Shown: one piece after another, positions 1 to 61,118 of the stretch | How positions within the stretch are numbered: position 1 is the stretch's first letter | How the letters are laid out: each line of letters opens with the position of its first letter | NCBI RefSeq assembly: GCF_001715975.1 | Contig: NZ_MARB01000027.1 | Span: 1-61,118 of the forward strand | Direction of reading: 5' to 3' | Length of the DNA: 61,118 nt | Source: Candidatus Thiodiazotropha endolucinida | GTDB taxonomy: Bacteria; Pseudomonadota; Gammaproteobacteria; Chromatiales; Chromatiaceae | Notes under the pieces: generated by a model | The model's database searches: none | What the model was told of the DNA's origin: nothing | The model's input: the letters and a program-made list of their open reading frames with translations, nothing else | Translations under genes and position numbers: made by a program

Positions 1-1
1 G

Positions 2-322
2 GCGATCGTAATGGGTTCCGGGGGTTCAAACCGGATTCGCAGCGCGATACTGCAAGTGATTATCAATCAGCTCGATTTCCGCATGCCCCTGGAACAGGCC
101 ATCTCCTTCCCTCGCATCCATTTCGAAAACGGGCTGCTGAGCCTGGAACCGGGGATCGATGAGTCAATTGCCGCAGCCTTGAAAAATGAATTTCCAAGAC
201 AGCAACACTGGCAAAAAAAGAATCTGTTTTTCGGTGGAACCCACTGCGTGGCATTGGATGAAAAGGGGGGCCACATGGGCATAGGCGATGAACGCCGTGG
301 TGGCGTCAGTCTCTCCATATAG
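2..322 (+). CDS. ggt: Gamma-glutamyltransferase, C-terminal fragment (cut by window edge)
   Basis: This is the last 106 residues of a gamma-glutamyltransferase small subunit; the rest lies upstream of the window. The family is a periplasmic Ntn-hydrolase that cleaves the gamma-glutamyl bond of glutathione. The reading frame is open at the left edge, so the ATG at 11 is internal rather than a start. It opens with a VMGSGGSNRIRSAILQV segment, which matches the conserved GSGGS oxyanion region and the following helix of the small subunit. The later A-x-x-x-PRIHF stretch and the closing GIGDERRGG are also typical of the family's C-terminus. It is convergent with the next gene, with a hairpin repeat between them. 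The family call is firm; substrate preference (glutathione or cephalosporin-type) cannot be judged from this fragment. Confidence 0.85.
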   Translation, partial: AIVMGSGGSNRIRSAILQVIINQLDFRMPLEQAISFPRIHFENGLLSLEPGIDESIAAALKNEFPRQQHWQKKNLFFGGTHCVALDEKGGHMGIGDERRGGVSLSI

Positions 323-338
323 CCACTACGGCAGCCAC

Positions 339-369
339 GGTCTGTTAACACTCATTCAATCGGCCCTAG
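339..369. repeat. GGGCC-type 3'-end hairpin repeat, copy 1 (degenerate left arm)
   Basis: A 31-bp copy of a dispersed element also found at 9191-9221 and 33020-33054. The shared core is tgttaacactcat followed by GGCCCTAG. The left arm here is GGTCT rather than GGGCC, so the stem is weaker than in the other copies. It sits between two convergent genes and overlaps the last codon of the downstream minus-strand gene. Confidence 0.6.
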
Positions 370-935
370 TCAGATCCAAGCAGCTCCTGTTTGAGGGATT
401 TGCTGATTGGAGAATCGCCCAACCATACCATGAGCAATGCCTGATAGAAGTCACCCCCCGGGATAACCCCTTTTTCCACACCCTTGATTGTGACGATAGT
501 ACCTTTGCCGGGCATGTAGTCCAGACTGATCAGGTCACCCTTCTGCAAAGTCTGGAACATGGCATTGAATTGATCGAGACGATCACCAACAGCCTGCAAC
601 TTCTCAGGACTGAGATTGGCACTGAATCCATCATTCCAGCCCTCAACAAATTTCTCTTTTTCAATCTCAGAGTAGAGAATCTGCATCTGAACACGGGCCG
701 GCCTGTCGACATCGATCACTTCGGCTATGTCACTTGTCGATTGTTGAAGATAGAGCGAGGCCAGATAGATCTTGAAAAATACTTTCTTACGAATACCGGC
801 ACCGTTCAAGACCAATGCGGCATTATCCGCCTCTCTGACGATCTGCTCCGGCAGCGATATGCCAGCTATTTCTCTGGCTTGGATTGTCATCATGCAGGTC
901 ATTAACAGACAGGTAATTACAATTTGTCGCATCAT
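366..935 (-). CDS. Chalcone isomerase-like secreted protein
   Basis: A 189-residue protein with a signal peptide (hydrophobic residues 4-19, cleavage likely after TIQA). The mature part resembles the bacterial chalcone-isomerase-fold family (Chalcone_3-like). It shows a LNGAGIRKKVFFKIYLASLY segment near residues 43-62 and a late PGGDFYQALLMVWLGDSPIS segment where the family usually has an LG-x-x-P motif. Bacterial members are usually periplasmic, and most have no proven catalytic role; fatty-acid or lipid binding has been suggested for the fold. It is transcribed alone, convergent with the gamma-glutamyltransferase. The ATG at 935 begins directly with the signal peptide. Family assignment is fairly sure; function is unknown. 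Confidence 0.75.
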   Translation of the reverse strand: MMRQIVITCLLMTCMMTIQAREIAGISLPEQIVREADNAALVLNGAGIRKKVFFKIYLASLYLQQSTSDIAEVIDVDRPARVQMQILYSEIEKEKFVEGWNDGFSANLSPEKLQAVGDRLDQFNAMFQTLQKGDLISLDYMPGKGTIVTIKGVEKGVIPGGDFYQALLMVWLGDSPISKSLKQELLGSD

Positions 936-1341
936 TTATTCATCCTTTGTTCAAATATCCAATCAGGCTGCCGTTAGCTTCTCTAACCCATCATAGCGGG
1001 ATGGACTCATACAGCATGACTATCGTTGTTGTGTGGTACGGAAATCGTAAATTTGACATCAGTAACCGCCAACCACATACATTTTGCCTGTATCGACATC
1101 AACCGCTGTGGATCACATATATCTCTCGATAAGCGAATCAATCATAGCTTACTATGCAGCCGGGCTGCTAAACATACATTGCTGTTACCTGTCCATTCAT
1201 GGCGGAATTAACGTCAAATAGGGGAAAATTAACTGAGATCATGAAAAAACTATACAAAAAACTGTATTTTCGTATTTAACTATTTAGAATCTGTGTTATT
1301 TTTAACACGCACAACTATTTTCATAAGAAGGAGCAAACCAT
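936..1341. promoter_or_regulatory. Intergenic region with divergent promoters; inverted repeat at 1293-1308
   Basis: This 406-bp AT-rich stretch separates two divergent genes and must carry both promoters. The only clear structure is a 6-bp inverted repeat, gtgtta-tttt-taacac, at 1293-1308, about 35 bp before the HU start. It could be an operator or a leader hairpin. A good ribosome site (aagaaggagc) precedes the ATG at 1342. I could not single out -35/-10 boxes with confidence. Confidence 0.4.
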
Positions 1342-1749
1342 ATGGCCCTCAGAAAAACCACCAAAAAGACTGCAAAGAAAGCAGCAAAGAAAAAAGTAGC
1401 TGCAAAGAAAACAGTCGCAGCACCACGCTTGAAGTCAATCGCAACCAAACAGACAAAGACCCAGATCATCGGCGCTATCGCCGAAGACACCGGCCTGTCG
1501 AAAAAGGATGTCTCCGCAGTTTTCGGCTCGTTGGATTCGCTGATTACGCGTCATATGCAACGCCGAGGCTCTGGCGAGATAACCATTCCAGACACCGGCA
1601 TCAAGGTACGCCGGGTTATCAAACCTCGAACCAAGGCGCGTATGGGCCGTAATCCCGCTACCGGCGAAGCCATCAAGATTGCCGCCAAGCCAGCCAAGAC
1701 CGTCGTCAAGGTGACTGCACTCAAAGCCTTGAAAGATAAGATCGGCTAA
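1342..1749 (+). CDS. HU-family DNA-binding protein with N-terminal Lys/Ala tail
   Basis: A 135-residue nucleoid protein. Residues 1-30 form a basic low-complexity tail made of KK-T/A-AKK repeats, resembling eukaryotic H1 or the AlgP/Hc1-type tails. Residues about 35-130 form an HU/IHF domain: TKTQIIGAIAEDTGLSKKDV at the start, the flexible DNA-binding arm around KVRRVIKPRTKARMGRNPATGE, and a short C-terminal helix. The RMGRNPATGE motif is the HU arm signature. HU proteins bend and compact DNA in the nucleoid; the added tail probably gives extra non-specific DNA contacts. A strong AAGGAG ribosome site precedes the start, and a perfect hairpin follows the stop. Family call is secure. It is not the standard 90-residue HU, so a specialised role is likely. 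Confidence 0.93.
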   Translation: MALRKTTKKTAKKAAKKKVAAKKTVAAPRLKSIATKQTKTQIIGAIAEDTGLSKKDVSAVFGSLDSLITRHMQRRGSGEITIPDTGIKVRRVIKPRTKARMGRNPATGEAIKIAAKPAKTVVKVTALKALKDKIG

Positions 1750-1756
1750 TGCCTTA

Positions 1757-1787
1757 CCGCTGCCACTACGTCCTGTAGTGGCAGCGG
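1757..1787. terminator. Perfect 13-bp hairpin between convergent genes
   Basis: A stem of ccgctgccactac pairs perfectly with gtagtggcagcgg across a 5-nt loop, beginning 8 bp after the HU stop. There is no T-tract on either side, so it may be a Rho-dependent or bidirectional 3'-end stabiliser rather than a classical intrinsic terminator. Confidence 0.6.
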
Positions 1788-1861
1788 CAACTCACATATT
1801 CAGTCTCGCTCACCTAGAGCAAATCATCCATCGAATACTGTTTGAACGGCACTCTTTAATA

Positions 1862-2371
1862 CTACTGGGGTAATATCACCAACTCCCTGCCCTGCTGTCT
1901 CAAGCTGAGATGCTTGAGAAAACTCATACCGAGCAACACCTCATCATCCGGCATGCTTGGCAGGATTGTCGCCTTCACATCCCGCATTTCGATCGGTCCC
2001 AATTGCAGTTGATCGATCTTCGTCAACCAACTGCGCACAACCCCGTTAGCAGTTCTGCTTTGCGTCGCTATCCCTCGCTGTAACCCCGCCTTGTCCGCCA
2101 AAGCGGATGAGACCGCAACATATGTCGCTCCGGTATCAAGCAAAAATGTCACCGCTATACCGTTGATGCGGCCAGGTGCGACATAGTGTCCTGCACGATT
2201 TCGCTGCAAGACAACTGCCACTTTCCCACCGTCATAAGTAGTGACCTTGAGATCCCGGTTTGGATTTTTCTGCTTATTGAGCCATTGTGAAAACAACAGG
2301 GTCAATAACAACAACAGCAGCAACCAGGCAGCCAGAATCATCCATCGTCCGAATCTCTGGCGTTCACTCAT
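1862..2371 (-). CDS. Membrane-anchored retropepsin-like aspartic protease (TIGR02281-type)
   Basis: About 169 residues from the ATG at 2371, which follows a GGGGG-rich ribosome site; an in-frame ATG at 2407 would add 12 residues. Residues about 10-32 form a single membrane helix made mostly of leucine. After a linker comes a single aspartic-protease lobe with the active-site motif LLDTGATYVAVS and the flap-like segment ANGVVRSWLTKI. The closing DDEVLLGMSFLKHL strand is also typical. The clan AA single-lobe family acts as a homodimer, and the membrane anchor would place the protease in the periplasm. Substrates of these bacterial retropepsins are not established. It follows the MlaC-like gene on the same strand with a 76-bp gap and may be co-transcribed. 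Confidence 0.85.
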   Translation of the reverse strand: MSERQRFGRWMILAAWLLLLLLLTLLFSQWLNKQKNPNRDLKVTTYDGGKVAVVLQRNRAGHYVAPGRINGIAVTFLLDTGATYVAVSSALADKAGLQRGIATQSRTANGVVRSWLTKIDQLQLGPIEMRDVKATILPSMPDDEVLLGMSFLKHLSLRQQGRELVILPQ

Positions 2372-2447
2372 TTGACGTATTACCCCCGGGGCAAGGGGCC
2401 ACATCATTTTTCAATCCGGCAACCAATTATATTGTGTTGATAAACGG

Positions 2448-3059
2448 TTAACGACGGTAGCTTCTGCCGCCGCCCTGAGCGCGTGACAGATTGGCGACAT
2501 GACGCCGATAAAAGGCCAACGCGCTGTTGCCGTTGGCCGACACATCAAATACCTTCCAGCCATCATCACTGCGGTAGAAACGAAAATCCAACGATGCCGG
2601 ATAACCGCCGGCCTGTAAAATACCAACCCTTACTTTCACCTCATTGTCAGCGACCCGCCGTGGCCGAAAGAAACGTACATCCTGATTATCATAGCTTGAG
2701 AGTCTCTTGCTGAGGGTACCGAGCAGCATCTCTTTAATCTTCTGAGCCAACGCCTGTCGCTGCTGATCATTCATATGCCGATTCATGGGACCCGCCGCCC
2801 AGGTCGCCATATACGCAAAATCAAAATAGGGTGCAACTTCACGCTCCAGAAATGCCGAAATCTGCTGTGGTTGGGGGCTATCCGATGTACGAAGGAATCT
2901 CAGCAGTTTCGTCATCCCTTCGCGCAACAGGGCATCGGGCCCCACCTCCTGGTACACAGGGGCCTGTAGTCGCGATGCCGGGTAGTTGTAACCTGGGGCT
3001 GCCTGCACCGATGCGGCAAACAGACTCAATGTGGTAATGGCCATTAATACTCTTTTCAT
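2448..3059 (-). CDS. MlaC / Ttg2D-like periplasmic phospholipid-binding protein
   Basis: A 203-residue secreted protein. The start is the ATG at 3059, preceded by GGAGGAGAT, and opens with a signal peptide MKRVLMAITTLSLFAASVQA. The mature protein matches the MlaC/Tol-toluene-tolerance family: LLREGMTKLLRFL at the start, then FLEREVAPYFDFAYMATWAAG, QALAQKIKEMLLGTLSKRL, and a C-terminal KVFDVSANGNSALAFYR strand-helix. MlaC carries phospholipids between the outer-membrane MlaA complex and the inner-membrane MlaFEDB transporter. No other mla gene is beside it, so this may be an orphan paralogue working with a system elsewhere, or a lipid-binding protein with another partner. Family is confident, pathway less so. 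Confidence 0.83.
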   Translation of the reverse strand: MKRVLMAITTLSLFAASVQAAPGYNYPASRLQAPVYQEVGPDALLREGMTKLLRFLRTSDSPQPQQISAFLEREVAPYFDFAYMATWAAGPMNRHMNDQQRQALAQKIKEMLLGTLSKRLSSYDNQDVRFFRPRRVADNEVKVRVGILQAGGYPASLDFRFYRSDDGWKVFDVSANGNSALAFYRRHVANLSRAQGGGRSYRR

Positions 3060-3365
3060 ATCTCCTCCGTCAGGGTGATTGGAACGTCTTTGCGTCCTCC
3101 AGGTGAGAGTGCCTACTGCTGATCTCAAAATCAAGCATATCAGCAGGTTGATATTTGAATACCTCCGATACAGTATCTATCCGACGCCTTACCATCCCGA
3201 GCTTGGCCGCTGTCTACCAGTGGATTCAACCCATTGCCGTGAATACACGCCAGTCACCATAAATCTGAACAACTTGAAAATCATTTAGTACCTGGTGAAA
3301 TAATGACTGAACTCTATCGATACACAAAGATGACTTCCGCAATGGATCCAACCCGTACGCAATCA
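3060..3365. other. Intergenic, no recognised feature
   Basis: About 306 bp between the MlaC-like start and the end of cbbO. It should hold the promoter of the minus-strand MlaC-like gene. I see no coding potential, clear repeat or convincing hairpin. Confidence 0.3.
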
Positions 3366-5480
3366 TCAAGTGGTTATTTTCTTATAGATATCGGAAACCT
3401 TCAGAGGTAGTTTTTCGATCTCGTTGACAACGGTATAGTTCGCCGCACCGTACATATGAGGCAGATAGTCCTGCCCCTCTTCATCGATAGTAATGCAAAA
3501 GGCGTGAATACCTTGGCGTCTCGCCTCGAAAAGGGCCTGCCGGGTATCCTCAATACCGTATTGGCTGCGGTATTCGTCATTGTAGTCATCCGGTTTGCCA
3601 TCTGACAACGTGATCAGCAATTTGGTTCTTGCTTCCACTTCATTGAGACGATGACTCAAATGGCGGATCGCGGCGCCCATACGGGTATAGTCTCCGGCAC
3701 GCATAGCGCTGATTCTTGCCTTTACCCCATCATCATAGGGCTGATCAAAGCTTTTTACGGGAAACACTTCACAACGCTTGCGGCTCATCCCGGTAAAACC
3801 ATAGATTGCATAGCGATCACCCAACATTTCCAGCGACTCGGCCAGCAGGATCAAGGCCTCTCTTTCTGCTTCGTTGACCCAACCCTGGGTTGAACCGGAC
3901 ATATCCACCATAAACATCACCGCGATATTTCGCTCTTCCCGGTGCATGCGTGTAAAAAGGCGATCCGTCATCTCCAATCCTGTGTGCATATCCGCCCAGG
4001 CTTCGACAAAGGCATCGATATCCACGCTATCACCGTATACCTGGCGCTTCAGTAACCTGTCCTCATCACGCAGCGCCTCAAATGTCTTGCGCAGACTCGC
4101 TAATAAACGACGATATTTGTACATGACCCCGGCAACAAAATCATCGTACTCCTCCCTGACGGGCATCTCTCTGACGACACACCAGTTCTTGCGATAGTGT
4201 TTGCGTCGATAGTCCCACTCCTGATAGAGAAAAGCGCCGTCTTCGTGATAGGTGCCGCTCCACACCTCCTCCGGCTTCAACGTTTCCTCTTCTATGTCTT
4301 TCAGATCGTACTCTCCAGGTCCGGCAGGCGTAAGATACTCTTCGGGAATGTCACCCAGGTCCTGAACAATCGATGTCATCAGATCTCTGATCTCTTCAGA
4401 GAACGGAACTGACTTGCCATTTACCTGCAATTCAAACTGCATCTCCTCCACAAACGGGGAATCATCCAAGGGTGTCAGAGAAAAACGATCAATCGGTTCC
4501 TGATCGTCGCCTGACTGTTGCAGATCATCGGCGATCGCCTTCAAGTCCACGCGCAGTTTGGCCTTTTCCCTTTCTATCCGTCGCAGCATAACCGCCAGCA
4601 CCAAATCCGGTTTCAATTGACCGTGAAAAAGAGCTATCTTCGGCAACCTGTTGCCGATAACACGTTTGCAAATATCCAGGGAGTCTTGCGCCGTGGCCTG
4701 GCGCGTTTGCAGAAAGGCCACCTGTTTTACCCAACCTTCCGGGAGCGGCTCGGGATTCAACTTTTTCGAGAGTTCCTTCATCTCGCGAAAGAGTCCCGGC
4801 AGTTCCCGTTCGATACAGGCATTCAGGCGTACGGTTTCAACTGCATGAAAACATCGCAGCGCCCTTTCCGGCGTCGGATGCGCCTCCATATAGGGGATCA
4901 AATCGGCACGGAAGGTCCCGAAGCGAACCTGTGCCCAATGATAGGCCACAGCAGCCTTATAGAGTAAAAAATTATCCCTGACGTTCGGCAGATGAGCCAT
5001 CACAGCGGGAAGGAATATCACCTCACCGTCGGTATAGAGGTAATCGGCCTTTTCAAGTTTCAGCTTTCTGCCGGACAATCCTTGAACGAATGGAAGCAAT
5101 ACACCCGCCTGTTCATCAAACACAGACCCGGCAGCCCGTTCACGCCCCTGCTCAACAAAGACATCCATATCCCTGATCGTCGCCAGCGCGGCATGCAGAC
5201 CGGAAGTATCGTATAGATCCATCGACTGAACGAGCCAGGCTTCGATCATCGACTCGTCCATCTGTCGAAGCGCCCCGGGCGCCTGTTGTGCAAACTGATA
5301 GGCAATCTCGATATGGGTACTGGCGGTGCGTCTTATCCAGTCAAGAATATATGCCTGCTCCTCTGATGGCAGTCCGGCAAGCTCCTCGCTTATTTTCCGG
5401 GTATTGCGGAAACTGTATTCAACCTCGAAGTAATCATCGAGTAGTGTCTGAATCTGCATTTGATCGAGTTGCGGTCTCAT
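3366..5480 (-). CDS. cbbO: VWA-domain protein, CbbO/NorD family (Rubisco activase adaptor)
   Basis: A 704-residue protein. Its C-terminal third (about 505-700) is a von Willebrand A domain with a complete MIDAS: FMVDMSGSTQG (DxSxS), a T in AGDYTRMGAAIRH and LLITLSDGKPDDYND. The N-terminal two thirds are helical and resemble CbbO/NorD proteins. In the CbbQO system a CbbQ AAA+ hexamer carries one CbbO, whose VWA domain docks on inhibited Rubisco, and ATP hydrolysis removes inhibitory sugar phosphates. The upstream CbbQ gene, 63 bp away on the same strand, supports this pairing. NorD, which matures nitric-oxide reductase, is the main alternative, but no nor gene lies here. I favour CbbO because the surrounding genes suit a chemolithoautotroph. 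Confidence 0.75.
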   Translation of the reverse strand: MRPQLDQMQIQTLLDDYFEVEYSFRNTRKISEELAGLPSEEQAYILDWIRRTASTHIEIAYQFAQQAPGALRQMDESMIEAWLVQSMDLYDTSGLHAALATIRDMDVFVEQGRERAAGSVFDEQAGVLLPFVQGLSGRKLKLEKADYLYTDGEVIFLPAVMAHLPNVRDNFLLYKAAVAYHWAQVRFGTFRADLIPYMEAHPTPERALRCFHAVETVRLNACIERELPGLFREMKELSKKLNPEPLPEGWVKQVAFLQTRQATAQDSLDICKRVIGNRLPKIALFHGQLKPDLVLAVMLRRIEREKAKLRVDLKAIADDLQQSGDDQEPIDRFSLTPLDDSPFVEEMQFELQVNGKSVPFSEEIRDLMTSIVQDLGDIPEEYLTPAGPGEYDLKDIEEETLKPEEVWSGTYHEDGAFLYQEWDYRRKHYRKNWCVVREMPVREEYDDFVAGVMYKYRRLLASLRKTFEALRDEDRLLKRQVYGDSVDIDAFVEAWADMHTGLEMTDRLFTRMHREERNIAVMFMVDMSGSTQGWVNEAEREALILLAESLEMLGDRYAIYGFTGMSRKRCEVFPVKSFDQPYDDGVKARISAMRAGDYTRMGAAIRHLSHRLNEVEARTKLLITLSDGKPDDYNDEYRSQYGIEDTRQALFEARRQGIHAFCITIDEEGQDYLPHMYGAANYTVVNEIEKLPLKVSDIYKKITT

Positions 5481-5543
5481 ACCGCCGCGACGCCTTGAGG
5501 CCTTGGTGTGCGTCTGATATCACACATCAGATGAGATACAACA

Positions 5544-6341
5544 CTAAAAAAGAGAGGCGCTGAGTTCATTCACCGCCGCCAGCATATCCGAATCATCCGT
5601 CAACGCCTGGGCCACACATGCGCGACAGGCCACCACCGGCTTAACCCCACTGGCAATCAGTTTCGCTGCGTGCACCAACAACCTGGTCGAAGCCCCCTCA
5701 TCCAATCCGCTGCCCTTGAGGTTTCTCGTCATATGGGCAAATTTAACCAGCCTGGCCGCCATCTCTCCATCGACTGCCGCCTCGTTCTGAATGATCTTTT
5801 TCTCCAGTTCCGATTCGGGATAGTCAAATTCCAGTGCAACGAAGCGCTGACGCGTACTCTGCTTAAGATCCTTGAGTACACTCTGATAACCTGGATTGAA
5901 GGAGATGGCGAGACAAAAATCTGCCGTCGCCTCAAGCAGCTCACCCACCTTCTCCATGGGTAATACGCGTCGATCATCGGCCAGCGGATGTATCACAACC
6001 GTCGTATCTTTACGCGCCTCCACCACTTCATCCAAATAACATATGCCCCCGGCACGCACCGCCGCGGCCAGAGGACCGTCCACCCACACGGTTTCGCTAT
6101 TCTTCACCAGAAATCGGCCCACCAGATCCGAAGCGGTCAAGTCATCATGGCATGAAACAGTGATCAAAGGACGCTTCAGACGCCATGCCATGTGCTCCAT
6201 GAAACGGGTCTTGCCACAGCCGGTAGGGCCCTTCAATAGGACAGGCAATTGATTCAGATAAGCGGCTTCAAAAACAGCTATCTCGTCATGGACCTGTTCA
6301 TAATAAGGCTCTTTTTCGAAATAGTACTCTTCTGGTTTCAA
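5544..6341 (-). CDS. cbbQ: MoxR-type AAA+ ATPase, CbbQ/NorQ family
   Basis: A 265-residue MoxR-family ATPase. The N-terminal [12 protein letters not shown] segment is characteristic of CbbQ/NirQ/NorQ. Walker A is [10 protein letters not shown] (residues about 38-47), Walker B is [10 protein letters not shown], sensor 1 is in AISFNPGY, and the arginine region is [14 protein letters not shown]. It is expected to form the hexameric motor partnered by CbbO downstream. The start is a TTG at 6341: an in-frame TAA lies three codons upstream and the conserved N-terminus begins at once, so no ATG is available. CbbQ (Rubisco activation) is preferred over NorQ because of the metabolic context, but the two cannot be separated rigorously by eye. 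Confidence 0.82.
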
Positions 6342-6710
6342 TGTTTAATTTTCAAGTAATTTGGATAACGGCCGTAAAAGCTAACTGGGCCGGACGATAA
6401 TCGCAACTTAATAAACCATGGGCTTACAAGGGGCTTTTATCCATCATGTATGCACATCGAGAGTGTTAAGCAGTCAACAAAACAGGAGTTTTGGTTCAAT
6501 CAAAGCCCAACAATCAGCAAGTTAACCCAACAACTGAGAGGTATACTGATTATACTTTCAAACTGGAACAGTTGTTAAACTTGCACCAAGCCGCATAACG
6601 GTAGAGGGTGACGCTGTTGACAATTGCAAACAGGGACCATTGATCGCTTGAATGAGGTCTAATCACTTGTCTGTAATTGTCAAATCTACGAAACATTTCA
6701 GGGAATGTTG
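6342..6710. promoter_or_regulatory. Divergent intergenic region between cbbQ and the c-di-GMP gene
   Basis: About 370 bp, AT-rich, containing the promoters for both divergent genes. A small inverted repeat aactg-gaa-cagtt lies near 6564-6580. I see no gene or riboswitch and could not assign promoter boxes reliably. Confidence 0.35.
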
Positions 6711-9185
6711 ATGTCAGGACAACTGCGGGCTCTTGTAATTGAAGACTCCGAATATGAACATAATTTGTTGCGTAAAACCCTCCATCGTGGCGGCTTGGAT
6801 CTATCTACCCTGCGCATAGACTCTCTGGATTCCCTTAAGAATGCCTTGCAATCCGAGGAATGGGATCTGATTCTATCGACGACGGATATCAAGGATTGCC
6901 CCCCGGAAGCGAGTCTCGACTATCTACAAGAGCATAACCTTGATATCCCGTTTATCCTGGTATCCGATCATATCGGTGAAGAAAAAGTCGTCACGCTATT
7001 GAAGGCGGGTGCGAACGATTTCGTCAATTTCAAGAATCTTACCCGCCTGGTACCTGCAATTGAACGCGAACTCAAAGAGGCTGCGGTACGCCGCGAAGCC
7101 GAAGAGACCAAACAGGCACTGCATCGCAGCGAAAACCGCTATCGTCAACTGGTCGATGATTCGCCCACGCCGATTCTGCTGCTGCAAGACGAGAAGATCG
7201 TCTTTCTGAACAAGGCCGCGAAACAGACGCTGGCTGTATCCGAGCTGGGACAGTTGATAGACAAATCCGTCAGCGAGCTCTTGCATGACGGCCCTCCCGA
7301 GCTGATGGAATCTCAGCTGAAGTTGTTGCGCAATCACAACAGCCGGCCCTACCAGGCTGCATTCAGACGTGCCGACGGTATCATCATTCTCGTTGAGGTC
7401 TTTGTCAGTCCGGCAGAGCACGAGGGCGCGCCCGCCACGCAACTTGTCTTTACCGATGTGACCCAGCGTAAGGATTCGGATACAAAGCTGCAACAGGCTG
7501 TACAGATCATAGAGCACACAATGGAGGGTGTGCTGACTACCGACAACCAGGGCATGATCGATTCTGTCAACCCGGCCTTCAGCGAGATTACCGGCTATTC
7601 CGAGACAGAAATCATCTCGCAACATCCGCGGATATTGATCTCCGACAAGCACTCGCCCGAATTTTTTGATGAGTTGTGGAACGAAGTCATTCAGACGGGA
7701 TCCTGGCGTGGCGAAATCTGGAATCAGCGTAAGAACGGAGAGATCTATCCGGCCTGGATGACCATCAGTTGCGTACAGGATGAACAGGGGAGCATAGTCC
7801 ATTACGTCGCTGTCTTCTCCGACATCACCAGTATCAAGCAGACCCAATCCCAGCTTGAACATCTGGCTCATCATGACTCCCTCACCAATCTCCCCAACCG
7901 GTTGCTGTTCGAGGACCGTCTGGAACATGCGATTGCCCAGGCGAAACGTCAAAAACGCCAGCTTGCCGTGCTGTTTCTCGATCTCGATCGCTTCAAAAAC
8001 ATCAATGACAGCCTCGGCCATGCGATGGGGGACGAACTCCTGAAAGAGGTTGCCACGCGGCTGCAGAACATATTGCGCGATGACGACACCGCCGCACGCT
8101 TGGGGGGTGATGAATTCACTGTCCTGGTGGAAAACGTCGAGGACCCGAGCCAGGCGGCCGTGGTTGCATCCAAGATCCAGGAAAAGTTCAAGGCCCCCTT
8201 CAGGATTGCGGGGCGGGAACTCCATGTCACTACCAGCATCGGCATCAGCATCTACCCTGAAGACGGCAAAGATGTGGCGGACCTGACGAAAAATGCTGAT
8301 GCCGCCATGTATCAGGCCAAAGAACAGGGCCGTAACAGCTACCGCTACTACACATCGGAATTGACGAGGACAGCATTCGAACGGTTGCTGCTCGAGACAG
8401 AGCTTCGCAGTGCCCTGCATCAGAATCAGTTGTTGCTCTATTATCAGCCGCAGATATCCTTGCACAACGGTGAGATGACCGGCGCGGAAGCGGTGCTGCG
8501 CTGGCACCATCCGCGTCTCGGCATTATCCCGCCAGCACGCTTTATTCCCCTCGCTGAAGAGTCAGGCCTGATCCATGAAATCGGCAACTGGGTACTGAAA
8601 GAGGCCTGCGAACAGACACGCTACCTGCATCGACAGGGGCTCTTTCATGGGCGCATGGCCATCAACCTGTCGGTCAGACAGATCATGCAGACCGACCTGA
8701 TCCTGCGTTTTGAGCAGATCATCGGTGAATCCGGCTGCCCGCCGGACATGCTGCAACTGGAGGTCACTGAGGGCATATGCATGGGACAGATGAAGCACTC
8801 GGTCCCGGTGCTTGACGTATTCAAGAAACTCGGGGTCTCCATCGCCATCGACGATTTCGGTACAGGCTACTCCTCCCTTTCATATCTGAAACAGCTGCCG
8901 ATCGACAAACTCAAGATCGATCGCTCCTTCATCCGCGACATGCCCCATGACAGCGATGCCGTCGCCATCACCCAAGCGATTGTTTCATTAGGCAAGAACC
9001 TGGGGTTGAGAATCACCGCTGAGGGTATCGAAACCATGGCGCAACAGTCGCTCCTGCAGAAAATGGGATGCCAGGAGGGGCAGGGGTATCTCTACAGCCC
9101 GCCGGTGCCCGCAGAGACCTTCGAGGAGATGCTGCTCGAGGGCAGAAGAACCTTCCACCACCACTTCTCCAACTACGGAAGATAA
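6711..9185 (+). CDS. REC-PAS-PAS-GGDEF-EAL c-di-GMP signalling protein with degenerate receiver
   Basis: An 824-residue multidomain protein. The order is receiver-like (about 5-125), PAS (145-250), PAS (265-385), GGDEF (about 400-555) and EAL (570-815). The GGDEF site is intact (ARLGGDEF), so diguanylate cyclase activity is plausible. The EAL motif reads EAV (GAEAVLRWHHP) but keeps the catalytic glutamate, and DDFGTGYSSL and EGIE are present, so phosphodiesterase activity is also plausible. The receiver looks non-phosphorylatable: where close relatives have WDLVISDYSLP this reads WDLILSTTDIK, with Thr at the acceptor Asp, and the conserved Lys position is Phe. The ATG at 6711 has AGGGA six bases upstream; ATG 6705 is an alternative. 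It is transcribed alone and a hairpin repeat follows the stop. Confidence 0.92.
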   Translation: MSGQLRALVIEDSEYEHNLLRKTLHRGGLDLSTLRIDSLDSLKNALQSEEWDLILSTTDIKDCPPEASLDYLQEHNLDIPFILVSDHIGEEKVVTLLKAGANDFVNFKNLTRLVPAIERELKEAAVRREAEETKQALHRSENRYRQLVDDSPTPILLLQDEKIVFLNKAAKQTLAVSELGQLIDKSVSELLHDGPPELMESQLKLLRNHNSRPYQAAFRRADGIIILVEVFVSPAEHEGAPATQLVFTDVTQRKDSDTKLQQAVQIIEHTMEGVLTTDNQGMIDSVNPAFSEITGYSETEIISQHPRILISDKHSPEFFDELWNEVIQTGSWRGEIWNQRKNGEIYPAWMTISCVQDEQGSIVHYVAVFSDITSIKQTQSQLEHLAHHDSLTNLPNRLLFEDRLEHAIAQAKRQKRQLAVLFLDLDRFKNINDSLGHAMGDELLKEVATRLQNILRDDDTAARLGGDEFTVLVENVEDPSQAAVVASKIQEKFKAPFRIAGRELHVTTSIGISIYPEDGKDVADLTKNADAAMYQAKEQGRNSYRYYTSELTRTAFERLLLETELRSALHQNQLLLYYQPQISLHNGEMTGAEAVLRWHHPRLGIIPPARFIPLAEESGLIHEIGNWVLKEACEQTRYLHRQGLFHGRMAINLSVRQIMQTDLILRFEQIIGESGCPPDMLQLEVTEGICMGQMKHSVPVLDVFKKLGVSIAIDDFGTGYSSLSYLKQLPIDKLKIDRSFIRDMPHDSDAVAITQAIVSLGKNLGLRITAEGIETMAQQSLLQKMGCQEGQGYLYSPPVPAETFEEMLLEGRRTFHHHFSNYGR

Positions 9186-9190
9186 GACCT

Positions 9191-9221
9191 GGGGCCTGTT
9201 GATACGCATCCAATCGGCCCC
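9191..9221. repeat. GGGCC-type 3'-end hairpin repeat, copy 2
   Basis: The arms ggggcc and ggcccc pair perfectly, with an inner ttgat/atccaa partial stem. It begins 6 bp after the stop of the c-di-GMP gene. It is similar to copies at 339-369 and 33020-33054, which are also placed at gene 3' ends, suggesting a transcript-end or REP-like role. Confidence 0.65.
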
Positions 9222-9466
9222 GGTATTCATTAGCAAAGACTTATACTCCATAACCCAACTCTATCATCTCATTCAAAAATTCGATGGATTATTCCCAGCT
9301 GGGATATAGAAGGCGCGCAAGAAGACGAGTAAGGTATCGAGTCCAGAATCTAGGGCGGCATATTCGACCCTTGATAATGAAATAACCAAGCTGACAAGTC
9401 AACAATAACCTGTCAGAGGTTTACTTTTTAAGTGTTATAAAGCCATTCCGCAACGGAGGAAAATCC

Positions 9467-10741
9467 ATGACGGAAGTAATCGCAACCAATGAGACTATTC
9501 TCGTGGTCGGTGGCGGCATCAGCGGCATGACCGCTGCTTTGGAGGCCGCTGAGACGGGAAAGCAGGTCGTACTGGTTGAAAAGCGCCCCTATGTCGGCGG
9601 TCGCGTCACCCAGCTGTATAAATACTTTCCCAAGCTCTGCTTTCCCACCTGTGGGTTGGAGATCAATCAGCGCCGGGCAAAGATGAACCCGAACCTCAAC
9701 ATCATCACCATGGCCGAGGTTACCGACATCAAGGGTGAGGCGGGCAATTACACCGCCACTGTCAAGATCAGCCCCCGTTACGTGAATGAGAACTGCACCG
9801 CCTGCGGTGATTGCGCCAAGGCAGTGGAGACTGAATTCGACGATGAATTCAACTATGAGATGGGCAAGCGCAAAGGCGCCTACCTGCCCCACCGCATGGC
9901 GCACCCCCAGCGATATGTGCTCGATCCGGCAATCATCGGCACCGATGATGCGCAGAAGGCAAAGGATGCGTGCAAGGTCAACGCCATCGATCTGGACATG
10001 CAGGAAGAGACCATCGAGTTCAAGGCCGGCGCGGTCGTCTGGGCCACCGGTTGGAAACCCTATGACGCCAATAAAATTCAGCCTTACGGCTACGATCGCA
10101 TCGCCAACGTGATAACCAGCGTCGAGTTCGAGCGCATGGCCGATCCCAACGGCCCCACCGGTGGCAAACTGGTGCGCCCCTCCGACGGCAAAGAGGTAAA
10201 ATCGGTGGCCTTCATCCAGTGCGCCGGTTCCCGCGACAAGAATCACCTGCTGCACTGCTCGCGCATCTGCTGCATGGCCTCCCTGAAGCAGGCCACCTAC
10301 CCGGCGGATGAGGTGGATATCTCCATCTACTATATCGACATCCGCGCCATCGACCGTTTTGAGGATTTTTATCAGAAGGTCAAGGCGAAGGAGAACGTCA
10401 GCTTCATCAAGTCAAAAGTCGCCTCCATTGTGGAGAACAAGGAGAACGGCAATCCGACCCTGCACGGCGTCGATACCGAGGGTTACAACCGTTACGCCAA
10501 CGAGCACGACCTGGTGGTCCTGGCTGTCGGCATGGAGCCCAGCGTCGACAAGGCGAGCTTTCCGGTGGAGATCGTCATCAACGAAGAGGGCTTCATCGAG
10601 CCCGCGCCCGAGAACGGCGGTGTCTTCGCCGCCGGGTGTTCGTCCGATGCGCTGGATGTCAACCGCGCCGTTCAACACGCCACTGGCGCCGCCCTGCGCG
10701 CCATCCAAGTGGTTAATCGCGTAGCAGCGACGGAGGGTTAA
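9467..10741 (+). CDS. qmoA: QmoA, HdrA-like flavoprotein of the quinone-interacting membrane oxidoreductase
   Basis: A 424-residue FAD protein. The N-terminus has the dinucleotide-binding motif ILVVGGGISGMTAALEAAE (residues 11-29), followed by VVLVEKRPYVGGR and FPKLCFPTCGLEI, which is characteristic of HdrA/QmoA. A CTACGDC segment and FIQCAGSRDKNHLLHCSRICC in the second half are also HdrA features. QmoA with QmoB exchanges electrons with AprBA; in sulfur oxidisers the flow is taken to run from APS reductase to quinone. The ATG follows AACGGAGG. It leads qmoA-qmoB-hdrC-hdrB, with only 4 bp before qmoB. The aprBA genes lie 13 kb away on the other strand, not adjacent as in many sulfate reducers. 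Confidence 0.95.
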   Translation: MTEVIATNETILVVGGGISGMTAALEAAETGKQVVLVEKRPYVGGRVTQLYKYFPKLCFPTCGLEINQRRAKMNPNLNIITMAEVTDIKGEAGNYTATVKISPRYVNENCTACGDCAKAVETEFDDEFNYEMGKRKGAYLPHRMAHPQRYVLDPAIIGTDDAQKAKDACKVNAIDLDMQEETIEFKAGAVVWATGWKPYDANKIQPYGYDRIANVITSVEFERMADPNGPTGGKLVRPSDGKEVKSVAFIQCAGSRDKNHLLHCSRICCMASLKQATYPADEVDISIYYIDIRAIDRFEDFYQKVKAKENVSFIKSKVASIVENKENGNPTLHGVDTEGYNRYANEHDLVVLAVGMEPSVDKASFPVEIVINEEGFIEPAPENGGVFAAGCSSDALDVNRAVQHATGAALRAIQVVNRVAATEG

Positions 10742-10745
10742 GAGA

Positions 10746-12995
10746 GTGGCTGACGAAAAGAAATTTGCTGGATATGTCTGCACCGGCTGTGGCCTGGGCG
10801 AACGCCTGGACGCCGGTCAGCTGGAAACCATCGCCACCCGTGACGGCAAGATGCAGAGCTGCAAACAACACGAGATGCTCTGCTCCGCCGAGGGTGTGCA
10901 GATAATCAAAGACGACATCGCCAATGAAGATGTCACTCACGTCATGATCGCCGCTTGTTCCAAGCGCGCCAAGGTTGAGGCCTTCAACTTTACCGACGTG
11001 GCCCTGACCCGCGCCAACCTGCGCGAGGGCGTCATCTGGGTTCGTCCCGATACGGACGAGAACAGCGAGACCACCCAGGAGATGGCGGAAGACTACATCC
11101 GCATGGCGTGCGCCGAGCTCAAGTCCATGACACAGCCCTCCGCCTCCGGCGAGCAGACCCTCAACAAGAACATTCTGGTTGTGGGCGGCGGCGTCACCGG
11201 CATGACAGCGGCTATCGAGGCCGCGGCAGCCGGCTACCCGGTCCACCTGGTGGAGAAGAGTGGTCAGCTGGGTGGCGCACTGGGCGGTTACTACAAGGTC
11301 ATCCCGACCCGTTCACCCTACGACGCCCCGGCGGAGAATCCTGTACCCGGCATGATCGAGGCGATCGAGGCCGACGACAGGATCACGGTCCACCTCAACA
11401 GCACTCTCGCCAAGACCGAAGGCGCACCGGGCCGCTTCAGTGTCGAGGTTGCCACCGAATCCGGCAGCAGCGAGACTCTCTCCATCGGCGCTATCGTCCA
11501 GGCCTCCGGCTGGAAGCCCTACGATGCCAGCCAGCTGCCCGAGTTCGCCCATGACAAATCGGCCGACGTGGTCACCAACCACGAGCTGGAAGCCCTGGCG
11601 GTCGCAGCCAATGGCGGTCCGATCAAGCGGCCTTCCGACGGCAAAGAGGTGACCTCGGTCTGCTTCATCCAGAACGCAGGCCAGTGTTCGGATAAGGAGG
11701 GCCATCTCTCCTATTTCTCCGGTGTCACCGACCTGGTCTCCATCAAGCAGGCGATGTACTTCAAAGAGTTGAACGGGGATTGCGATACCACCATCCTGTT
11801 CGACAACCTGCGCACACCTGGCGCCGGCGGCGAGGATTTCTACCGCGCCGGTCAACAGGCGATGGTTACCTTCTCCAAGGGCATCGCATCCGAGGTTGTG
11901 CCCGGTGACAGCCTGACCGTCAAATTCGAAGACAAGATCCTCAACGAAGAGACCGAGATGGTCTGTGACCTGGTGGTCCTGGCCACCGGCATGGAGCCAA
12001 ACTCCGGTCCCGATCCCTATGCCCAGCTGATGGTGGATGAGGCGGAGGATGAAGAGGAGAAGGCGAAGGCCCAGGCGATCCTTGATAATGCGCCGCCCTC
12101 GATCCTCAACCTGCAATATCGTCAGGGCACCGACCTGCCGCATCTGAAGAACGGGTTCAACGACTCGCACTTCATCTGTTTCCCCTATGAGACCCGTCGA
12201 ACCGGCATCTATGCCGCCGGTCCGGTGCGTCGTCCCATGGATGCCCAGCAGGCCCGTGACGATGCCACCGGCGCGGCGCTGAAGGCGATTCAGGCAGCTG
12301 AGAACGCCGGACTGGGACGCGCCGCGCACCCCCGCTCCGGCGATCTCTCCTTCCCAAGCTTCCGCAAGGAGGGCTGTACCCAGTGTAAGCGCTGTACCGT
12401 CGAGTGCCCCTTCGGCGCCATCAACGAGGACGAGGAAGGCTATCCGATGTACAACGAATCCCGTTGTCGTCGTTGCGGTACCTGCATGGGCGCCTGTCCG
12501 GTGCGCGTCATCTCCTTCGAGAACTACTCGGTGGAGACCGTCAACCAGCAGATCAAGAACGTCGAGATCCCCGAAGAGTGGGACGAGAAACCACGCATTC
12601 TGGTACTGGCCTGTGAGAACGATGCCTATCCGGCACTCGACCAGGCGGCTCAGGCAGGCGTGGAGATCAATCCCTGGGCGCGAGTCATACCTGTCCGCTG
12701 CCTGGGCTCTGTGAGCCTCTCCTGGGTTACCGATGCATTGAACAACGGTTATGACGGCATCGTCATGATGGGCTGTCGTCGCGATGACGACTACCAATGC
12801 CACTTTGTACGCGGCTCGGCCATGGCGGCGGAACGCATGAGCAAGGTGGGCGACACCCTCGATACGCTGAATCTTGAACCGGAACGCGTGATCCTGCATG
12901 AGGTTGCCATCACCGATGTGGAGCGTGCGCCCCAGTTGATCAACGACATGGCGGAGACCGTGGAGAAGATCGGCCTGAGTCCGTTCAAGTTCTAA
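10746..12995 (+). CDS. qmoB: QmoB, HdrA/MvhD-like iron-sulfur flavoprotein
   Basis: A 749-residue protein starting at GTG 10746, with GGAGG about 8 bases upstream. The N-terminal 120 residues are a QmoB-specific cysteine region (CTGCGLGE and EMLCSAEG). Next comes an HdrA-type FAD domain (NILVVGGGVTGMTAAIEAAA near residues 140-160). Two 4Fe-4S clusters follow at CTQCKRCTVECP and CRRCGTCMGACP (about 542-590), then a C-terminal MvhD-like delta domain (RILVLACENDAYPAL ... VMMGCRRDDDYQC). This is the full QmoB architecture. It works with QmoA and, in organisms without a QmoC gene, with HdrCB-type subunits, which is the arrangement here. Two hairpins separate it from hdrC, so downstream expression may be tuned. 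Confidence 0.95.
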   Translation: MADEKKFAGYVCTGCGLGERLDAGQLETIATRDGKMQSCKQHEMLCSAEGVQIIKDDIANEDVTHVMIAACSKRAKVEAFNFTDVALTRANLREGVIWVRPDTDENSETTQEMAEDYIRMACAELKSMTQPSASGEQTLNKNILVVGGGVTGMTAAIEAAAAGYPVHLVEKSGQLGGALGGYYKVIPTRSPYDAPAENPVPGMIEAIEADDRITVHLNSTLAKTEGAPGRFSVEVATESGSSETLSIGAIVQASGWKPYDASQLPEFAHDKSADVVTNHELEALAVAANGGPIKRPSDGKEVTSVCFIQNAGQCSDKEGHLSYFSGVTDLVSIKQAMYFKELNGDCDTTILFDNLRTPGAGGEDFYRAGQQAMVTFSKGIASEVVPGDSLTVKFEDKILNEETEMVCDLVVLATGMEPNSGPDPYAQLMVDEAEDEEEKAKAQAILDNAPPSILNLQYRQGTDLPHLKNGFNDSHFICFPYETRRTGIYAAGPVRRPMDAQQARDDATGAALKAIQAAENAGLGRAAHPRSGDLSFPSFRKEGCTQCKRCTVECPFGAINEDEEGYPMYNESRCRRCGTCMGACPVRVISFENYSVETVNQQIKNVEIPEEWDEKPRILVLACENDAYPALDQAAQAGVEINPWARVIPVRCLGSVSLSWVTDALNNGYDGIVMMGCRRDDDYQCHFVRGSAMAAERMSKVGDTLDTLNLEPERVILHEVAITDVERAPQLINDMAETVEKIGLSPFKF

Positions 12996-13007
12996 TCGAC
13001 GGTGACA

Positions 13008-13029
13008 AGGGCCTGCCCCGGCAGGCCCT
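13008..13029. terminator. Intercistronic hairpin after qmoB
   Basis: A 9-bp perfect stem (agggcctgc / gcaggccct) with a CCCG loop starts 13 bp after the qmoB stop. No T-tract follows, so partial termination or RNA processing and stabilisation is more likely than full termination. Confidence 0.5.
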
Positions 13030-13061
13030 GCGCTGAAAGGACGGCCTGAACAACTTTACTT

Positions 13062-13104
13062 TTTGTAGGGTGGACTTGGCCAACCACCCTGGACACCCTA
13101 CAAA
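13062..13104. repeat. Inverted repeat tttgtagggtg...cacccta caaa in the qmoB-hdrC gap
   Basis: An 11-bp perfect inverted repeat (13062-13072 with 13094-13104) ends 11 bp before the hdrC ATG and just upstream of its GGGGAG ribosome site. Its gtagggtg core also occurs in the nested repeat elements at 24821 and 52062. It would form a strong hairpin in the qmoB-hdrC message. Confidence 0.6.
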
Positions 13105-13115
13105 GGGGAGTAAAA

Positions 13116-13739
13116 ATGAGTGATTTAAACACCGCAATGATTGAAAAGTACCGCAGCAACTTCCTCAAGGAGGTTGAGGCGAATGTTGAGGAGGGCGAAT
13201 GGGTCAAGATGTGCATGCAATGCGGCGTGTGCTCCGGCTCTTGTCCCCTGGGTAAGCATTGGGATCATCCGCCGCAGGAGATCTTCATGATGATCCGCGC
13301 CAACAAGCGCGAAGAGGTGCTGAGCACCGACTCCATGTGGATGTGTACCTCCTGCTACAACTGCATCGCACGCTGCCCGCGCGGCCTGCCGATCACCCAT
13401 ATCATGCACGGCCTGGCGGTCTACTCGAAGCGTCTCGGCCTGATCCAGAAGAAGCAGCCCACCGCCGAGTTCTCGCAGATCTTCTGGGACAACCTGATGA
13501 AGAAGGGTCGCGTCAACGAATTGAAACTCGGTCTCTCCATGTACTTCAAGGACGGTTTCGGCCAGGGCGTCAAGAACGCCATGGCGAATCAGAAACTGGG
13601 CCAGAACATGATGAAGGCCAAACGCATGAACGCCATGGAGTTCTTTGGCGGACACAGCGTGAAGGATCTCTCCGGCTTCCAGAACATGGTGAAGAAGGCC
13701 CAGGAGATCGAAGAAGGCAATCTGAAAGACGCGAAGTGA
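13116..13739 (+). CDS. hdrC: HdrC-like 4Fe-4S protein of the Qmo module
   Basis: A 207-residue iron-sulfur protein of the heterodisulfide reductase C type. Two 4Fe-4S motifs are visible: CMQCGVCSGSCP (about residues 33-44) and CTSCYNCIARCP (about 76-87). It passes electrons between QmoAB and HdrB. In sulfate reducers QmoC fuses an HdrC-like domain to a membrane cytochrome b domain; here the C-terminus is soluble, with no membrane helices, so the QmoC role is split into HdrC and HdrB. The start has GGGGAG ten bases upstream. It is followed after 13 bp by hdrB, so they form one transcription unit. Neighbouring qmoAB makes a methanogen-type role unlikely. Confidence 0.92.
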   Translation: MSDLNTAMIEKYRSNFLKEVEANVEEGEWVKMCMQCGVCSGSCPLGKHWDHPPQEIFMMIRANKREEVLSTDSMWMCTSCYNCIARCPRGLPITHIMHGLAVYSKRLGLIQKKQPTAEFSQIFWDNLMKKGRVNELKLGLSMYFKDGFGQGVKNAMANQKLGQNMMKAKRMNAMEFFGGHSVKDLSGFQNMVKKAQEIEEGNLKDAK

Positions 13740-13752
13740 GGAACAGACCGAC

Positions 13753-14652
13753 ATGGCTAAGATAGAACTTTCATTCTACCCGGGTTGCTCCTCACAGAAG
13801 GGAGCCACCTCTTCCAACTATTTAGTCTCCGCGCAGACCATGTGCGAAGAGCTTGACATCCAGCTCAACGAGATCCCCGACTGGAACTGCTGCGGCGCCT
13901 CCATCGGCTACGGCGGTGGTGGCGAATTGCCCCGCCTGGCCCTCTCCGCCCGCAACATCGCACTGTCCGAGGAGCACAACTCGGGACAGGAGATCGTCGC
14001 CACCTGCGCCGCCTGCTGGCTCTCCACCCGCGAAACCAAAGAGCGACTGCACGAAGACGAACAGATGTTCAAGGACGCCAACGCGGCACTCTCCGAGGCC
14101 GGCCTGAAGTACAAGGGCGAGTCCAACGTCCGCCACATGGTGGAAGTGCTGGTCGAGGATATCGGTTTCGACGGCATCAAATCCAAGGTCAAAAAGCCCC
14201 TTGAGGGCCTCAAGATCGCCGGTTACGTCGGCTGTCAGACCAACCGCCCCTTCGGCATCGCCGGTGAGTCCTTCGAGAATCCCCAGTACCTGGACAAAAT
14301 CGTAGAGAGCGTCGGCGCCGAGTCAATTCCCGGCTACGAAAAGAAAGTCCAGTGCTGCGGCGGCGCCCTCGCCTTCTCCGAACCGGAGAAGTCCCAGGAG
14401 ATGATCAAAGGCATCATCGAGGCGGCCTACGACAACGGTGCCGACATGATCGTCACCCCCTGCCCGCTGTGTCAGGCCAATGTGGAGATCTATCAGGACA
14501 ATATCAACGAGACCTACGGCACCAAGTTCAACATGCCGGTGGTTTATTACTCCACATTGATGAGTGTCGCCTTCGGGCGCAGCGCTGCGGATGCAGCCCT
14601 CAACGGTCAGATCATCCCGGCCAAGCAGCTTGAAGAAATCGCTAATAAATAA
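13753..14652 (+). CDS. hdrB: HdrB-like protein with two CCG domains (intact copy)
   Basis: A 299-residue heterodisulfide reductase B-type subunit with two CCG domains. The first reads GCSSQ ... PDWNCCGASIGYG with a later CAACW. The second reads GYVGCQTNRPF ... KVQCCGGALAF with CPLCQAN. These cysteines bind the paired non-cubane 4Fe-4S clusters of HdrB. In the Qmo module HdrB with HdrC is believed to replace the membrane QmoC and to reach the quinone pool, possibly through another partner. Its last 300 bp recur about 99% identical at 17896-18195, and its early segment 13843-13897 recurs at 17851-17905. A strong terminator follows at 14674, making this the last gene of the operon. Confidence 0.93.
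   Translation: MAKIELSFYPGCSSQKGATSSNYLVSAQTMCEELDIQLNEIPDWNCCGASIGYGGGGELPRLALSARNIALSEEHNSGQEIVATCAACWLSTRETKERLHEDEQMFKDANAALSEAGLKYKGESNVRHMVEVLVEDIGFDGIKSKVKKPLEGLKIAGYVGCQTNRPFGIAGESFENPQYLDKIVESVGAESIPGYEKKVQCCGGALAFSEPEKSQEMIKGIIEAAYDNGADMIVTPCPLCQANVEIYQDNINETYGTKFNMPVVYYSTLMSVAFGRSAADAALNGQIIPAKQLEEIANK
14353..14652 (+). repeat. Left 300-bp direct repeat (3' third of hdrB)
   Basis: This segment matches 17896-18195 at a constant offset of 3543 bp. Reading base by base I find two differences (at 14364 and in the third-last codon). The two copies bracket the toxin-antitoxin island. Homology falls off sharply after the stop codon, where the two terminators differ. Confidence 0.9.
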
Positions 14653-14673
14653 GGCGGTATACCTTCAGTATTG

Positions 14674-14699
14674 AAAGCCCGCTTCGGCGGGCTTTTTTT
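14674..14699 (+). terminator. Intrinsic terminator of the qmo-hdr operon
   Basis: The stem aaagcccgc / gcgggcttt with a TTCG tetraloop is followed by a run of T, 21 bp after the hdrB stop. This is a textbook Rho-independent terminator. Confidence 0.92.
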
Positions 14700-14974
14700 G
14701 CTTTGAGAGGTATTTGGAGTGACTTGCAAACTTTAAACCTCTATTATCGTCGGTATACATTTTGTATAGGTATGAAAATTTTTTTAAGCAATATAAAACA
14801 ACTATAATCCTGCATTGGGTTCAAATCTCAATATTTAGCAGAACACCTTGAAGAAGCATTGATATATTTAAAGACCTTCTTCACAATCCCGATAAAGTAT
14901 AAACAGACCTTGATCCTTGTCATAAAACAATTCCGTGCAATCAGTCACAAGATAGAATCAAGTGTTGCGTAAAA

Positions 14975-15655
14975 TCATTTATCCCATAGCCTATACTGAC
15001 CAATATCGACAATAATCTCGTCCCCCTTTCGCTTACTCGGAATATCGACTTCTTTCAATCTGTCTTCTGCACGTTCAAAACCCTCAGCGAATATGGCAAG
15101 CATTTCATTAGTTTCATTTGAGTTAAAGGTTTGGATATCTGCTGTATCGATAACCTTAAGCTGCCGACATCCATTAGAGTTGTTCGCACTGAAGTCAAGA
15201 ATTTCAAACTTTGCCGTATCTAACTCAGGATCCTGACGCAGCATCTCCCTAACCAGCGTAACAAATAATGACAACTGTTTTTCATCAAGTGGATTTTGCT
15301 TCCAGAACATGAACCATGGAAGATAAATCTGCCCACCTATACCGTATATAAAGACAGACTTAAACGGAATTCTTAGATCTCTTCCAATTGGATAAAAGCT
15401 GGGGGTTACATCATTCACGAAATCGTATTGTATGTTACTAAAATACCCGTGGAGTAGCGGAACAACCTCCAATAGAATTTTTTGCACTCTCTTACGCTTT
15501 TCTTTCTCACGTATTCCCTTGACAATTTGCTCTTCAGACACTTTAAAAAGCAGACTATCTCTAGCCACATCATTCAGCGCGTTATAATTAAATGAAGGAG
15601 GGTTCATTACCAATTTGACAAATTCATCCTCTATTTTTTTGGTGAATCGTACCAA
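14975..15655 (-). CDS. Unrecognised protein, candidate toxin partner of the Panacea antitoxin
   Basis: A 226-residue protein of no family I recognise. It begins with an amphipathic helix region (VRFTKKIEDEFVKLVMNPPS), has a basic stretch (GIREKEKRKRVQK) near residue 50 and a mixed central part with FIYGIGGQIYLPWFMFW. It ends in an acidic, lysine-rich tail and has no signal peptide or clear membrane helix. It starts 53 bp after the Panacea-domain gene on the same strand. Panacea antitoxins are known to pair with unrelated toxins, usually adjacent, so a toxin or effector role is a reasonable guess and nothing more. Base composition is clearly more AT-rich than the flanking hdr and qmo genes, fitting horizontal acquisition. 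The ATG at 15655 is the first in frame. Confidence 0.55.
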   Translation of the reverse strand: MVRFTKKIEDEFVKLVMNPPSFNYNALNDVARDSLLFKVSEEQIVKGIREKEKRKRVQKILLEVVPLLHGYFSNIQYDFVNDVTPSFYPIGRDLRIPFKSVFIYGIGGQIYLPWFMFWKQNPLDEKQLSLFVTLVREMLRQDPELDTAKFEILDFSANNSNGCRQLKVIDTADIQTFNSNETNEMLAIFAEGFERAEDRLKEVDIPSKRKGDEIIVDIGQYRLWDK

Positions 15656-15708
15656 TTTCTCGCTAAATGTTGTATTGAAGGAACTCTGAGTTTAGCCATG
15701 AATTTAAC

Positions 15709-16206
15709 CTATTGTAGTGTATAAAATCTCTCTTCTGCAGTGTAATAATTTAGGATTTCTTGATTATTAATTTGCATTCCCGGATTTACTCTTGAATCAT
15801 GGTGCCATACTTTATACCATGGACCACCCGGAACATGCGATTGCTCTACTAACTGATTGACACTCAATCTTGAATAAATAGAAACAATATCTTCTAATAA
15901 ACTCTTTTCAACTTTGTCCATATTGATAATAGCGATAACTTCGTTACCTGTATGTGGATCTAATTTTGTTGCTCGAGCAGTTATTTTTTCATCTCCGAAC
16001 TCCTTAAAGGACCTATACAAATAAGGCAAAACTGGGCCATATTCCCAAGCCTCAAAATTTTGCTTAATAAGTGGTTTTTTTGCTGCTACTAAAAACCACA
16101 CATGGCAAAAATATATAATTTTCTGTAGACCTAAATTTGTCAGCGACAACCCATTTTTATCTGCATAATCCAATACGAAATTTGCAACTTCTCGGCCATC
16201 ATGCAT
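15709..16206 (-). CDS. Panacea-domain (DUF4065 / SocA-like) antitoxin
   Basis: A 165-residue protein matching the Panacea/SocA-like family. Typical features are the N-terminal VANFVLDYADKNGLSLTNLG followed by LQKIIYFCHVWFL, then the FEAWEYGPVLPYLYRSFKEFG signature, and a later VNQLVEQSHVPGGPW. SocA in Caulobacter is an adaptor that delivers its toxin SocB to ClpXP; other Panacea proteins neutralise many unrelated toxins directly. The downstream gene at 15655-14975 is the natural candidate partner. The HigA-like gene lies only 14 bp upstream, so the four genes probably form one operon. AT-rich composition sets it apart from the flanking chromosome. Family call is confident; the partner is inferred. 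Confidence 0.85.
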   Translation of the reverse strand: MHDGREVANFVLDYADKNGLSLTNLGLQKIIYFCHVWFLVAAKKPLIKQNFEAWEYGPVLPYLYRSFKEFGDEKITARATKLDPHTGNEVIAIINMDKVEKSLLEDIVSIYSRLSVNQLVEQSHVPGGPWYKVWHHDSRVNPGMQINNQEILNYYTAEERFYTLQ

Positions 16207-16220
16207 ATAACAACTCTCAA

Positions 16221-17324
16221 TTAAGATACGATTTCAAAACTATTCTTTAGTCTATTTAAAGCTGACTTATAGCCAATTACCCCCTCATGCTGAAGCCTAC
16301 CAACAACAATTCCAGGGTGAATATTAATTCTTTTTGAAAATTCAAGAATTTCAACGTGACTTCTAAGACCCACAAGATCAAACCGATATTCTTCAGGTAT
16401 AAGAATACTACCTGCCCAATCATTAGCCTCTAACTCTTTCTGATTTTTAGATTTTAAATCAGTATTATCAAGATAGATGTCACTTTTTTCATTTGAGTGA
16501 AGCAGGATGTGAGCAACCTCATGGAAAAATGTAAACCAAAACTTGTCGTTAGTCTTACCATAGAGGGACAACTGAATAATAGGACTATGTCCATTTAGCC
16601 AACGTGCAACACCACTAACACGTGATTTTGGGATTGGTTTGACAAGTAATAGTTTAACTCCTGCCTCCAAACAAAGTTCATACAATGCGGGGTAAAAGTC
16701 ATCAGGAGTTTGAACGGTTAACTCCCGTATTCTCTTAATTGCGCTTTCAAATTTTGATCTGTTGTACTTCGGAGCACTAGTTTTCTCCGCTTCTATTTCT
16801 CCTAACCTTAACCAAGCTGATATAGCCCCATTATCAGCTTGCTCTTCCTTTGTCTTCCTAAAGGATACAGACATAGAGCCGTAATAATTCCTCCACTCAT
16901 CTGGTGATGCAACACCAAAGAAACTTAACAGATGCTCTACAAGGATCGGCTTGTTGGAATCAATATTTCTAATGTTTTCAATCGCTCCAATTTTCTTAAG
17001 TTCATTCACTGGCACATCATCAAGCCAATCAATCCATCCTTTATAATTCTGTTCTGCTTCTAATCTTGCGACATGTTGTCGATACTTTGATTCTCGATTC
17101 ATCCAAAATGAAACTGTAGAACCAAGCACTCTTTCAAGCTTTAGTGCAGTATCGTATGTAAGGGTAACTTTACCTTTGATAAGTTGATTTAGGTGTTTTG
17201 TGCTAAATCCAAGTCGATTTGCAAGCTCAACCTGATTCCAATCGCGCTCCTCCATCAAATCAAGAATTGTATCACCAGGCGGTGAAACCCAATCGGGGGT
17301 AAAATTATATTCTTGACTACTCAT
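16221..17324 (-). CDS. HigA-type HTH antitoxin fused to an ImmA/IrrE metallopeptidase domain
   Basis: A 367-residue two-domain protein. Residues about 15-75 are an XRE/HigA helix-turn-helix (NQVELANRLGFSTKHLNQLI). The C-terminal half is an ImmA/IrrE-type zinc peptidase with FHEVAHILLH (HEXXH) and a downstream EANDWAGSILIP, which supplies the third ligand region. HigA proteins repress their own operon and neutralise the toxin; the peptidase domain is found in some long HigA forms and phage-derived regulators. The ATG at 17324 has GGAG six bases upstream and overlaps the end of the HigB-like gene by 8 bp, showing translational coupling in toxin-first order. A palindromic operator stands ahead of the pair. 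Whether the peptidase cleaves its own partner is unknown. Confidence 0.85.
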   Translation of the reverse strand: MSSQEYNFTPDWVSPPGDTILDLMEERDWNQVELANRLGFSTKHLNQLIKGKVTLTYDTALKLERVLGSTVSFWMNRESKYRQHVARLEAEQNYKGWIDWLDDVPVNELKKIGAIENIRNIDSNKPILVEHLLSFFGVASPDEWRNYYGSMSVSFRKTKEEQADNGAISAWLRLGEIEAEKTSAPKYNRSKFESAIKRIRELTVQTPDDFYPALYELCLEAGVKLLLVKPIPKSRVSGVARWLNGHSPIIQLSLYGKTNDKFWFTFFHEVAHILLHSNEKSDIYLDNTDLKSKNQKELEANDWAGSILIPEEYRFDLVGLRSHVEILEFSKRINIHPGIVVGRLQHEGVIGYKSALNRLKNSFEIVS

Positions 17325-17646
17325 GAGGATCTCCAATAAACACTATAAATATACTTTCAACATTCGACCAATCAATGCCGCCATCACCTTTTTTTGGCGG
17401 AGGTTTTTTCAATGGCTCAAATAACAACCTATCTCCACCATGTAAATCTAAAGAAAATAAGTGTGCTTTATCCCCAGTATATGGATGAGGCCTTCCAGCT
17501 ATCAATTCAGAAACATTTGATGCGGCTTCGATATCTGACAGTCTGGTACGCAGCTTTTGGCCACTATTTGGCCCAAGCTTTTTATCAGCTTCCTTGGCAG
17601 ACAGGCAAAGCTTCTTGAGCTTTCCATTTTTGTAATCGACTTCCAA
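17317..17646 (-). CDS. HigB/RelE-like toxin
   Basis: A small basic protein of about 109 residues, first in the island's operon, lying just before a HigA-type antitoxin. It fits the RelE/HigB killer family: early basic helices (KNGKLKKLCLSAKEADKKLG), then ELIAGRPHPYTGDKAHLFSL and a C-terminal VESIFIVFIGDPH strand. HigB toxins are ribosome-dependent mRNA interferases. The likely start is TTG at 17646, since an in-frame TAA lies eight codons upstream and no ATG is in frame; an ATT two codons earlier is possible. A good promoter and a palindrome lie directly upstream. Toxin identity rests on gene order and size as much as on sequence, because this family diverges quickly. Confidence 0.75.
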   Translation of the reverse strand: MEVDYKNGKLKKLCLSAKEADKKLGPNSGQKLRTRLSDIEAASNVSELIAGRPHPYTGDKAHLFSLDLHGGDRLLFEPLKKPPPKKGDGGIDWSNVESIFIVFIGDPHE

Positions 17647-17663
17647 ATCAATAATTCCATATA

Positions 17664-17680
17664 TTTACCTATATGGTAAA
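17664..17680 (-). promoter_or_regulatory. Palindromic operator of the HigBA-like operon
   Basis: TTTACC-TATAT-GGTAAA is a perfect 6-bp inverted repeat with a 5-bp spacer. It lies between the predicted -10 box and the HigB-like start, where a HigA repressor would block transcription. Confidence 0.65.
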
Positions 17681-17682
17681 TT

Positions 17683-17711
17683 ATTATGGCATCATATATT
17701 GACTATTTCAA
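17683..17711 (-). promoter_or_regulatory. Predicted sigma-70 promoter of the toxin-antitoxin island
   Basis: Read on the minus strand, TTGAAA (17711-17706) and CATAAT (17688-17683) are separated by exactly 17 bp, close to the consensus. The operator palindrome follows 2 bp downstream of the -10 box. Confidence 0.65.
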
Positions 17712-17850
17712 GTGAGTGAAGGTAATTTGCTTGTAACTTTTAACACTCACTACCCATGCATGAAGTAATCATAACCTATTGATTGCAGACATAAATACTA
17801 AAATGTGCGGAACAAATGAAAAACTAGTAGAGCTAAACGAGAGGATTAAA

Positions 17851-18195
17851 TGCGAGGAGCTGGACATCCAGCTCAACGAGATCCCCGACTGGAACTGCTG
17901 CGGCGGTGCCCTCGCCTTCTCCGAACCGGAGAAGTCCCAGGAGATGATCAAAGGCATCATCGAGGCGGCCTACGACAACGGTGCCGACATGATCGTCACC
18001 CCCTGCCCGCTGTGTCAGGCCAATGTGGAGATCTATCAGGACAATATCAACGAGACCTACGGCACCAAGTTCAACATGCCGGTGGTTTATTACTCCACAT
18101 TGATGAGTGTCGCCTTCGGGCGCAGCGCTGCGGATGCAGCCCTCAACGGTCAGATCATCCCGGCCAAGCAGCTTGAAGAAATCGCTAACAAATAA
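17851..18195 (+). pseudogene. Internally deleted second copy of hdrB
   Basis: This is an hdrB remnant made from two separate parts. Bases 17851-17905 match hdrB 13843-13897 (about two differences), covering the end of the first CCG half up to PDWNCCG. They are joined directly to the second CCG motif, and 17896-18195 matches 14353-14652 to the stop codon. The junction falls in tgctgcggcg, which is present in both CCG motifs of hdrB, so a deletion of about 455 bp between these short repeats explains it. The first 29 codons of hdrB, including the start, are missing. An open frame from ATG 17779 reads into it, so a chimeric 138-residue product is possible, but the loss of most cluster ligands argues against HdrB function. 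Confidence 0.88.
17896..18195 (+). repeat. Right 300-bp direct repeat (3' third of hdrB copy)
   Basis: This is the partner of 14353-14652 at a constant offset of 3543 bp, with two differences seen. Recombination between the two would remove the island as a 3.54-kb circle and leave one intact hdrB. Confidence 0.9.
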
Positions 18196-18216
18196 GGCGG
18201 TCCAACTTCAGACTTG

Positions 18217-18242
18217 AAAGCCCGCTGATGCGGGCTTTTTTT
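18217..18242 (+). terminator. Intrinsic terminator after the hdrB remnant
   Basis: The stem aaagcccgc / gcgggcttt with a TGAT loop is followed by T residues. The arms equal those of the terminator at 14674 but the loop and flanks differ, showing shared ancestry and some divergence. Confidence 0.88.
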
Positions 18243-18427
18243 ACGTTGAGTATTTGATTATAGCGTGCGAATTTAAATCTTGTTGAGGTAGTGTTCAATA
18301 TTCTGTATCACCCACTACCCATTGAGCAATGTGCTCGTCCAGCTTAGCCTCATTTTTAGCAGGTTAATACGTAACATTTCATCTCACCATTCACACGGTC
18401 CAAGATTATTCAGAGGTTTCTTGATGT

Positions 18428-19360
18428 TCAGCCGTCGCTGGTGATCTGTTTGATCAATGCTTGCAGGGTCTCTTCGGCCTGACTGTTTTCCACTTGGCAG
18501 GTACCTGCAGCCTGATGACCGCCACCGCCGTATTTGAGCATTAGTTCGCCCACATTGGTTATGGAACTGCGATCGAAGATCGATTTGCCTGTCGCAAAGA
18601 CGGTATTCTGCTGTTTCAGTCCCCAGATCACGTGGATGGAAATGTTGCACTGGGGATAGAGGGCGTAGATGATAAAGCGGTTACCCGCCCAAATCTGCTC
18701 CTCGTTGCGCAGATCGAGTACCACAAGATTTTCATGTACTGTGGCGCAGCGCTTGATTTGTTCCTTGAATTTTGCAGCCTGTTCAAAATAGAGGTCGACC
18801 CGCTCTTTCACGTCTGGAAGCACTATGATTTCATCGATAGTGTGGTCCTTGCAGGCGTCTATCAGGTCCATCATCAGGGCGTAGTTGGAGATACGGAAAT
18901 CATGGAAACGGCCAAGGCCGGTACGTGCATCCATCAGGAAGTTGAGTAATTCCCATCCCTTGGGTTCGAGTACCTCTTCCATATTAAACTGAGCAGCATC
19001 GCCTTTGTCCACTGCCTCCATCATCTCATCCCACTTTGTTGGGAATACATCATGGCCGCCATAATGGCGCCAGACCACACGTGCGGCAGAAGGGGCTTCT
19101 GGGTCGATGATATGATTGTCCCGCTGCTCGTTGCGGATGATTTCTGACGAGTGATGGTCGAAAGCCAGATGGACACCCTCAACAAAGGGAAGATTGGTGG
19201 TGACATCGCTACCAGAGATGTCAATTTTACCATCCTGCATATCCTTGGGATGGACAAATTTAATATCTTCGATGATATCCAAATGTTTCAGTAAAACGGC
19301 ACATACCAGTCCGTCAAAATCACTTCTGGTCACCAGGCGGAATTTGGTTTCGGCGCCCAT
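18428..19360 (-). CDS. DHH-family phosphoesterase (exopolyphosphatase-related)
   Basis: A 310-residue DHH/DHHA1 protein. Catalytic motifs are visible: motif I TRSDFDGLVCA (D-x-D-G type), motif III LAFDHHSSE and the C-terminal DHHA1 glycine motif KYGGGGHQAAGTC. A DKGDAAQFN segment supplies a further metal-site aspartate. DHH proteins of this size hydrolyse phosphodiesters or phosphoanhydrides such as oligoribonucleotides, cyclic dinucleotides or polyphosphate. The sequence alone does not settle the substrate, though exopolyphosphatase-like annotations are common for this subgroup. It is transcribed alone, convergent with the hdrB remnant. Start ATG 19360 follows AGGAGCTTTTC (AGGAG eight bases upstream). 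Confidence 0.85.
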   Translation of the reverse strand: MGAETKFRLVTRSDFDGLVCAVLLKHLDIIEDIKFVHPKDMQDGKIDISGSDVTTNLPFVEGVHLAFDHHSSEIIRNEQRDNHIIDPEAPSAARVVWRHYGGHDVFPTKWDEMMEAVDKGDAAQFNMEEVLEPKGWELLNFLMDARTGLGRFHDFRISNYALMMDLIDACKDHTIDEIIVLPDVKERVDLYFEQAAKFKEQIKRCATVHENLVVLDLRNEEQIWAGNRFIIYALYPQCNISIHVIWGLKQQNTVFATGKSIFDRSSITNVGELMLKYGGGGHQAAGTCQVENSQAEETLQALIKQITSDG

Positions 19361-19741
19361 GAAAAGCTCCTGAATCTCACAATTTGATGGTTCAATAGTT
19401 GATAAAAGAGTTATTTCTTCTTTCTCCCATAGTCATCGGCTTGGTAGTGGAATTCTTTAGTTAAAGATAAAAACGGGGATCAGAACAACATCTCCGAAAA
19501 CTAAGTAAAATCATATCGGAATGATTTCTTTAATTTATCTAGGGATTTCAAAATCTCTATTGGTAGATCTCCTTGCATATTGCTTTCGCAGAACCACAAA
19601 ACAAATAACTTACTATCTGTAAACAGTCAGCAAATTGCGATTAGCTTCACACCATCCATGACATCGATACGATATTAATTTCACAAGCATGATTCTTTAC
19701 TCGAACTTTCAGGGATGATGAGATAGCCATTGAGATCCCTG
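19361..19741. other. Intergenic, no recognised gene
   Basis: About 380 bp of AT-rich sequence between divergent genes. It must hold both promoters. I found no conserved element, hairpin with T-run or RNA gene. Confidence 0.3.
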
Positions 19742-20776
19742 ATGAAAAAGATTCCCAAACAAAGCAAACGCTTGCGTATCAACCGCTACCTGTGGAACAG
19801 ACGCATCAACCAGAAATATATGCCTCATGCGGGTTATATGGGCAATGGCACTGACATTCATTTAATATTGGGTGTTAATGGCACTGGCATTAATCATTTG
19901 ACACAACTTCTGTCACAATCACTACCCAACAGCCACTTTATCCACAATCCGCTCGAAAAATTTGAACCCAAACTGACCCTGTCCACTCATGATGACAGAT
20001 TGGCAATTCCGTATCATAAGGAGTTGACAGCAGACCACCCCTTGAACCGCATCTATCGGATTTATGCTGAAAATAATCTTGCTGATACCGATTACAATTC
20101 ACTGCTGATGGAGAACAAAAAGAGACCTCGTGCTTTACTCATTTTGAAAGAGACACATGGCCTGTTGGCGACTGAGGCCCTGTTACGGGAATTACAGTGT
20201 CATGCCCTGTTCTATGTAAGTGACCCCATCATACTTGCCGAACAGATCTTTTCGCGGGAGGGATTAAATACCCCCTATCTCGATTTGGAGAGTGAAGCCG
20301 TTATGGAATCCCGATTTCTGAAGCGCTTTCTATCTCACGATCTTCGCGCAATACTGCATGCCTATAAATTGATACAGCGTCTGTCTTCAAGACGTCAACG
20401 CCGTGTGCAGATGAAAATCTTCACTATTGCCTTAATCCAGCATATGTTTCGTATGTTGGCTGCTCGTTATCCTGAATTGGCATCCGTCGTGGATTTTGAT
20501 TGCATAGAGAATGATCCCAAGCGTCTGCAGTTCACCCTTGTCAATTGGTTGGGCACGAACAGTCTGGAACATTCAGAGCGTATACTCAATACTGCAACCT
20601 TCAAGCCGGATGGGCAAGTGTCTCGTCGCTGGACACGGTCATGGCCGGAAACAATCAACGCCTTTGAAGCACTCTCCGCCAAGGATGTAAGCCTGGCATA
20701 CCAGATCTTGATTGATCACGAATTGATGCGCGATGAAGGTAAGCGCAAAACCTGGGATGAGAGAGTTGCCGTATGA
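19742..20776 (+). CDS. Sulfotransferase-like P-loop protein (tentative)
   Basis: About 344 residues, with no signal peptide. The N-terminus is very basic (KKIPKQSKRLRINRYLWNRR). At about residues 40-55 comes HLILGVNGTGINHLTQLLSQ, a phosphate-binding-loop-like strand-loop-helix as found in PAPS-dependent sulfotransferases. The late segment FKPDGQVSRRWTRSWPETI resembles the region of sulfotransferase-fold proteins where the C-terminal helix packs. The LILKETHGLLATEALLREL segment fits the strand and helix before the 3'-phosphate site. No single motif is decisive and the gene has no informative neighbour. Starts at ATG 19742 or TTG 19730. I regard the fold as likely and the activity as unproven. 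Confidence 0.5.
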   Translation: MKKIPKQSKRLRINRYLWNRRINQKYMPHAGYMGNGTDIHLILGVNGTGINHLTQLLSQSLPNSHFIHNPLEKFEPKLTLSTHDDRLAIPYHKELTADHPLNRIYRIYAENNLADTDYNSLLMENKKRPRALLILKETHGLLATEALLRELQCHALFYVSDPIILAEQIFSREGLNTPYLDLESEAVMESRFLKRFLSHDLRAILHAYKLIQRLSSRRQRRVQMKIFTIALIQHMFRMLAARYPELASVVDFDCIENDPKRLQFTLVNWLGTNSLEHSERILNTATFKPDGQVSRRWTRSWPETINAFEALSAKDVSLAYQILIDHELMRDEGKRKTWDERVAV

Positions 20777-20849
20777 AACGGCATTAGGCGTATGGATCTG
20801 AGCGCAATAAAACCAGGTAAATAGTGATTTTGCTTATTAGCCCCCCACA

Positions 20850-20923
20850 TGCTCTGTGTGTAGTGTCCAATATTTTTTTAAGTCTTGTACGGTCTAGGGT
20901 GTAAACCGATATCTTTGTGTCAT
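20850..20923 (-). pseudogene. ParE-like toxin remnant (truncated, in-frame stop)
   Basis: From ATG 20923, 59 bp after the ParD relic, the frame reads MTQRYRFTP, a stop, then TVQDLKKILDTT. This matches the start of ParE toxins, where a beta strand is followed by an A-x-x-DL helix. Nothing toxin-like continues past about 20850, so the rest is deleted. The order and spacing behind ParD support the call. Confidence 0.6.
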
Positions 20924-20982
20924 TCCCTTTCCAATGAACTCAATGGTCCAACAATAGAATAATTCTCCACAAACCCGCCTTT

Positions 20983-21165
20983 TTATGCCTGCATCTTACC
21001 TTCCGCGAGACAGGCTTGAAGTGCTGCAATCTTGTTTTTTCACTCTTCCATATGACGCAATGCATCACGCACAACTTCACTCGTAGAACCAGAGCATCAG
21101 CTGGCAATTTCGTTCCTGATGAAAACCTCCTAGCGTTTGTCCAGGATCAAACTGATCGTTGCCAT
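20983..21165 (-). pseudogene. ParD-like antitoxin pseudogene with three in-frame stops
   Basis: One continuous 61-codon frame reads like a ParD ribbon-helix-helix antitoxin, starting MATISLILDKR and continuing to SGSTSEVVRDALRHMEE and then KNKIAALQACLAEGKMQA before a final TAA. It is broken by internal stops after LDKR, after NEIAS and after HMEE. The GSTSEVVRDALRHMEE block is the hallmark of ParD. No frameshift is needed, so decay was by point mutation and probably recent. Confidence 0.78.
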
Positions 21166-21391
21166 AAATGCCTCAACGTTTCATAAATAATTAATATGAA
21201 GATACTTAATCACGAGCAACTCAAAGCATGGCTGATAAGCCCTGCATACAATCACAACAGCCCACTCTCCGAAGAATGTAATTTCGGCAAAGCTCGGGAG
21301 TGAATGGAGTTGAACCGATTTCACCCAACGTATAGATTGTCCCAGCACAACAGATAAAAATACCAACTCAATCAGATACACCACTACAGGA

Positions 21392-22855
21392 ATGAGCGAC
21401 TTACAAGACCTCGAACTCATCATCAGTTCCGGCACCTCCATTCTCTTCATCGAAAGCGATGACGAAAGGCAGGTCGAGACCCTTTTCGAACGTCTCGCGG
21501 CCCAACTGGGCCGTCAACTACTGCGCTGGACCGTGGCCAGCGGGTTGACCAACCTGCACACCAACCAGACCACTCACCTGACCATCAAGGAACCCTCCAG
21601 AGTACTTGCCGAGCTGGCAGGCCGTACAGCACCCGCCATCTACATGCTGATGGATATCCATCACTGGCTGGACGACCCCCTGACCCTGCGCCAACTCAAG
21701 GAGATCGCGCGGGGAAACCCGTCGCAGACCCTCGTGCTGATCAGCCACAACGCCGAGATACCTGACGAATTACGCTCGCTCTCGACCAGATTCGAGCTCT
21801 CGCTGCCGGACCGCAATGCCTTGAAACAACTGCTCCAGGCGGAAATCCGGGAGTGGGGACGCCATAACAATCGCAACGTCAAGGCGAAGCGTGAAGTGAT
21901 CGAGCCCATGCTGAGCAATCTCTCCGGCCTCAGTATGAGGGACGCCAGACAACTGATACGCAACGCCATCTATGATGACGGCATGCTGACGGAGAACGAT
22001 CTGGATGACCTGGCCAAAACAAAGTACCGCCTGCTCGACAGTACCGGCGTGCTCTCCCTCGAACTCGACAGTGCCAAGTTCAGCCAGGTGGCCGGTCTTG
22101 CCAACCTGAAACGCTGGCTGGAGCAACGTCGCGCCATCTTCGTGGCGGATCGACCGCCGAGCGGACTCGACCTTCCCAAGGGGATACTCCTCTTGGGCGT
22201 ACAGGGCGGCGGCAAGAGCCTGGCGGCCAAATCGGTCGCCGGCAGCTGGCACCTGCCCCTGTTGCGCCTCGATTTCGCCGCTCTCTACAACAAGTTCTAC
22301 GGCGAAACCGAACGCAATCTACGGGAATCTCTCAAGACAGCAGAATCCATGACACCCTGCGTGCTGTGGATCGACGAAATTGAGAAGGGACTTGCCACTG
22401 ATAATGAGGGAGGTCCCTCAAAACGCATTCTCGGCACCTTGCTCACCTGGATGGCCGAGCGTGACTCCAGGGTTTTTCTGGTGGCCACCGCCAACGATAT
22501 CGAGATGTTGCCGCCCGAACTGCTGCGCAAGGGACGATTCGACGAGGTCTTCTTCGTCGACCTTCCCGACGCCGAGATTCGGGAGGCGATCTTCCGCATC
22601 CACCTAGGCAAGCGTGAGCAGGACCCGGCTGCCTTCGATATAGGCAAATTACGCGACGCCAGCGAGGGTTTTTCAGGCGCCGAGATAGAACAGGCCATAG
22701 TTGCCTCGCTCTACGCCTCCCATGCGTCAAAAGAGCCACTGGATACCGCACATATCCTGAGCGAGTTAGAACAGACCAGGCCCCTCTCGGTTCTGATGGC
22801 CGAGAAGATCGCCTATTTGCGCAACTGGGCCTCGAGTAGAACCGTTACAGCGTGA
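21392..22855 (+). CDS. Ycf46-like AAA+ ATPase
   Basis: A 487-residue protein. The N-terminal half (about 1-180) resembles a degenerate AAA module: strands such as SILFIESDDERQVETLF and IYMLMDIHHWL, but no Walker motif. The C-terminal half is an active classic AAA domain with Walker A LLGVQGGGKSLAAK (about residue 268), Walker B VLWIDEIEKG, sensor 1 VFLVATANDIEML and arginine finger region LLRKGRFDEVFFVDLP. This double arrangement is typical of bacterial relatives of the plastid protein Ycf46. In cyanobacteria the family has been linked to inorganic carbon use, which would suit an autotroph, but its role here is open. A clear promoter was not found; the gene stands alone, convergent with the next. 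Confidence 0.85.
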   Translation: MSDLQDLELIISSGTSILFIESDDERQVETLFERLAAQLGRQLLRWTVASGLTNLHTNQTTHLTIKEPSRVLAELAGRTAPAIYMLMDIHHWLDDPLTLRQLKEIARGNPSQTLVLISHNAEIPDELRSLSTRFELSLPDRNALKQLLQAEIREWGRHNNRNVKAKREVIEPMLSNLSGLSMRDARQLIRNAIYDDGMLTENDLDDLAKTKYRLLDSTGVLSLELDSAKFSQVAGLANLKRWLEQRRAIFVADRPPSGLDLPKGILLLGVQGGGKSLAAKSVAGSWHLPLLRLDFAALYNKFYGETERNLRESLKTAESMTPCVLWIDEIEKGLATDNEGGPSKRILGTLLTWMAERDSRVFLVATANDIEMLPPELLRKGRFDEVFFVDLPDAEIREAIFRIHLGKREQDPAAFDIGKLRDASEGFSGAEIEQAIVASLYASHASKEPLDTAHILSELEQTRPLSVLMAEKIAYLRNWASSRTVTA

Positions 22856-22914
22856 TCTGGCCGTAACCGTTCTTGACAGAGTTTGTGAAGATGCGGTAAC
22901 AGGACCACAGCAGA

Positions 22915-24309
22915 TCACAAGTTGCTATAGAGACTGACCCTGACCCGCTGATTCTGTGTGGCAATCCGATTCCACTCTTTTGCTGTCTTTACCTCATAGA
23001 CCGAGGGATAGGGTATCAACGGGTCATTGAAGCCACTGCTGAAGAGCAGAATCTCCAACTCCCCGCCGCTCCTGGCCAACTCCACATTCATATAGTTGGC
23101 GAATGCGACGGATTGGCCGTTGATATAGTCATTGCTGTCACGGTGATCCGCCGCAAACAGACATTCGCTGATAGCCAGCCCGTCATTGGCCAGGACATAT
23201 TCGTCCCCCTCACTCTTCTGCAGACAATAGTTGCCGTGGGTCGCTCGCAACTCGATAGTACCGCGAAAACCCGCCTCCTTGAGTTGATCGACCAGTTCAG
23301 CCAGCCAGAGAGCGCGCTGATCGTTAAAGGGAATCTCGCCATACTCGAACTCTGTCCCCTGGTTGGCGGCCCACTCGATCAAATCAACCGGAATCAATGA
23401 ACCCGGCGTTGCCACACTGCCATACCCGGTTTCTTCGATTTTCCGGGACATCTGTTCAATCTGCTCGTTCTGCGCACTGATCAACTCGTAAATCGCCTCG
23501 CTGTCAGGGTCAGATCCGATAACCGCTTTTTTTTGTGCCGGGGATAACACCAGGAAATAGTAAGTGATGGCAAAGCCAACGAGAATAAACAGGAGACTTA
23601 TCCCCCCCAGTATCTGCGCCCTCCTGGCCTGGAATCTCGACACCTCCTGCAGCGCTTCCAGCTCATACAGTTCGCTTTGGGTCTCGGCAAAATGCTTTTC
23701 CAGCTTTTCCTGAAGCCTTATTTCACTCAGATTCTGTTCCTTGCGTATAAAGCGCTTCAGGGAATCATCGCCCGTTGGCAATGGGCCCAAGACGCCATCC
23801 ATGGGCAGGCTTACCGGTTCAACCGTGGCTGATTTACGACGTTCGTGTTCAGTGATCGAGTGAATATTGCTTTGACGGCGAACAGTTCTCACACTCTCCA
23901 ATTCACTATCTTCGAAACCGGGTACCAGGGACTCCTGGTCGGGCATCAGATGCAGTGAGCGGAGCACATCCTCTAGATCCTGTACCTCCAGTTGTTTCGG
24001 CAATACCCCGACCGCCCCGAGTGCCCTTGCCTGGCTGACTTCCAAACCTCCCGCCTTGGAGGTATACATCATGACGGGGATGACGGCCGTATTCGGGTTG
24101 GACTTGATGACCTTCAAGGCTTGAAAACCGTCCATCCCGGGCATCTCATAGTCCATGAAGATGGCATCTGGTGCATTTTCATACAGAAAATCGATTGCCG
24201 CCGCAGCCGACTCAAGCGCCACCACGGATATTCCATATTTCGAGAGCTTGCCCGACAAGACCTGTCGAGCGGTTTTTGAATCATCGACGATGAGCGCGCG
24301 TTTGGTCAC
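22915..24309 (-). CDS. Membrane-tethered response regulator with extracytoplasmic domain
   Basis: A 464-residue protein of unusual layout. Residues 1-120 are a complete CheY-like receiver: VDD acidic pair (8-10), acceptor Asp53 in IFMDYEMPG, Thr in MMYTS and Lys in LPKQL. A charged linker and helix (about 170-228) leads to one membrane helix (about 230-252, GGISLLFILVGFAITYYFLV). This is followed by a short coiled coil (EAIYELISAQNEQIEQMSRK) and a 180-residue domain that should lie in the periplasm, ending VRVSLYSNL. The last domain has a helix-strand pattern (LAELVDQLKEAGFRGTIELR) vaguely like OmpA/MotB C-terminal folds, but I do not claim that family. Response regulators normally end in a cytoplasmic output domain. 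No kinase gene is adjacent. Confidence 0.8.
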   Translation of the reverse strand: MTKRALIVDDSKTARQVLSGKLSKYGISVVALESAAAAIDFLYENAPDAIFMDYEMPGMDGFQALKVIKSNPNTAVIPVMMYTSKAGGLEVSQARALGAVGVLPKQLEVQDLEDVLRSLHLMPDQESLVPGFEDSELESVRTVRRQSNIHSITEHERRKSATVEPVSLPMDGVLGPLPTGDDSLKRFIRKEQNLSEIRLQEKLEKHFAETQSELYELEALQEVSRFQARRAQILGGISLLFILVGFAITYYFLVLSPAQKKAVIGSDPDSEAIYELISAQNEQIEQMSRKIEETGYGSVATPGSLIPVDLIEWAANQGTEFEYGEIPFNDQRALWLAELVDQLKEAGFRGTIELRATHGNYCLQKSEGDEYVLANDGLAISECLFAADHRDSNDYINGQSVAFANYMNVELARSGGELEILLFSSGFNDPLIPYPSVYEVKTAKEWNRIATQNQRVRVSLYSNL

Positions 24310-24469
24310 TTATCTGTAGGCCGCACTGAAGCACGGCTTTCCCCTATTGATTCTGTGTATGCTATCTCGGCAATCTGCATGATAATCCTACAAAGGTGCC
24401 ATGCACAAATGCTTGAGACACCTGCCTAACCTAACTATATCTGACATATTCGAATAGAGGAAACGCCCA

Positions 24470-24811
24470 ATGGCAGCGTTGACTGAGGAAAAGTGTGAGG
24501 CCTGTCGCGCTGATGCGCCAAAAGTCAGCGATGATGAGCTAGCGGAGCTGATACGCACCATACCCGACTGGAATATCGAGGTGCGGGACGGGATTATGCA
24601 ATTGGAAAAAACATTTCCATTCAAAAACTTCGTAGACAGCCTCGAGTTCAGCAACAGGGTCGGGACGCTGGCGGAGGATGAGGGACACCACCCTGCCCTG
24701 CTGACCGAGTGGGGGAAAACAACCGTGACCTGGTGGTCACAAAAAATAAAAGGACTTCATCGCAACGATTTCATCATGGCGGCAAAAACGGATCAGCTGT
24801 ACAGTGGATGA
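24470..24811 (+). CDS. phhB: Pterin-4a-carbinolamine dehydratase
   Basis: A 113-residue PCD/DCoH enzyme. The catalytic signature is [20 protein letters not shown], followed by the [19 protein letters not shown] tail, with the paired histidines and the GL-x-x-ND region conserved. The enzyme dehydrates 4a-hydroxytetrahydropterin so that the cofactor can be recycled. No phenylalanine hydroxylase gene is nearby. In bacteria without that enzyme the protein has been linked to other pterin or molybdopterin-related roles, so the true role is uncertain. The N-terminal CEACRADAP is an extra cysteine-bearing stretch seen in many proteobacterial versions. The reading frame start is ATG 24470, preceded by GAGGAAA. 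Confidence 0.93.
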
Positions 24812-24820
24812 AAGAAAAAC

Positions 24821-25053
24821 TGTCCGCAAATAAACGCGAATCAACGCAAATTTTGACCTCAATGTAGGGTGCGGCTTGCCGCACCGGAAGCATCGTCACG
24901 CAAAGTACGAATGGGAACCATCGTTGCGGCAAGCCGCACCCGCACTGCGAGGGGATGCACAGGGTAGATGGAGTAGAGAGTTGAGTTCCCACGCGGAAGC
25001 GTGGGAACAAAATCGATAGTATTTGTGTTGATTCCCGTTCATTTGCGGACTGA
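24821..25053. repeat. Nested inverted-repeat element, copy 1 (MITE-like)
   Basis: A 233-bp non-coding composite. The outer arms are gtccgcaaataaacgcgaat (24822 onward) and its inverse ending at 25050 (cgttcatttgcggac); over 30 bp there are about three mismatches. The inner arms are gtagggtgcggcttgccgca (from 24864) and gttgcggcaagccgcaccc (24923-24941). A perfect 10-bp hairpin, gttcccacgc / gcgtgggaac, lies at 24985-25008. The same order of modules recurs at 52062-52268. It holds no gene and lies between the stops of two convergent genes. Confidence 0.75.
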
Positions 25054-25064
25054 ATACAAGATAA

Positions 25065-25955
25065 TCAGGACAACGCATCCTTCATCTGCTGCTCCTGTTT
25101 CTGTTTATGCAGTTCAACCTCCGCCTTTCTGCGCATTTCCAGGATCTCTTTACGCTCTTCTATGCGCTTTTCAGTGGCATTGTCTTTCACCGGAATGGTG
25201 ACTTCACCGAACAGGACCTGCTTCAACAACCGGGTGCCGAACTGCATCAGGGCAAGATCCTCATTCTCCATGGTCTGGTAAAACTTCTCATCCAGATCGT
25301 ATGACGCCTTGAAGGAGTCGCTCAGCACGAAACGGCGCAGGCGGTCTGTGTCGTAGGAGCACATGAAGAAGAACTGCAGACTGGTATCCGAGGGTCTGCC
25401 GATTGCCGGACCGGTAGATTTCTTTTTCAGCATCAGCTGTAACCATTCACGATTGAGCTGATCGTAGACCTCCACTTCCTGCTCTTTGCGGTATTCGTCG
25501 ACCAATATCTCCCTATCTTCCTCATGCCCTTTACAGTGATCCTCTCTGATCAGGAAGTAACGCGCTTCGTCCTCGCTGGAACCCGCTTCGCGCATGGCCA
25601 TATGTCCGATCGGATAGTAACGGCAGGCTGTCGGGCGATCCTTATAGACACTGCAGCCTTCATCATTGACAAACAGACAGGCACCCTCGTTATCGGTTCG
25701 TAGCTTCACCCCCGGCAGGCCATCCTTATCCATCTCGAAAGGCACCGTGTGGTCTTTGAGAAACTCTGTGACACTGACCCCCAGATTATCCTTCAGGCGC
25801 AGGATGTCATAGGGTGTGAGCTGTATATCCGCATGCTTGCAGCAGGCGTTAAAGCAGGAAACTCCCTTGTGACAGTTGAACTTGATCTTGGCGCCAGGTT
25901 CAAGCACTGCGGGTACGAAACTGCTCTTGAAAGGAATATCGAATTTTTCGCTCAT
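25065..25955 (-). CDS. YkgJ-family cysteine-cluster protein
   Basis: A 296-residue cytoplasmic protein starting at ATG 25955, with GGAGGCAGAGA upstream; a longer frame to 26042 lacks a ribosome site. The YkgJ cysteine cluster (putative zinc/iron-binding) is visible in the first half: CHKGVSCFNACCKH (residues about 26-39) and EGCSVYKDRPTACRYYPIG. The C-terminal region is helical and ends in a highly charged coiled coil (about 255-290, EKRIEERKEILEMRRKAEVE). The family's function is unknown; the cluster may bind a metal or Fe-S centre. The gene stands alone between aprBA and the pterin dehydratase. The family call is good. Confidence 0.82.
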   Translation of the reverse strand: MSEKFDIPFKSSFVPAVLEPGAKIKFNCHKGVSCFNACCKHADIQLTPYDILRLKDNLGVSVTEFLKDHTVPFEMDKDGLPGVKLRTDNEGACLFVNDEGCSVYKDRPTACRYYPIGHMAMREAGSSEDEARYFLIREDHCKGHEEDREILVDEYRKEQEVEVYDQLNREWLQLMLKKKSTGPAIGRPSDTSLQFFFMCSYDTDRLRRFVLSDSFKASYDLDEKFYQTMENEDLALMQFGTRLLKQVLFGEVTIPVKDNATEKRIEERKEILEMRRKAEVELHKQKQEQQMKDALS

Positions 25956-26084
25956 TCTCTGCCTCCGATATCGAAATCGGCTGAATATTAATCCAAGTCG
26001 CGGACTACAGATACGGTTCGCCTTTAGAGTATAACCGTACACATGTGTTCATTTAAAAACTGCACAAAAAGCATACATTAAAGA

Positions 26085-26117
26085 CGGAAAAGTCCGGGCA
26101 CCTTACGGTACCCGGAC
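26085..26117 (-). terminator. Intrinsic terminator of aprBA
   Basis: On the minus strand the stem gtccgggtacc / ggtgcccggac (one G-T pair) with a 4-nt loop is followed by CTTTTCC. It starts 28 bp after the aprA stop. Confidence 0.85.
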
Positions 26118-26144
26118 CTTCCTAAGCAACTAAACAGTCAAGAA

Positions 26145-28130
26145 TTACTTGAACAACTTAGCCTTATCTACGATGTCTACATGTGCGCGCTTGAAGCACT
26201 TGTAGGTCTTGGTCTCTTTGTCGTAGATGGAGTTCACGAAGCACTTCCAGTTCTCTTCGTCGACAAAGTTCTTATCCATGCGGTAGTAGAAACCGGGATA
26301 ACGAGACTCTTGACGGAACTGAATGTGTTTCATGTGAGCTTCAGCAGTCAGGATGCGGTGATAGTTCTCCCAAGCACGCAGCAGCTCGTGGAGGTCTTTC
26401 GCACGCATCTTGAGGGCGTCTTCCTTCAGCATTTCCAGCTTCTGCTCAGCCAGGTCCAGCATGTGCTCGTTGGTGGTGTAGTAGGTAGCAACACCGGCAA
26501 CGTACTCATCCATAACCTTCTGCAGACGGAACTGCAACATCCGCGGTGTGATGTAGTTGGGATTCACATCGATAGCGGTTGAGTAGTCCTTGTGCTCAAG
26601 GTAGTTACGGACCGGACGGTAGATCTCTTCGATCAGGGAATCAACATCGGTATCCAGCTCGGGGCTGTAGTCCTTGTTGTCCATGACGTACTTGACCATG
26701 GCCTTGGCAGCCATACGGCCTTCGGCATGGGAACCGGAAGAGAACTTGTGGCCGGATGCGCCCACGCCGTCACCCGCGGTGAACAGACCGGACACGGTGG
26801 TCATACCACGGTAGCCCCAGTTCCAGCCCTGAGGCAGATGCTCGGGCACGCCAGCCTCGGTCTCCTCGGTAGGTGCGCCAACATCTTCAGGACCGGAGGT
26901 CCAGATGCCGCAGCAACCGGAGTGAGAGCCCAGCAGGTAGGGTTCGGTCGGCATCAGCTCGGAGTTCTTTTTCTCAGGCTCGATGTTTTCACCCGCCCAG
27001 ATACCGCACTGGCCGATACACATGTCCAGGAAGTCTTCCCAAGCTTCTGCTTCCAGATGCTTAACCTCACGAGGAGACAGGGTCTCACGCAGGTTGGCGA
27101 GCGCGGTGACGGTGTCCATCCAGATAGGACCGCGACCCTCTTTCATCTCTTTCAACATCAGATGGTTACGCAGGCAAGATGCCGGTACGGCTGCCTGACC
27201 ATAAGGAGGATAGTCGTCCAGCATCTCCTTGTTGCGGTCCATGTAGACTTCACCAAAAGCGTTGGTGGCCTTGGATTTGAAGAGCAGGAACCAGGCACCG
27301 ACAGGACCGTAACCGTCTTTGAAACGGGTCGGTACGAAGCGGTTTTCCATCATGGTCAGCTCAGCACCAGCCTCGGCGGCCATGGCGTAGGTGGAACCAG
27401 CATTCCATACGGGGTACCAGGCACGGCCCTGACCCTCACCCACAGAGCGGGGACGGAAGATGTTTACACAACCACCGGCAGCCAGCAGGATGGCTTTCGC
27501 CTTGAAGACGTACAGCTTGTGCTCACGAACAGAGAAACCGACGGCACCGGCAATGCGGTTGCTGTCGTTCTTGTCGTTAACCAGCTTGACGATGAAGATA
27601 CGCTCTTGGATGTTGTCCATACCCAGCGCTTTCTTCGCGGCTTCAGCGACGATCCACTTGTAGGATTCGCCGTTGATCATGATCTGCCACTTACCGGAAC
27701 GTACGGGCTTACCGCCGTCCTTCAGTGAGGTCATGCCTTTGGAACCGTCATGACGCTCGCCGTTCTCGTCAGTTTTCCAGATGGGCAGGCCCCACTCTTC
27801 GAACAGATGAACGGACTCATCAACGTGACGACCCAGGTCATAGGCCAGATCATCGCGGGTGATACCCATCAGGTCGTTGGAGACCATACGGGCGTAGTCC
27901 GCTGGATCCTGCTCGGAACCAATGTAGGTGTTGATCGCAGACAGACCCTGGGCAACCGCACCAGAGCGATCCATAGCGGCCTTGTCGACCAGCTTAACTT
28001 TGATGTCGCCACCGGCAGCCTCAACCCATGGACCGATCTCATAGGCGGCACCACTACAGGCCATACCACCGCCGATCAGCAGGATGTCTACCTCTTCTTG
28101 GACGACTTCCGGATTTCCGAATTCAGCCAT
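26145..28130 (-). CDS. aprA: Dissimilatory APS reductase, alpha subunit
   Basis: A 661-residue FAD flavoprotein, close to the usual length. The FAD motif is ILLIGGGMACSGAAYEIG (residues 16-33), with AMDRSGAVAQGLSAIN and AILLAAGGCVNIFRPRS as further cofactor contacts. The region NRFVPTRFKDGYGPVGAWF holds active-site residues of AprA, and LGSHSGCCGIW with FTAGDGVGASGHKFSSGSHAEGR completes the flavin fold. In sulfur oxidisers AprBA runs in reverse of sulfate reduction: sulfite plus AMP gives APS, which ATP sulfurylase then uses. It is the second gene of aprBA, 51 bp after aprB, with AGGAATTAAAA before the ATG. No aprM follows, in keeping with the QmoAB-HdrCB module as redox partner. Confidence 0.97.
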   Translation of the reverse strand: MAEFGNPEVVQEEVDILLIGGGMACSGAAYEIGPWVEAAGGDIKVKLVDKAAMDRSGAVAQGLSAINTYIGSEQDPADYARMVSNDLMGITRDDLAYDLGRHVDESVHLFEEWGLPIWKTDENGERHDGSKGMTSLKDGGKPVRSGKWQIMINGESYKWIVAEAAKKALGMDNIQERIFIVKLVNDKNDSNRIAGAVGFSVREHKLYVFKAKAILLAAGGCVNIFRPRSVGEGQGRAWYPVWNAGSTYAMAAEAGAELTMMENRFVPTRFKDGYGPVGAWFLLFKSKATNAFGEVYMDRNKEMLDDYPPYGQAAVPASCLRNHLMLKEMKEGRGPIWMDTVTALANLRETLSPREVKHLEAEAWEDFLDMCIGQCGIWAGENIEPEKKNSELMPTEPYLLGSHSGCCGIWTSGPEDVGAPTEETEAGVPEHLPQGWNWGYRGMTTVSGLFTAGDGVGASGHKFSSGSHAEGRMAAKAMVKYVMDNKDYSPELDTDVDSLIEEIYRPVRNYLEHKDYSTAIDVNPNYITPRMLQFRLQKVMDEYVAGVATYYTTNEHMLDLAEQKLEMLKEDALKMRAKDLHELLRAWENYHRILTAEAHMKHIQFRQESRYPGFYYRMDKNFVDEENWKCFVNSIYDKETKTYKCFKRAHVDIVDKAKLFK

Positions 28131-28181
28131 TTTTAATTCCTCAAAATTTCGTTAGTTTCTAAAAATCTGTCTGAATCCGAT

Positions 28182-28655
28182 TTATTTACGGATCAGCTCA
28201 CTGGCGTCGCCGGCACGATAGCCGTTCTGCTCGTTGTGATTGAAGAAACCGGGCTCACCGATCTTCGCTATATCAGCGGCAGGCTTACCACCATAGGGAT
28301 CGATGGAACCCTCAGGAGTAGTACGGATCGGGAACTTGAAGCGCTTCATTGTGCCGTTGCGGAACTTGATGGTCCACATGATGGAATCGGTACCGCGCAG
28401 AGGCTGTACAGAGGCGCCCAGAGGTACGATATCGGCATAAGGACGCGCTTCGATCGCCTGCTGAGGGCAGATTTTGATGCAGGAGTAGCACTCCCAGCAC
28501 TGCTCAGGCTCTTGGTTGAACGACTTCATGGCATGGCCTGTTTCCGAGCCGTCTTTATCCAGCTTCATCAGGTCATGAGGACAGATGTACATGCAAGCTG
28601 TCCTGTCCTGGCCTTTACAGCCATCGCACTTCTCAGTACGCACAAATGTAGGCAT
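28182..28655 (-). CDS. aprB: Dissimilatory APS reductase, beta (iron-sulfur) subunit
   Basis: A 157-residue ferredoxin-like subunit. The two 4Fe-4S sites are formed by CDGCKGQDRTACMYICPHD (early) and CWECYSCIKICP, including the AprB-specific longer spacing in the first. The C-terminal RNGTMKRFKFPIRTTPEGSI region is the AprB-specific tail that wraps around AprA. It passes electrons between the flavin of AprA and the outside partner, expected here to be QmoAB. The ATG follows AGGAGATAAACACC. It is the promoter-proximal gene of the operon. Confidence 0.97.
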   Translation of the reverse strand: MPTFVRTEKCDGCKGQDRTACMYICPHDLMKLDKDGSETGHAMKSFNQEPEQCWECYSCIKICPQQAIEARPYADIVPLGASVQPLRGTDSIMWTIKFRNGTMKRFKFPIRTTPEGSIDPYGGKPAADIAKIGEPGFFNHNEQNGYRAGDASELIRK

Positions 28656-29201
28656 GGTGTTTATCTCCTAAGGGTTTCACTGCAGTGATTCAGACGCCGT
28701 GAGATGCCGCAGCTTTTACAAGCACACCCGGACAATTCCCGGCGTCAGTCTTTAGTATCTCTCCTGGCCCGTGCCCGATGGCGCCCGAACCTAGTTTCAC
28801 ACCCGATTCAGCCAGGCCGCACAGCCGGGCATTCCATCGCACGCATGCGCGCAAGCTGGACTCGGGGCGACAAACATTAATGCCTTACAATCCCTTTAGC
28901 CAAACAGTTTTTTAATGAGGGCGTATAAAATCCGCTTATTAACCTAGCCCCTTGTAAAGCATACTATTTTACTTGGTTTGGTAAGCCCCTATTTATAAAA
29001 AAGAAAATGTCAATATACTGAATAAGGTCTTTTTATTGGCCGTAGATGAAACGACCGCGGAGAAGCGGCGACTATCCCAAGGGAGATATGCATGGATCGG
29101 GTATTCCTGGGATTTTCAGGTTTTAATTAGCCCTTTTTGAGTTGTCAAAAACTTGCAGAACCCGCCTTTTAGGTTAAAGTGGCCGATTTTCGAGCGTGCA
29201 C
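28656..29201. promoter_or_regulatory. Divergent promoter region of aprBA and the thioredoxin-HEAT operon
   Basis: This 546-bp stretch has no gene. It should hold the aprBA promoter (minus) and the promoter of the plus-strand operon. The part from 28890 to 29060 is markedly AT-rich, while 28690-28880 is GC-rich and may be a long aprB leader. No confident -35/-10 pair, riboswitch or operator could be chosen by eye. Confidence 0.4.
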
Positions 29202-29852
29202 ATGAGCGAGAGAGAAGCCCCAGACGCCCTATTGCTGATGGCCCCCGGCTGTGCTCACTGTCCCGTGGTTTTACATAATCTGAGCCAACTGCTGAAACAA
29301 GGCAGAATCGGCCGTCTGGAAGCTGTCAATATCATGCAACACCCGGCGGTCGCACAGAGTGTCGGTACGCGGACCGTCCCCTGGACCCGTATCGGTTGCT
29401 TCGAGTTGGAGGGAGCGCTGTCACTCGGAGAGCTCGAGCGATGGATCGATCTGACAGGTCGGGATGAAGGAGAGGCAAGCTATCTCATCCACCTGTTCGA
29501 AACCCAGCGCGCTCATGCCGCGGTCACCTGGTTGCAGCGTAATCCCGATGCGATGCCGGAGCTGTTGGGTCTGTTGCGATCCCCCACCACTCCCATCGTG
29601 GTGCGTATCGGCATCGGCGTTGTCGCAGAGGATCTACAGGGAACGCCCCTCTGGCAATCAACCTTAACCGACCTGCTGAAACTGGCGGAATCACCGGATG
29701 CCACCCTGCGTGCCGATGCCGCTCACTACCTGGGCCTGACTCTTTCCAGTGATGCCATAGAGCCGTTACGCGGAATGCTCGACGACGACAATCCCGATGT
29801 CAGGGAGATTGCAAACGAATCACTGGAGCTACTTAACGGGGGAAACAGCTGA
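29202..29852 (+). CDS. Thioredoxin-like domain with C-terminal HEAT repeats
   Basis: A 216-residue protein from ATG 29202 (GTG 29196 is an alternative). Residues about 1-85 are thioredoxin-like with the redox motif APGCAHCPVV and a cis-proline region TRTVPWTRIG. Residues about 95-215 contain HEAT-like helical pairs, such as ADAAHYLGLTLSSDAIEPLR and DDDNPDVREIANESLELL. This combination suggests a thiol-redox or cysteine-carrying module docked to a protein-binding scaffold; no signal peptide is present, so it should be cytoplasmic. Its stop overlaps the next gene's ATG, starting a chain of overlapping genes. The CXXC could carry persulfide in a sulfur oxidiser, but that is only a guess. Confidence 0.8.
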   Translation: MSEREAPDALLLMAPGCAHCPVVLHNLSQLLKQGRIGRLEAVNIMQHPAVAQSVGTRTVPWTRIGCFELEGALSLGELERWIDLTGRDEGEASYLIHLFETQRAHAAVTWLQRNPDAMPELLGLLRSPTTPIVVRIGIGVVAEDLQGTPLWQSTLTDLLKLAESPDATLRADAAHYLGLTLSSDAIEPLRGMLDDDNPDVREIANESLELLNGGNS

Positions 29853-30403
29853 TGGACAAGAGAGCGCAGATACTGGCGGTACATGCCGCCTTTATCAATC
29901 AGGTTGTCACAACCGGATCCCACCCTGATGGTAAAGATGAGTTCGAGCAACTCATGGCTTTAGCGATAGAGAATGGCTGGTCCGAGCTGGTAGCGGCAAT
30001 CCGTAAGATCTTCGACCAGGGCCGACGGGATATAGAGCTGTTGAATAGTCTGGACGAGGAGGATCAGGTGATCATCGAGGCGATTCTGCTTGGTTTGCAA
30101 GACCCCTCCACCCTGCCTGATCCGAATGTGAAACCCGACCCGGCGATGGCCGCGCCCGGTCTTGCCTCCATGATCCACGCCGCCGGCAGCGGTAATACCC
30201 AGGCATTGCAGATCATCGCCGAAATGGCGGATCAGATGAGTAAGGTTGATGGCCCCATGGCCCGGCTGGCAGCCGTGATCCGCCCTTTGATCAATGGCGA
30301 GCGCGATCCTGATCTGCTCTGCAAACGCTTGGACAGCAAAACCGAAGCCATAGTCCTGAGCATTCTCGAGGAGCTCAAGCAACTAGAGGGGAATACAGGT
30401 TGA
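29852..30403 (+). CDS. Unrecognised mostly helical protein
   Basis: A 183-residue acidic protein of no family I recognise. It is mostly alpha-helical by composition: FEQLMALAIENGWSELVAAI near the N-terminus, LLNSLDEEDQVIIEAILLGL in the middle and a C-terminal IVLSILEELKQLEG. It has no cysteine motif and no signal or membrane segment. The proline-rich DPSTLPDPNVKPDP linker separates two helical halves. Its ATG overlaps the stop of the thioredoxin-HEAT gene (TGATG), and the next gene's TTG start overlaps its own stop, so the three are translationally coupled. The tight coupling suggests that it works with the thioredoxin-HEAT protein. Confidence 0.75.
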   Translation: MDKRAQILAVHAAFINQVVTTGSHPDGKDEFEQLMALAIENGWSELVAAIRKIFDQGRRDIELLNSLDEEDQVIIEAILLGLQDPSTLPDPNVKPDPAMAAPGLASMIHAAGSGNTQALQIIAEMADQMSKVDGPMARLAAVIRPLINGERDPDLLCKRLDSKTEAIVLSILEELKQLEGNTG

Positions 30404-30777
30404 CGGCGCGCACCTTCCTGATTCTCGCCGCTGTCAGTGGTATGCTGCTGGTGATACTTGGCGCATTCGGCGCCCACGCCCTGGAGGCCCGCCTGCCGCC
30501 CGACCACATGATATGGTGGCAGAAGGCCGTTCACTATCAGGGTCTGCATACCCTGGCCCTGTTCGGTGTAGGACTTTTCGCCATGCACTACCCGGGGCGC
30601 ACCCTGAGCATCGCCGGCTGGCTGTTTCTGACCGGCATCCTGCTCTTCTCCGGCAGTCTCTATGTCCTGGCGCTCACCGGTGTGCGCAGCCTGGGCATGA
30701 TCACGCCTTTCGGCGGTACGGCCTTCATCATCGGATGGTTCGCCCTCGCCCTGGCGGCCTGGCGTATTCCTCGCTGA
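30400..30777 (+). CDS. DUF423 / YgdD-family inner-membrane protein
   Basis: A 125-residue integral membrane protein beginning at TTG 30400, which overlaps the previous stop. It has about four hydrophobic helices and the family signature LVILGAFGAHALEARLPPDH near the N-terminus. The segment SLYVLALTGVRSLGMITPFG before the last helix is also diagnostic. The family is widespread and small, with no firmly established function. It sits in a run of overlapping genes and ends one base into the start of the methyltransferase. Confidence 0.88.
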   Translation: MTARTFLILAAVSGMLLVILGAFGAHALEARLPPDHMIWWQKAVHYQGLHTLALFGVGLFAMHYPGRTLSIAGWLFLTGILLFSGSLYVLALTGVRSLGMITPFGGTAFIIGWFALALAAWRIPR

Positions 30778-31712
30778 TGAAGCTTGGCGACTTCGACAAC
30801 CGATTGCGCAAGAACCAACGCCACTGGAGCAAGTGGGCACGCCGTCGTGACATCAGTTGCTACCGCCTCTATGACCGGGATATTCCTGATTTTCCTCTGG
30901 CCATCGACTGGTATGAAGGTGAAGTCCATGCCCAGATCTTTGCCCGCAAAGGCCGGGAACCTCTGACTGATGAGGAAGAACTGGCCATAGGCGAGACGAT
31001 TCGCGAGTCTTTGCAGATCCCGCGCCAGGCCCTGTCATTCAAGACCCGTCAGCGGCAACGGGGGCTTGCCCAGTACGAAAAAACCGGCCAGCGGGGCCAC
31101 CGCCTGACGGTCAGTGAGGGTGGTCTGAAATTCGAGGTTGATCTGCACAGCTATCTCGATACCGGACTCTTTCTCGATCATCGAGAGACCCGCGAATTGA
31201 TACGCCGGCGCGCCGAGAGCCGGCGCATGCTCAACCTGTTCGCCTATACCGGCAGCTTCTCGGTATTCGCCGCGGCGGGCGGTGCCCTGGCCACCACCAG
31301 TGTCGATCTCTCCAATACCTATCAGGCCTGGACCAGGCGCAACCTGGCCCTCAACGGTTTCACCGGCGATGAACATCGATTGGAACGGTCCGATGTCTTC
31401 GCCTATCTTGAAAGGGCCGTGCGTGAGCGACGCCTGTTCGGCCTCATCGTCCTCGACCCGCCCAGTTTCTCCAACTCCAAGAAGATGCTGGAGATCCTCG
31501 ATGTGCAGCGGGATCATCGACGTCTGATCGACGCCTGTCTGGAACTGCTTACACCAAACGGAGAGCTCTACTTCTCAACCAACAAGCGCCGTTTCAAGAT
31601 CGATCACGACCTGGAATCATTACCCGGTTGTGAGGAGATCACCCGTCAGACCCTGCCCGACGATTTCAAACGCCACCCGGCACACCGATGCTGGATCTTT
31701 CGTCAAACCTGA
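30777..31712 (+). CDS. Class I SAM-dependent methyltransferase, RlmK-like (23S rRNA)
   Basis: A 311-residue protein from ATG 30777, overlapping the DUF423 stop by one base (TGATG). It corresponds to the C-terminal, m7G2069-forming half (RlmK) of E. coli RlmKL. The N-terminal part has FDNRLRKNQRHWSKWARR and the GLFLDHRETRELI strand-helix. SAM motif I is LNLFAYTGSFSVFAAAGGA, and the catalytic region is LIVLDPPSFSNSKKM (DPPSF type). Closing FSTNKRRFKI is also typical. In many proteobacteria RlmL and RlmK are encoded separately, which would explain the short form. The exact target base is inferred from family. Confidence 0.85.
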   Translation: MKLGDFDNRLRKNQRHWSKWARRRDISCYRLYDRDIPDFPLAIDWYEGEVHAQIFARKGREPLTDEEELAIGETIRESLQIPRQALSFKTRQRQRGLAQYEKTGQRGHRLTVSEGGLKFEVDLHSYLDTGLFLDHRETRELIRRRAESRRMLNLFAYTGSFSVFAAAGGALATTSVDLSNTYQAWTRRNLALNGFTGDEHRLERSDVFAYLERAVRERRLFGLIVLDPPSFSNSKKMLEILDVQRDHRRLIDACLELLTPNGELYFSTNKRRFKIDHDLESLPGCEEITRQTLPDDFKRHPAHRCWIFRQT

Positions 31713-32140
31713 GTCTCTCGGGCGGTCCTGTCGGACTCTTTATCACCAGCCTGCTTGCCTCAACCCTCCTGCCCGGGGGTTCCGAGGCTATGTTGCTGTG
31801 GGAACTCCAACAGAATCCAGCACAGGCAACCCTGTTGTGGGGCGTGGCCACCCTTGGCAACACCCTAGGAGGACTCAGCAGTTGGCTTATCGGCTGGTGG
31901 CTGGCACGCCGTTTTCCGGATCGCGGGCTGAAAGATGAGAAGCAAGGACAGGCATTGCAACGGGTAAAACGCTACGGCACACCCATACTGCTGTTCTCCT
32001 GGTTGCCGGTGATCGGTGATCCGCTCTGTTTGGCGGCCGGATGGAGCGGTGTCAGGCTGCTGCCGGCCACGCTTCTGATTGGGCTCGGCAAGGCATTACG
32101 CTATGGCGTTCTGGTCGGAGCCATGGGTAGCCTGGGATAG
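31688..32140 (+). CDS. YqaA-family (DedA-related) membrane protein
   Basis: A 150-residue inner-membrane protein of the YqaA/SNARE-associated DedA-like family. Hydrophobic helices lie near residues 13-35, 44-70 and 120-147. Conserved features are LLASTLLPGGSEAMLL and GNTLGGLSSWLIGWWLAR, then RYGTPILLFSWLPVIGDPLCLAAG. It overlaps the end of the methyltransferase by 25 bp and ends the coupled operon. DedA-like proteins are linked to lipid-carrier flipping and membrane homeostasis; the role of YqaA itself is not established. Confidence 0.87.
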   Translation: MLDLSSNLSLSGGPVGLFITSLLASTLLPGGSEAMLLWELQQNPAQATLLWGVATLGNTLGGLSSWLIGWWLARRFPDRGLKDEKQGQALQRVKRYGTPILLFSWLPVIGDPLCLAAGWSGVRLLPATLLIGLGKALRYGVLVGAMGSLG

Positions 32141-32351
32141 TTGCGGACTACCAGGCCATATCCGATGAAAATCATGTCGGATATTCTTACACATCACACC
32201 AATATCCCAGTGATCTTTTTAAACGCAATTCGGTAAACTCCGAATTTAAAGCATATTTTTCAATGCTGGCATGGAACATGCTCGATTGGCTGGTGAAGCT
32301 AGCGTGATCACGGCTTTCATAAAACGACATGCTTACGAGGATCGGCATACT

Positions 32352-32882
32352 ATGCATAAATTAATCAATCTCTTAGTAGGATGCTTGCTACTGCTGCCCT
32401 TAGCCACATCAGCGAATATCATCTATACGACTGGATCGATTACCGCTAATGGAGAAGGGTCAGTGGCCTACACGCTGTTTGACCAGAATGCCCCAGGATG
32501 GACAGGGATTTACGTAAATTCATGGGACTTCGACACCTATGTCTATCTGTTTGAAAGTGACGGCTATCTCGACAGCTCAGACTACATCACACGAAACGAT
32601 GACGGTGGACTCGGACTTAACTCCTTCATCGGCAGGGTATTGAATGCGGGCAGTTATATCTTGGCCGTGTCTGATTACTATCTTTCCTTGAGTGAGGCCT
32701 TGTCCGGGTATAACAGCAATAACTATTATGGTGACTATTCACTGACAATAGCATCGAGGGCTCATGTCGGATTCCCCACCAGCTCCGTTCCCGAACCAAC
32801 AACACTGTCGTTGCTGGGATTGGGCTTATTGGGTGCGGGACTTTTCCGTCGTCGAATGAAAAACCCCCCTGCGGCCAGGTAG
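32352..32882 (+). CDS. Secreted protein with PEP-CTERM sorting domain
   Basis: A 176-residue exported protein. ATG 32352 follows GAGGATCGG and opens with a signal peptide (HKLINLLVGCLLLLPLATSA). The mature part contains DQNAPGWTGIYVNSWDFDTY and FESDGYLDSSDYITRNDDGG, an Asp-rich beta pattern seen in DVUA0089-like secreted proteins that may bind calcium. The C-terminus has the PEP-CTERM signal: VPEPTTLSLLGLGLLGAGLF followed by RRRMK. Such proteins are cut by exosortase during export and often go to exopolysaccharide or biofilm matrix. No exosortase gene lies in this window. A terminator follows at 32903. Confidence 0.87.
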   Translation: MHKLINLLVGCLLLLPLATSANIIYTTGSITANGEGSVAYTLFDQNAPGWTGIYVNSWDFDTYVYLFESDGYLDSSDYITRNDDGGLGLNSFIGRVLNAGSYILAVSDYYLSLSEALSGYNSNNYYGDYSLTIASRAHVGFPTSSVPEPTTLSLLGLGLLGAGLFRRRMKNPPAAR

Positions 32883-32902
32883 ATACCTATCCATCCCACC
32901 AT

Positions 32903-32931
32903 AACCCGCTGTTCATTCAGCGGGTTTTTTT
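32903..32931 (+). terminator. Intrinsic terminator after the PEP-CTERM gene
   Basis: The perfect 9-bp stem aacccgctg / cagcgggtt with a 6-nt loop is followed by a run of seven T. Confidence 0.92.
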
Positions 32932-33019
32932 CAGCCCCGGATTCAACCTATCACGCCTGCACCGCTGACCGATTCTGAACCAACCGTTTGAAACCGCCGG
33001 CCTAGCCGGCAATAGTAAC

Positions 33020-33054
33020 CTAGGGCCTGTTAACACTCATCCAGCTGGCCCTAG
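33020..33054. repeat. GGGCC-type 3'-end hairpin repeat, copy 3 (best conserved arms)
   Basis: Arms CTAGGGCC and GGCCCTAG pair perfectly over 8 bp. It lies 30 bp beyond the trkH stop, between convergent genes. The internal tgttaacactcat matches copy 1 exactly. Confidence 0.7.
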
Positions 33055-33084
33055 GGCGGAAGCTTATAGTCAGATATGATTCGG

Positions 33085-34536
33085 TTACTTTCGCCAGAAG
33101 GCCGGGGTCAACAATACCAGCAGGGTAAATATCTCCAATCGCCCAAGCAGCATGGCGAAACAGAGTATCCACTTGGCGGGATCGTTTATGTTGGCATAGT
33201 GCGCACCCACATCGGCCAGGCCGGGGCCCAGATTGTTGATACTGGCCGCCACCGCGGAGAATGAGGTCATCAGATCGAGCCCGGTGGATGCCAGGGCCAG
33301 ATACATTATGCCGAAGCTGGCCACATAGAGGGCAAAGAATCCCCACACCGCATCCACAATCCGCCATGGAATGGTTTTGGCGCCGATACGGATCGGAATC
33401 TCTGCATTGGGGTGGATCAGACGATTGATCTCTCGCACACCCTGTTTGATCAACAACATAAAACGTATCACTTTGATACCGCCACCGGTGGAACCGGCGC
33501 AGCCACCGACGAAACTGGAGAAAAGCAGCAGAATGGATATGAATCCCGGCCAAAGGGAATAGTCGGCCGTGGTGAACCCGGTTGTGGTCCCGATCGACAC
33601 TGCCTGAAACAATCCGCGTGCGATCGATTCTCCCCAGTTCCCGTAGACCCCCATCAAATAGAGCGCGGCGGATACGATGATGATCACTATCGCCAGGGTG
33701 GTGATATAGCCACGAAATTCAGGATCCTCGAAATAGGTGCGAAGCGATCTTCTGCGCACGGCCAGGAAATGCAGGGCGAAGTTCGCACCGGAGAGCAGCA
33801 TGAAGATGACCGCGATCATCTCGATCAGGGTGCTGTCGTAATAGCCGATGCTCTCGTCATGGGTGGAAAAACCACCGATGGCCACTGTCGAGAAGGCGTG
33901 TCCCATGGCGTCAAAGGGCTTCATGCCCCCCAACCAATAGGCCAGCATACAGCTGAGGGTCAGCCCCAGATAGATATACCAGAGTGCCTTGGCGGTCTCG
34001 GTGATACGCGGCGTCAACTTGTTGTCTTTCACCGGCCCCGGGGTCTCCGCGCGGTAGAGCTGCATGCCGCCGACCCCCAACATCGGCAATACCGCCACCG
34101 CCAGTACGATGATCCCCATCCCGCCCAGCCACTGCAGTTGCTGGCGATAGTAGAGAATCGAGATCGGCAGTTCATCGATCCCGACGATGACCGTTGCGCC
34201 GGTGGTGGTGAGGCCCGATATCGACTCGAACACCGCATCGGTGATTGTCATGTCATGGTTTTCCGCGAACAGGAAAGGAAGGGAACCGGTCAGCCCCAAC
34301 ACGCCCCAGAACATCACGACCACGAGAAAACCGTCGCGCACCCGTAGATCCTGGCGACGGTTGCGTACCGGAGCCCAGAACGCCAAACCGAGCCCCAGGG
34401 TGAGGATAAAAGCATCTGTAAAGCCGACCAGGGCACCGTCACCGGTCATCATCGAAATTCCAAGGGGTGGAAGCATGCTGAGACTGAAAACCATCAGCAA
34501 TACACCCAGAATTCGTTGAACCACAAAAAGATGCAT
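33085..34536 (-). CDS. trkH: Trk potassium transporter membrane subunit TrkH
   Basis: A 483-residue inner-membrane protein with about ten to twelve helices. All four K+-selectivity (P-loop) regions can be found: SGLTTTGATV, STVAIGGFST, SIGTTTGFTT and ASINNLGPG. These match the TrkH/KtrB pattern, and the second carries the usual GGF. TrkH takes up K+ with help from the cytoplasmic NAD-binding TrkA subunit, which is the upstream gene 15 bp away on the same strand. Length is typical for TrkH (about 480). The hairpin repeat at 33020 marks the operon end. Confidence 0.96.
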   Translation of the reverse strand: MHLFVVQRILGVLLMVFSLSMLPPLGISMMTGDGALVGFTDAFILTLGLGLAFWAPVRNRRQDLRVRDGFLVVVMFWGVLGLTGSLPFLFAENHDMTITDAVFESISGLTTTGATVIVGIDELPISILYYRQQLQWLGGMGIIVLAVAVLPMLGVGGMQLYRAETPGPVKDNKLTPRITETAKALWYIYLGLTLSCMLAYWLGGMKPFDAMGHAFSTVAIGGFSTHDESIGYYDSTLIEMIAVIFMLLSGANFALHFLAVRRRSLRTYFEDPEFRGYITTLAIVIIIVSAALYLMGVYGNWGESIARGLFQAVSIGTTTGFTTADYSLWPGFISILLLFSSFVGGCAGSTGGGIKVIRFMLLIKQGVREINRLIHPNAEIPIRIGAKTIPWRIVDAVWGFFALYVASFGIMYLALASTGLDLMTSFSAVAASINNLGPGLADVGAHYANINDPAKWILCFAMLLGRLEIFTLLVLLTPAFWRK

Positions 34537-34551
34537 ATTCGATTTCCTGGA

Positions 34552-35925
34552 TTACAGGAAGGTCACACCGACCTGGAAGAGTTTTTCCACATCGCGGATT
34601 TTCCGTTTGTCCACCAGGAACAAGATGACGTGGTCGTCACTCTCGATCATGGTATCGTGATGGGCGATCAGTACCTCATCTCCCCGCACGACCGCCCCAA
34701 TGGTGGTGCCACTGGGCAGTTTAATCTCTTCGATGGCACGTCCGACCACCTTCGACGAACTTCTGTCTCCATGGGCCACCGCCTCGATCGCTTCAGCGGC
34801 GCCGCGCCGAAGCGAGTGCACCTGCACCACATCACCGCGCCGTACATGGGTCAGCAAGGTACCGATGGTGGCTTGTTGGGGCGAGATCGCGATATCGATG
34901 GTTTCACTCTGCACCAGGTCGACGTATGAGGGACGATTGATCAATGCCATCACCCTTGCGGCGCCAAGACGTTTGGCCAGCATGGCGGAGAGAATATTGT
35001 CTTCATCGTCATTGGTCACGGCGCAGAAAACATCCGTATTCTCGATATTTTCCTCCAACAGCAAACTCTCATCCGCCGCATCACCATGTAAAACGATGGT
35101 CAATTCGAGTCGTTCGGCAATCTCTCTTGCCCGCACTTTATCGTTTTCGATGAGTTTGACCCGATATTTCCGCTCCAGGGATGAGGCCAAACGTCTGCCG
35201 ATATTGCCGCCACCCGCAAGCAGCAGCCGCCGATAGGGCTTCTCCATCTTGCGCAGCTCACTCATCACTGAAAGGATGTTCTCCGCCGCGGCGATAAAGA
35301 ACACTTCGTCTTTAACCTCTATCACGGTGTCCCCTCTGGGGATTATCACCTCACCCTCACGGTAGATGGCGGCAACCCGCGCATCTACATTCGGCATGTG
35401 CTCATACAGCGTGCTGAGGGCATTCCCCACCAGAGGACCGTCATGGTAGGCCTTTACCGCCACCAACCTGACCCTGCCATCCGCGAAATCAAGCACCTGC
35501 AGGGCTCCCGGATATTCGATCAGTTTGAGTATGTAGTCGGTTACCAACTGCTCCGGGCTGATCAACACATCAACCGGCACCGCGCCCTGTTCGAACAAGC
35601 GGGGATAATCGAGATAACCCTGTGCCCGCACCCGGGCTATCTTGGTCGGGGTATGGAACAGCGTGTAGGCAACCTGGCAGGCGACCATATTGGTCTCGTC
35701 GCTGTTGGTGACCGCCAGAATCATATCCGCATCCTCGGCGCCCGCCCTGCGCAGCACATCCGGATGGCCCGCATGACCCCTGACCGTACCGAGATCGAGC
35801 CGGTTCTGCAGATCCATCAACAGATGCTCATCCTGATCGACCACGGTGATATCGTTTGCTTCGCTGACCAATGCATTGGCTACCGAGCGACCCACCTGAC
35901 CGGCACCGAGAATAATTATTTTCAT
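34552..35925 (-). CDS. trkA: Trk potassium transporter regulatory subunit TrkA
   Basis: A 457-residue cytoplasmic protein with two RCK units. The two Rossmann motifs are [16 protein letters not shown] (residues 3-18) and [16 protein letters not shown] (about 234-249). Each is followed by an RCK_C subdomain. TrkA binds NAD(H) and ATP/ADP and gates TrkH. It is the first gene of the trkAH operon here and is divergent from the phoX-like gene; both promoters must lie in the 209 bp between them. Confidence 0.96.
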
Positions 35926-36134
35926 TGTTTCATCGGGTGTAGTTGTTTAAGGCCTAATATCAACTTGTGCTAGGTCCCGCTAACAGTAAGCCAATAGGTT
36001 CTAGCGATCACCATTATATCTGTTTGCAATATAGCATTCATATAAGCGCCATAGATATGACACCGTTTGGCAACAGTTGCTACCTAGAATGCTGCCGGCC
36101 TACAAGTATTACGCCTATACGGGGAGCATATTCT

Positions 36135-37964
36135 ATGTTGCAAAAGAAATCATTTCGTCTGCTAGCCCTGCCAGCCTCTATCGCGGCAGTATTATTGTCT
36201 TCATCTCTGCTGTTAACCGGATGCGACGGTGATGACGGTGATGACGGTGATGACGGCGTCGACGGTCAAGCCGGAGTCGACGGCGCTGACGGCATCACGA
36301 ATTTCATCACCGTAGGATTGAAGCGACTTGCGACTGCCCCGCTTGGCGCTGAATTCACTGGTCTGTATCTGAACAGCGACAACACCCTGTTCCTGAATGT
36401 CCAACACCCCAGCAGCAGCAACACTACGGCAGACACCGCCGGCAAACTATTCGATAAAGGCAGCGTGGGTGTCATCGTCGGCCAAGACTTCTCTGCCCTG
36501 CCTGAAAACTTCGGCGCACTAGACCTGCCGGTCACCACTGCCGAGAAAGAAGTGGTCATGACTGCAGTCGGTTCATACCAGGTACTGTCTCAGCAGGGCG
36601 ACGCACTGAATGACGGCAGCTCCATGGGTGACATCATCGCCCTGGACGGAACCACCCTGATCAAAAGTTCCAACGATCCTGACTTCAACGGTGTCATCCC
36701 TGACGGTAACGGTGGCTTCTATGTCTACAGCAACTGGGAAGACCGTCCCGGCAGTATGAGCCGTATCCAGGTAGGCGGTCTGACCGACACCGGTTACACC
36801 ACCATCATTCAGGAAGGCATGATCGATTTCTCCAGTGTCGGCGGCACCTGGGTTAACTGCTTCGGTACCGTCAGCCCCTGGAACACCCCGCTCTCATCAG
36901 AAGAGCTCTACTTCGATGATACTGCCGATTGGTTCAATCCGGATTATGAGTACTTCGACAATCCCCAGTCTCTGGCGACCTATTTCGGTTATCCCACCGA
37001 CGGCAGCGGCGACTGGCCGAACCCCTATCGCTACGGCTACATTGTTGAGCTCGGTAACGCAGCCGATGCAGTCGTTGCCAATGTCACGGTCAATAAACTG
37101 GAGACCATGGGCCGTTACTCGCATGAAAACTCGGTTGTCATGCCTGACCAGAGAACTGTCTTCCTGAGTGACGACGGCACCGGTGTTGTCTTCTTCAAGT
37201 TCGTTGCGGATGTTGCCGGCGATATGAGTGCAGGCACTCTGTATGCTGCACAAATCACACAGGCTGCCGGTGTTGACGATCCCGCAGAGGCCGTGCTGGG
37301 TATCGAATGGATCGAACTCGCCAGCATGAGTGAAACGGATATCGAAACGGTAATCGCCTCCTACGACGGCACCTTCGCCGACGCCAACTACATCACCGAC
37401 GAGCAAGTCTGTGACTGGGCTGAGTCCAAGACCAGTACCGATCTAAGCTGTGACGAAGACACCACTGTGGATCCCAACCCATTCAGCGACGATCGCGTGG
37501 CTTACCTGGAGAGCCGCAAAGCGGCCGTCGCTCTGGGCGCCACCGGTGAATTCCGCAAGATGGAAGGCGTGAACATCAACTACGGCCTGGCATCAACCTG
37601 GTGGAACGGCGGCGCTGCCGACGGCGACCAGGCCTACATGTACATGGCCATGTCCAGCTTCGACAAAACCATGAGCGACGACGAAGGCGCCATCCAGCTG
37701 AATGGTGACAACGGTAAGTGCGGTGTTGTCTACCGCATGCAGTTGATGCGCAATGATCAGGGCGAGGTTGATGTGAAGACCATGGTGCCAGCCATTGTTG
37801 GCGGACCCTACTACGCTGACCGTTCAGTCAACGAGTGCAACGTCAACAACATCTCCAATCCTGACAACCTGCTGATCCTAGACGATGGGCGCGTGCTCAT
37901 CGGTGAGGACACCGGCAACCACGAGAATAACGTGGTCTGGGTGTTCGATGATCCTGCGATCTAA
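36135..37964 (+). CDS. PhoX-like phosphatase as a lipoprotein with a Gly-Asp-rich collagen-like stalk
   Basis: A 609-residue exported protein starting at ATG 36135 (ribosome site GGGGAG). It has a lipobox, LLLTGC, so Cys29 should be lipidated. Next comes a 20-residue run of G-D-D and G-V-D triplets, encoded by tandem gatgacggt units near 36227-36258, that looks like a collagen-type spacer. The remaining about 550 residues resemble PhoX (DUF839): VIPDGNGGFYVYSNWEDRP, MGRYSHENSVVMPDQRTVFL, DDGTGVVFFKFVAD and the late NISNPDNLLILDDGRVLIGE. PhoX is a calcium and iron phosphomonoesterase usually exported by Tat without lipidation. A hairpin and the diheme lipoprotein gene follow, suggesting a joint surface role. 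Confidence 0.8.
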   Translation: MLQKKSFRLLALPASIAAVLLSSSLLLTGCDGDDGDDGDDGVDGQAGVDGADGITNFITVGLKRLATAPLGAEFTGLYLNSDNTLFLNVQHPSSSNTTADTAGKLFDKGSVGVIVGQDFSALPENFGALDLPVTTAEKEVVMTAVGSYQVLSQQGDALNDGSSMGDIIALDGTTLIKSSNDPDFNGVIPDGNGGFYVYSNWEDRPGSMSRIQVGGLTDTGYTTIIQEGMIDFSSVGGTWVNCFGTVSPWNTPLSSEELYFDDTADWFNPDYEYFDNPQSLATYFGYPTDGSGDWPNPYRYGYIVELGNAADAVVANVTVNKLETMGRYSHENSVVMPDQRTVFLSDDGTGVVFFKFVADVAGDMSAGTLYAAQITQAAGVDDPAEAVLGIEWIELASMSETDIETVIASYDGTFADANYITDEQVCDWAESKTSTDLSCDEDTTVDPNPFSDDRVAYLESRKAAVALGATGEFRKMEGVNINYGLASTWWNGGAADGDQAYMYMAMSSFDKTMSDDEGAIQLNGDNGKCGVVYRMQLMRNDQGEVDVKTMVPAIVGGPYYADRSVNECNVNNISNPDNLLILDDGRVLIGEDTGNHENNVVWVFDDPAI

Positions 37965-37983
37965 AAGTCTCCCAGGTTAGTCG

Positions 37984-38027
37984 AATCAGGGAATGGGGGA
38001 GTGGCCTATGCCACCCCCTTTCTGATT
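37984..38027. repeat. Long imperfect inverted repeat between the two lipoprotein genes
   Basis: Outer arms aatcag / ctgatt and inner arms ggggg-a-gtggc / gccaccccc with a CTAT loop form a long hairpin. It ends just before the AGGAGG ribosome site of the next gene. It could attenuate or stabilise the bicistronic message. Confidence 0.65.
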
Positions 38028-38040
38028 TAGGAGGATATCC

Positions 38041-39681
38041 ATGAAACGTACTATATCAATCATCTCGCCAATCGTCTTTGTACTCGCAACGGCATGTGGC
38101 GGTTCAGATAGTGACTCCGACAGACAAAATCAGGCACTCACTTTTCCAACCAGTTATGAAAAATCAGTTGCCGGAAACCTGAGACCCGAGGAGACCGGCC
38201 TGGTATACAATCTGGAGGCGATAGTCCCTCCCCAGTGCTACACCAAGCACGAAGCCACTTACAATCCCTGTTTGACCTGCCACCAAACCTACACATTCGG
38301 CAGTCGCCCGAATTTCATGAACGACAAGGCATTGCAGGCAGAATACTCATTCTCGGAGATCGGGGTGAGCAACCATTGGCAGAACCTGTTCGAGGACCGT
38401 TCCGAGGCCGTCTCCCAGATCAGCGATCAGGAGGTCATCGACTATATCTATACCGACAACTATTCGACCCTGATTGAACAGTTGCAGAGCGAACCCTGGG
38501 AGGGACCGATACCCGTCATTCAAAACCTGCATCTTGGTGCCGGCGCCTTTGATGATCAGGGCTTCGCGCTCGATGGCAGCCACTGGGTGGCCTTCAACTA
38601 TAAACCCCTGCCGAGTACCTTCTGGCCGACCAACGGCTCAACCGATGACGTTATGGTCCGCCTTCCCGCAGCCTTTCGCGAGCAGCGTTGCAACGGCAGC
38701 GGCTACTCCCGGGATACCTACATCGCCAATCTGGCGATTCTGGAGGCGGCGATACACGACCTGGAACAGGTCAGCCTGCCGCAGGTGGACGAAAACAGCT
38801 TCTGTACCGATCTAAACGGGGACGGTCAACTTGGGATCATCAACATGATAGACCGGCCTGATTCCTATGTCGGTAACGCATCGGATGTCAGCGTGACGCC
38901 AATGCTCTACCCCGAAGGGGTGGAGTTCCTGCACACGGTGCGCTATATCGGGCTGGACGAGGATATGTCGATCACCATTCCCGCACGTATGAAAGAGGTA
39001 CGCTATATGCTCAAGCATACCTTCTATACACCACCGGAACTGCTTTCGATGTATGGCAACGAGAAGCAGGAAAAAATCGATGGCAACCTGCCGAATTTCG
39101 TCTCCCGGGGCGACAACGGATTGGATAACGGCTTCGGCTGGCTGGTGCTGGGTTTCATCGAAGCCGCCGACGGCCATCTGCGTAAGCAAAGCGAAGAGGA
39201 GACCACCTTCTGCATGGGCTGCCACACCACCATCGGCAGCACCATTGATCAGACCTTTGCCTTTCCCCGCAAGGTGACCGGCGCAGCGGGTTGGGGATAC
39301 ATCAACCTGCGAGGCATGAGAGACGCACCCAGTGTCGGCGAGACGGAAGGCGAGATTCTCAACTACCTAAAGGTTGCCGGCGGCGGCAATGAGTTCCGCG
39401 AAAACGAGGAGATCATCGAGAAGTGGCTCAACGGGGATGGCAGCGTCAATGAAGCGAAGGTCTCGGGGGCGGACGTCTATGAACTGATCACTCCGAGCTC
39501 CGAGCGTGCATTGACCCTAAACAAGGCCTATATGGTGATCGTACGGGTTCAGGATTTCATCCACGGTCGTGACGCCAATGTCACGCCGGCGGAGAACGTC
39601 TACCAGACGGTCGATCCAGAGACCGCCCCGGTATTGCCGACCGCGCGTCAGTACGACTGGGATATACGCCTGGCCTGGTGA
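38041..39681 (+). CDS. Diheme c-type cytochrome-like lipoprotein of unknown function
   Basis: A 546-residue exported protein. The signal ends in a lipobox (VLATAC), so Cys19 is the likely lipid anchor. Two heme c motifs are present: CLTCH (77-81) and CMGCH (391-395), far apart. Other marks include HWVAFNYKPLPSTFWPTNGS and an EF-hand-like DLNGDGQLG, a possible calcium site. I do not recognise a named family; the wide heme spacing is unlike small diheme cytochromes. It lies 76 bp after the PhoX-like gene on the same strand, with AGGAGG before its ATG, so the pair is probably one operon. An extracytoplasmic oxidoreductase role is likely, but the substrate is unknown. Confidence 0.75.
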   Translation: MKRTISIISPIVFVLATACGGSDSDSDRQNQALTFPTSYEKSVAGNLRPEETGLVYNLEAIVPPQCYTKHEATYNPCLTCHQTYTFGSRPNFMNDKALQAEYSFSEIGVSNHWQNLFEDRSEAVSQISDQEVIDYIYTDNYSTLIEQLQSEPWEGPIPVIQNLHLGAGAFDDQGFALDGSHWVAFNYKPLPSTFWPTNGSTDDVMVRLPAAFREQRCNGSGYSRDTYIANLAILEAAIHDLEQVSLPQVDENSFCTDLNGDGQLGIINMIDRPDSYVGNASDVSVTPMLYPEGVEFLHTVRYIGLDEDMSITIPARMKEVRYMLKHTFYTPPELLSMYGNEKQEKIDGNLPNFVSRGDNGLDNGFGWLVLGFIEAADGHLRKQSEEETTFCMGCHTTIGSTIDQTFAFPRKVTGAAGWGYINLRGMRDAPSVGETEGEILNYLKVAGGGNEFRENEEIIEKWLNGDGSVNEAKVSGADVYELITPSSERALTLNKAYMVIVRVQDFIHGRDANVTPAENVYQTVDPETAPVLPTARQYDWDIRLAW

Positions 39682-39749
39682 CTTGAAACCGGGCAGGAGA
39701 TCTGAAAGGGCTTTCTAGCCTTTAAGTCACGGAAAACCGTACCTTACAA

Positions 39750-39783
39750 AACATTTGCGTTTATTCGCGTTAATTTGCGGACC
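39750..39783. repeat. Solo outer arm of the nested inverted-repeat element
   Basis: The sequence acatttgcgtttattcgcg continuing to ttgcggacc equals the outer arm found in the elements at 24821 and 52062. No partner arm or inner module is seen nearby. It sits 9 bp from the stop of the sigma-54-type regulator gene. Confidence 0.7.
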
Positions 39784-39791
39784 TTTATTTA

Positions 39792-41162
39792 TCACCGCTT
39801 GTCCTTGAACTCGATCTCCAGGGATTTCAATTTACGGTAGAGATGGGTGCGCTCCATCCCCACCTCCTTGGCCATGCGCGAAATGTTGCCCTCGTGCTGA
39901 CGCAACTGATACTCCAGGTAGACCTTTTCGAACTCCTCTCTGGCCTGTCGCAGGGGTTGATCGAAGGTAACCAGGGATTCCAGCCCACCCAGTGAAGTCC
40001 CGACATCGGGCGCCCCCAATGCCGCTTCCACCTCCTCCTGGGAAATCTCGTTGCCGGCGCCCAGGATCAGTAACCGCTGCACCAGGTTCTTCAATTCCCG
40101 CACATTGCCGTGCCAGGGATGGTTGCGCAGGGTATTTTGCGCCCCCACATTAAAGTGCCGGTAGGGCAGCTTTTCATGGGTGACATACCAGTCCACATAG
40201 AAGTTGAGCAGCTCCGGGACATCCTCCGCGTGTTCACGCAATGGCGGCACATGCAGGGGCACCACATTGAGATGGTAGAAAAGGTCTTCACGAAAGGTCC
40301 CCTCCTGCACCGCCTCTTCCAGATTGTGTTGGGTGGCGGCAATGATCCTTACATCGATAGTCACCGGCTCTGTGCCGCCCACCCGCAGGAATCGAGCGGT
40401 ATCCAATGCGCCTACCAGTTGCGACTGCGCTTCCAGATCCATATCGGCCACTTCATCAAGGAACAGGGTCCCTCCCACGGCCTGCTCGAGTCGCCCATAG
40501 TGGATGCGCCCGTCACTTTCGCTGCCGAACAGCTCCTGAGCGGCATTCCCCTTCACAATCGAGCTGACATTGACCTCCACAAAGGGTCGATCGCGGCGAA
40601 CGCTCTGCGAGTGAAGATAGCGCGCCAGGGTTTCGCGGCCACTGCCAGGTTCTCCGGTTACCAACACCCAGGTATCGTGTTGGGCGATCCTTTTCACCTG
40701 CTCACGCAGACGTTGCATCACCGGGCTTCTGCCGGTCGGTTCATGCACGGCATGTACATGGCGTTTCAGTCCAACATTCTCCTGTTTGAGCTGCTCCGCC
40801 TCCAATGCGCGATTGACCGTCAATAACAACTTTGCCAGAGAGAGGGGCTTCTCCAGAAAATCGTAGGCCCCCAACCGAGTGGCTTCCACGGCGGTCTCCA
40901 CCGTGCCATGACCCGACATCATGATTACCGGACAGGGCAGTCCCTCATTCTCACCCCACTCTTTCAACAGGGTGATGCCATCCACATCGGGCATCCAGAT
41001 ATCGAGCAGGATCAGTTCCGGACGACGATCCCGCAGCGCCTGGCGGGCCGATTTCCCATCCTCAGCCATCGCTACCTCGTAGGATTCATCCTGTAGAATC
41101 TCTTTTACCAGATTGCGGATATCAGGCTCGTCATCCACAACCAGGATATAGGCGCGACTCAT
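39792..41162 (-). CDS. NtrX-like response regulator with altered AAA+ domain
   Basis: A 456-residue protein with receiver (1-120), AAA+ domain (about 145-370) and Fis-type helix-turn-helix (EGNISRMAKEVGMERTHLYR). The receiver is intact, with the acceptor Asp in LILLDIWMPD. The AAA+ part departs from working sigma-54 activators. Walker A reads GEPGSGRETLAR with Arg for Lys. The sigma-54-contacting GAFTGA loop is missing: ELFGSESDGRIHYGRLEQA goes straight to GGTLFLDEV. Walker B (LFLDEV) and the FREDLFYHLNVV sensor remain. This is consistent with NtrX-type regulators that do not act through sigma-54. It overlaps the sensor kinase gene by 4 bp and should be its cognate regulator. Confidence 0.85.
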   Translation of the reverse strand: MSRAYILVVDDEPDIRNLVKEILQDESYEVAMAEDGKSARQALRDRRPELILLDIWMPDVDGITLLKEWGENEGLPCPVIMMSGHGTVETAVEATRLGAYDFLEKPLSLAKLLLTVNRALEAEQLKQENVGLKRHVHAVHEPTGRSPVMQRLREQVKRIAQHDTWVLVTGEPGSGRETLARYLHSQSVRRDRPFVEVNVSSIVKGNAAQELFGSESDGRIHYGRLEQAVGGTLFLDEVADMDLEAQSQLVGALDTARFLRVGGTEPVTIDVRIIAATQHNLEEAVQEGTFREDLFYHLNVVPLHVPPLREHAEDVPELLNFYVDWYVTHEKLPYRHFNVGAQNTLRNHPWHGNVRELKNLVQRLLILGAGNEISQEEVEAALGAPDVGTSLGGLESLVTFDQPLRQAREEFEKVYLEYQLRQHEGNISRMAKEVGMERTHLYRKLKSLEIEFKDKR

Positions 41163-43348
41163 ACTTCACTCTCCTCTGTTGCACTCTCTCGAGCCAAGTC
41201 CAGCAGCATCGGCAGTTGCACCACCATACAGGCCCCTTTATCACAGTTTTCCGCCCAGATGATACCGCCATGCTCCTCAACAATCTTCTTTACGATCGCC
41301 AAACCCAACCCGGTTCCCTTCGGTTTGGTTGTGACATAGGGTTCGAAGAGCTCTTGAATCATCGCCTCAGCAATGCCCGGACCATTATCCTGCACGCGCA
41401 ATTCATAGTATGGGTGGTCATCCCTACTCAGAATCTTGGAGACAAGGGAGACCTTACCCCGCTTCTTGCCCTCCAACGCCTCGACAGCGTTTTTAACAAG
41501 ATTGTGTACAACTTGACGTATACGCAAGGGATCTGCCTCTATCCTGGCGTTAGTGGCCGACAGGTCAATTTCAAACCCTACCCCATGAGTACCCCGATAG
41601 AGGTCCACTATCTCCCCGATCAGGGTATCCGGCTTGATCGGCTTTAGCTCCATTTGCGGTGGACGGGCATACTCGGAAAAGTCGTTAACCATGCTCTTCA
41701 TGGCTTCTACTTGCTGTACGATGGTATGGGTCGCGCGATCGAGCACCTCGGCATCTTTCTTCGGCATATCCTTGAGATATTTATGGCGTAAACGCTCTGC
41801 CGAAAGCTGAATAGGCGTCAACGGATTTTTTATCTCGTGGGCCAGACGCCGCGCCACTTCACCCCAGGCAGCATCCCGCTGAGCACGAATCAGAGCCGTT
41901 ACGTCATCGAACAAAACGATATGACCTTTGCGTCCGTTGGGTTGGGCAAAAGGCGTGGCCCTACAGATCAAGACCTTACGACCCTCACCACCAAACAGGG
42001 TCAATTCGCCGCGCCACTCTTTGTCGATCTGGCGTAACGGAACCTCCAAACCTTCGGCGAACTGCCTCAGAATAGGTGACTCGAGGGCCAATGCCTGAAC
42101 CGGCAGATCGATCATCCTATCCAAATTAATGCCCAGGATCTTTTCCGCGGCCGGGTTGGCCGTGCGCATTTTACGTAGCGCATCAAAGGTCAGCACCCCG
42201 GACGAGAGCCGGGTCAGGACGGTTTCAAGGTAGGCGCGCTGTCCCTCGACTTCACGCTGGCTCTCGGCGGCCTGATCCCTGGCCTGACGGATGCGGCGGG
42301 TCATGGTATTGAACGAGGCAACCAGGAAGGCAAGCTCATCCGCCCGCCTTGGGACGGGCAGACGCCGATCGTAATTCCCCTCGGCAACCGCCTTGGTACC
42401 GGCCGCGATGTTCGCTATCGGCGCCACCATGCGCCTGGCCGAAAAGAAAGCGGCCCAGACCGCTGACAACATTGCGAACATCAACACCAGAAACAGGGTC
42501 AGGGAGAAGTTGCGTTTCAGTGATTGACGTAAAAATGAGAGCTCGTTGTAACGGTTATAGGCCACTTCCAGCTTCTCCGACAAAGCACTCACCCTTTCCG
42601 ATGCGGGATAGAGCCCCTGAATAATAAAGGGGCGCCCGAGCGGGTCCGCCACCGCGACCCGAATCATCAACTCATCCTTCTCCCTCGCCAATCCGACATA
42701 GCTGTTCCCCTCGCGCAGCCGCTGCATGATGTAATCATCCGGTTTGGCCGGCACCAGCTCATCCGCCACGGCATTGGAGTAGGCAATGATCTGCCCGGCA
42801 GGATCGCTGAGTGAGAGCTCCAGCGCACCCGATTGCTGGCGCAGTTTCGCTATCGTCAGCGAGAGCGCCGATTCAGAGGTGTCCGCGATACTGAGCAATT
42901 GCTGTTCCGTATATTTCAGCCAGACCCTTTGATTGAGGGACAAAGAAGCCCGGGCCAGATCCCGCGCATCCTGCATGGCCTGGTCGATCTGCACGTCAAA
43001 CCAGCTGTCGATACCCCCCTGTAGAAAACTGAAAGAGTAGTAATAGACCACACCCACCGGCAGTAGGGAGATCAAGGTAAAGATCAACACCATGCGCAGG
43101 GTCAGCCTGGAACCTGCGCTGTGCCTCAGATATTGGCGTATCAGGCGTATCGAGTTGTAGGTGATCAGCACGAACAGAACGAACATGCCCGCCAAGTTGA
43201 ATATCAGCAGTGGGACAAAGTAGCGGCTCAAGTCGGCGGAGTTCTGCACCGCGCTGCTCATCAGGTGCAGACTCACCAGCAGCAGTATCAGCAGCAGGCC
43301 GACGGAGAGCCCTCCCAGACGTAATCGGCTCAGGGTTGAAGGGGCCAT
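41159..43348 (-). CDS. NtrY-like membrane histidine kinase
   Basis: About 729 residues from ATG 43348 (AGGA upstream); longer starts at ATG 43357 or TTG 43375 overlap the upstream gene more. Three N-terminal helices (about 10-35, 45-70 and 85-110) and a periplasmic sensor region are followed by another membrane helix near residue 290, HAMP (about 310-360), PAS and the kinase core. The H box is RRLAHEIKNPLTPIQLSAER, with N box NLVKNAVEAL, G1 VQDNGPGI and G2 GTGLGLAIVKKI. This order is that of NtrY. NtrYX pairs sense nitrogen or redox status in related bacteria; the signal here is unknown. It is embedded after rsmB and the DUF4390 gene, a common gammaproteobacterial arrangement. Confidence 0.92.
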   Translation of the reverse strand: MAPSTLSRLRLGGLSVGLLLILLLVSLHLMSSAVQNSADLSRYFVPLLIFNLAGMFVLFVLITYNSIRLIRQYLRHSAGSRLTLRMVLIFTLISLLPVGVVYYYSFSFLQGGIDSWFDVQIDQAMQDARDLARASLSLNQRVWLKYTEQQLLSIADTSESALSLTIAKLRQQSGALELSLSDPAGQIIAYSNAVADELVPAKPDDYIMQRLREGNSYVGLAREKDELMIRVAVADPLGRPFIIQGLYPASERVSALSEKLEVAYNRYNELSFLRQSLKRNFSLTLFLVLMFAMLSAVWAAFFSARRMVAPIANIAAGTKAVAEGNYDRRLPVPRRADELAFLVASFNTMTRRIRQARDQAAESQREVEGQRAYLETVLTRLSSGVLTFDALRKMRTANPAAEKILGINLDRMIDLPVQALALESPILRQFAEGLEVPLRQIDKEWRGELTLFGGEGRKVLICRATPFAQPNGRKGHIVLFDDVTALIRAQRDAAWGEVARRLAHEIKNPLTPIQLSAERLRHKYLKDMPKKDAEVLDRATHTIVQQVEAMKSMVNDFSEYARPPQMELKPIKPDTLIGEIVDLYRGTHGVGFEIDLSATNARIEADPLRIRQVVHNLVKNAVEALEGKKRGKVSLVSKILSRDDHPYYELRVQDNGPGIAEAMIQELFEPYVTTKPKGTGLGLAIVKKIVEEHGGIIWAENCDKGACMVVQLPMLLDLARESATEESEV

Positions 43349-43890
43349 TGGGACCATCCTGTCGTCAGTTTCCAACCCCTGCCAAGGTAGGCCAACGGCT
43401 GTAGAGGCAGGGGCAGGGATTCTATGTCGAGGTCAGCGCGCAAACGTAGCTGATAAGCCTCTCCGGGCGCCAGTTTTACCGGGCTGACCATGGGTAGATT
43501 GGTGATCTCACCCAATGCATGCAGCGCCGCATCCTGGGTGACGAAATTCTGTTCATCTCCTGTCTGTCCGTCAACGATTCGATAGAGCTCAGTCAGGGCA
43601 TGGTAGCGAATCTGAAAACTCAAGGTGGTTGTGAATGGGCTCGGTTCCCAGAATCCACGCCATACCTTCTCCACGAGAAGTTGCACTTTCAAGGTCAGCG
43701 GCACACCGTTATTCAGCGCTTCGTGGGCCTGTTCACTTAATTGATAGTCGATTCGGGCATTCAACTGGTAGACATTGTCGATTTGTATGATCTGAACATC
43801 TTTGATAGTGAAGGCCGTCGCCTGCGTCAGCGGCAGCATCAGCATCAGCATCAGCAAAATTGGCAACAGCCAGTAGGGTCCTCTCTTCAT
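43330..43890 (-). CDS. DUF4390 secreted protein
   Basis: A 186-residue exported protein. The N-terminus is a signal peptide (RGPYWLLPILLMLMLMLPLT, cleavage after TQATA). The mature part matches the DUF4390 family: AFTIKDVQIIQIDNVYQLNA, later PLTLKVQLLVEKVWRGFWEP and a C-terminal WPLQP. The gene always sits between rsmB and ntrY-type kinase genes in many gammaproteobacteria, as here. Function is unknown; a role in feeding a periplasmic signal to the kinase is a fair guess. Its start overlaps the rsmB stop by 4 bp. Confidence 0.88.
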   Translation of the reverse strand: MKRGPYWLLPILLMLMLMLPLTQATAFTIKDVQIIQIDNVYQLNARIDYQLSEQAHEALNNGVPLTLKVQLLVEKVWRGFWEPSPFTTTLSFQIRYHALTELYRIVDGQTGDEQNFVTQDAALHALGEITNLPMVSPVKLAPGEAYQLRLRADLDIESLPLPLQPLAYLGRGWKLTTGWSQWPLQP

Positions 43891-45194
43891 GTGGCTCTTT
43901 TAATCAGACGTGCGTAATAAAAACCGTCCAAACCGTCCTCACCGGGAGCGATCTGGCGACCCACGGATCTGGCCTCTCCCCAGGGCACATCCATCACATC
44001 CTCCTTCGCGTCGGCCTGCCGGCTGAGAAATTGCTGCAGCTGCAATTCATTCTCCTGGGGCAGGATTGAACAGGTTGCATAGAGCATCACACCACCCGGT
44101 TTCAACAACCGCCATACTGTGTCCAGAATTTTGTTCTGAAGTTTCACCAGATTGATGATATCCGTCTCCCTGCGCAGATACTTGATATCCGGATGGCGGC
44201 GGATGACACCCGTTGCCGAGCAGGGCAGATCCAACAGAATTCGATCATAACACTGACTGGTCCAGGATCCATCGGGGTCGGCGGCATCTCCCTGCTGCAG
44301 GGTCGCCCGGCGTCCGATGCGCGACAGATTTTCACTGACCCGCTGCAGACGCTCGGCATCGCTGTCCAAAGCCGTCAACTCGATTTCCGGCTCCATCTCC
44401 AGCATATGACAGCTTTTACCGCCAGGGGCGGCGCAGGCATCCAGCACATGTTGTCCGGGCTGTAAACCCAACAGGCCGGCCGCCAGCTGGGCGGCGCCAT
44501 CCTGTATTGAGACACAACCCCGAGCAAAGCCGGGCAGGCTCTCCACATCCATGGCCCTGGTCAGGTTGATGCCGCTCTCGACCCGGGGCATGGGCTCGGC
44601 ATCGATGCCGTTCTTCCGCAACAGATCGAGATAGTCATCGCGGGAGTTGATTTGCCGGTTGACCCTGAGACTCATGGGCGGATGCGAATTGAGCGCCTCT
44701 GCACGCTGCTGCCAGCTCTCGGGCCATTGGGTCTGCAGCGCATGCAGCAACCAGCCCGGCATGGCATAGCGCGCCTCCGGCTCACCCTCAAGGGCTTCGA
44801 TCAAGCCTTCCCGCTGACGCTGAAAATTGCGCAGCACGCCATTGATCAGGCCTACCGCCCAACGCTTACGGAGCTTGTTCGCCGCACCGGCTGTTTCATG
44901 TACCGCGGCATGGTCGCCAACCCGGAGATAGAGGAGTTGATAGAGTCCGATCAAAACCAGGGCTTCGATGTCCCGGTCCCTCGATTTCAACGGCTTCGCC
45001 ATTAATTGACGTTGTATAAAATGCAGCTTGAGATAGTTGCGCATCACACCGAAACAGATCGCCTGAACCAATCCCCTGTCACGACTATCCGCAAGCCGGT
45101 CCAGATATTGCGGCAACAGTTCCGAGAGGGAACGCCCCGCCAGCACCTTTTGAATCACAAGTGCAGAAACCAGACGCGGGTCTCCGGATTTCAT
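43887..45194 (-). CDS. rsmB: 16S rRNA (cytosine-967-C5)-methyltransferase RsmB
   Basis: About 435 residues. It has an N-terminal NusB-like RNA-binding domain (LVSALVIQKVLAGRSLSELL and following helices) and a C-terminal Rossmann methyltransferase. SAM motif I is HVLDACAAPGGKSCHML. The two cysteines of m5C chemistry are in LLDLPCSATGVIRRHP and LYATCSILPQENE. It modifies C967 of 16S rRNA. ATG 45194 has GGGG seven bases upstream; ATG 45215, overlapping the fmt stop, would add seven residues. It belongs to the def-fmt-rsmB cluster. Confidence 0.95.
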   Translation of the reverse strand: MKSGDPRLVSALVIQKVLAGRSLSELLPQYLDRLADSRDRGLVQAICFGVMRNYLKLHFIQRQLMAKPLKSRDRDIEALVLIGLYQLLYLRVGDHAAVHETAGAANKLRKRWAVGLINGVLRNFQRQREGLIEALEGEPEARYAMPGWLLHALQTQWPESWQQRAEALNSHPPMSLRVNRQINSRDDYLDLLRKNGIDAEPMPRVESGINLTRAMDVESLPGFARGCVSIQDGAAQLAAGLLGLQPGQHVLDACAAPGGKSCHMLEMEPEIELTALDSDAERLQRVSENLSRIGRRATLQQGDAADPDGSWTSQCYDRILLDLPCSATGVIRRHPDIKYLRRETDIINLVKLQNKILDTVWRLLKPGGVMLYATCSILPQENELQLQQFLSRQADAKEDVMDVPWGEARSVGRQIAPGEDGLDGFYYARLIKRAT

Positions 45195-45214
45195 TGTCCC
45201 CGCGCCGGCCGGCA

Positions 45215-46153
45215 TCACCCCAATACCACGCCATCCATCGAGTGGGCATTGAGAAAATCGGCGGCGGACATGGCACGTTTTCCCGGCATCTGCAGTTGGC
45301 TGATTCGCAAAACCCCATCACCGGTGGCAACGTCGATGCCGGGTTTCCCACTACGCAATACCTCCCCCGGCTTAGCGGCACACCCTTCGTTCAATGGCTG
45401 CGCCTGCCAGATTCGCATGATCCTGTCGTCGTAGCGGCATTGGGCCACGGGCCACGGATTAAAGGCCCGCACCTTGCGGTCAATCTCTGCAGCGGGTCGC
45501 GACCAGTCGATCAATCCCTCCTGTTTTTCCAGCTTACCGGCATAGTTGGCCAGATGCTCATCCTGGATTTCGGCTTGCAGTCGGCCACCGGCCAGGTCGG
45601 GCAGACAGGTCACCAGCGCCTGCGCGCCCAACAGCGCCAAGCGGTCATGCAGGGTACCGCCGGTATCATCGTCACGAATCGGCGACCTCAAAGTGTACAG
45701 CATCGGCCCGGTGTCGAGGCCGGCTTCCATCTGCATGATGGTGACGCCGCTCTCCTTGTCGCCGGCCAACAGCGCCCGCTGGATCGGTGCGGCTCCCCGC
45801 CAGCGCGGCAACAGGGATGCATGTATGTTGATACAACCCAACCTGGGAATATCCAAAACAGCCTGCGGCAGTAACAATCCATAGGCCACCACCACCATCA
45901 AATCCGCGTTCAGGCCGGCCAGTTCATGCTGTGCGTTTTCATCCTTCAATGTTTGTGGCTGCCTGACCTCTATGCCTTTTGCCAGGGCCATCTCCTTAAC
46001 CGGACTGAGTTGTACTTTCCTGCCCCTGCCGGCGGGTCGATCCGGTTGGGTATAGACGGCCACTACCCGATGATGAGTGGTTAACAGGGCCTCGAGCGCG
46101 GTGGCGGCAAACGCCGGCGTGCCGGCAAATACGATTTTCAGTGGCTCAGACAT
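45215..46153 (-). CDS. fmt: Methionyl-tRNA formyltransferase
   Basis: A 312-residue enzyme that formylates the initiator Met-tRNA using 10-formyl-THF. The start MSEPLKIVFAGTPAFAATAL is diagnostic of Fmt. The formyl-transfer site is CINIHASLLPRWRGAAPIQR, with the Asn-His-Ser/Asp catalytic set (Asp in MEAGLDTGPML). A C-terminal tRNA-binding OB domain follows. ATG 46153 matches the family's N-terminus; a TTG 24 bases upstream is less likely. It lies downstream of def on the same strand, the usual pairing. Confidence 0.96.
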   Translation of the reverse strand: MSEPLKIVFAGTPAFAATALEALLTTHHRVVAVYTQPDRPAGRGRKVQLSPVKEMALAKGIEVRQPQTLKDENAQHELAGLNADLMVVVAYGLLLPQAVLDIPRLGCINIHASLLPRWRGAAPIQRALLAGDKESGVTIMQMEAGLDTGPMLYTLRSPIRDDDTGGTLHDRLALLGAQALVTCLPDLAGGRLQAEIQDEHLANYAGKLEKQEGLIDWSRPAAEIDRKVRAFNPWPVAQCRYDDRIMRIWQAQPLNEGCAAKPGEVLRSGKPGIDVATGDGVLRISQLQMPGKRAMSAADFLNAHSMDGVVLG

Positions 46154-46273
46154 GAGCGGTTGACCTGCTTTGGTCAAAATATCGGGTTGGATTTGATAGG
46201 TTTGGGACCGGTGTCTCAGACAAACCCGAATGGACGGATGAATATTGGATCAAGATGGGACTCCAGAGCGTGT

Positions 46274-46807
46274 TCAGATGACCTGGTGGGCTTTTGCGCC
46301 GGGGGTATCCTGCTGCCGACTCTCCTTTTCCAGCTTCTTACGGATCCGCTGACGCTTGAGGCTGGAGAGATAGTCCACAAACAATTTACCTTCCAGGTGA
46401 TCCAGTTCATGCTGTATACAGACCGCCAACAATCCCTCGGCCTCCATTTCGAAGGCGGCACCGTCACGACCGAGGGCCCGTACCCGGATCAGGTTGGCCC
46501 GTTTCACCATTTCGTAGGCGCCGGGGACCGAGAGACAACCCTCTTCCATCTGCTCTTCGCCATCTTTCTCGATTATCTCCGGATTCACCAGGCAAAGAGG
46601 CTGATTCTTCTCTTCGGACAGGTCGATAACGACCACCCGGTTGGCCACATTGACCTGGGTCGCGGCAAGCCCGATTCCCGGGGCCTGATACATTGTCTCA
46701 AGCATATCGTCAATCAGCCGACGTATAGAGTCGTCAACCTGAGCCACTGGTTTGGCCTTGTTGCGCAGTCGTGGATCGGGAAAATGGAGTATGTCTAGAA
46801 TCGCCAT
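46274..46807 (-). CDS. def: Peptide deformylase
   Basis: A 177-residue iron/zinc enzyme that removes the formyl group from new proteins. The three family motifs are present: GIGLAATQV (motif 1), EEGCLSVPG (motif 2, metal-binding Cys) and [11 protein letters not shown] (motif 3, HEXXH). The ATG at 46807 gives the normal N-terminus [15 protein letters not shown]; the upstream TTG start is less likely. It is the first gene of def-fmt-rsmB-DUF4390-ntrYX-like on the minus strand and is divergent from the LysM gene, a layout common in gammaproteobacteria. Confidence 0.96.
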
Positions 46808-46992
46808 CTGTTTTTCCAAAATCTATAGTACAAATGCAAGAAATTGCGCTAACATTATGATCATACTGGAAACTAGTGTAGTGTCACAGACTGTTTTTCA
46901 AGAAAAATCGTCATCGAGTATAGAACACAACACACGGGAGAATATCCGCAGTTGATCGCTAGGTTTTCCGCTTCGTACCCAAGGGAATAGTT

Positions 46993-48027
46993 ATGTCATA
47001 TCTTAACAACAAACTCATCGGAGTCATCAGCGGCCTGCTGCTCTCCTTTTCCGCACTTGCGGCCCAGCATGTCGCGCTTAATCCCTCACACCCGGAACGC
47101 TACACCGTGGTCAAGGGCGATACGCTCTGGGACATCTCATCGATGTTTCTGCGGGATCCCTGGCTGTGGCCAGAGGTCTGGTATGTCAATCCGCAAATTG
47201 CAAACCCGCATCTGATCTATCCCGGTGACGAGATCGTTCTCACCTATCGCGACGGTCAGCCGGTACTCCAACTGAGCCGGAAAAACAGCCTTTCGCCAAG
47301 AGTCCGAGCCACTCCTCTGGATCAGGCGATTCCGACCATCCCCATCGATGCCATCGCCCCATTCCTGACCCGCCCCTATGTGGTCGACGAGAATGAGCTG
47401 GAAAAGGCACCCTATATCGTCCATTTTCTGGATGACCATATTGTGGGCGGCGCGGGTATCAGCTACTACGCCCGCAGCATCATGGAGGAGCGGCCAATCC
47501 AATACGCGGTGGTTAGACCGGAAAAGCCCTATAAAGATCCTGATACGGGAGAGATTCTCGGCTATGAAGCCCTCTATGTCGGCACTTCCGAACTGAAAAG
47601 AACAGGCGATCCCGCCAAGCTGCTGCTTACCTCTTCCGACATGGAAGCGATCATCGGTGACCGCCTGATCAAGGAGCAGGAGGACGAGCCGCTGATCGAC
47701 TTTCAACCCCGGGTGCCTGAGAATCCCATCGAAGGACGCATCATCTCGGTGCTCAACGGCGTAACCCAGATCGGGCAATACAACGTGGTGGTGTTGAACA
47801 AGGGCGCCAACGTGGGCCTGGAGGCCGGCCATGTGCTGCGCATACTGCAGGGTGGCGAAGCTATCCGCGACATCGTCAAAGGCCGCGGTGAAACGGTCAC
47901 GCTGCCGCTGGAAGAGGCCGGCCATCTGATGGTCTTTCGTACCTTCGAGAAGGTCAGTTTCGCGCTGGTCATGGATGCCACAAAACCTCTGCATGTTTTG
48001 GACTGGGTACGCACACCGGGCTCTTAA
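46993..48027 (+). CDS. Secreted LysM-domain protein
   Basis: A 344-residue exported protein with a signal peptide (VISGLLLSFSALA, cleavage before AQHV). The LysM motif spans about residues 37-82: YTVVKGDTLWDISSMFLRDP then PEVWYVNPQIANPHLIYPGD. The rest, about 250 residues, is a conserved extension found with dprA-linked LysM proteins (GYEALYVGTSELKRTGDPAK, GQYNVVVLNKGANVGLEAGH), perhaps a beta-rich periplasmic domain. It probably binds peptidoglycan. It lies 30 bp ahead of dprA on the same strand, the normal gammaproteobacterial def / LysM-dprA layout. Confidence 0.93.
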   Translation: MSYLNNKLIGVISGLLLSFSALAAQHVALNPSHPERYTVVKGDTLWDISSMFLRDPWLWPEVWYVNPQIANPHLIYPGDEIVLTYRDGQPVLQLSRKNSLSPRVRATPLDQAIPTIPIDAIAPFLTRPYVVDENELEKAPYIVHFLDDHIVGGAGISYYARSIMEERPIQYAVVRPEKPYKDPDTGEILGYEALYVGTSELKRTGDPAKLLLTSSDMEAIIGDRLIKEQEDEPLIDFQPRVPENPIEGRIISVLNGVTQIGQYNVVVLNKGANVGLEAGHVLRILQGGEAIRDIVKGRGETVTLPLEEAGHLMVFRTFEKVSFALVMDATKPLHVLDWVRTPGS

Positions 48028-48057
48028 AAAACAATCGATCTGAACAAGCCGCGTAGC

Positions 48058-49206
48058 ATGGATGGTACAACCGGCACATCTCAACAAGACCCGGAGGCCT
48101 GGCTGCTCGTCGGCCTCGCCTCCGGTATCGGCAGTCGCTACTTTCAGCGCCTGCTGGACCACTTCGGCGAACCGCAATCCATCCTCGACGCCTCGCGTAC
48201 TGAACTTGCCGAGCTTGGCATACCGAATCCGGCCATCGACGCCCTGTTGGCGCAAGACCGCAGCCGGATAAAAGCCTCCCTGGAGTGGTTGACGAAGCCG
48301 AATCATCAACTCCTCACCCTCAACGACAAGGAATATCCAACCCTGCTGCGACAGATCGACGCACCGCCCCCCCTGCTCTTTCTGATCGGTGACAAACAGC
48401 TGCTGCACCAGCCTCAACTGGCTATCGTCGGCAGCCGCAATCCGACCGCCACCGGACTCGAGAATGCCCACGAATTCGCCCGAAGCCTGGCCGCCTCAGG
48501 CTTCTGTATCACAAGCGGCCTGGCTCAGGGAATCGACGGCGCAGCTCACAGCGGCGCACTCAAGGGCGGCTCGACCATTGCCGTGATGGGAACGGGAGCA
48601 GACCGGATCTATCCCGGCAGTCATAAGCGTCTCGCCCATCAGATTGCCGATCAGGCACTCTTGGTCACCGAGTTTCCACCCGGCACCCCGGCAAGAGCGG
48701 AAAACTTCCCGCGACGCAACCGGATCATCAGCGGCCTGGCGCTCGGTACCCTGGTTGTCGAGGCCACACTGCAGAGCGGATCACTGATTACCGCAAGACT
48801 CTCATCAGAACAGGGGCGAGAGGTATTTGCCATTCCTGGCTCCATTCACAATCCCCAGGCCCGTGGCTGCCATGCCCTGATCAGACAGGGCGCCAAGCTG
48901 GTGGAGTCTGCCCAGGACATCGTCGAGGAACTGGGCGCCCTGTTCGCAACGCTGGAAAACCCGACAGATACTGAATCGACTACAGAAGATTCTGATATCA
49001 TGCAACGGGATGCCGACTACCAGCGCCTGGTGCAGGCGCTGGGCTATGATCCGGTGTCGGTTGACGAATTAATCACCCGTACGGGTTTGACCGCGGAGGC
49101 AGTTTCGTCCATGCTGCTGTTGCTCGAGCTTGAAGGTCATGTATCATCGGCTCCCGGCGGCTACTACTGCCGTACAGACAGACTGACATCCCGCCACAGC
49201 GGGTGA
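48058..49206 (+). CDS. dprA: DNA-processing protein DprA (Smf)
   Basis: A 382-residue protein that loads RecA onto incoming single-stranded DNA in transformation. It has an N-terminal SAM/HhH-like region (residues 10-70), the Rossmann-fold core with AIVGSRNPTATGLENAHEFA, SGLAQGIDGAAHSGAL and EFPPGTPARAENFPRRNRII, and a C-terminal winged-helix DML1-like domain (VSVDELITRTGLTAEAVSSM). Ends with a normal GGYYCR tail. It lies between the LysM gene and smg, the usual order. No other competence gene is visible here. Confidence 0.95.
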   Translation: MDGTTGTSQQDPEAWLLVGLASGIGSRYFQRLLDHFGEPQSILDASRTELAELGIPNPAIDALLAQDRSRIKASLEWLTKPNHQLLTLNDKEYPTLLRQIDAPPPLLFLIGDKQLLHQPQLAIVGSRNPTATGLENAHEFARSLAASGFCITSGLAQGIDGAAHSGALKGGSTIAVMGTGADRIYPGSHKRLAHQIADQALLVTEFPPGTPARAENFPRRNRIISGLALGTLVVEATLQSGSLITARLSSEQGREVFAIPGSIHNPQARGCHALIRQGAKLVESAQDIVEELGALFATLENPTDTESTTEDSDIMQRDADYQRLVQALGYDPVSVDELITRTGLTAEAVSSMLLLLELEGHVSSAPGGYYCRTDRLTSRHSG

Positions 49207-49214
49207 GAGAGCAT

Positions 49215-49691
49215 ATGAACGAAAACGTGGTCGACATTCTGATCTACCTCTATGAGAACTATATGGATGGTGAACAGGCCCCACCATCGGATCAACACGA
49301 ACTTCGTGACGAATTGATTCAAGCCGGCTTCCCCGCGGGCGAGATCGATAAGGCCTTCGATTGGCTGGATGAACTCGCCAACAACGATCAGTCTCAGCAT
49401 GGTGACACCAATCAATCTCACTCCCTGAGGGTCTTCACGGCAGAGGAGACCGCCCGACTGGATGTGGATTCCCGTGGTTTGCTGCTGTTTCTGGAGCAGA
49501 ATGACATACTGACGGTAAATGCCCGTGAGCTCGTTATCGACCGGGCCCTGGCGCTCGACACCGCCATCATCACGGAAGAGGAGTTGAAATGGATTATTCT
49601 ACTGGTATTGATGAATCAGCCTGGACAGGAAGCAGCTTTCGCGCGCATGGAGGACATGGTCTATAACGAAGTTCCGATGTTCCTGCATTAA
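49215..49691 (+). CDS. smg: Smg (DUF494) family protein
   Basis: A 158-residue protein of the Smg family, normally found between dprA and topA, as here. The N-terminus ENVVDILIYLYENYMDGEQ is the family signature, followed by helical segments and a C-terminal ELKWIILLVLMNQPGQEAAF. Its role is unknown, although synteny suggests DNA or cell-envelope maintenance. ATG 49215 fits the family start; a GTG at 49203 overlaps dprA. A terminator follows, so topA has its own promoter. Confidence 0.9.
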   Translation: MNENVVDILIYLYENYMDGEQAPPSDQHELRDELIQAGFPAGEIDKAFDWLDELANNDQSQHGDTNQSHSLRVFTAEETARLDVDSRGLLLFLEQNDILTVNARELVIDRALALDTAIITEEELKWIILLVLMNQPGQEAAFARMEDMVYNEVPMFLH

Positions 49692-49724
49692 CCGCTGCTG
49701 ACATAAAACACTTGATTTCTTTTA

Positions 49725-49753
49725 CGTGGGACGGTTCACTGTCCCGCGTTTTT
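49725..49753 (+). terminator. Intrinsic terminator between smg and topA
   Basis: Stem cgtgggac / gtcccgcg (one mismatch) with an 8-nt loop is followed by TTTTT, 33 bp after the smg stop. Confidence 0.75.
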
Positions 49754-49776
49754 CCCTTGAAACGACCCAAACAGAG

Positions 49777-52056
49777 ATGAATCTGGTTATTGTTGAATCG
49801 CCGGCAAAGGCAAAAACCATCAAAAAATACCTCGGTGGAAACTTCGAGGTAATGGCCTCCTACGGCCATGTGAGGGACCTTATACCCAAAGAGGGCGCGG
49901 TCGATCCCGACAAGGGTTTCGCCATGAAATACCAGGTGATCGAGCGTAACGACCGCCATGTCCAAGCCATCACAAAGGCACTGAAAAAATCTGAAGCCCT
50001 CTACCTGGCGACCGACCCCGACCGTGAAGGTGAGGCAATTTCCTGGCACCTTTCCGAGCTGCTCAAGCAACGCGGCAAGCTCAAGGACAAACCGGTCTAC
50101 CGGGTCGTGTTCAACGAAATCACCAAAAAAGCGGTGAATGACGCCATATCCAATCCCCGCGAGCTTTCCCATGAGCTGGTCGATGCTCAGCAGGCGCGCA
50201 GGGCGCTAGACTACCTGGTGGGTTTCAATCTCTCGCCCCTGTTATGGAAAAAGGTTCGCAGGGGTCTCTCGGCAGGCCGTGTACAGAGCCCGGCCCTGCG
50301 CATGATCGTGGAAAGGGAACATGAGATCGAGGCCTTCAAGGCGGAAGAGTTCTGGACCATAGAAGCGGATACTGAAAAAGAGAAACAGGGTTTCTCCGCA
50401 CGCCTCACCCATTACCGGGGTGAAAAGCTGGAGAAGTTCAGCATTACCGATGAGCTCAGCGCCAAGGCTGCTGAAAAACAGCTGTTGCAGGCAGGCAGCG
50501 GCGGCCTGCTGGTGGACAAGGTCGAGAAGAAACAGCGCAAACGCAATCCCGCCCCACCCTTTACCACCTCCACCCTGCAACAGGAGGCGGCCCGCAAGCT
50601 TGGATTCACGACGCAACGCACCATGCGCACCGCACAGCAGCTCTATGAGGGGGTGGACGTCGGTCAGGGCACTGTCGGCCTGATCACATACATGCGTACC
50701 GACTCTGTTCACCTGGCGGACGAAGCCCTGGCTGAGATCCGGGAGCTGATCAGCAAGCGCTATGGCAACGATCAGCTGCCCCCATCGGTGCGCCACTTCA
50801 AGACCAAGTCGAAGAATGCCCAGGAGGCCCATGAAGCGGTCAGGCCCACCTCGGTAATGCGCATACCGGAAGAGATCAAAAGTCACCTGACCAAGGATCA
50901 GGCCAGACTCTATGAACTGATCTGGAAAAGGTCGGTCGCCTGTCAGATGATTCACGCCACGATCCACACGGTGGCCGCCGATCTGCAGTGCGGCGAGGGC
51001 AATATCTTCCGCGCCAATGGTTCTGTGATCGCCAAACCCGGCTTCATCACGGTCTACCAGGAAGGGCTCGATGACGGTGCCAAGAGCGACAGCGATGAAA
51101 AACTGTTACCGCCGCTGAAGGAGGGGGAGACACTGCCCCTGAAGGCGGTCCGCCCCGAGCAGCACTTTACCGAGCCACCGCCCCGCTATAGCGAGGCGAG
51201 CCTGGTGAAGGCCCTTGAGGAGTACGGCATCGGCCGTCCCTCCACCTATGCCTCCATCATCTCCACCCTGCAGGATCGGGAGTATGTGGTACTGGAGAAG
51301 AAGCGCTTCAAGCCCACCGATGTGGGCCGGGTGGTGAACAGATTTCTCACCGATTACTTTACCCGCTACGTGGACTACGGTTTCACCGCCAATCTGGAGG
51401 ATGAACTCGATGCCGTCTCCCGCGGTGAAGAGGATTGGATACCGTTGTTGAGCAAGTTCTGGGGGCCGTTCAAGGAGCAGATCGATCATACCCAGGAGAA
51501 TGTGAAACGCAGCGATGTCACCCATGAAGCCCTGGATGAGGCCTGTCCCAGCTGCGGCTCACCGCTCTCCATTCGCCTCGGCCGGCACGGCCGCTTCATC
51601 GGCTGCACCAACTACCCCACCTGCGACTACACCCGGGACCTGAACGCGGACACCAGCGAGAAGGAAGAACCGGAGGTTGTGGAAGGGCGCAGCTGCCCTG
51701 AATGCAGCGCTGAACTGGTCATCAAGCGCGGCCGTTACGGCAAATTCATCGGCTGTTCCAACTATCCGAAATGCCGATATATCGAACCGCTGGAGAAGCC
51801 GGAGGATACAAGCGTTACCTGCCCCAAGTGCAGCAAAGGCACGCTGTTGAAGCGTAAATCCCGGCGCGGCAAGATCTTCTACTCCTGTTCCACCTACCCG
51901 GATTGCGACTACGCCGTGTGGAATGAACCGGTCGCCGAACCCTGCCCCAACTGCGGCTGGCCGGTGCTGACCATCAAAACCACCAAGCGAAACGGTACCG
52001 AAAAGGTCTGCCCGCAAAAGGACTGCTCATTCAGCGAACCCGTCGAAGAGGGTTGA
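49777..52056 (+). CDS. topA: DNA topoisomerase I (type IA)
   Basis: A 759-residue enzyme that relaxes negative supercoils. It starts NLVIVESPAKAKTIKKYLG (Toprim), with the acidic DPDREGEAISWHL triad region. The active-site tyrosine lies in GLITYMRTDS (about residue 310). The C-terminus carries several zinc-ribbon units: CPSCGSPLSIRLGRHGRFIG ... C, then CPECSAELVIKRGRYGKFIG, CPKCSKGTLLKRKSRRGKIF and CPNCGWPVLTIK. ATG 49777 matches the conserved start exactly; a longer frame to 49726 has no family support. The nested repeat element starts 6 bp after its stop. Confidence 0.97.
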   Translation: MNLVIVESPAKAKTIKKYLGGNFEVMASYGHVRDLIPKEGAVDPDKGFAMKYQVIERNDRHVQAITKALKKSEALYLATDPDREGEAISWHLSELLKQRGKLKDKPVYRVVFNEITKKAVNDAISNPRELSHELVDAQQARRALDYLVGFNLSPLLWKKVRRGLSAGRVQSPALRMIVEREHEIEAFKAEEFWTIEADTEKEKQGFSARLTHYRGEKLEKFSITDELSAKAAEKQLLQAGSGGLLVDKVEKKQRKRNPAPPFTTSTLQQEAARKLGFTTQRTMRTAQQLYEGVDVGQGTVGLITYMRTDSVHLADEALAEIRELISKRYGNDQLPPSVRHFKTKSKNAQEAHEAVRPTSVMRIPEEIKSHLTKDQARLYELIWKRSVACQMIHATIHTVAADLQCGEGNIFRANGSVIAKPGFITVYQEGLDDGAKSDSDEKLLPPLKEGETLPLKAVRPEQHFTEPPPRYSEASLVKALEEYGIGRPSTYASIISTLQDREYVVLEKKRFKPTDVGRVVNRFLTDYFTRYVDYGFTANLEDELDAVSRGEEDWIPLLSKFWGPFKEQIDHTQENVKRSDVTHEALDEACPSCGSPLSIRLGRHGRFIGCTNYPTCDYTRDLNADTSEKEEPEVVEGRSCPECSAELVIKRGRYGKFIGCSNYPKCRYIEPLEKPEDTSVTCPKCSKGTLLKRKSRRGKIFYSCSTYPDCDYAVWNEPVAEPCPNCGWPVLTIKTTKRNGTEKVCPQKDCSFSEPVEEG

Positions 52057-52061
52057 TTCCA

Positions 52062-52268
52062 GTCCGCAAATAAACGCGAATAAACGCAAATGTCATGTAG
52101 GGTGCGGCTTGCCGCACCGTTAAACCATCCGGATACGCCGGTGCCACACTGATGATTGTGTATTGGTGCGGCAAGCCGCACCCTACCTCCAGATTGCTAG
52201 TTCCCATGCTCCTGAGTGGGTACGTATATATAAAAACATTTGCATTTATTCGTGTTCATTCGCGGACT
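52062..52268. repeat. Nested inverted-repeat element, copy 2 (MITE-like)
   Basis: A 207-bp composite with the same module order as 24821-25053. Outer arms are agtccgcaaataaacgcg (from 52061) and its inverse ending gttcattcgcggact (to 52267). Inner arms are gtagggtgcggcttgccgca (52097 on) and tgcggcaagccgcaccctac (52166-52185). A decayed gttcccatgc...gagtgggtac hairpin sits at 52200-52221. The right arm runs into the 3' end of the next minus-strand gene and supplies its last codons. Confidence 0.78.
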
Positions 52269-52983
52269 TCTTAATCTCTTCCAGTGAGCGATGAATCCCA
52301 GCGATGATCGCCACCGCCTCCTCCATGTGGTCGAAGGTGTGGCTCCCCCCCTCGAAACAGTGAATGTTACCGATCCCCTGATAGATCCCCTCTGCGATAC
52401 GGTAGTCGATCAGTTCATCCCCCTTGTCGAGTAGCAGGGTTGTCGGCACCCCTTCAGGGCTCGGCTCCACCGTGTATTGCCGTGTGCCGGCCACCATCTC
52501 CGATGAGAGATAGTAACGCTCATCCAGGGCCTGGTTGTATTGCCAGCCTATCACCTGTTGCAGCAGCTCCCAGGGCTGTAGGGCGGGATTGATCATCACC
52601 AGGTGGTGAATCTGCAGCTGCTGTGCCAGCCAGGCGCCGTAGAACCCCCCCATGGAGCTCCCCACCATGACCAAAGGCTCGTCAGCACTATTCTCATCCG
52701 CCATCAGAGGCCGCAGGGTTTGAGTCAGCGATTCGACAGCTTTCGCCGCAGTATGGGCTGGATAGGTAGGACTGATGACCTGCATGCCGGGGAGCGATGC
52801 TCTCAATACCGCCGCCTTGCCGGAACTGCCGGCACTGTTGAGTCCATGGAGATAGATAATCACGATACGAGGAATAGTAATGTTCGGAATGAATCGGGTT
52901 ATAAGGCTATTCGGGTCGGGTGCCGGAAAGGTGTATAATAAAACGAATTGAACGGAGTCGGCCACTTGAAGGGATTTCATCAT
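52246..52983 (-). CDS. YqiA/YcfP-like alpha/beta-hydrolase
   Basis: An alpha/beta-fold hydrolase of the YqiA/UPF0227 type. Conserved features are VIIYLHGLNSAGSSGKAAVL, the nucleophile elbow VMVGSSMGGFYGAWLAQQ, LVMINPALQPWELL, TTLLLDKGDELIDYR (acid) and a late GGSHTFDHMEEAV (His). These give a Ser-Asp-His triad of an esterase, but natural substrates are unknown. ATG 52983 has GAGAGGGA upstream; the homologous core starts about 40 codons later, so the true start might be GTG 52863. The C-terminal KSANEHE is encoded inside the right arm of the adjacent repeat element, so the repeat has altered this protein's end. Confidence 0.82.
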   Translation of the reverse strand: MMKSLQVADSVQFVLLYTFPAPDPNSLITRFIPNITIPRIVIIYLHGLNSAGSSGKAAVLRASLPGMQVISPTYPAHTAAKAVESLTQTLRPLMADENSADEPLVMVGSSMGGFYGAWLAQQLQIHHLVMINPALQPWELLQQVIGWQYNQALDERYYLSSEMVAGTRQYTVEPSPEGVPTTLLLDKGDELIDYRIAEGIYQGIGNIHCFEGGSHTFDHMEEAVAIIAGIHRSLEEIKKSANEHE

Positions 52984-53082
52984 CACATCACTTTCCCTCT
53001 CAACAATCAGCACTCCGCATACACCAGTGTTCGGGCGAAAAAGTAAATCGAACCACGGCCTATTTCAGGGATTGGCGTCAGC

Positions 53083-53844
53083 GTGAAACTGTTAAATCAT
53101 ATAAAAAGGATCCCTCGGTGTATTCGCGAAAACGGCATTGCAAACTTTGTCATCTACCTGATGACAACCACACTGCTCACAAGCTTCAGCTGGCTACTGA
53201 TCCCCTTTAAGAAAAGAATCGACACAGATTCCTTCTACCAGGTTTTCAGCCGCTTCATTGAATCGGTCAACGATATGGAGCAGGCGACGCTACTTGAGAT
53301 CGGATCGAGAAACGTGACCGGCGTGGTTTGGCGCGAGGTATTCAGTCCAACTGTCAACTATACAGGAATGGATATCCACCCGGGCGAAAACGTCGATGTG
53401 GCCGGAGACGTGCATACACTCTCATCGCTTCTTCCCGGCGAGCACTACGATGCCGTCTTTTCGGTATCGGTGTTCGAACATCTGGCCATGCCCTGGAAAG
53501 CGGCGCTCGAAATCAACAGAGTCATGAAACCCGGCGGTCTGCTCTACATATCCACCCATCCGGCCATTCCCCCCCATGAGCTGCCCTGGGACTTCTGGCG
53601 CTTCTCCGGGGAGACCTTCAAAATCCTGCTCAATGAAAGCACCGGATTCGAGATACTGGAATCGCAGGAGGGGACTCCGGGTCGAATCCTCTCCCTCTCC
53701 CGTGATCACACCACAGCCAGCACACATCGGTTTCCGATCAATCAGAGCATCGCCATACTGGCGAGGAAAACCGGCGCTCCCGATCCGGGACTCTCCTGGG
53801 ATATCCCTGTTTCAAGCCTACTTCAGACAGACTACCCCAAATAG
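53083..53844 (+). CDS. Class I SAM-dependent methyltransferase (type 11-like)
   Basis: A 253-residue protein starting at GTG 53083. Residues 20-42 are hydrophobic (NFVIYLMTTTLLTSFSWLLI), possibly a membrane anchor. The methyltransferase core follows with motif I LLEIGSRNVTGVVW, acidic residue in YTGMDIHPGENVDV, GDVHTLSSLLPGEHYDAVFS (motif II) and EINRVMKPGGLLYISTHPAI. The substrate cannot be named. Local HPAIPPHELPWDFWRFSGET resembles methyltransferases working on sugars or cell-envelope molecules. It lies between the hydrolase (divergent) and the two unknown genes ahead of btuB. Confidence 0.85.
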   Translation: MKLLNHIKRIPRCIRENGIANFVIYLMTTTLLTSFSWLLIPFKKRIDTDSFYQVFSRFIESVNDMEQATLLEIGSRNVTGVVWREVFSPTVNYTGMDIHPGENVDVAGDVHTLSSLLPGEHYDAVFSVSVFEHLAMPWKAALEINRVMKPGGLLYISTHPAIPPHELPWDFWRFSGETFKILLNESTGFEILESQEGTPGRILSLSRDHTTASTHRFPINQSIAILARKTGAPDPGLSWDIPVSSLLQTDYPK

Positions 53845-54085
53845 CAGACAACCGGATCCGTCTCAGTTCGAAAATTCTGACTCTTTTGACCCGGCTTGCA
53901 TTTCATATTCGTACAGCGCACGGGCTGAGATTATAAGTTTCTATATATATAGTTGATACCTATAGATCCGATAACAATTAGCTCTTTGACTAATAGCTGA
54001 CCATTACAAATACTTTTTTAAACGGCAATAAGTCAGCATAGATCGATCATAATCTAGAAGTACCGGTGGATCAGGGGGAGGTTTC

Positions 54086-54727
54086 ATGAACAAATTAGCG
54101 GTTCCTGAAGTAGCTCCCGATATAGAGACTATCTGTAGCCTTGAGACGGTCTTGCGCGAGTGGCTTGCGGTAAAAGAGATCGTGATTATCTGCGGCAAGT
54201 GGGACCACGGTGCGATCTCCGAGATCATCAGCGATGGCAAGGCATGGCTAACTGAAGCCGCCTATACGGGCAAATTCGTCGATCTCAGGGATCTACGGGT
54301 TCGCGGTGAGCACCACCATCTCCACATTGATCTTGGTAAGTTCAGCCATGTGGAATACGCGGTCACGCCCAGTGTCTGTTACGGATGGAAGCCCTCGTTC
54401 GAAGTCTTTCTCGTTGGCGATCACGGTCCTGGCAATTTCGCTGTTTCGGCCGGGCGGCCCTACCGAAGACAGGCACTCAACCGACCCCTGGTAAAGGCAT
54501 TTTTTAAAAGGTTCATGGATCACAGACAACGTTTCGGAGACGCTATCCAATGGTCGGCGACAGGTTATGGATGCGGACCCGAATCGTCAGCCGTGAACGA
54601 TTGCTGGCATGAAATCGGCAGCTGCGCCCTTGAGATGATCCCGGAAGAAGAGCGCACTGACTTTTTCTTCGACAATAAAAAACCCTGGGAATCCGTCCAG
54701 GATGTCATGGGGCGACTGGCAGGATAG
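54086..54727 (+). CDS. Unknown His-rich protein A, paralogue of the next gene
   Basis: A 213-residue protein with no signal peptide; ATG 54086 follows GGGGGAGG. The central LRVRGEHHHLHIDLGKFSHV has four histidines, and next come VCYGWKPSFEVFLV and a C-terminal EERTDFFF. The neighbouring protein has the same core, GHHCHVNLDSIEQV then a Y/F-rich strand, showing that the two are paralogues. The pattern recalls heme-handling ChuX/HutX-like strands, but I cannot confirm that family. The pair lies directly upstream of a cobalamin riboswitch and btuB, so a role with tetrapyrrole or cobalt cofactors is a working guess. Between the two genes are only 8 bp. Confidence 0.6.
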   Translation: MNKLAVPEVAPDIETICSLETVLREWLAVKEIVIICGKWDHGAISEIISDGKAWLTEAAYTGKFVDLRDLRVRGEHHHLHIDLGKFSHVEYAVTPSVCYGWKPSFEVFLVGDHGPGNFAVSAGRPYRRQALNRPLVKAFFKRFMDHRQRFGDAIQWSATGYGCGPESSAVNDCWHEIGSCALEMIPEEERTDFFFDNKKPWESVQDVMGRLAG

Positions 54728-54735
54728 ATAGAACA

Positions 54736-55266
54736 ATGAACCAAACAACATCATATGAGCCGAACCCGGAACCGATGGACCCACAAGCCGAACCCTGGGT
54801 GGCAGAGATTATGCGCGAGACACTCAAGCTGCGGGATGCTTCACTGGTTATCTGCCGTCCAAAACTGATCATCGAATTCAAGACCGAGGATCTGGGACGC
54901 GGGCTTCAATATTTTACCCACGACGGGCATGAAACCTGGCAGATTGGTGAATTTCGCGGTCACCATTGTCATGTAAATCTCGACTCCATCGAACAGGTCG
55001 TGTTCGAGGCGGCCCCTGTCACCTGTCAGGGCGGGCGACTGAATTACACCGTCTGGTTCATGGTCGGCTGGGAGTGCGAGAATCCTTTTCGCAAGGGAGG
55101 CTATCTTTCGGTTACACTCAACTCACCCTACACCAAGGCAGGTGATCCCAGGCATGAGGTCATCGATCCGGTAATCGATCTCTATCGCCACTATCAGGAT
55201 CATCAACATGTGCATGCGGAGGAGGGATTCCTCCAAGCCATGACCCAAGCCCACCCATTGCAGTAA
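54736..55266 (+). CDS. Unknown His-rich protein B, paralogue of the previous gene
   Basis: A 176-residue protein without a signal peptide. It shares the core GHHCHVNLDSIEQVVFEAAP and the Y-x-V-W-F strand with the previous gene, and adds an ICRPKLIIEFKTEDLGRGLQ N-terminal strand. It begins 8 bp after the stop of its paralogue and is followed, after about 120 bp, by the cobalamin riboswitch of btuB. The two must be one transcription unit, apparently outside the riboswitch, because their message starts upstream. The final DHQHVHAEEG is another His-rich stretch. No known function; a ligand or metal role is inferred from the His cluster. Confidence 0.6.
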   Translation: MNQTTSYEPNPEPMDPQAEPWVAEIMRETLKLRDASLVICRPKLIIEFKTEDLGRGLQYFTHDGHETWQIGEFRGHHCHVNLDSIEQVVFEAAPVTCQGGRLNYTVWFMVGWECENPFRKGGYLSVTLNSPYTKAGDPRHEVIDPVIDLYRHYQDHQHVHAEEGFLQAMTQAHPLQ

Positions 55267-55384
55267 CCCGGTTGTATTCCAAAGAAGAGACAACTGACTC
55301 CGTAACGATTTTTCGAATAAGAGGAAGCGCTGGCATATATCCTATACCTTGATTTTTTAGCGGTATAACTGTACTTTCCCTGCC

Positions 55385-55600
55385 TGCTGAAGGTACCCGT
55401 CCATGGTGACGGGAGAGCCCCGCGGCGGCAAAGCCGCCAACGGGGTAAACGGGAAGCAGGTGAGAGACCTGCACTGCCCCCGCAACGGTAAGCAGATCAA
55501 GACACCGCATTATGCCACTGTGATTACACTCCATGTGCATGGGAAGGCGCCGGTGTCGGGTGACCCCACCAGTCTGTAAGTCCGGATACCGGCCTTCGCA
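55385..55600 (+). promoter_or_regulatory. Cobalamin riboswitch controlling btuBFCD
   Basis: A leader with classic cobalamin-riboswitch features. It opens ctgaaggtacccgtcc, then gggagagccccg, aacgggaagcaggtgag with its paired cctgc, and ctgcccccgcaacggtaag. Further on is the B12-box-like region tgccactgtgattacactcc and aaggcgccggtgtcggg, then agtctgtaagtccgg. It ends about 45 bp before the btuB ATG. By family knowledge B12 binding folds the RNA to repress translation or elongation, so high cobalamin would shut off btuBFCD. Confidence 0.93.
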
Positions 55601-55646
55601 CCCCTATCCACCTCGACGACGCGGGTGTGCGTCCCATGGAGACTCA

Positions 55647-57614
55647 ATGAAACGTTTAGTACTACCCATACTGGTACCCACCGGTTTTTCCCTTTTCCTG
55701 TCGACTCCCGGCCTGGCTGTGGAGACCGAGCTTGCCTCCATCCTGGTCAGTGCATCGCGCACTATCCAGACGAATCCCTTAACCAGCTCGGTTATCAGTG
55801 TCATCACCCGGGAGGAGATTGAGCGGAGCGCGGCCCAAAATCTGCTACAACTGCTGGGCGGGCATAGCGGCATTCAGCTCACCAGCCTCTACGGCGACGG
55901 CAGCAAGGCGACCATCGATATGCGCGGCTTCGGTCCCAGTGCAGGGGCCAACACCCTGATCCTGGTGGATGGCCGGCGCCTCAATAACAGCGGCGACCGG
56001 GCCGCGCCCGACCTCAACAGCATCGACCTGCGCCGTGTCGAACGCATCGAAATCGTCCAGGGCAGTGCCGGCACCCTGTATGGCAACCAGGCAGTAGGCG
56101 GCATGGTCAACATCATCACCCGCCGGGCGGACGCGTTCAGCGTCAAGCTTGCCGCCGGCGCCGGCAGTTATGATGGATACGATCTCTACGCCGATCTCGG
56201 CAACCGCCTGGAGAACGGCTTGGCCTATCATCTCTCCGCCAGGCACCGGGAGAGCGACAACTACCGGGAGAACAATCAGACCGAGCGGGACGACTACAAC
56301 CTGCGTCTCGACTACCGGCACCCGCAGGGTGAGGTCTTTTTAGAGCATCAACGAGTGGACGACTACCAGCAGCTACCGGGCTCTCTCTTCGAAGCAGAGA
56401 TGGAGCAGGACCGCAGGCAATCGATTGCCGCCTATAGCGGAGACTTCAGCGATCTGGAATCGGATATCAGCCGTATCGGTCTGCAGCAAGAGCTGGGCGG
56501 CTACTGGTCCTTCGAGGGGGAGGTCACCCGGCGCGACGACCAACGTAGTTTTCAAACCAGTTTCCGCACCACGCCGGACTCGGTTTCCACCCAGGATCGG
56601 GAGGTCCTGGGATTCAACCCACGGCTTATCGCCATCTTCCCCTTCGCCGCCGGGGAGGCGACCTTCACCGGCGGCGCCGACCTGGAGCGTACCGACTACG
56701 CGCTGCAGACCAGCTTCGGCCCGCAGCTGCTGGATCAGTCGGTGAACGCGTACTATCTGCAATTGACGGCACCCATCACCGGCTGGGCCTCGACCACGGT
56801 GGGGTATCGCCATGCAGAGGTCGAGAACGAAATCGACAACGGCAGCGGCAGCGGGGTCGACAGACTGGATGACAGCGTCAACGCCGCCGCCCTCGGCTTC
56901 AACTTCACCCCCGCCGAGGATCTGCGTCTCTTTGTCAGGCTCGATCAGAACTACCGCTTCGCCACCGTCGATGAGCACACCAATGTACTCTTCGGCCAGC
57001 CCGTGGGCATCGAGAACCAGACTGGCACCTCCTATGAGGCGGGTGTCGAGTGGAGCCGGCCCGAACTACGCACCCTGCTGCTGCTCTACCGCCTCGACCT
57101 GGAAGACGAGATCAGCTTCGACGCCACGGGTTTCGTCAATACCAATCTGGATGAGACCCGGCGCAAAGGGGTTACCCTGGAGAGCAGCTGGCGGGCCTAT
57201 CCCACCCTGACCCTCGGCGGCAGTCTCAGCTATACCGACCCGACCATCACCGACGGCGCCTTCAAGGGCAATCGCATCCCCCTGGTGGCGGCCCGCTCGG
57301 CCCGCCTCAGCGGTGACTGGCGGTTTTCACCTCAATGGAGCCTGGTGGGCGAAACCGTATTCACCAGCGAGCGCATTGTCGGCGGCGATTTCAGTAACGC
57401 ACTGGCACGTCTTCCCGGATTCGGGGTAACCAATGTGAGCGCTCACTATCGTCATGAGCCTTGGCATCTAAGTCTGCGGATAGACAATCTCTTTGACAAG
57501 GAGTACGCCAACTCCGGCAGTGCCGGCTTCGACGCCAGCTTCAACCAACAGGCCGCCTTCTTCCCCGCACCGGAGAGAAACCTCTGGCTGGCCCTCAGCT
57601 ATCAATTCGAGTGA
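55647..57614 (+). CDS. btuB: TonB-dependent cobalamin receptor BtuB-like
   Basis: A 655-residue outer-membrane receptor. The signal peptide covers residues about 1-26. A TonB-box-like ELASILVSASR lies near the mature start, followed by the plug domain: VITREEIERSAAQNLLQLLG, IDMRGFGPSAGANTLILVDG and RIEIVQGSAGTLYGNQAVGG, then GMVNIITRR. The rest is beta-barrel, ending in aromatic residues (SYQFE-like last strand). It carries cobalamin or a corrinoid across the outer membrane. The riboswitch just upstream makes the B12 role strong. ATG 55647 follows GGAGA; it is the first gene of btuBFCD, and its stop lies 2 bp before the ATG of the next gene. Confidence 0.94.
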   Translation: MKRLVLPILVPTGFSLFLSTPGLAVETELASILVSASRTIQTNPLTSSVISVITREEIERSAAQNLLQLLGGHSGIQLTSLYGDGSKATIDMRGFGPSAGANTLILVDGRRLNNSGDRAAPDLNSIDLRRVERIEIVQGSAGTLYGNQAVGGMVNIITRRADAFSVKLAAGAGSYDGYDLYADLGNRLENGLAYHLSARHRESDNYRENNQTERDDYNLRLDYRHPQGEVFLEHQRVDDYQQLPGSLFEAEMEQDRRQSIAAYSGDFSDLESDISRIGLQQELGGYWSFEGEVTRRDDQRSFQTSFRTTPDSVSTQDREVLGFNPRLIAIFPFAAGEATFTGGADLERTDYALQTSFGPQLLDQSVNAYYLQLTAPITGWASTTVGYRHAEVENEIDNGSGSGVDRLDDSVNAAALGFNFTPAEDLRLFVRLDQNYRFATVDEHTNVLFGQPVGIENQTGTSYEAGVEWSRPELRTLLLLYRLDLEDEISFDATGFVNTNLDETRRKGVTLESSWRAYPTLTLGGSLSYTDPTITDGAFKGNRIPLVAARSARLSGDWRFSPQWSLVGETVFTSERIVGGDFSNALARLPGFGVTNVSAHYRHEPWHLSLRIDNLFDKEYANSGSAGFDASFNQQAAFFPAPERNLWLALSYQFE

Positions 57615-57616
57615 GC

Positions 57617-58444
57617 ATGAGATCCACGGCGATCGGACTGTTTCTGTTACTGCTGACCTCGCTGGTGGCAGCGACAGAGCTGCCCCCTCGCCGTGTGGTT
57701 TCAGTCAACCTCTGCAGCGATCAGCTGCTGTTGTTACTGGCCGGCCCCAGGCAGGTGGCATCGGTCAGCCACCTCGCCACCGAGCCGGCAAGCTCCTTCG
57801 TCGCCGAACAGGCTGCCCGATACCCGTTGAACCATGCCCGGGCCGAGGAGATCATTCGCCTCAAACCCGATCTGATTCTGGTCACACCCCATACCAATTC
57901 TCGCCTGCGCACGACCCTCGAGCAGCTGGGCTACCCGCTGCACCGGCTCTCCCTCGGCAACCGAGTCGAGGATATCATCGGCGATATTCGCCAACTGGCC
58001 GCCCGGTTGGGGCAGGTTTCCCGGGGAGAGTCGCTGATTGCACGGATGCAGCGTCGACTGCAATCCGATCTCCCGGATGTTGCCAAGCCACCCCCCACGG
58101 CGATCTTCTACCAGCCCCGGGGCTACACCAGCGGCAGCGACACCCTGCAGGACGAGGCCCTGCGACTCGCGGGCTGGAACAACCTGGCCGTGCAACAGGG
58201 GGTCAAGGGCTACGCCCCTGTCCCGCTGGAGGAGATCCTGCGCTGGCGACCCGATACCCTCTTCACCTCCGCCTATACGAAGACGGGCGACTCCCTGGCG
58301 GAGAGACAGCTGCGCCACCCCGCCCTGAACCGCCTGTTGGCGAACAATCCCATGGTGAAGATCCCCTACAAGTACTGGATCTGCCCCGGGCCGATGCTGG
58401 CCGAAGCGGTGGAACTGTTACGTGAAGCAAGGGAGGAGGATTGA
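57617..58444 (+). CDS. btuF: Periplasmic cobalamin-binding protein BtuF-like
   Basis: A 275-residue periplasmic binding protein with a signal peptide (STAIGLFLLLLTSLVAA). The mature part begins RRVVSVNLCSDQLLLLLAGP, then EEIIRLKPDLILVTPHTNS, EQLGYPLHRLSLG and a C-terminal NPMVKIPYKYWICPGP. This matches the BtuF/FecB class-III fold. It hands cobalamin from BtuB to BtuC. The gene overlaps or abuts btuB, with a choice of GTG 57611 and ATG 57617; its stop overlaps the btuC ATG. The chain of overlaps shows a single message. Confidence 0.9.
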   Translation: MRSTAIGLFLLLLTSLVAATELPPRRVVSVNLCSDQLLLLLAGPRQVASVSHLATEPASSFVAEQAARYPLNHARAEEIIRLKPDLILVTPHTNSRLRTTLEQLGYPLHRLSLGNRVEDIIGDIRQLAARLGQVSRGESLIARMQRRLQSDLPDVAKPPPTAIFYQPRGYTSGSDTLQDEALRLAGWNNLAVQQGVKGYAPVPLEEILRWRPDTLFTSAYTKTGDSLAERQLRHPALNRLLANNPMVKIPYKYWICPGPMLAEAVELLREAREED

Positions 58445-59445
58445 TGGTCGCCGCAATCCGACAACACCGGCTACTTTACTCCCTAGGCGGCGCCATCGTC
58501 ATCACCGCCCTGCTCTCCCTGACCATCGGCAGCCAACCGCTGCCGCTGATGCAGGCACTGCAGGAGAGCTTCGGCGACAAGCCCGGCGTCTACAGCCTGA
58601 TCCTCACCGAGTTGCGCATCCCGAGAACCCTGGTCGCCCTGCTGGCCGGGGCCTCCCTCGGCCTCTGCGGTGCGGTGATGCAATCCCTGCTGCGCAATCC
58701 CCTCGCCAGCCCCGGCCTGGTCGGCAGCGCCAGCGGCGCGGCTCTGGGTGCCGTGATCACCCTCTACTTCGGCGTCGCCGGTCTCTTCGCCTTCGCCCTG
58801 CCCATGGGGGGCATGGCGGGAGCCCTGCTGGCGACCCTGACGGTCTACCTCCTGGCCGGTCGCGACGGGGGCACCCTCACACTGATCCTGGCGGGGGTCG
58901 CGGTCAACGCCTTCGCCCTCGCCCTGGTCTCCCTGCTCCTCAACCTGGCCCCCAGCCCCTACGCGGTGCAGGAGATCGCCCTCTGGATGCTCGGCTCCCT
59001 GGCCAATGTCAGCCGCAACGAGCTGTGGATTCTCCTCCCCGGCACCCTGCTGGGCTGGCTGCTGATCTGGCGCCAGGGCCGCCCCCTCGACCTCCTCACC
59101 CTGGGGGAAGAGACCGCCAGCTCCATGGGCGCCGACCTGCCCAACCTGAGAAGACGCCTCTTTCTCGCCGTCGCCCTGGCAGTGGGATCGGCCATCTCCG
59201 TCACCGGCGCCATCGGCTTCATCGGCCTGGTGGTGCCTCACCTGCTACGCCCCCTGGTGGGCTACCAGCCCAGCCGGCTGCTGATCCCCAGCGCCATGGG
59301 CGGCGCACTGCTGCTGATGCTCGCCGACATGGGGGTACGCCTGCTGCCGGTGCAGGGCGAGATCAAAGTGGGTGTGGTCACCTCCCTCATCGGCGCCCCC
59401 TTCTTCCTCTGGCTGATCCTGCACCACAGAGGTCGTGGGGCATGA
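58444..59445 (+). CDS. btuC: Cobalamin ABC transporter permease BtuC-like
   Basis: A 333-residue FecCD-family permease with about ten helices. Typical are LRIPRTLVALLAGASLGLCG followed by AVMQSLLRNPLASPGLVG, then AVNAFALALVSLLLNLAP and GSAISVTGAIGFIGLVVPHL, followed by RPLVGYQPSRLLIPSA. It forms the membrane channel with BtuD. ATG 58444 overlaps the btuF stop, and TTG 58441 is less likely. Its own stop overlaps the btuD ATG by 4 bp (ATGA). Confidence 0.94.
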   Translation: MVAAIRQHRLLYSLGGAIVITALLSLTIGSQPLPLMQALQESFGDKPGVYSLILTELRIPRTLVALLAGASLGLCGAVMQSLLRNPLASPGLVGSASGAALGAVITLYFGVAGLFAFALPMGGMAGALLATLTVYLLAGRDGGTLTLILAGVAVNAFALALVSLLLNLAPSPYAVQEIALWMLGSLANVSRNELWILLPGTLLGWLLIWRQGRPLDLLTLGEETASSMGADLPNLRRRLFLAVALAVGSAISVTGAIGFIGLVVPHLLRPLVGYQPSRLLIPSAMGGALLLMLADMGVRLLPVQGEIKVGVVTSLIGAPFFLWLILHHRGRGA

Positions 59446-60230
59446 GTCTGCTCTACGGCGAGTCGCTCTTTGTGACACGGAACAACCAACCGATTCTGCA
59501 GGACGTGGATATCGTCCTCGAGCGGGGAGAGATGCTGGGCCTGATCGGTCCCAACGGCGCAGGCAAAAGCACCCTGCTACGCCTGCTGGCCGGTGTGATC
59601 GAGGCGGACACCGGCAGCCTCTCACTCAACGAGACACCCATCAGCTCGGTCCCACGCAGCGAGCGGGCGCGGCGTATCGCCTATCTGCCCCAACTGAGCG
59701 AGATCGCCTGGCCCATGAGCGTGGAGCGGATCATCGAACTCGGCCGCACCCCACACCTGGAGCCCTGGCAATCCGTGGGAGAAGCGGACCGGGAGATCAT
59801 CGAGCGGGTAATCTGCCACACCGACCTGCTGGACTTCCGGGAGCGCAGTTTCAACACCCTCTCCGGCGGCGAGCAGGCCCGGGTGCTGCTCGCCCGCGCC
59901 ATGGTCACCGAGCCCGACATCCTGCTGGCGGACGAACCTGTCTCCGCCCTTGATCCTGCGCATCAGCTCGATGTTATGAACCTGCTGAGACAACACTGTG
60001 AGAGTGGGCACTCTGTTATTGTTGTTCTGCATGATCTCAGTCTCGCTGCGCACTATTGTCATCGGCTCCAGCTTTTGCATCATGGGATGACGCTTGCGGA
60101 GGGTTCTGCGGAAGAGGTGCTCAATGAGAAGAATCTGGCGGATGCTTATGAGATTGAGTTGACCAAGGCGAATGGGAAAGCGTTGAAGCCGACCAGTTTG
60201 CCTTGGCGGCGTCTATACAGGTTATATTGA
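59442..60230 (+). CDS. btuD: Cobalamin ABC transporter ATPase BtuD-like
   Basis: A 262-residue ABC ATPase. Walker A is LIGPNGAGKSTLLRLLAG (about residues 34-51), the Q-loop is in YLPQLSEIAW, the signature is NTLSGGEQARVLLARAM, and Walker B is ILLADEPVSALDP with the H-switch VVLHDLSLAAH. It powers BtuC. The start ATG 59442 overlaps btuC. Base usage shifts at about 59960: the first two thirds use mainly G/C-ending codons, as in btuBFC, while the last 90 codons use many T- and A-ending ones. The protein is still in frame and complete. The operon ends here with no clear terminator. Confidence 0.94.
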   Translation: MSLLYGESLFVTRNNQPILQDVDIVLERGEMLGLIGPNGAGKSTLLRLLAGVIEADTGSLSLNETPISSVPRSERARRIAYLPQLSEIAWPMSVERIIELGRTPHLEPWQSVGEADREIIERVICHTDLLDFRERSFNTLSGGEQARVLLARAMVTEPDILLADEPVSALDPAHQLDVMNLLRQHCESGHSVIVVLHDLSLAAHYCHRLQLLHHGMTLAEGSAEEVLNEKNLADAYEIELTKANGKALKPTSLPWRRLYRLY

Positions 60231-60535
60231 TGGAAGGACCGCTAGACCATTACCTCATCAAAGGCAAAAGTACGCTATAGAACTGGAATTTATTTCCTCA
60301 AGATTCTGTTTTTGCCAGGAACTCTGATAACCTATCTTTAAATAAGGGAATCCTCATTGGTAGGACGCTATTTCCATCAGACCTGATCCACGACTACCAG
60401 TTATCTCTCGATTCCCTGACGAGGAAGGAGATGAGAACTTTTTTCCGCATAACAGATTATTTGGGCCGTCGGTATAGGTCATTATTTGTAGCGGCCACAC
60501 AATCCGCTGTTATATAACAAAGAGGTCAAAAAGGA
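60231..60535. other. Intergenic, no recognised gene
   Basis: About 305 bp of lower-GC sequence after btuD. I see no terminator with a T-run, no RNA gene and no repeat. It should carry the promoter of the TIR gene, which is preceded by AAAAAGG. Confidence 0.35.
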
Positions 60536-60994
60536 ATGTCAGATGTATTTATAAGCTACAGCACTAAAGATGAAAAAATAGCTCAATTTATGCACAAGCA
60601 TTTAATTGCTGAAAATGTAAAGACGTTTCTTGCATCAGTATCAATTGAGCCAGGCAAGGAGTGGTCCTCAGAAATATTAAACAATCTAAAAACATCTAGT
60701 TGGGTATTTTTTCTTGCCAGTAAAAGCGCATGCGAATCGCCGTTCGTACAACAAGAACTTGGGGGAGCGCTATTAACTGATAAAAAAATTGTTCCAATTG
60801 TCTGGGATATGCCACCGTCCAATCTGCCAGGGTGGATTTCGAAGTACCAGGCACTAAATCTCTCTGGCATTACAATTGATCAAGCAAAAGAGAGAATTAG
60901 TCAAATTGCATCAAAAATAAAATCAGATAAATTTGTAGGCGGTCTTGTGGTAGTGGCCATGATAGGTGGTCTTATCTGGGCATACAGAAAATAG
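60536..60994 (+). CDS. TIR-domain protein with C-terminal membrane helix
   Basis: A 152-residue protein. Residues 1-125 are a TIR domain: SDVFISYSTKDEKIAQFMHK at the start, then FLASVSIEPGKEWSSEIL, WVFFLASKSACESPFVQQEL and KKIVPIVWD. The Glu in VQQELGGA is at the usual place of the TIR NAD-cleaving residue. Residues about 133-149 (GGLVVVAMIGGLIWAY) form a membrane helix, leaving a short YRK end. Bacterial TIR proteins often degrade NAD+ in phage defence, and membrane-linked forms occur in Pycsar, but no cyclase or other partner is visible here. AT-rich composition differs from btu genes. Defence is inferred only. Confidence 0.8.
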   Translation: MSDVFISYSTKDEKIAQFMHKHLIAENVKTFLASVSIEPGKEWSSEILNNLKTSSWVFFLASKSACESPFVQQELGGALLTDKKIVPIVWDMPPSNLPGWISKYQALNLSGITIDQAKERISQIASKIKSDKFVGGLVVVAMIGGLIWAYRK

Positions 60995-61015
60995 ATTGTT
61001 ACATAAATCGGGTAA

Positions 61016-61071
61016 GGGCGGGTCTCTAACCCGCCCTCCCTACACCACCTAGCATGCGGGTCCGCACTAGG
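61016..61071. repeat. Two adjacent hairpins near the right edge
   Basis: The first has arms gggcgggt / acccgccc with a CTCTA loop (61016-61036). The second has arms cctag / ctagg and tgcgg / ccgca (61048-61071). They lie after the TIR gene. They resemble a dispersed non-coding repeat often seen beside mobile elements, but the window ends too soon to tell. Confidence 0.5.
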
Positions 61072-61118
61072 CGGTTCATCAAGCATAGTGAAACTTAATC
61101 CATAGCTCCCTGACAGAG

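Follow-up and report, generated by a model that had tools for sequence, protein, structure and literature searches.

How does a block of AT-rich genes come to lie directly behind an energy operon, between two copies of the end of the operon's last gene, when it carries no integrase? The question is raised by a locus on contig NZ_MARB01000027.1 of Candidatus Thiodiazotropha endolucinida (G000, a draft genome of 55 contigs), all 61,118 nt of which are referred to here as the window. An earlier note, made from the window alone, had read the locus as a toxin-antitoxin island that uses a duplication of hdrB as landing and exit site. Comparison with sister species suggests that the island travelled between species by ordinary DNA recombination at hdrB and without encoding a mobility enzyme.

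The duplicated hdrB end and the island genes

The intact hdrB gene (13753..14652, plus strand; 299 aa) was recognized by profile matches and genome comparison as the last gene of a qmoA-qmoB-hdrC-hdrB operon and is followed by a terminator-like hairpin (14673..14696, plus strand). Sequence comparison placed a second copy of its final 300 bp (hdrB nt 601-900; 14353..14652, plus strand) at 17896..18195 on the same strand, with a spacing of 3543 and two mismatches in 300 (14364 C/T and 14646 T/C); nt 613-893 are identical in both copies. The repeats described by the earlier note are real, as the match has an E value of 4.3e-168 inside its own genome, far beyond chance. The only other direct-repeat families of at least 50 nt in the whole window were the second piece of the hdrB duplication and a 54-nt match of 80% between qmoA and qmoB. 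A crossover simulated in silico between the two 300-bp repeats yielded a protein identical to intact HdrB, as had been predicted for recombination at this site.

While the 300-bp repeats stood, the geometry given in the earlier note lacked two elements: a piece of hdrB nt 91-135 (17851..17895, plus strand), which starts at the island junction (17850/17851), and a difference in sequence type between the left and right terminators, observed in both G000 and a second genome, G004. In the right copy, hdrB is truncated and has lost internal sequence: nt 91-135 are fused to nt 601-900 across a 465-bp in-frame deletion flanked by two TGCTGCGGCG motifs. The terminator-like hairpin of this copy (18216..18239, plus strand) resembles the terminator of the island-free sister genome G020, whereas the left hairpin is of a type that, in the genomes compared, G000 shares with G004 alone. 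The next gene (18428..19360, minus strand; 310 aa) is DHHA1-like (22.6 bits, under the cut-off of 25.9) and has counterparts at the corresponding position of both G004 and G020.

The island itself (14711..17850, 3.1 kb) has a GC content of 36.7%, compared with 59.3% for the qmo-hdr operon, and its four minus-strand open reading frames (ORFs) lie where the earlier note had put them (14975-17646). No integrase, transposase, or recombinase family was recognized among the four island proteins, as that note had also held, and no tRNA was found in the window. The integrase gene that marks integrase-borne genomic islands is therefore missing from this set of four.

The first ORF (14975..15655, minus strand; 226 aa) encodes a predicted SocB-like toxin, matched by NF047746 at 29.5 bits (3.4e-7), which is under the SocB equivalog cut-off of 210. 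It contains a QLSLF motif (encoded at 15263-15277 and conserved in two aligned sequences) that fits the QL(S/D)LF clamp-motif consensus as stated in a section of PMC11139829, suggesting a sliding-clamp-type motif. Binding of the DnaN sliding clamp is a hallmark of the toxin in SocAB systems. The adjacent gene (15709..16206, minus strand; 165 aa) encodes a predicted SocA-like Panacea antitoxin, which scored 163.9 bits (2.9e-48) with NF047745, under the SocA equivalog cut-off of 190, and 65.5 bits with PF13274, above the cut-off of 25.7 for the broader Pfam SocA_Panacea family. In the third protein (16221..17336, minus strand; 371 aa), a HigA-type helix-turn-helix (HTH) domain is fused to an ImmA/IrrE (M78) peptidase domain, and residues 17-351 match the PADLOC profile of the PD-Lambda-2_B component (6.7e-37). 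Its start is overlapped by the gene for a predicted HigB-like toxin (17317..17646, minus strand; 109 aa; phrog_3066, 7.5e-8). The HigB-like protein itself had no NCBIfam or PADLOC match, but a profile of 36 relatives matched a solved HigB (1e-6, over about half the length), which places it in the HigB family. The PD-lambda-2 C component was not found, and the SocA- and SocB-like proteins had no PADLOC match up to an E value of 10.

The earlier note had supposed that toxin genes penalize loss of the island. Unlike the open HigB- and HigA-like genes, the SocB-like gene has a 5' end that is out of frame relative to longer intact copies in G004 and L086, and the idea is therefore weakened for the SocA-SocB-like pair. 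A plasmid origin was rejected, as none of 72,556 plasmid records matched the island, and a phage origin likewise, as a search of viral contigs with SocA alone gave no relative, although phage-protein families were matched by SocA, HigA, and HigB. A SocB search of a class sample of 369 matched G000 alone, which says little on rarity.

Relatives with and without the island

Matches to hdrB were obtained in 17 of 22 genus genomes, and loci were fetched from 16 other genus genomes and four of the family; G022 and G031 (family) and G048 (class), which matched well, were left out. Weak matches (62-67% identity; G015, G019, and G006) were disregarded, as were short minus-strand matches at the terminators of G004 and G000. 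Downstream sequence was short in G020 (267 bases), G011 (302), G023 (743), G014 (1815), and G017 (3658). The earlier note had proposed to look for an island-free site and to align junctions across relatives. The island is present in two of the 22 genus genomes, G000 and G004, with the same junctions; G004, a single contig, shares the junction at hdrB nt 91 and has a differently deleted right copy. In the sister genome G020, the site is present without the island.

From about nt 733-780 (14485-14532) onward, the intact hdrB has a 3' end of a type common only to G000 and G004, and the next best match to the left 3' end and terminator in 210 family genomes was 89% (G021). A left-type hdrB 3' end without the island was not found among the genomes compared. 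In a donor search with 14653-14980, matches outside G000 and G004 lay only around the terminator. The left 3' end and terminator look imported, with the right copy appearing to be a displaced, decaying remnant, and the simple duplication of the host's hdrB assumed in the earlier note does not hold.

Between G000 and G004, dS was 0 for HigB and HigA, 0.040 for SocA, and 0.0075 for the in-frame part of SocB, compared with 0.077-0.22 in the flanks, where 12 genes and hdrB nt 1-729 made up 13 segments. Likewise, 3151 bp of the island differ by 0.60%, while 403 overlapping flank windows have a minimum of 1.84% and a median of 3.94%. The low-divergence tract starts inside hdrB, where dS falls from 0.177 for nt 1-729 to 0.0375 for nt 772-900 (42 codons only). 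As the island dS (0-0.04) is so far below that of the flanks, these comparisons indicate that the island passed between the two species after their split. Over its final 204 bp the island is more divergent (2.45%) than elsewhere, which counts against the explanation preferred below.

The hdrB alleles of G004 are mosaic. Its left copy is G020-like or of its own type to nt 732 and of G000 type from nt 780 at 23 of 24 variable sites, while its right copy is of G000 type at 168, 183, 477, 513, and 612-618 and of G004 type at 573-581 and 687-732. Recipient (G004-type) alleles thus occur in both copies. This pattern fits that predicted for a single crossover, as in circle-type entry, although it rests on few markers and the two types alternate along the right copy; once the island had entered, gene conversion from one copy to the other could mimic it. 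Of the 24 variable sites from nt 780 onward, the right copy of G004 shares only 11 with G020, and its terminator is of another type, so the right copy is clearly native for G000 only.

The remnants all have in-frame internal deletions, of 465 bp in G000, 258 bp in G004, and about 123 bp in G013. Selection for in-frame remnants was rejected as an explanation: the G000 and G004 deletions join short repeats sharing a codon frame, and a stop, read by eye, interrupts the upstream frame in G004. No working short protein is claimed.

Possible routes of insertion and exchange

The island was probably added behind hdrB by hdrB-anchored homologous recombination without an integrase of its own and later exchanged between the G000 and G004 lineages. 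The 3.1-kb toxin-antitoxin or defense-like island would have entered through general recombination, which we infer to be RecA-type, with the incoming DNA supplying an hdrB 3' end and terminator that kept the gene whole. The resident 3' end would have been displaced downstream to become a remnant decaying from nt 91. In the later transfer, with its exchange boundary within hdrB, a single crossover may have brought the island into G004, for instance from a circle made up of the island and an hdrB segment. The two copies are homogenized in G000 and so could presumably still recombine, deleting the island and restoring a whole hdrB. Excision and re-entry at hdrB through general recombination are plausible; the circular form, the origin of the first donor, and present-day mobility are likewise inferred. 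This explanation gives no account of the right junction at nt 91 in the first insertion.

Other or extra genes were present behind hdrB in 8 of 10 comparable genomes, the in-order distance from hdrB to the 464-aa gene being readable in 10 loci, and duplicated hdrB ends or terminators occurred in 4 of 20 loci examined (G033 left out). In G013, redox cargo precedes a duplicated hdrB end whose remnant starts at hdrB nt 531; in G018, a LuxR-type regulator lies between the two copies of a duplicated stretch of roughly 200 bp that begins close to the hdrB stop, and G005 has the region without this duplication. As both G013 and G018 show duplicated hdrB-end sequence, the arrangement does not depend on toxin-antitoxin cargo. 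The landing and exit site envisaged in the earlier note gains from the species crossing and the island-free G020 and loses its tie to toxin genes. A single mechanism for all duplicated hdrB ends was disfavored by a motif lying some 181 bases beyond hdrB, which occurs in G013, G018, G005, and G014 but in neither G000 nor G004; in G013, an inverted partner of this motif precedes the remnant. When 21 sequences were compared with themselves, G006, G007, G012, G013, G018, and G024 also showed direct repeats that have no relation to hdrB.

Linear DNA is a possible though not a probable alternative vehicle. The first insertion would then have been by homology-facilitated illegitimate recombination, with hdrB as anchor and the other end joined at resident nt 91, and the later species exchange by two crossovers in flanking homology with no need for a circle. 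By eye, no homology is evident between the nt-91 junction and the end of the island, type VI secretion system (T6SS) arrays in Vibrio are described in part of PMC5361080 as leaving displaced remnants behind a conserved anchor, and integrase-free hotspots with frequent homologous recombination in flanking core genes are common according to a portion of PMC5635113. Two crossovers in one recipient hdrB would, however, lose the recipient segment between them rather than double it, and G004 has the 687-732 (and 573-581) alleles in both copies; later gene conversion, or a donor remnant already carrying those alleles, could remove this objection.

It is improbable that an unknown mechanism inserted an addiction module and duplicated the hdrB end of the same host. 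The geometry matches that of a Helicobacter pylori case, with cargo in a long host repeat and no transposase (as related in PMC1643837, in the lines on this case), and the G018 duplication, lacking in G005, also speaks for this reading. Here, too, cargo lies between long direct repeats of the target and a relative has a cargo-free site. The differing left and right terminator types in G000 and G004 would nevertheless require a later replacement, and they do not point to a same-host origin of the duplicate, with G020 the only guide to the original state.

Integrative elements commonly restore the gene at integration, and the sharp nt-91 breakpoint common to G000 and G004 could mark the attachment site (hdrB nt 90/91) of an element that brought a replacement hdrB end and lost its site-specific recombinase. 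Such a relic is highly improbable: no recombinase was recognized in the island and none was named in the cargo scanned in G013, the other duplicated cases begin elsewhere in hdrB (at nt 531 in G013 and close to the stop in G018), and no attachment-like short repeat was recognized at the ends by eye. A misjoined repeat, conceivable in a draft of 55 contigs, is very unlikely to the point of being negligible, as the independent single-contig G004 has the same structure and nt-91 junction with another remnant length and other bases.

If hdrB-anchored entry was of the circle type, any conserved gene end could be an attachment site within a genus, and such scars could be searched for in other genomes. 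A bolder extension, which we consider rather unlikely, is a mobile unit lacking an enzyme of its own that leaves as a circle by general recombination between the hdrB ends and enters another species by single crossover in the hdrB found there, making the hdrB end a portable attachment site that restores the gene every time; in that case, the conserved energy genes of a genus would make up a common system for exchanging defense and other cargo.

Relation to known systems

Many gene-gain hotspots lack an integrase, and the addition of cargo there, as opposed to its swapping, is poorly documented. This locus provides a worked case, with junctions common to two species, an exchange boundary in a host gene, an island-free sister site, and a remnant scar. 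In the portion of PMC5635113 that sets out the hotspot model, variable spots likewise lie behind core genes, and as there, no integrase was recognized in the island; that model invokes double recombination in flanking core genes, whereas here a core-gene end is duplicated and G004 fits a single crossover.

Insertion of restriction-modification genes with long target duplication in H. pylori (Nobusato et al. 2000, as reported in a passage of PMC1643837) shares addiction-type cargo, long direct host repeats, and the lack of a transposase. Here, in contrast to that account, terminator types differ, one copy is a truncated, internally deleted remnant, and divergence shows that the island passed between species. 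T6SS effector genes of Vibrio cholerae, displaced by homology-facilitated illegitimate recombination (PMC5361080, in the part concerned), resemble the locus in having a conserved upstream anchor, new cargo in front, and old 3' material downstream. Those modules replace effector genes, whereas here a metabolic operon has gained an island behind it, and the exchange of that island had its boundary within the duplicated gene.

As in PD-lambda-2 (as outlined in PMC9519451), a HigB-like gene is followed by a HigA-peptidase fusion; unlike in that outline, the genes in third and fourth place encode SocA- and SocB-like proteins, and the fusion is the only one of the four proteins with a PADLOC match. 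Finally, the predicted Panacea antitoxin and its SocB-like neighbor, in which the clamp-type motif QLSLF occurs, recall the SocAB type VI toxin-antitoxin system as introduced in PMC12795458, although, unlike curated SocAB, both island proteins score under the NCBIfam cut-offs for SocA and SocB.

The two hdrB ends around the island

The earlier note described near-identical 300-bp direct repeats of hdrB on either side of the island (14711-17850), and these are real: the block ending intact hdrB (gene, 13753-14652; block, 14353-14652) and its counterpart at 17896-18195 differ at two positions. The right block is part of a longer remnant (17851-18195), in which 17851-17895 corresponds to hdrB nt 91-135 (numbered 1-900 along the gene) and is joined to nt 601-900, the internal deletion being bounded by two TGCTGCGGCG motifs. 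Both copies are followed at their 3' ends by terminator-like hairpins, the sequences of which are unlike each other. The GC content of the island is 36.7%, versus 59.3% in its surroundings. Elsewhere in the window, a cobalamin riboswitch was detected at 55374-55611 (100.1 bits).

The 3' end of intact hdrB and its terminator are of a type common to the window genome (G000) and G004, the single-contig island carrier; no match closer than 89% was found elsewhere in 210 family genomes. In G000, the remnant is followed by a terminator resembling that of the island-free sister genome G020. The corresponding terminator of G004 is of another type, and from nt 780 onward the G004 remnant has the G020 base at only 11 of 24 variable sites. 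Hence, G000 clearly shows displacement of the resident end, and G004 does so less clearly. Despite their unlike terminators, the left and right copies of G000 are identical over nt 613-893, which looks like gene conversion from the left to the right copy. The earlier proposal that host-gene duplication provides a landing and exit site thus holds in part: the end of hdrB apparently provides homology for recombination, yet the two copies seem to derive from an imported and a resident end and not from a simple duplication. The stabilisation by toxins that the note also suggested is a hypothesis.

Exchange of the island between species

hdrCB matches were present in 17 of the 22 genus genomes and the island in two, G000 and G004. 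Over hdrB nt 1-700, G020 is closest to both carriers, and it lacks the island at this site. Divergence of the island between the carriers is 0.60% over 3151 aligned bases (2.45% in its final 204 bases), compared with 1.84 to 7.84% in flanking windows of the same size (n = 403, overlapping). A Fisher test of island against hdrB differences (19/3151 versus 29/729), with sites treated as independent, gave 1.6e-10. Likewise, dS was 0 for HigB and HigA, 0.0075 for the in-frame part of SocB, and 0.040 for SocA, compared with 0.077 to 0.22 in 13 flanking segments. As the island junctions are identical in both genomes, a single insertion with later exchange is a simpler account than insertion on two occasions.

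The left copy of G004 is G004/G020-type as far as nt 732; from nt 780 it has the G000-type allele at 23 of 24 variable sites (exception, 843). Its right copy is G000-type at 168, 183, 477, 513, and 612-618 and G004-type at 573-581 and 687-732, so that recipient-type sequence is found in both copies. Entry of a circle by a single crossover would yield this pattern directly. A linear fragment with two crossovers would do so only if conversion came later or if the donor remnant already had the alleles. Positions 477 and 513 are weaker evidence, as the G000 allele there is also that of G020.

Gene turnover behind hdrB

In G020, two contig ends share approximately 200 identical bases (by eye), and we infer that the two contigs join. 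Apart from the overlap, the order is hdrB, terminator, spacer, and next gene, plus a MITE-like insert. This insert (L060 19630-19875; L061 1-250) lies between hdrB and the next gene, has terminal inverted repeats beginning GGGCCTGTTAACACTAATCAGATG, and seems to have broken the assembly. The distance from hdrB to the gene encoding a 464-aa protein (22915-24309) was comparable in ten loci. It is 97 bp in G003 and 99 bp in G001, and in the other eight it is 1.6 to 10.8 kb and includes one or more genes, which marks the spot as a site of gene turnover.

Other duplicated ends were observed. The remnant in G013 consists of nt 531 to about 561 fused to nt 684-900 plus a terminator and matches the hdrB of that genome at 91%; it sits behind genes for an AraC regulator, two cytochrome P460 proteins, MsrB, and a glutaredoxin-reductase fusion. 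This remnant is immediately followed by a direct repeat of tandem-like form (646 bp, 84% alike; L040, reversed locus 7497-8787). In G018, the terminator and subsequent sequence are doubled (about 200 bp), and between the two copies lie genes for a LuxR-type regulator and for a 958-aa protein containing repeats; G005 has the undoubled form. A 17-base motif (AAACCGTGGTCTGTCCC and variants) occurs approximately 181 bases downstream of the hdrB stop codon in G013, G018, G005, and G014, where cargo starts or sequences diverge, and its inverted partner directly precedes the G013 remnant. These motifs are possibly REP- or MITE-like ends. The motif was not found in G000 and G004 allowing three mismatches, and the route in the four other genomes may therefore differ.

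Island genes and precedents

From right to left, the minus-strand genes encode a HigB-like protein, a HigA-type HTH and ImmA/IrrE peptidase protein, a SocA/Panacea antitoxin, and a SocB-like protein. A profile from 36 relatives of the HigB-like protein matched solved HigB (1e-6), and the protein matched a phage toxin-antitoxin toxin family (7.5e-8). A HigB relative adjoins the HigA-like relative in 39 of the 50 loci with the latter. In PD-lambda-2, the HigA-peptidase protein is toxic by itself and is rescued by its HigB-like partner, and defence required a third component (PMC9519451). The toxin of the window pair could therefore be either member. The SocB-like protein gave a profile match of 29.5 bits, and the 5' end of its reading frame is out of frame relative to the intact copies in G004 and L086, a locus from a metagenome-assembled genome titled Ectothiorhodospiraceae bacterium NORP100. 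Caulobacter SocB targets the sliding clamp (PMC12795458). QLSLF, common to the window protein and its L086 relative, matches the clamp-binding consensus QL(S/D)LF at the level of the motif (PMC11139829). All four genes in identical order were found in one of the 50 loci, L086, and thus form a unit that occurs outside the genus and is rare in the data searched. In L086, the only other four-gene locus, the HigA-like gene is broken into two reading frames (489-1585).

Our search found no literature on islands at hdrB, which does not prove that none exists. A toxin-antitoxin system has been reported to aid maintenance of Salmonella Genomic Island 1 (PMC5006074). The nearest precedents are insertion with long target duplication (work of 2000, as reported in PMC1643837), displacement by homology-facilitated illegitimate recombination (PMC5361080), and integrase-free hotspots (PMC5635113).
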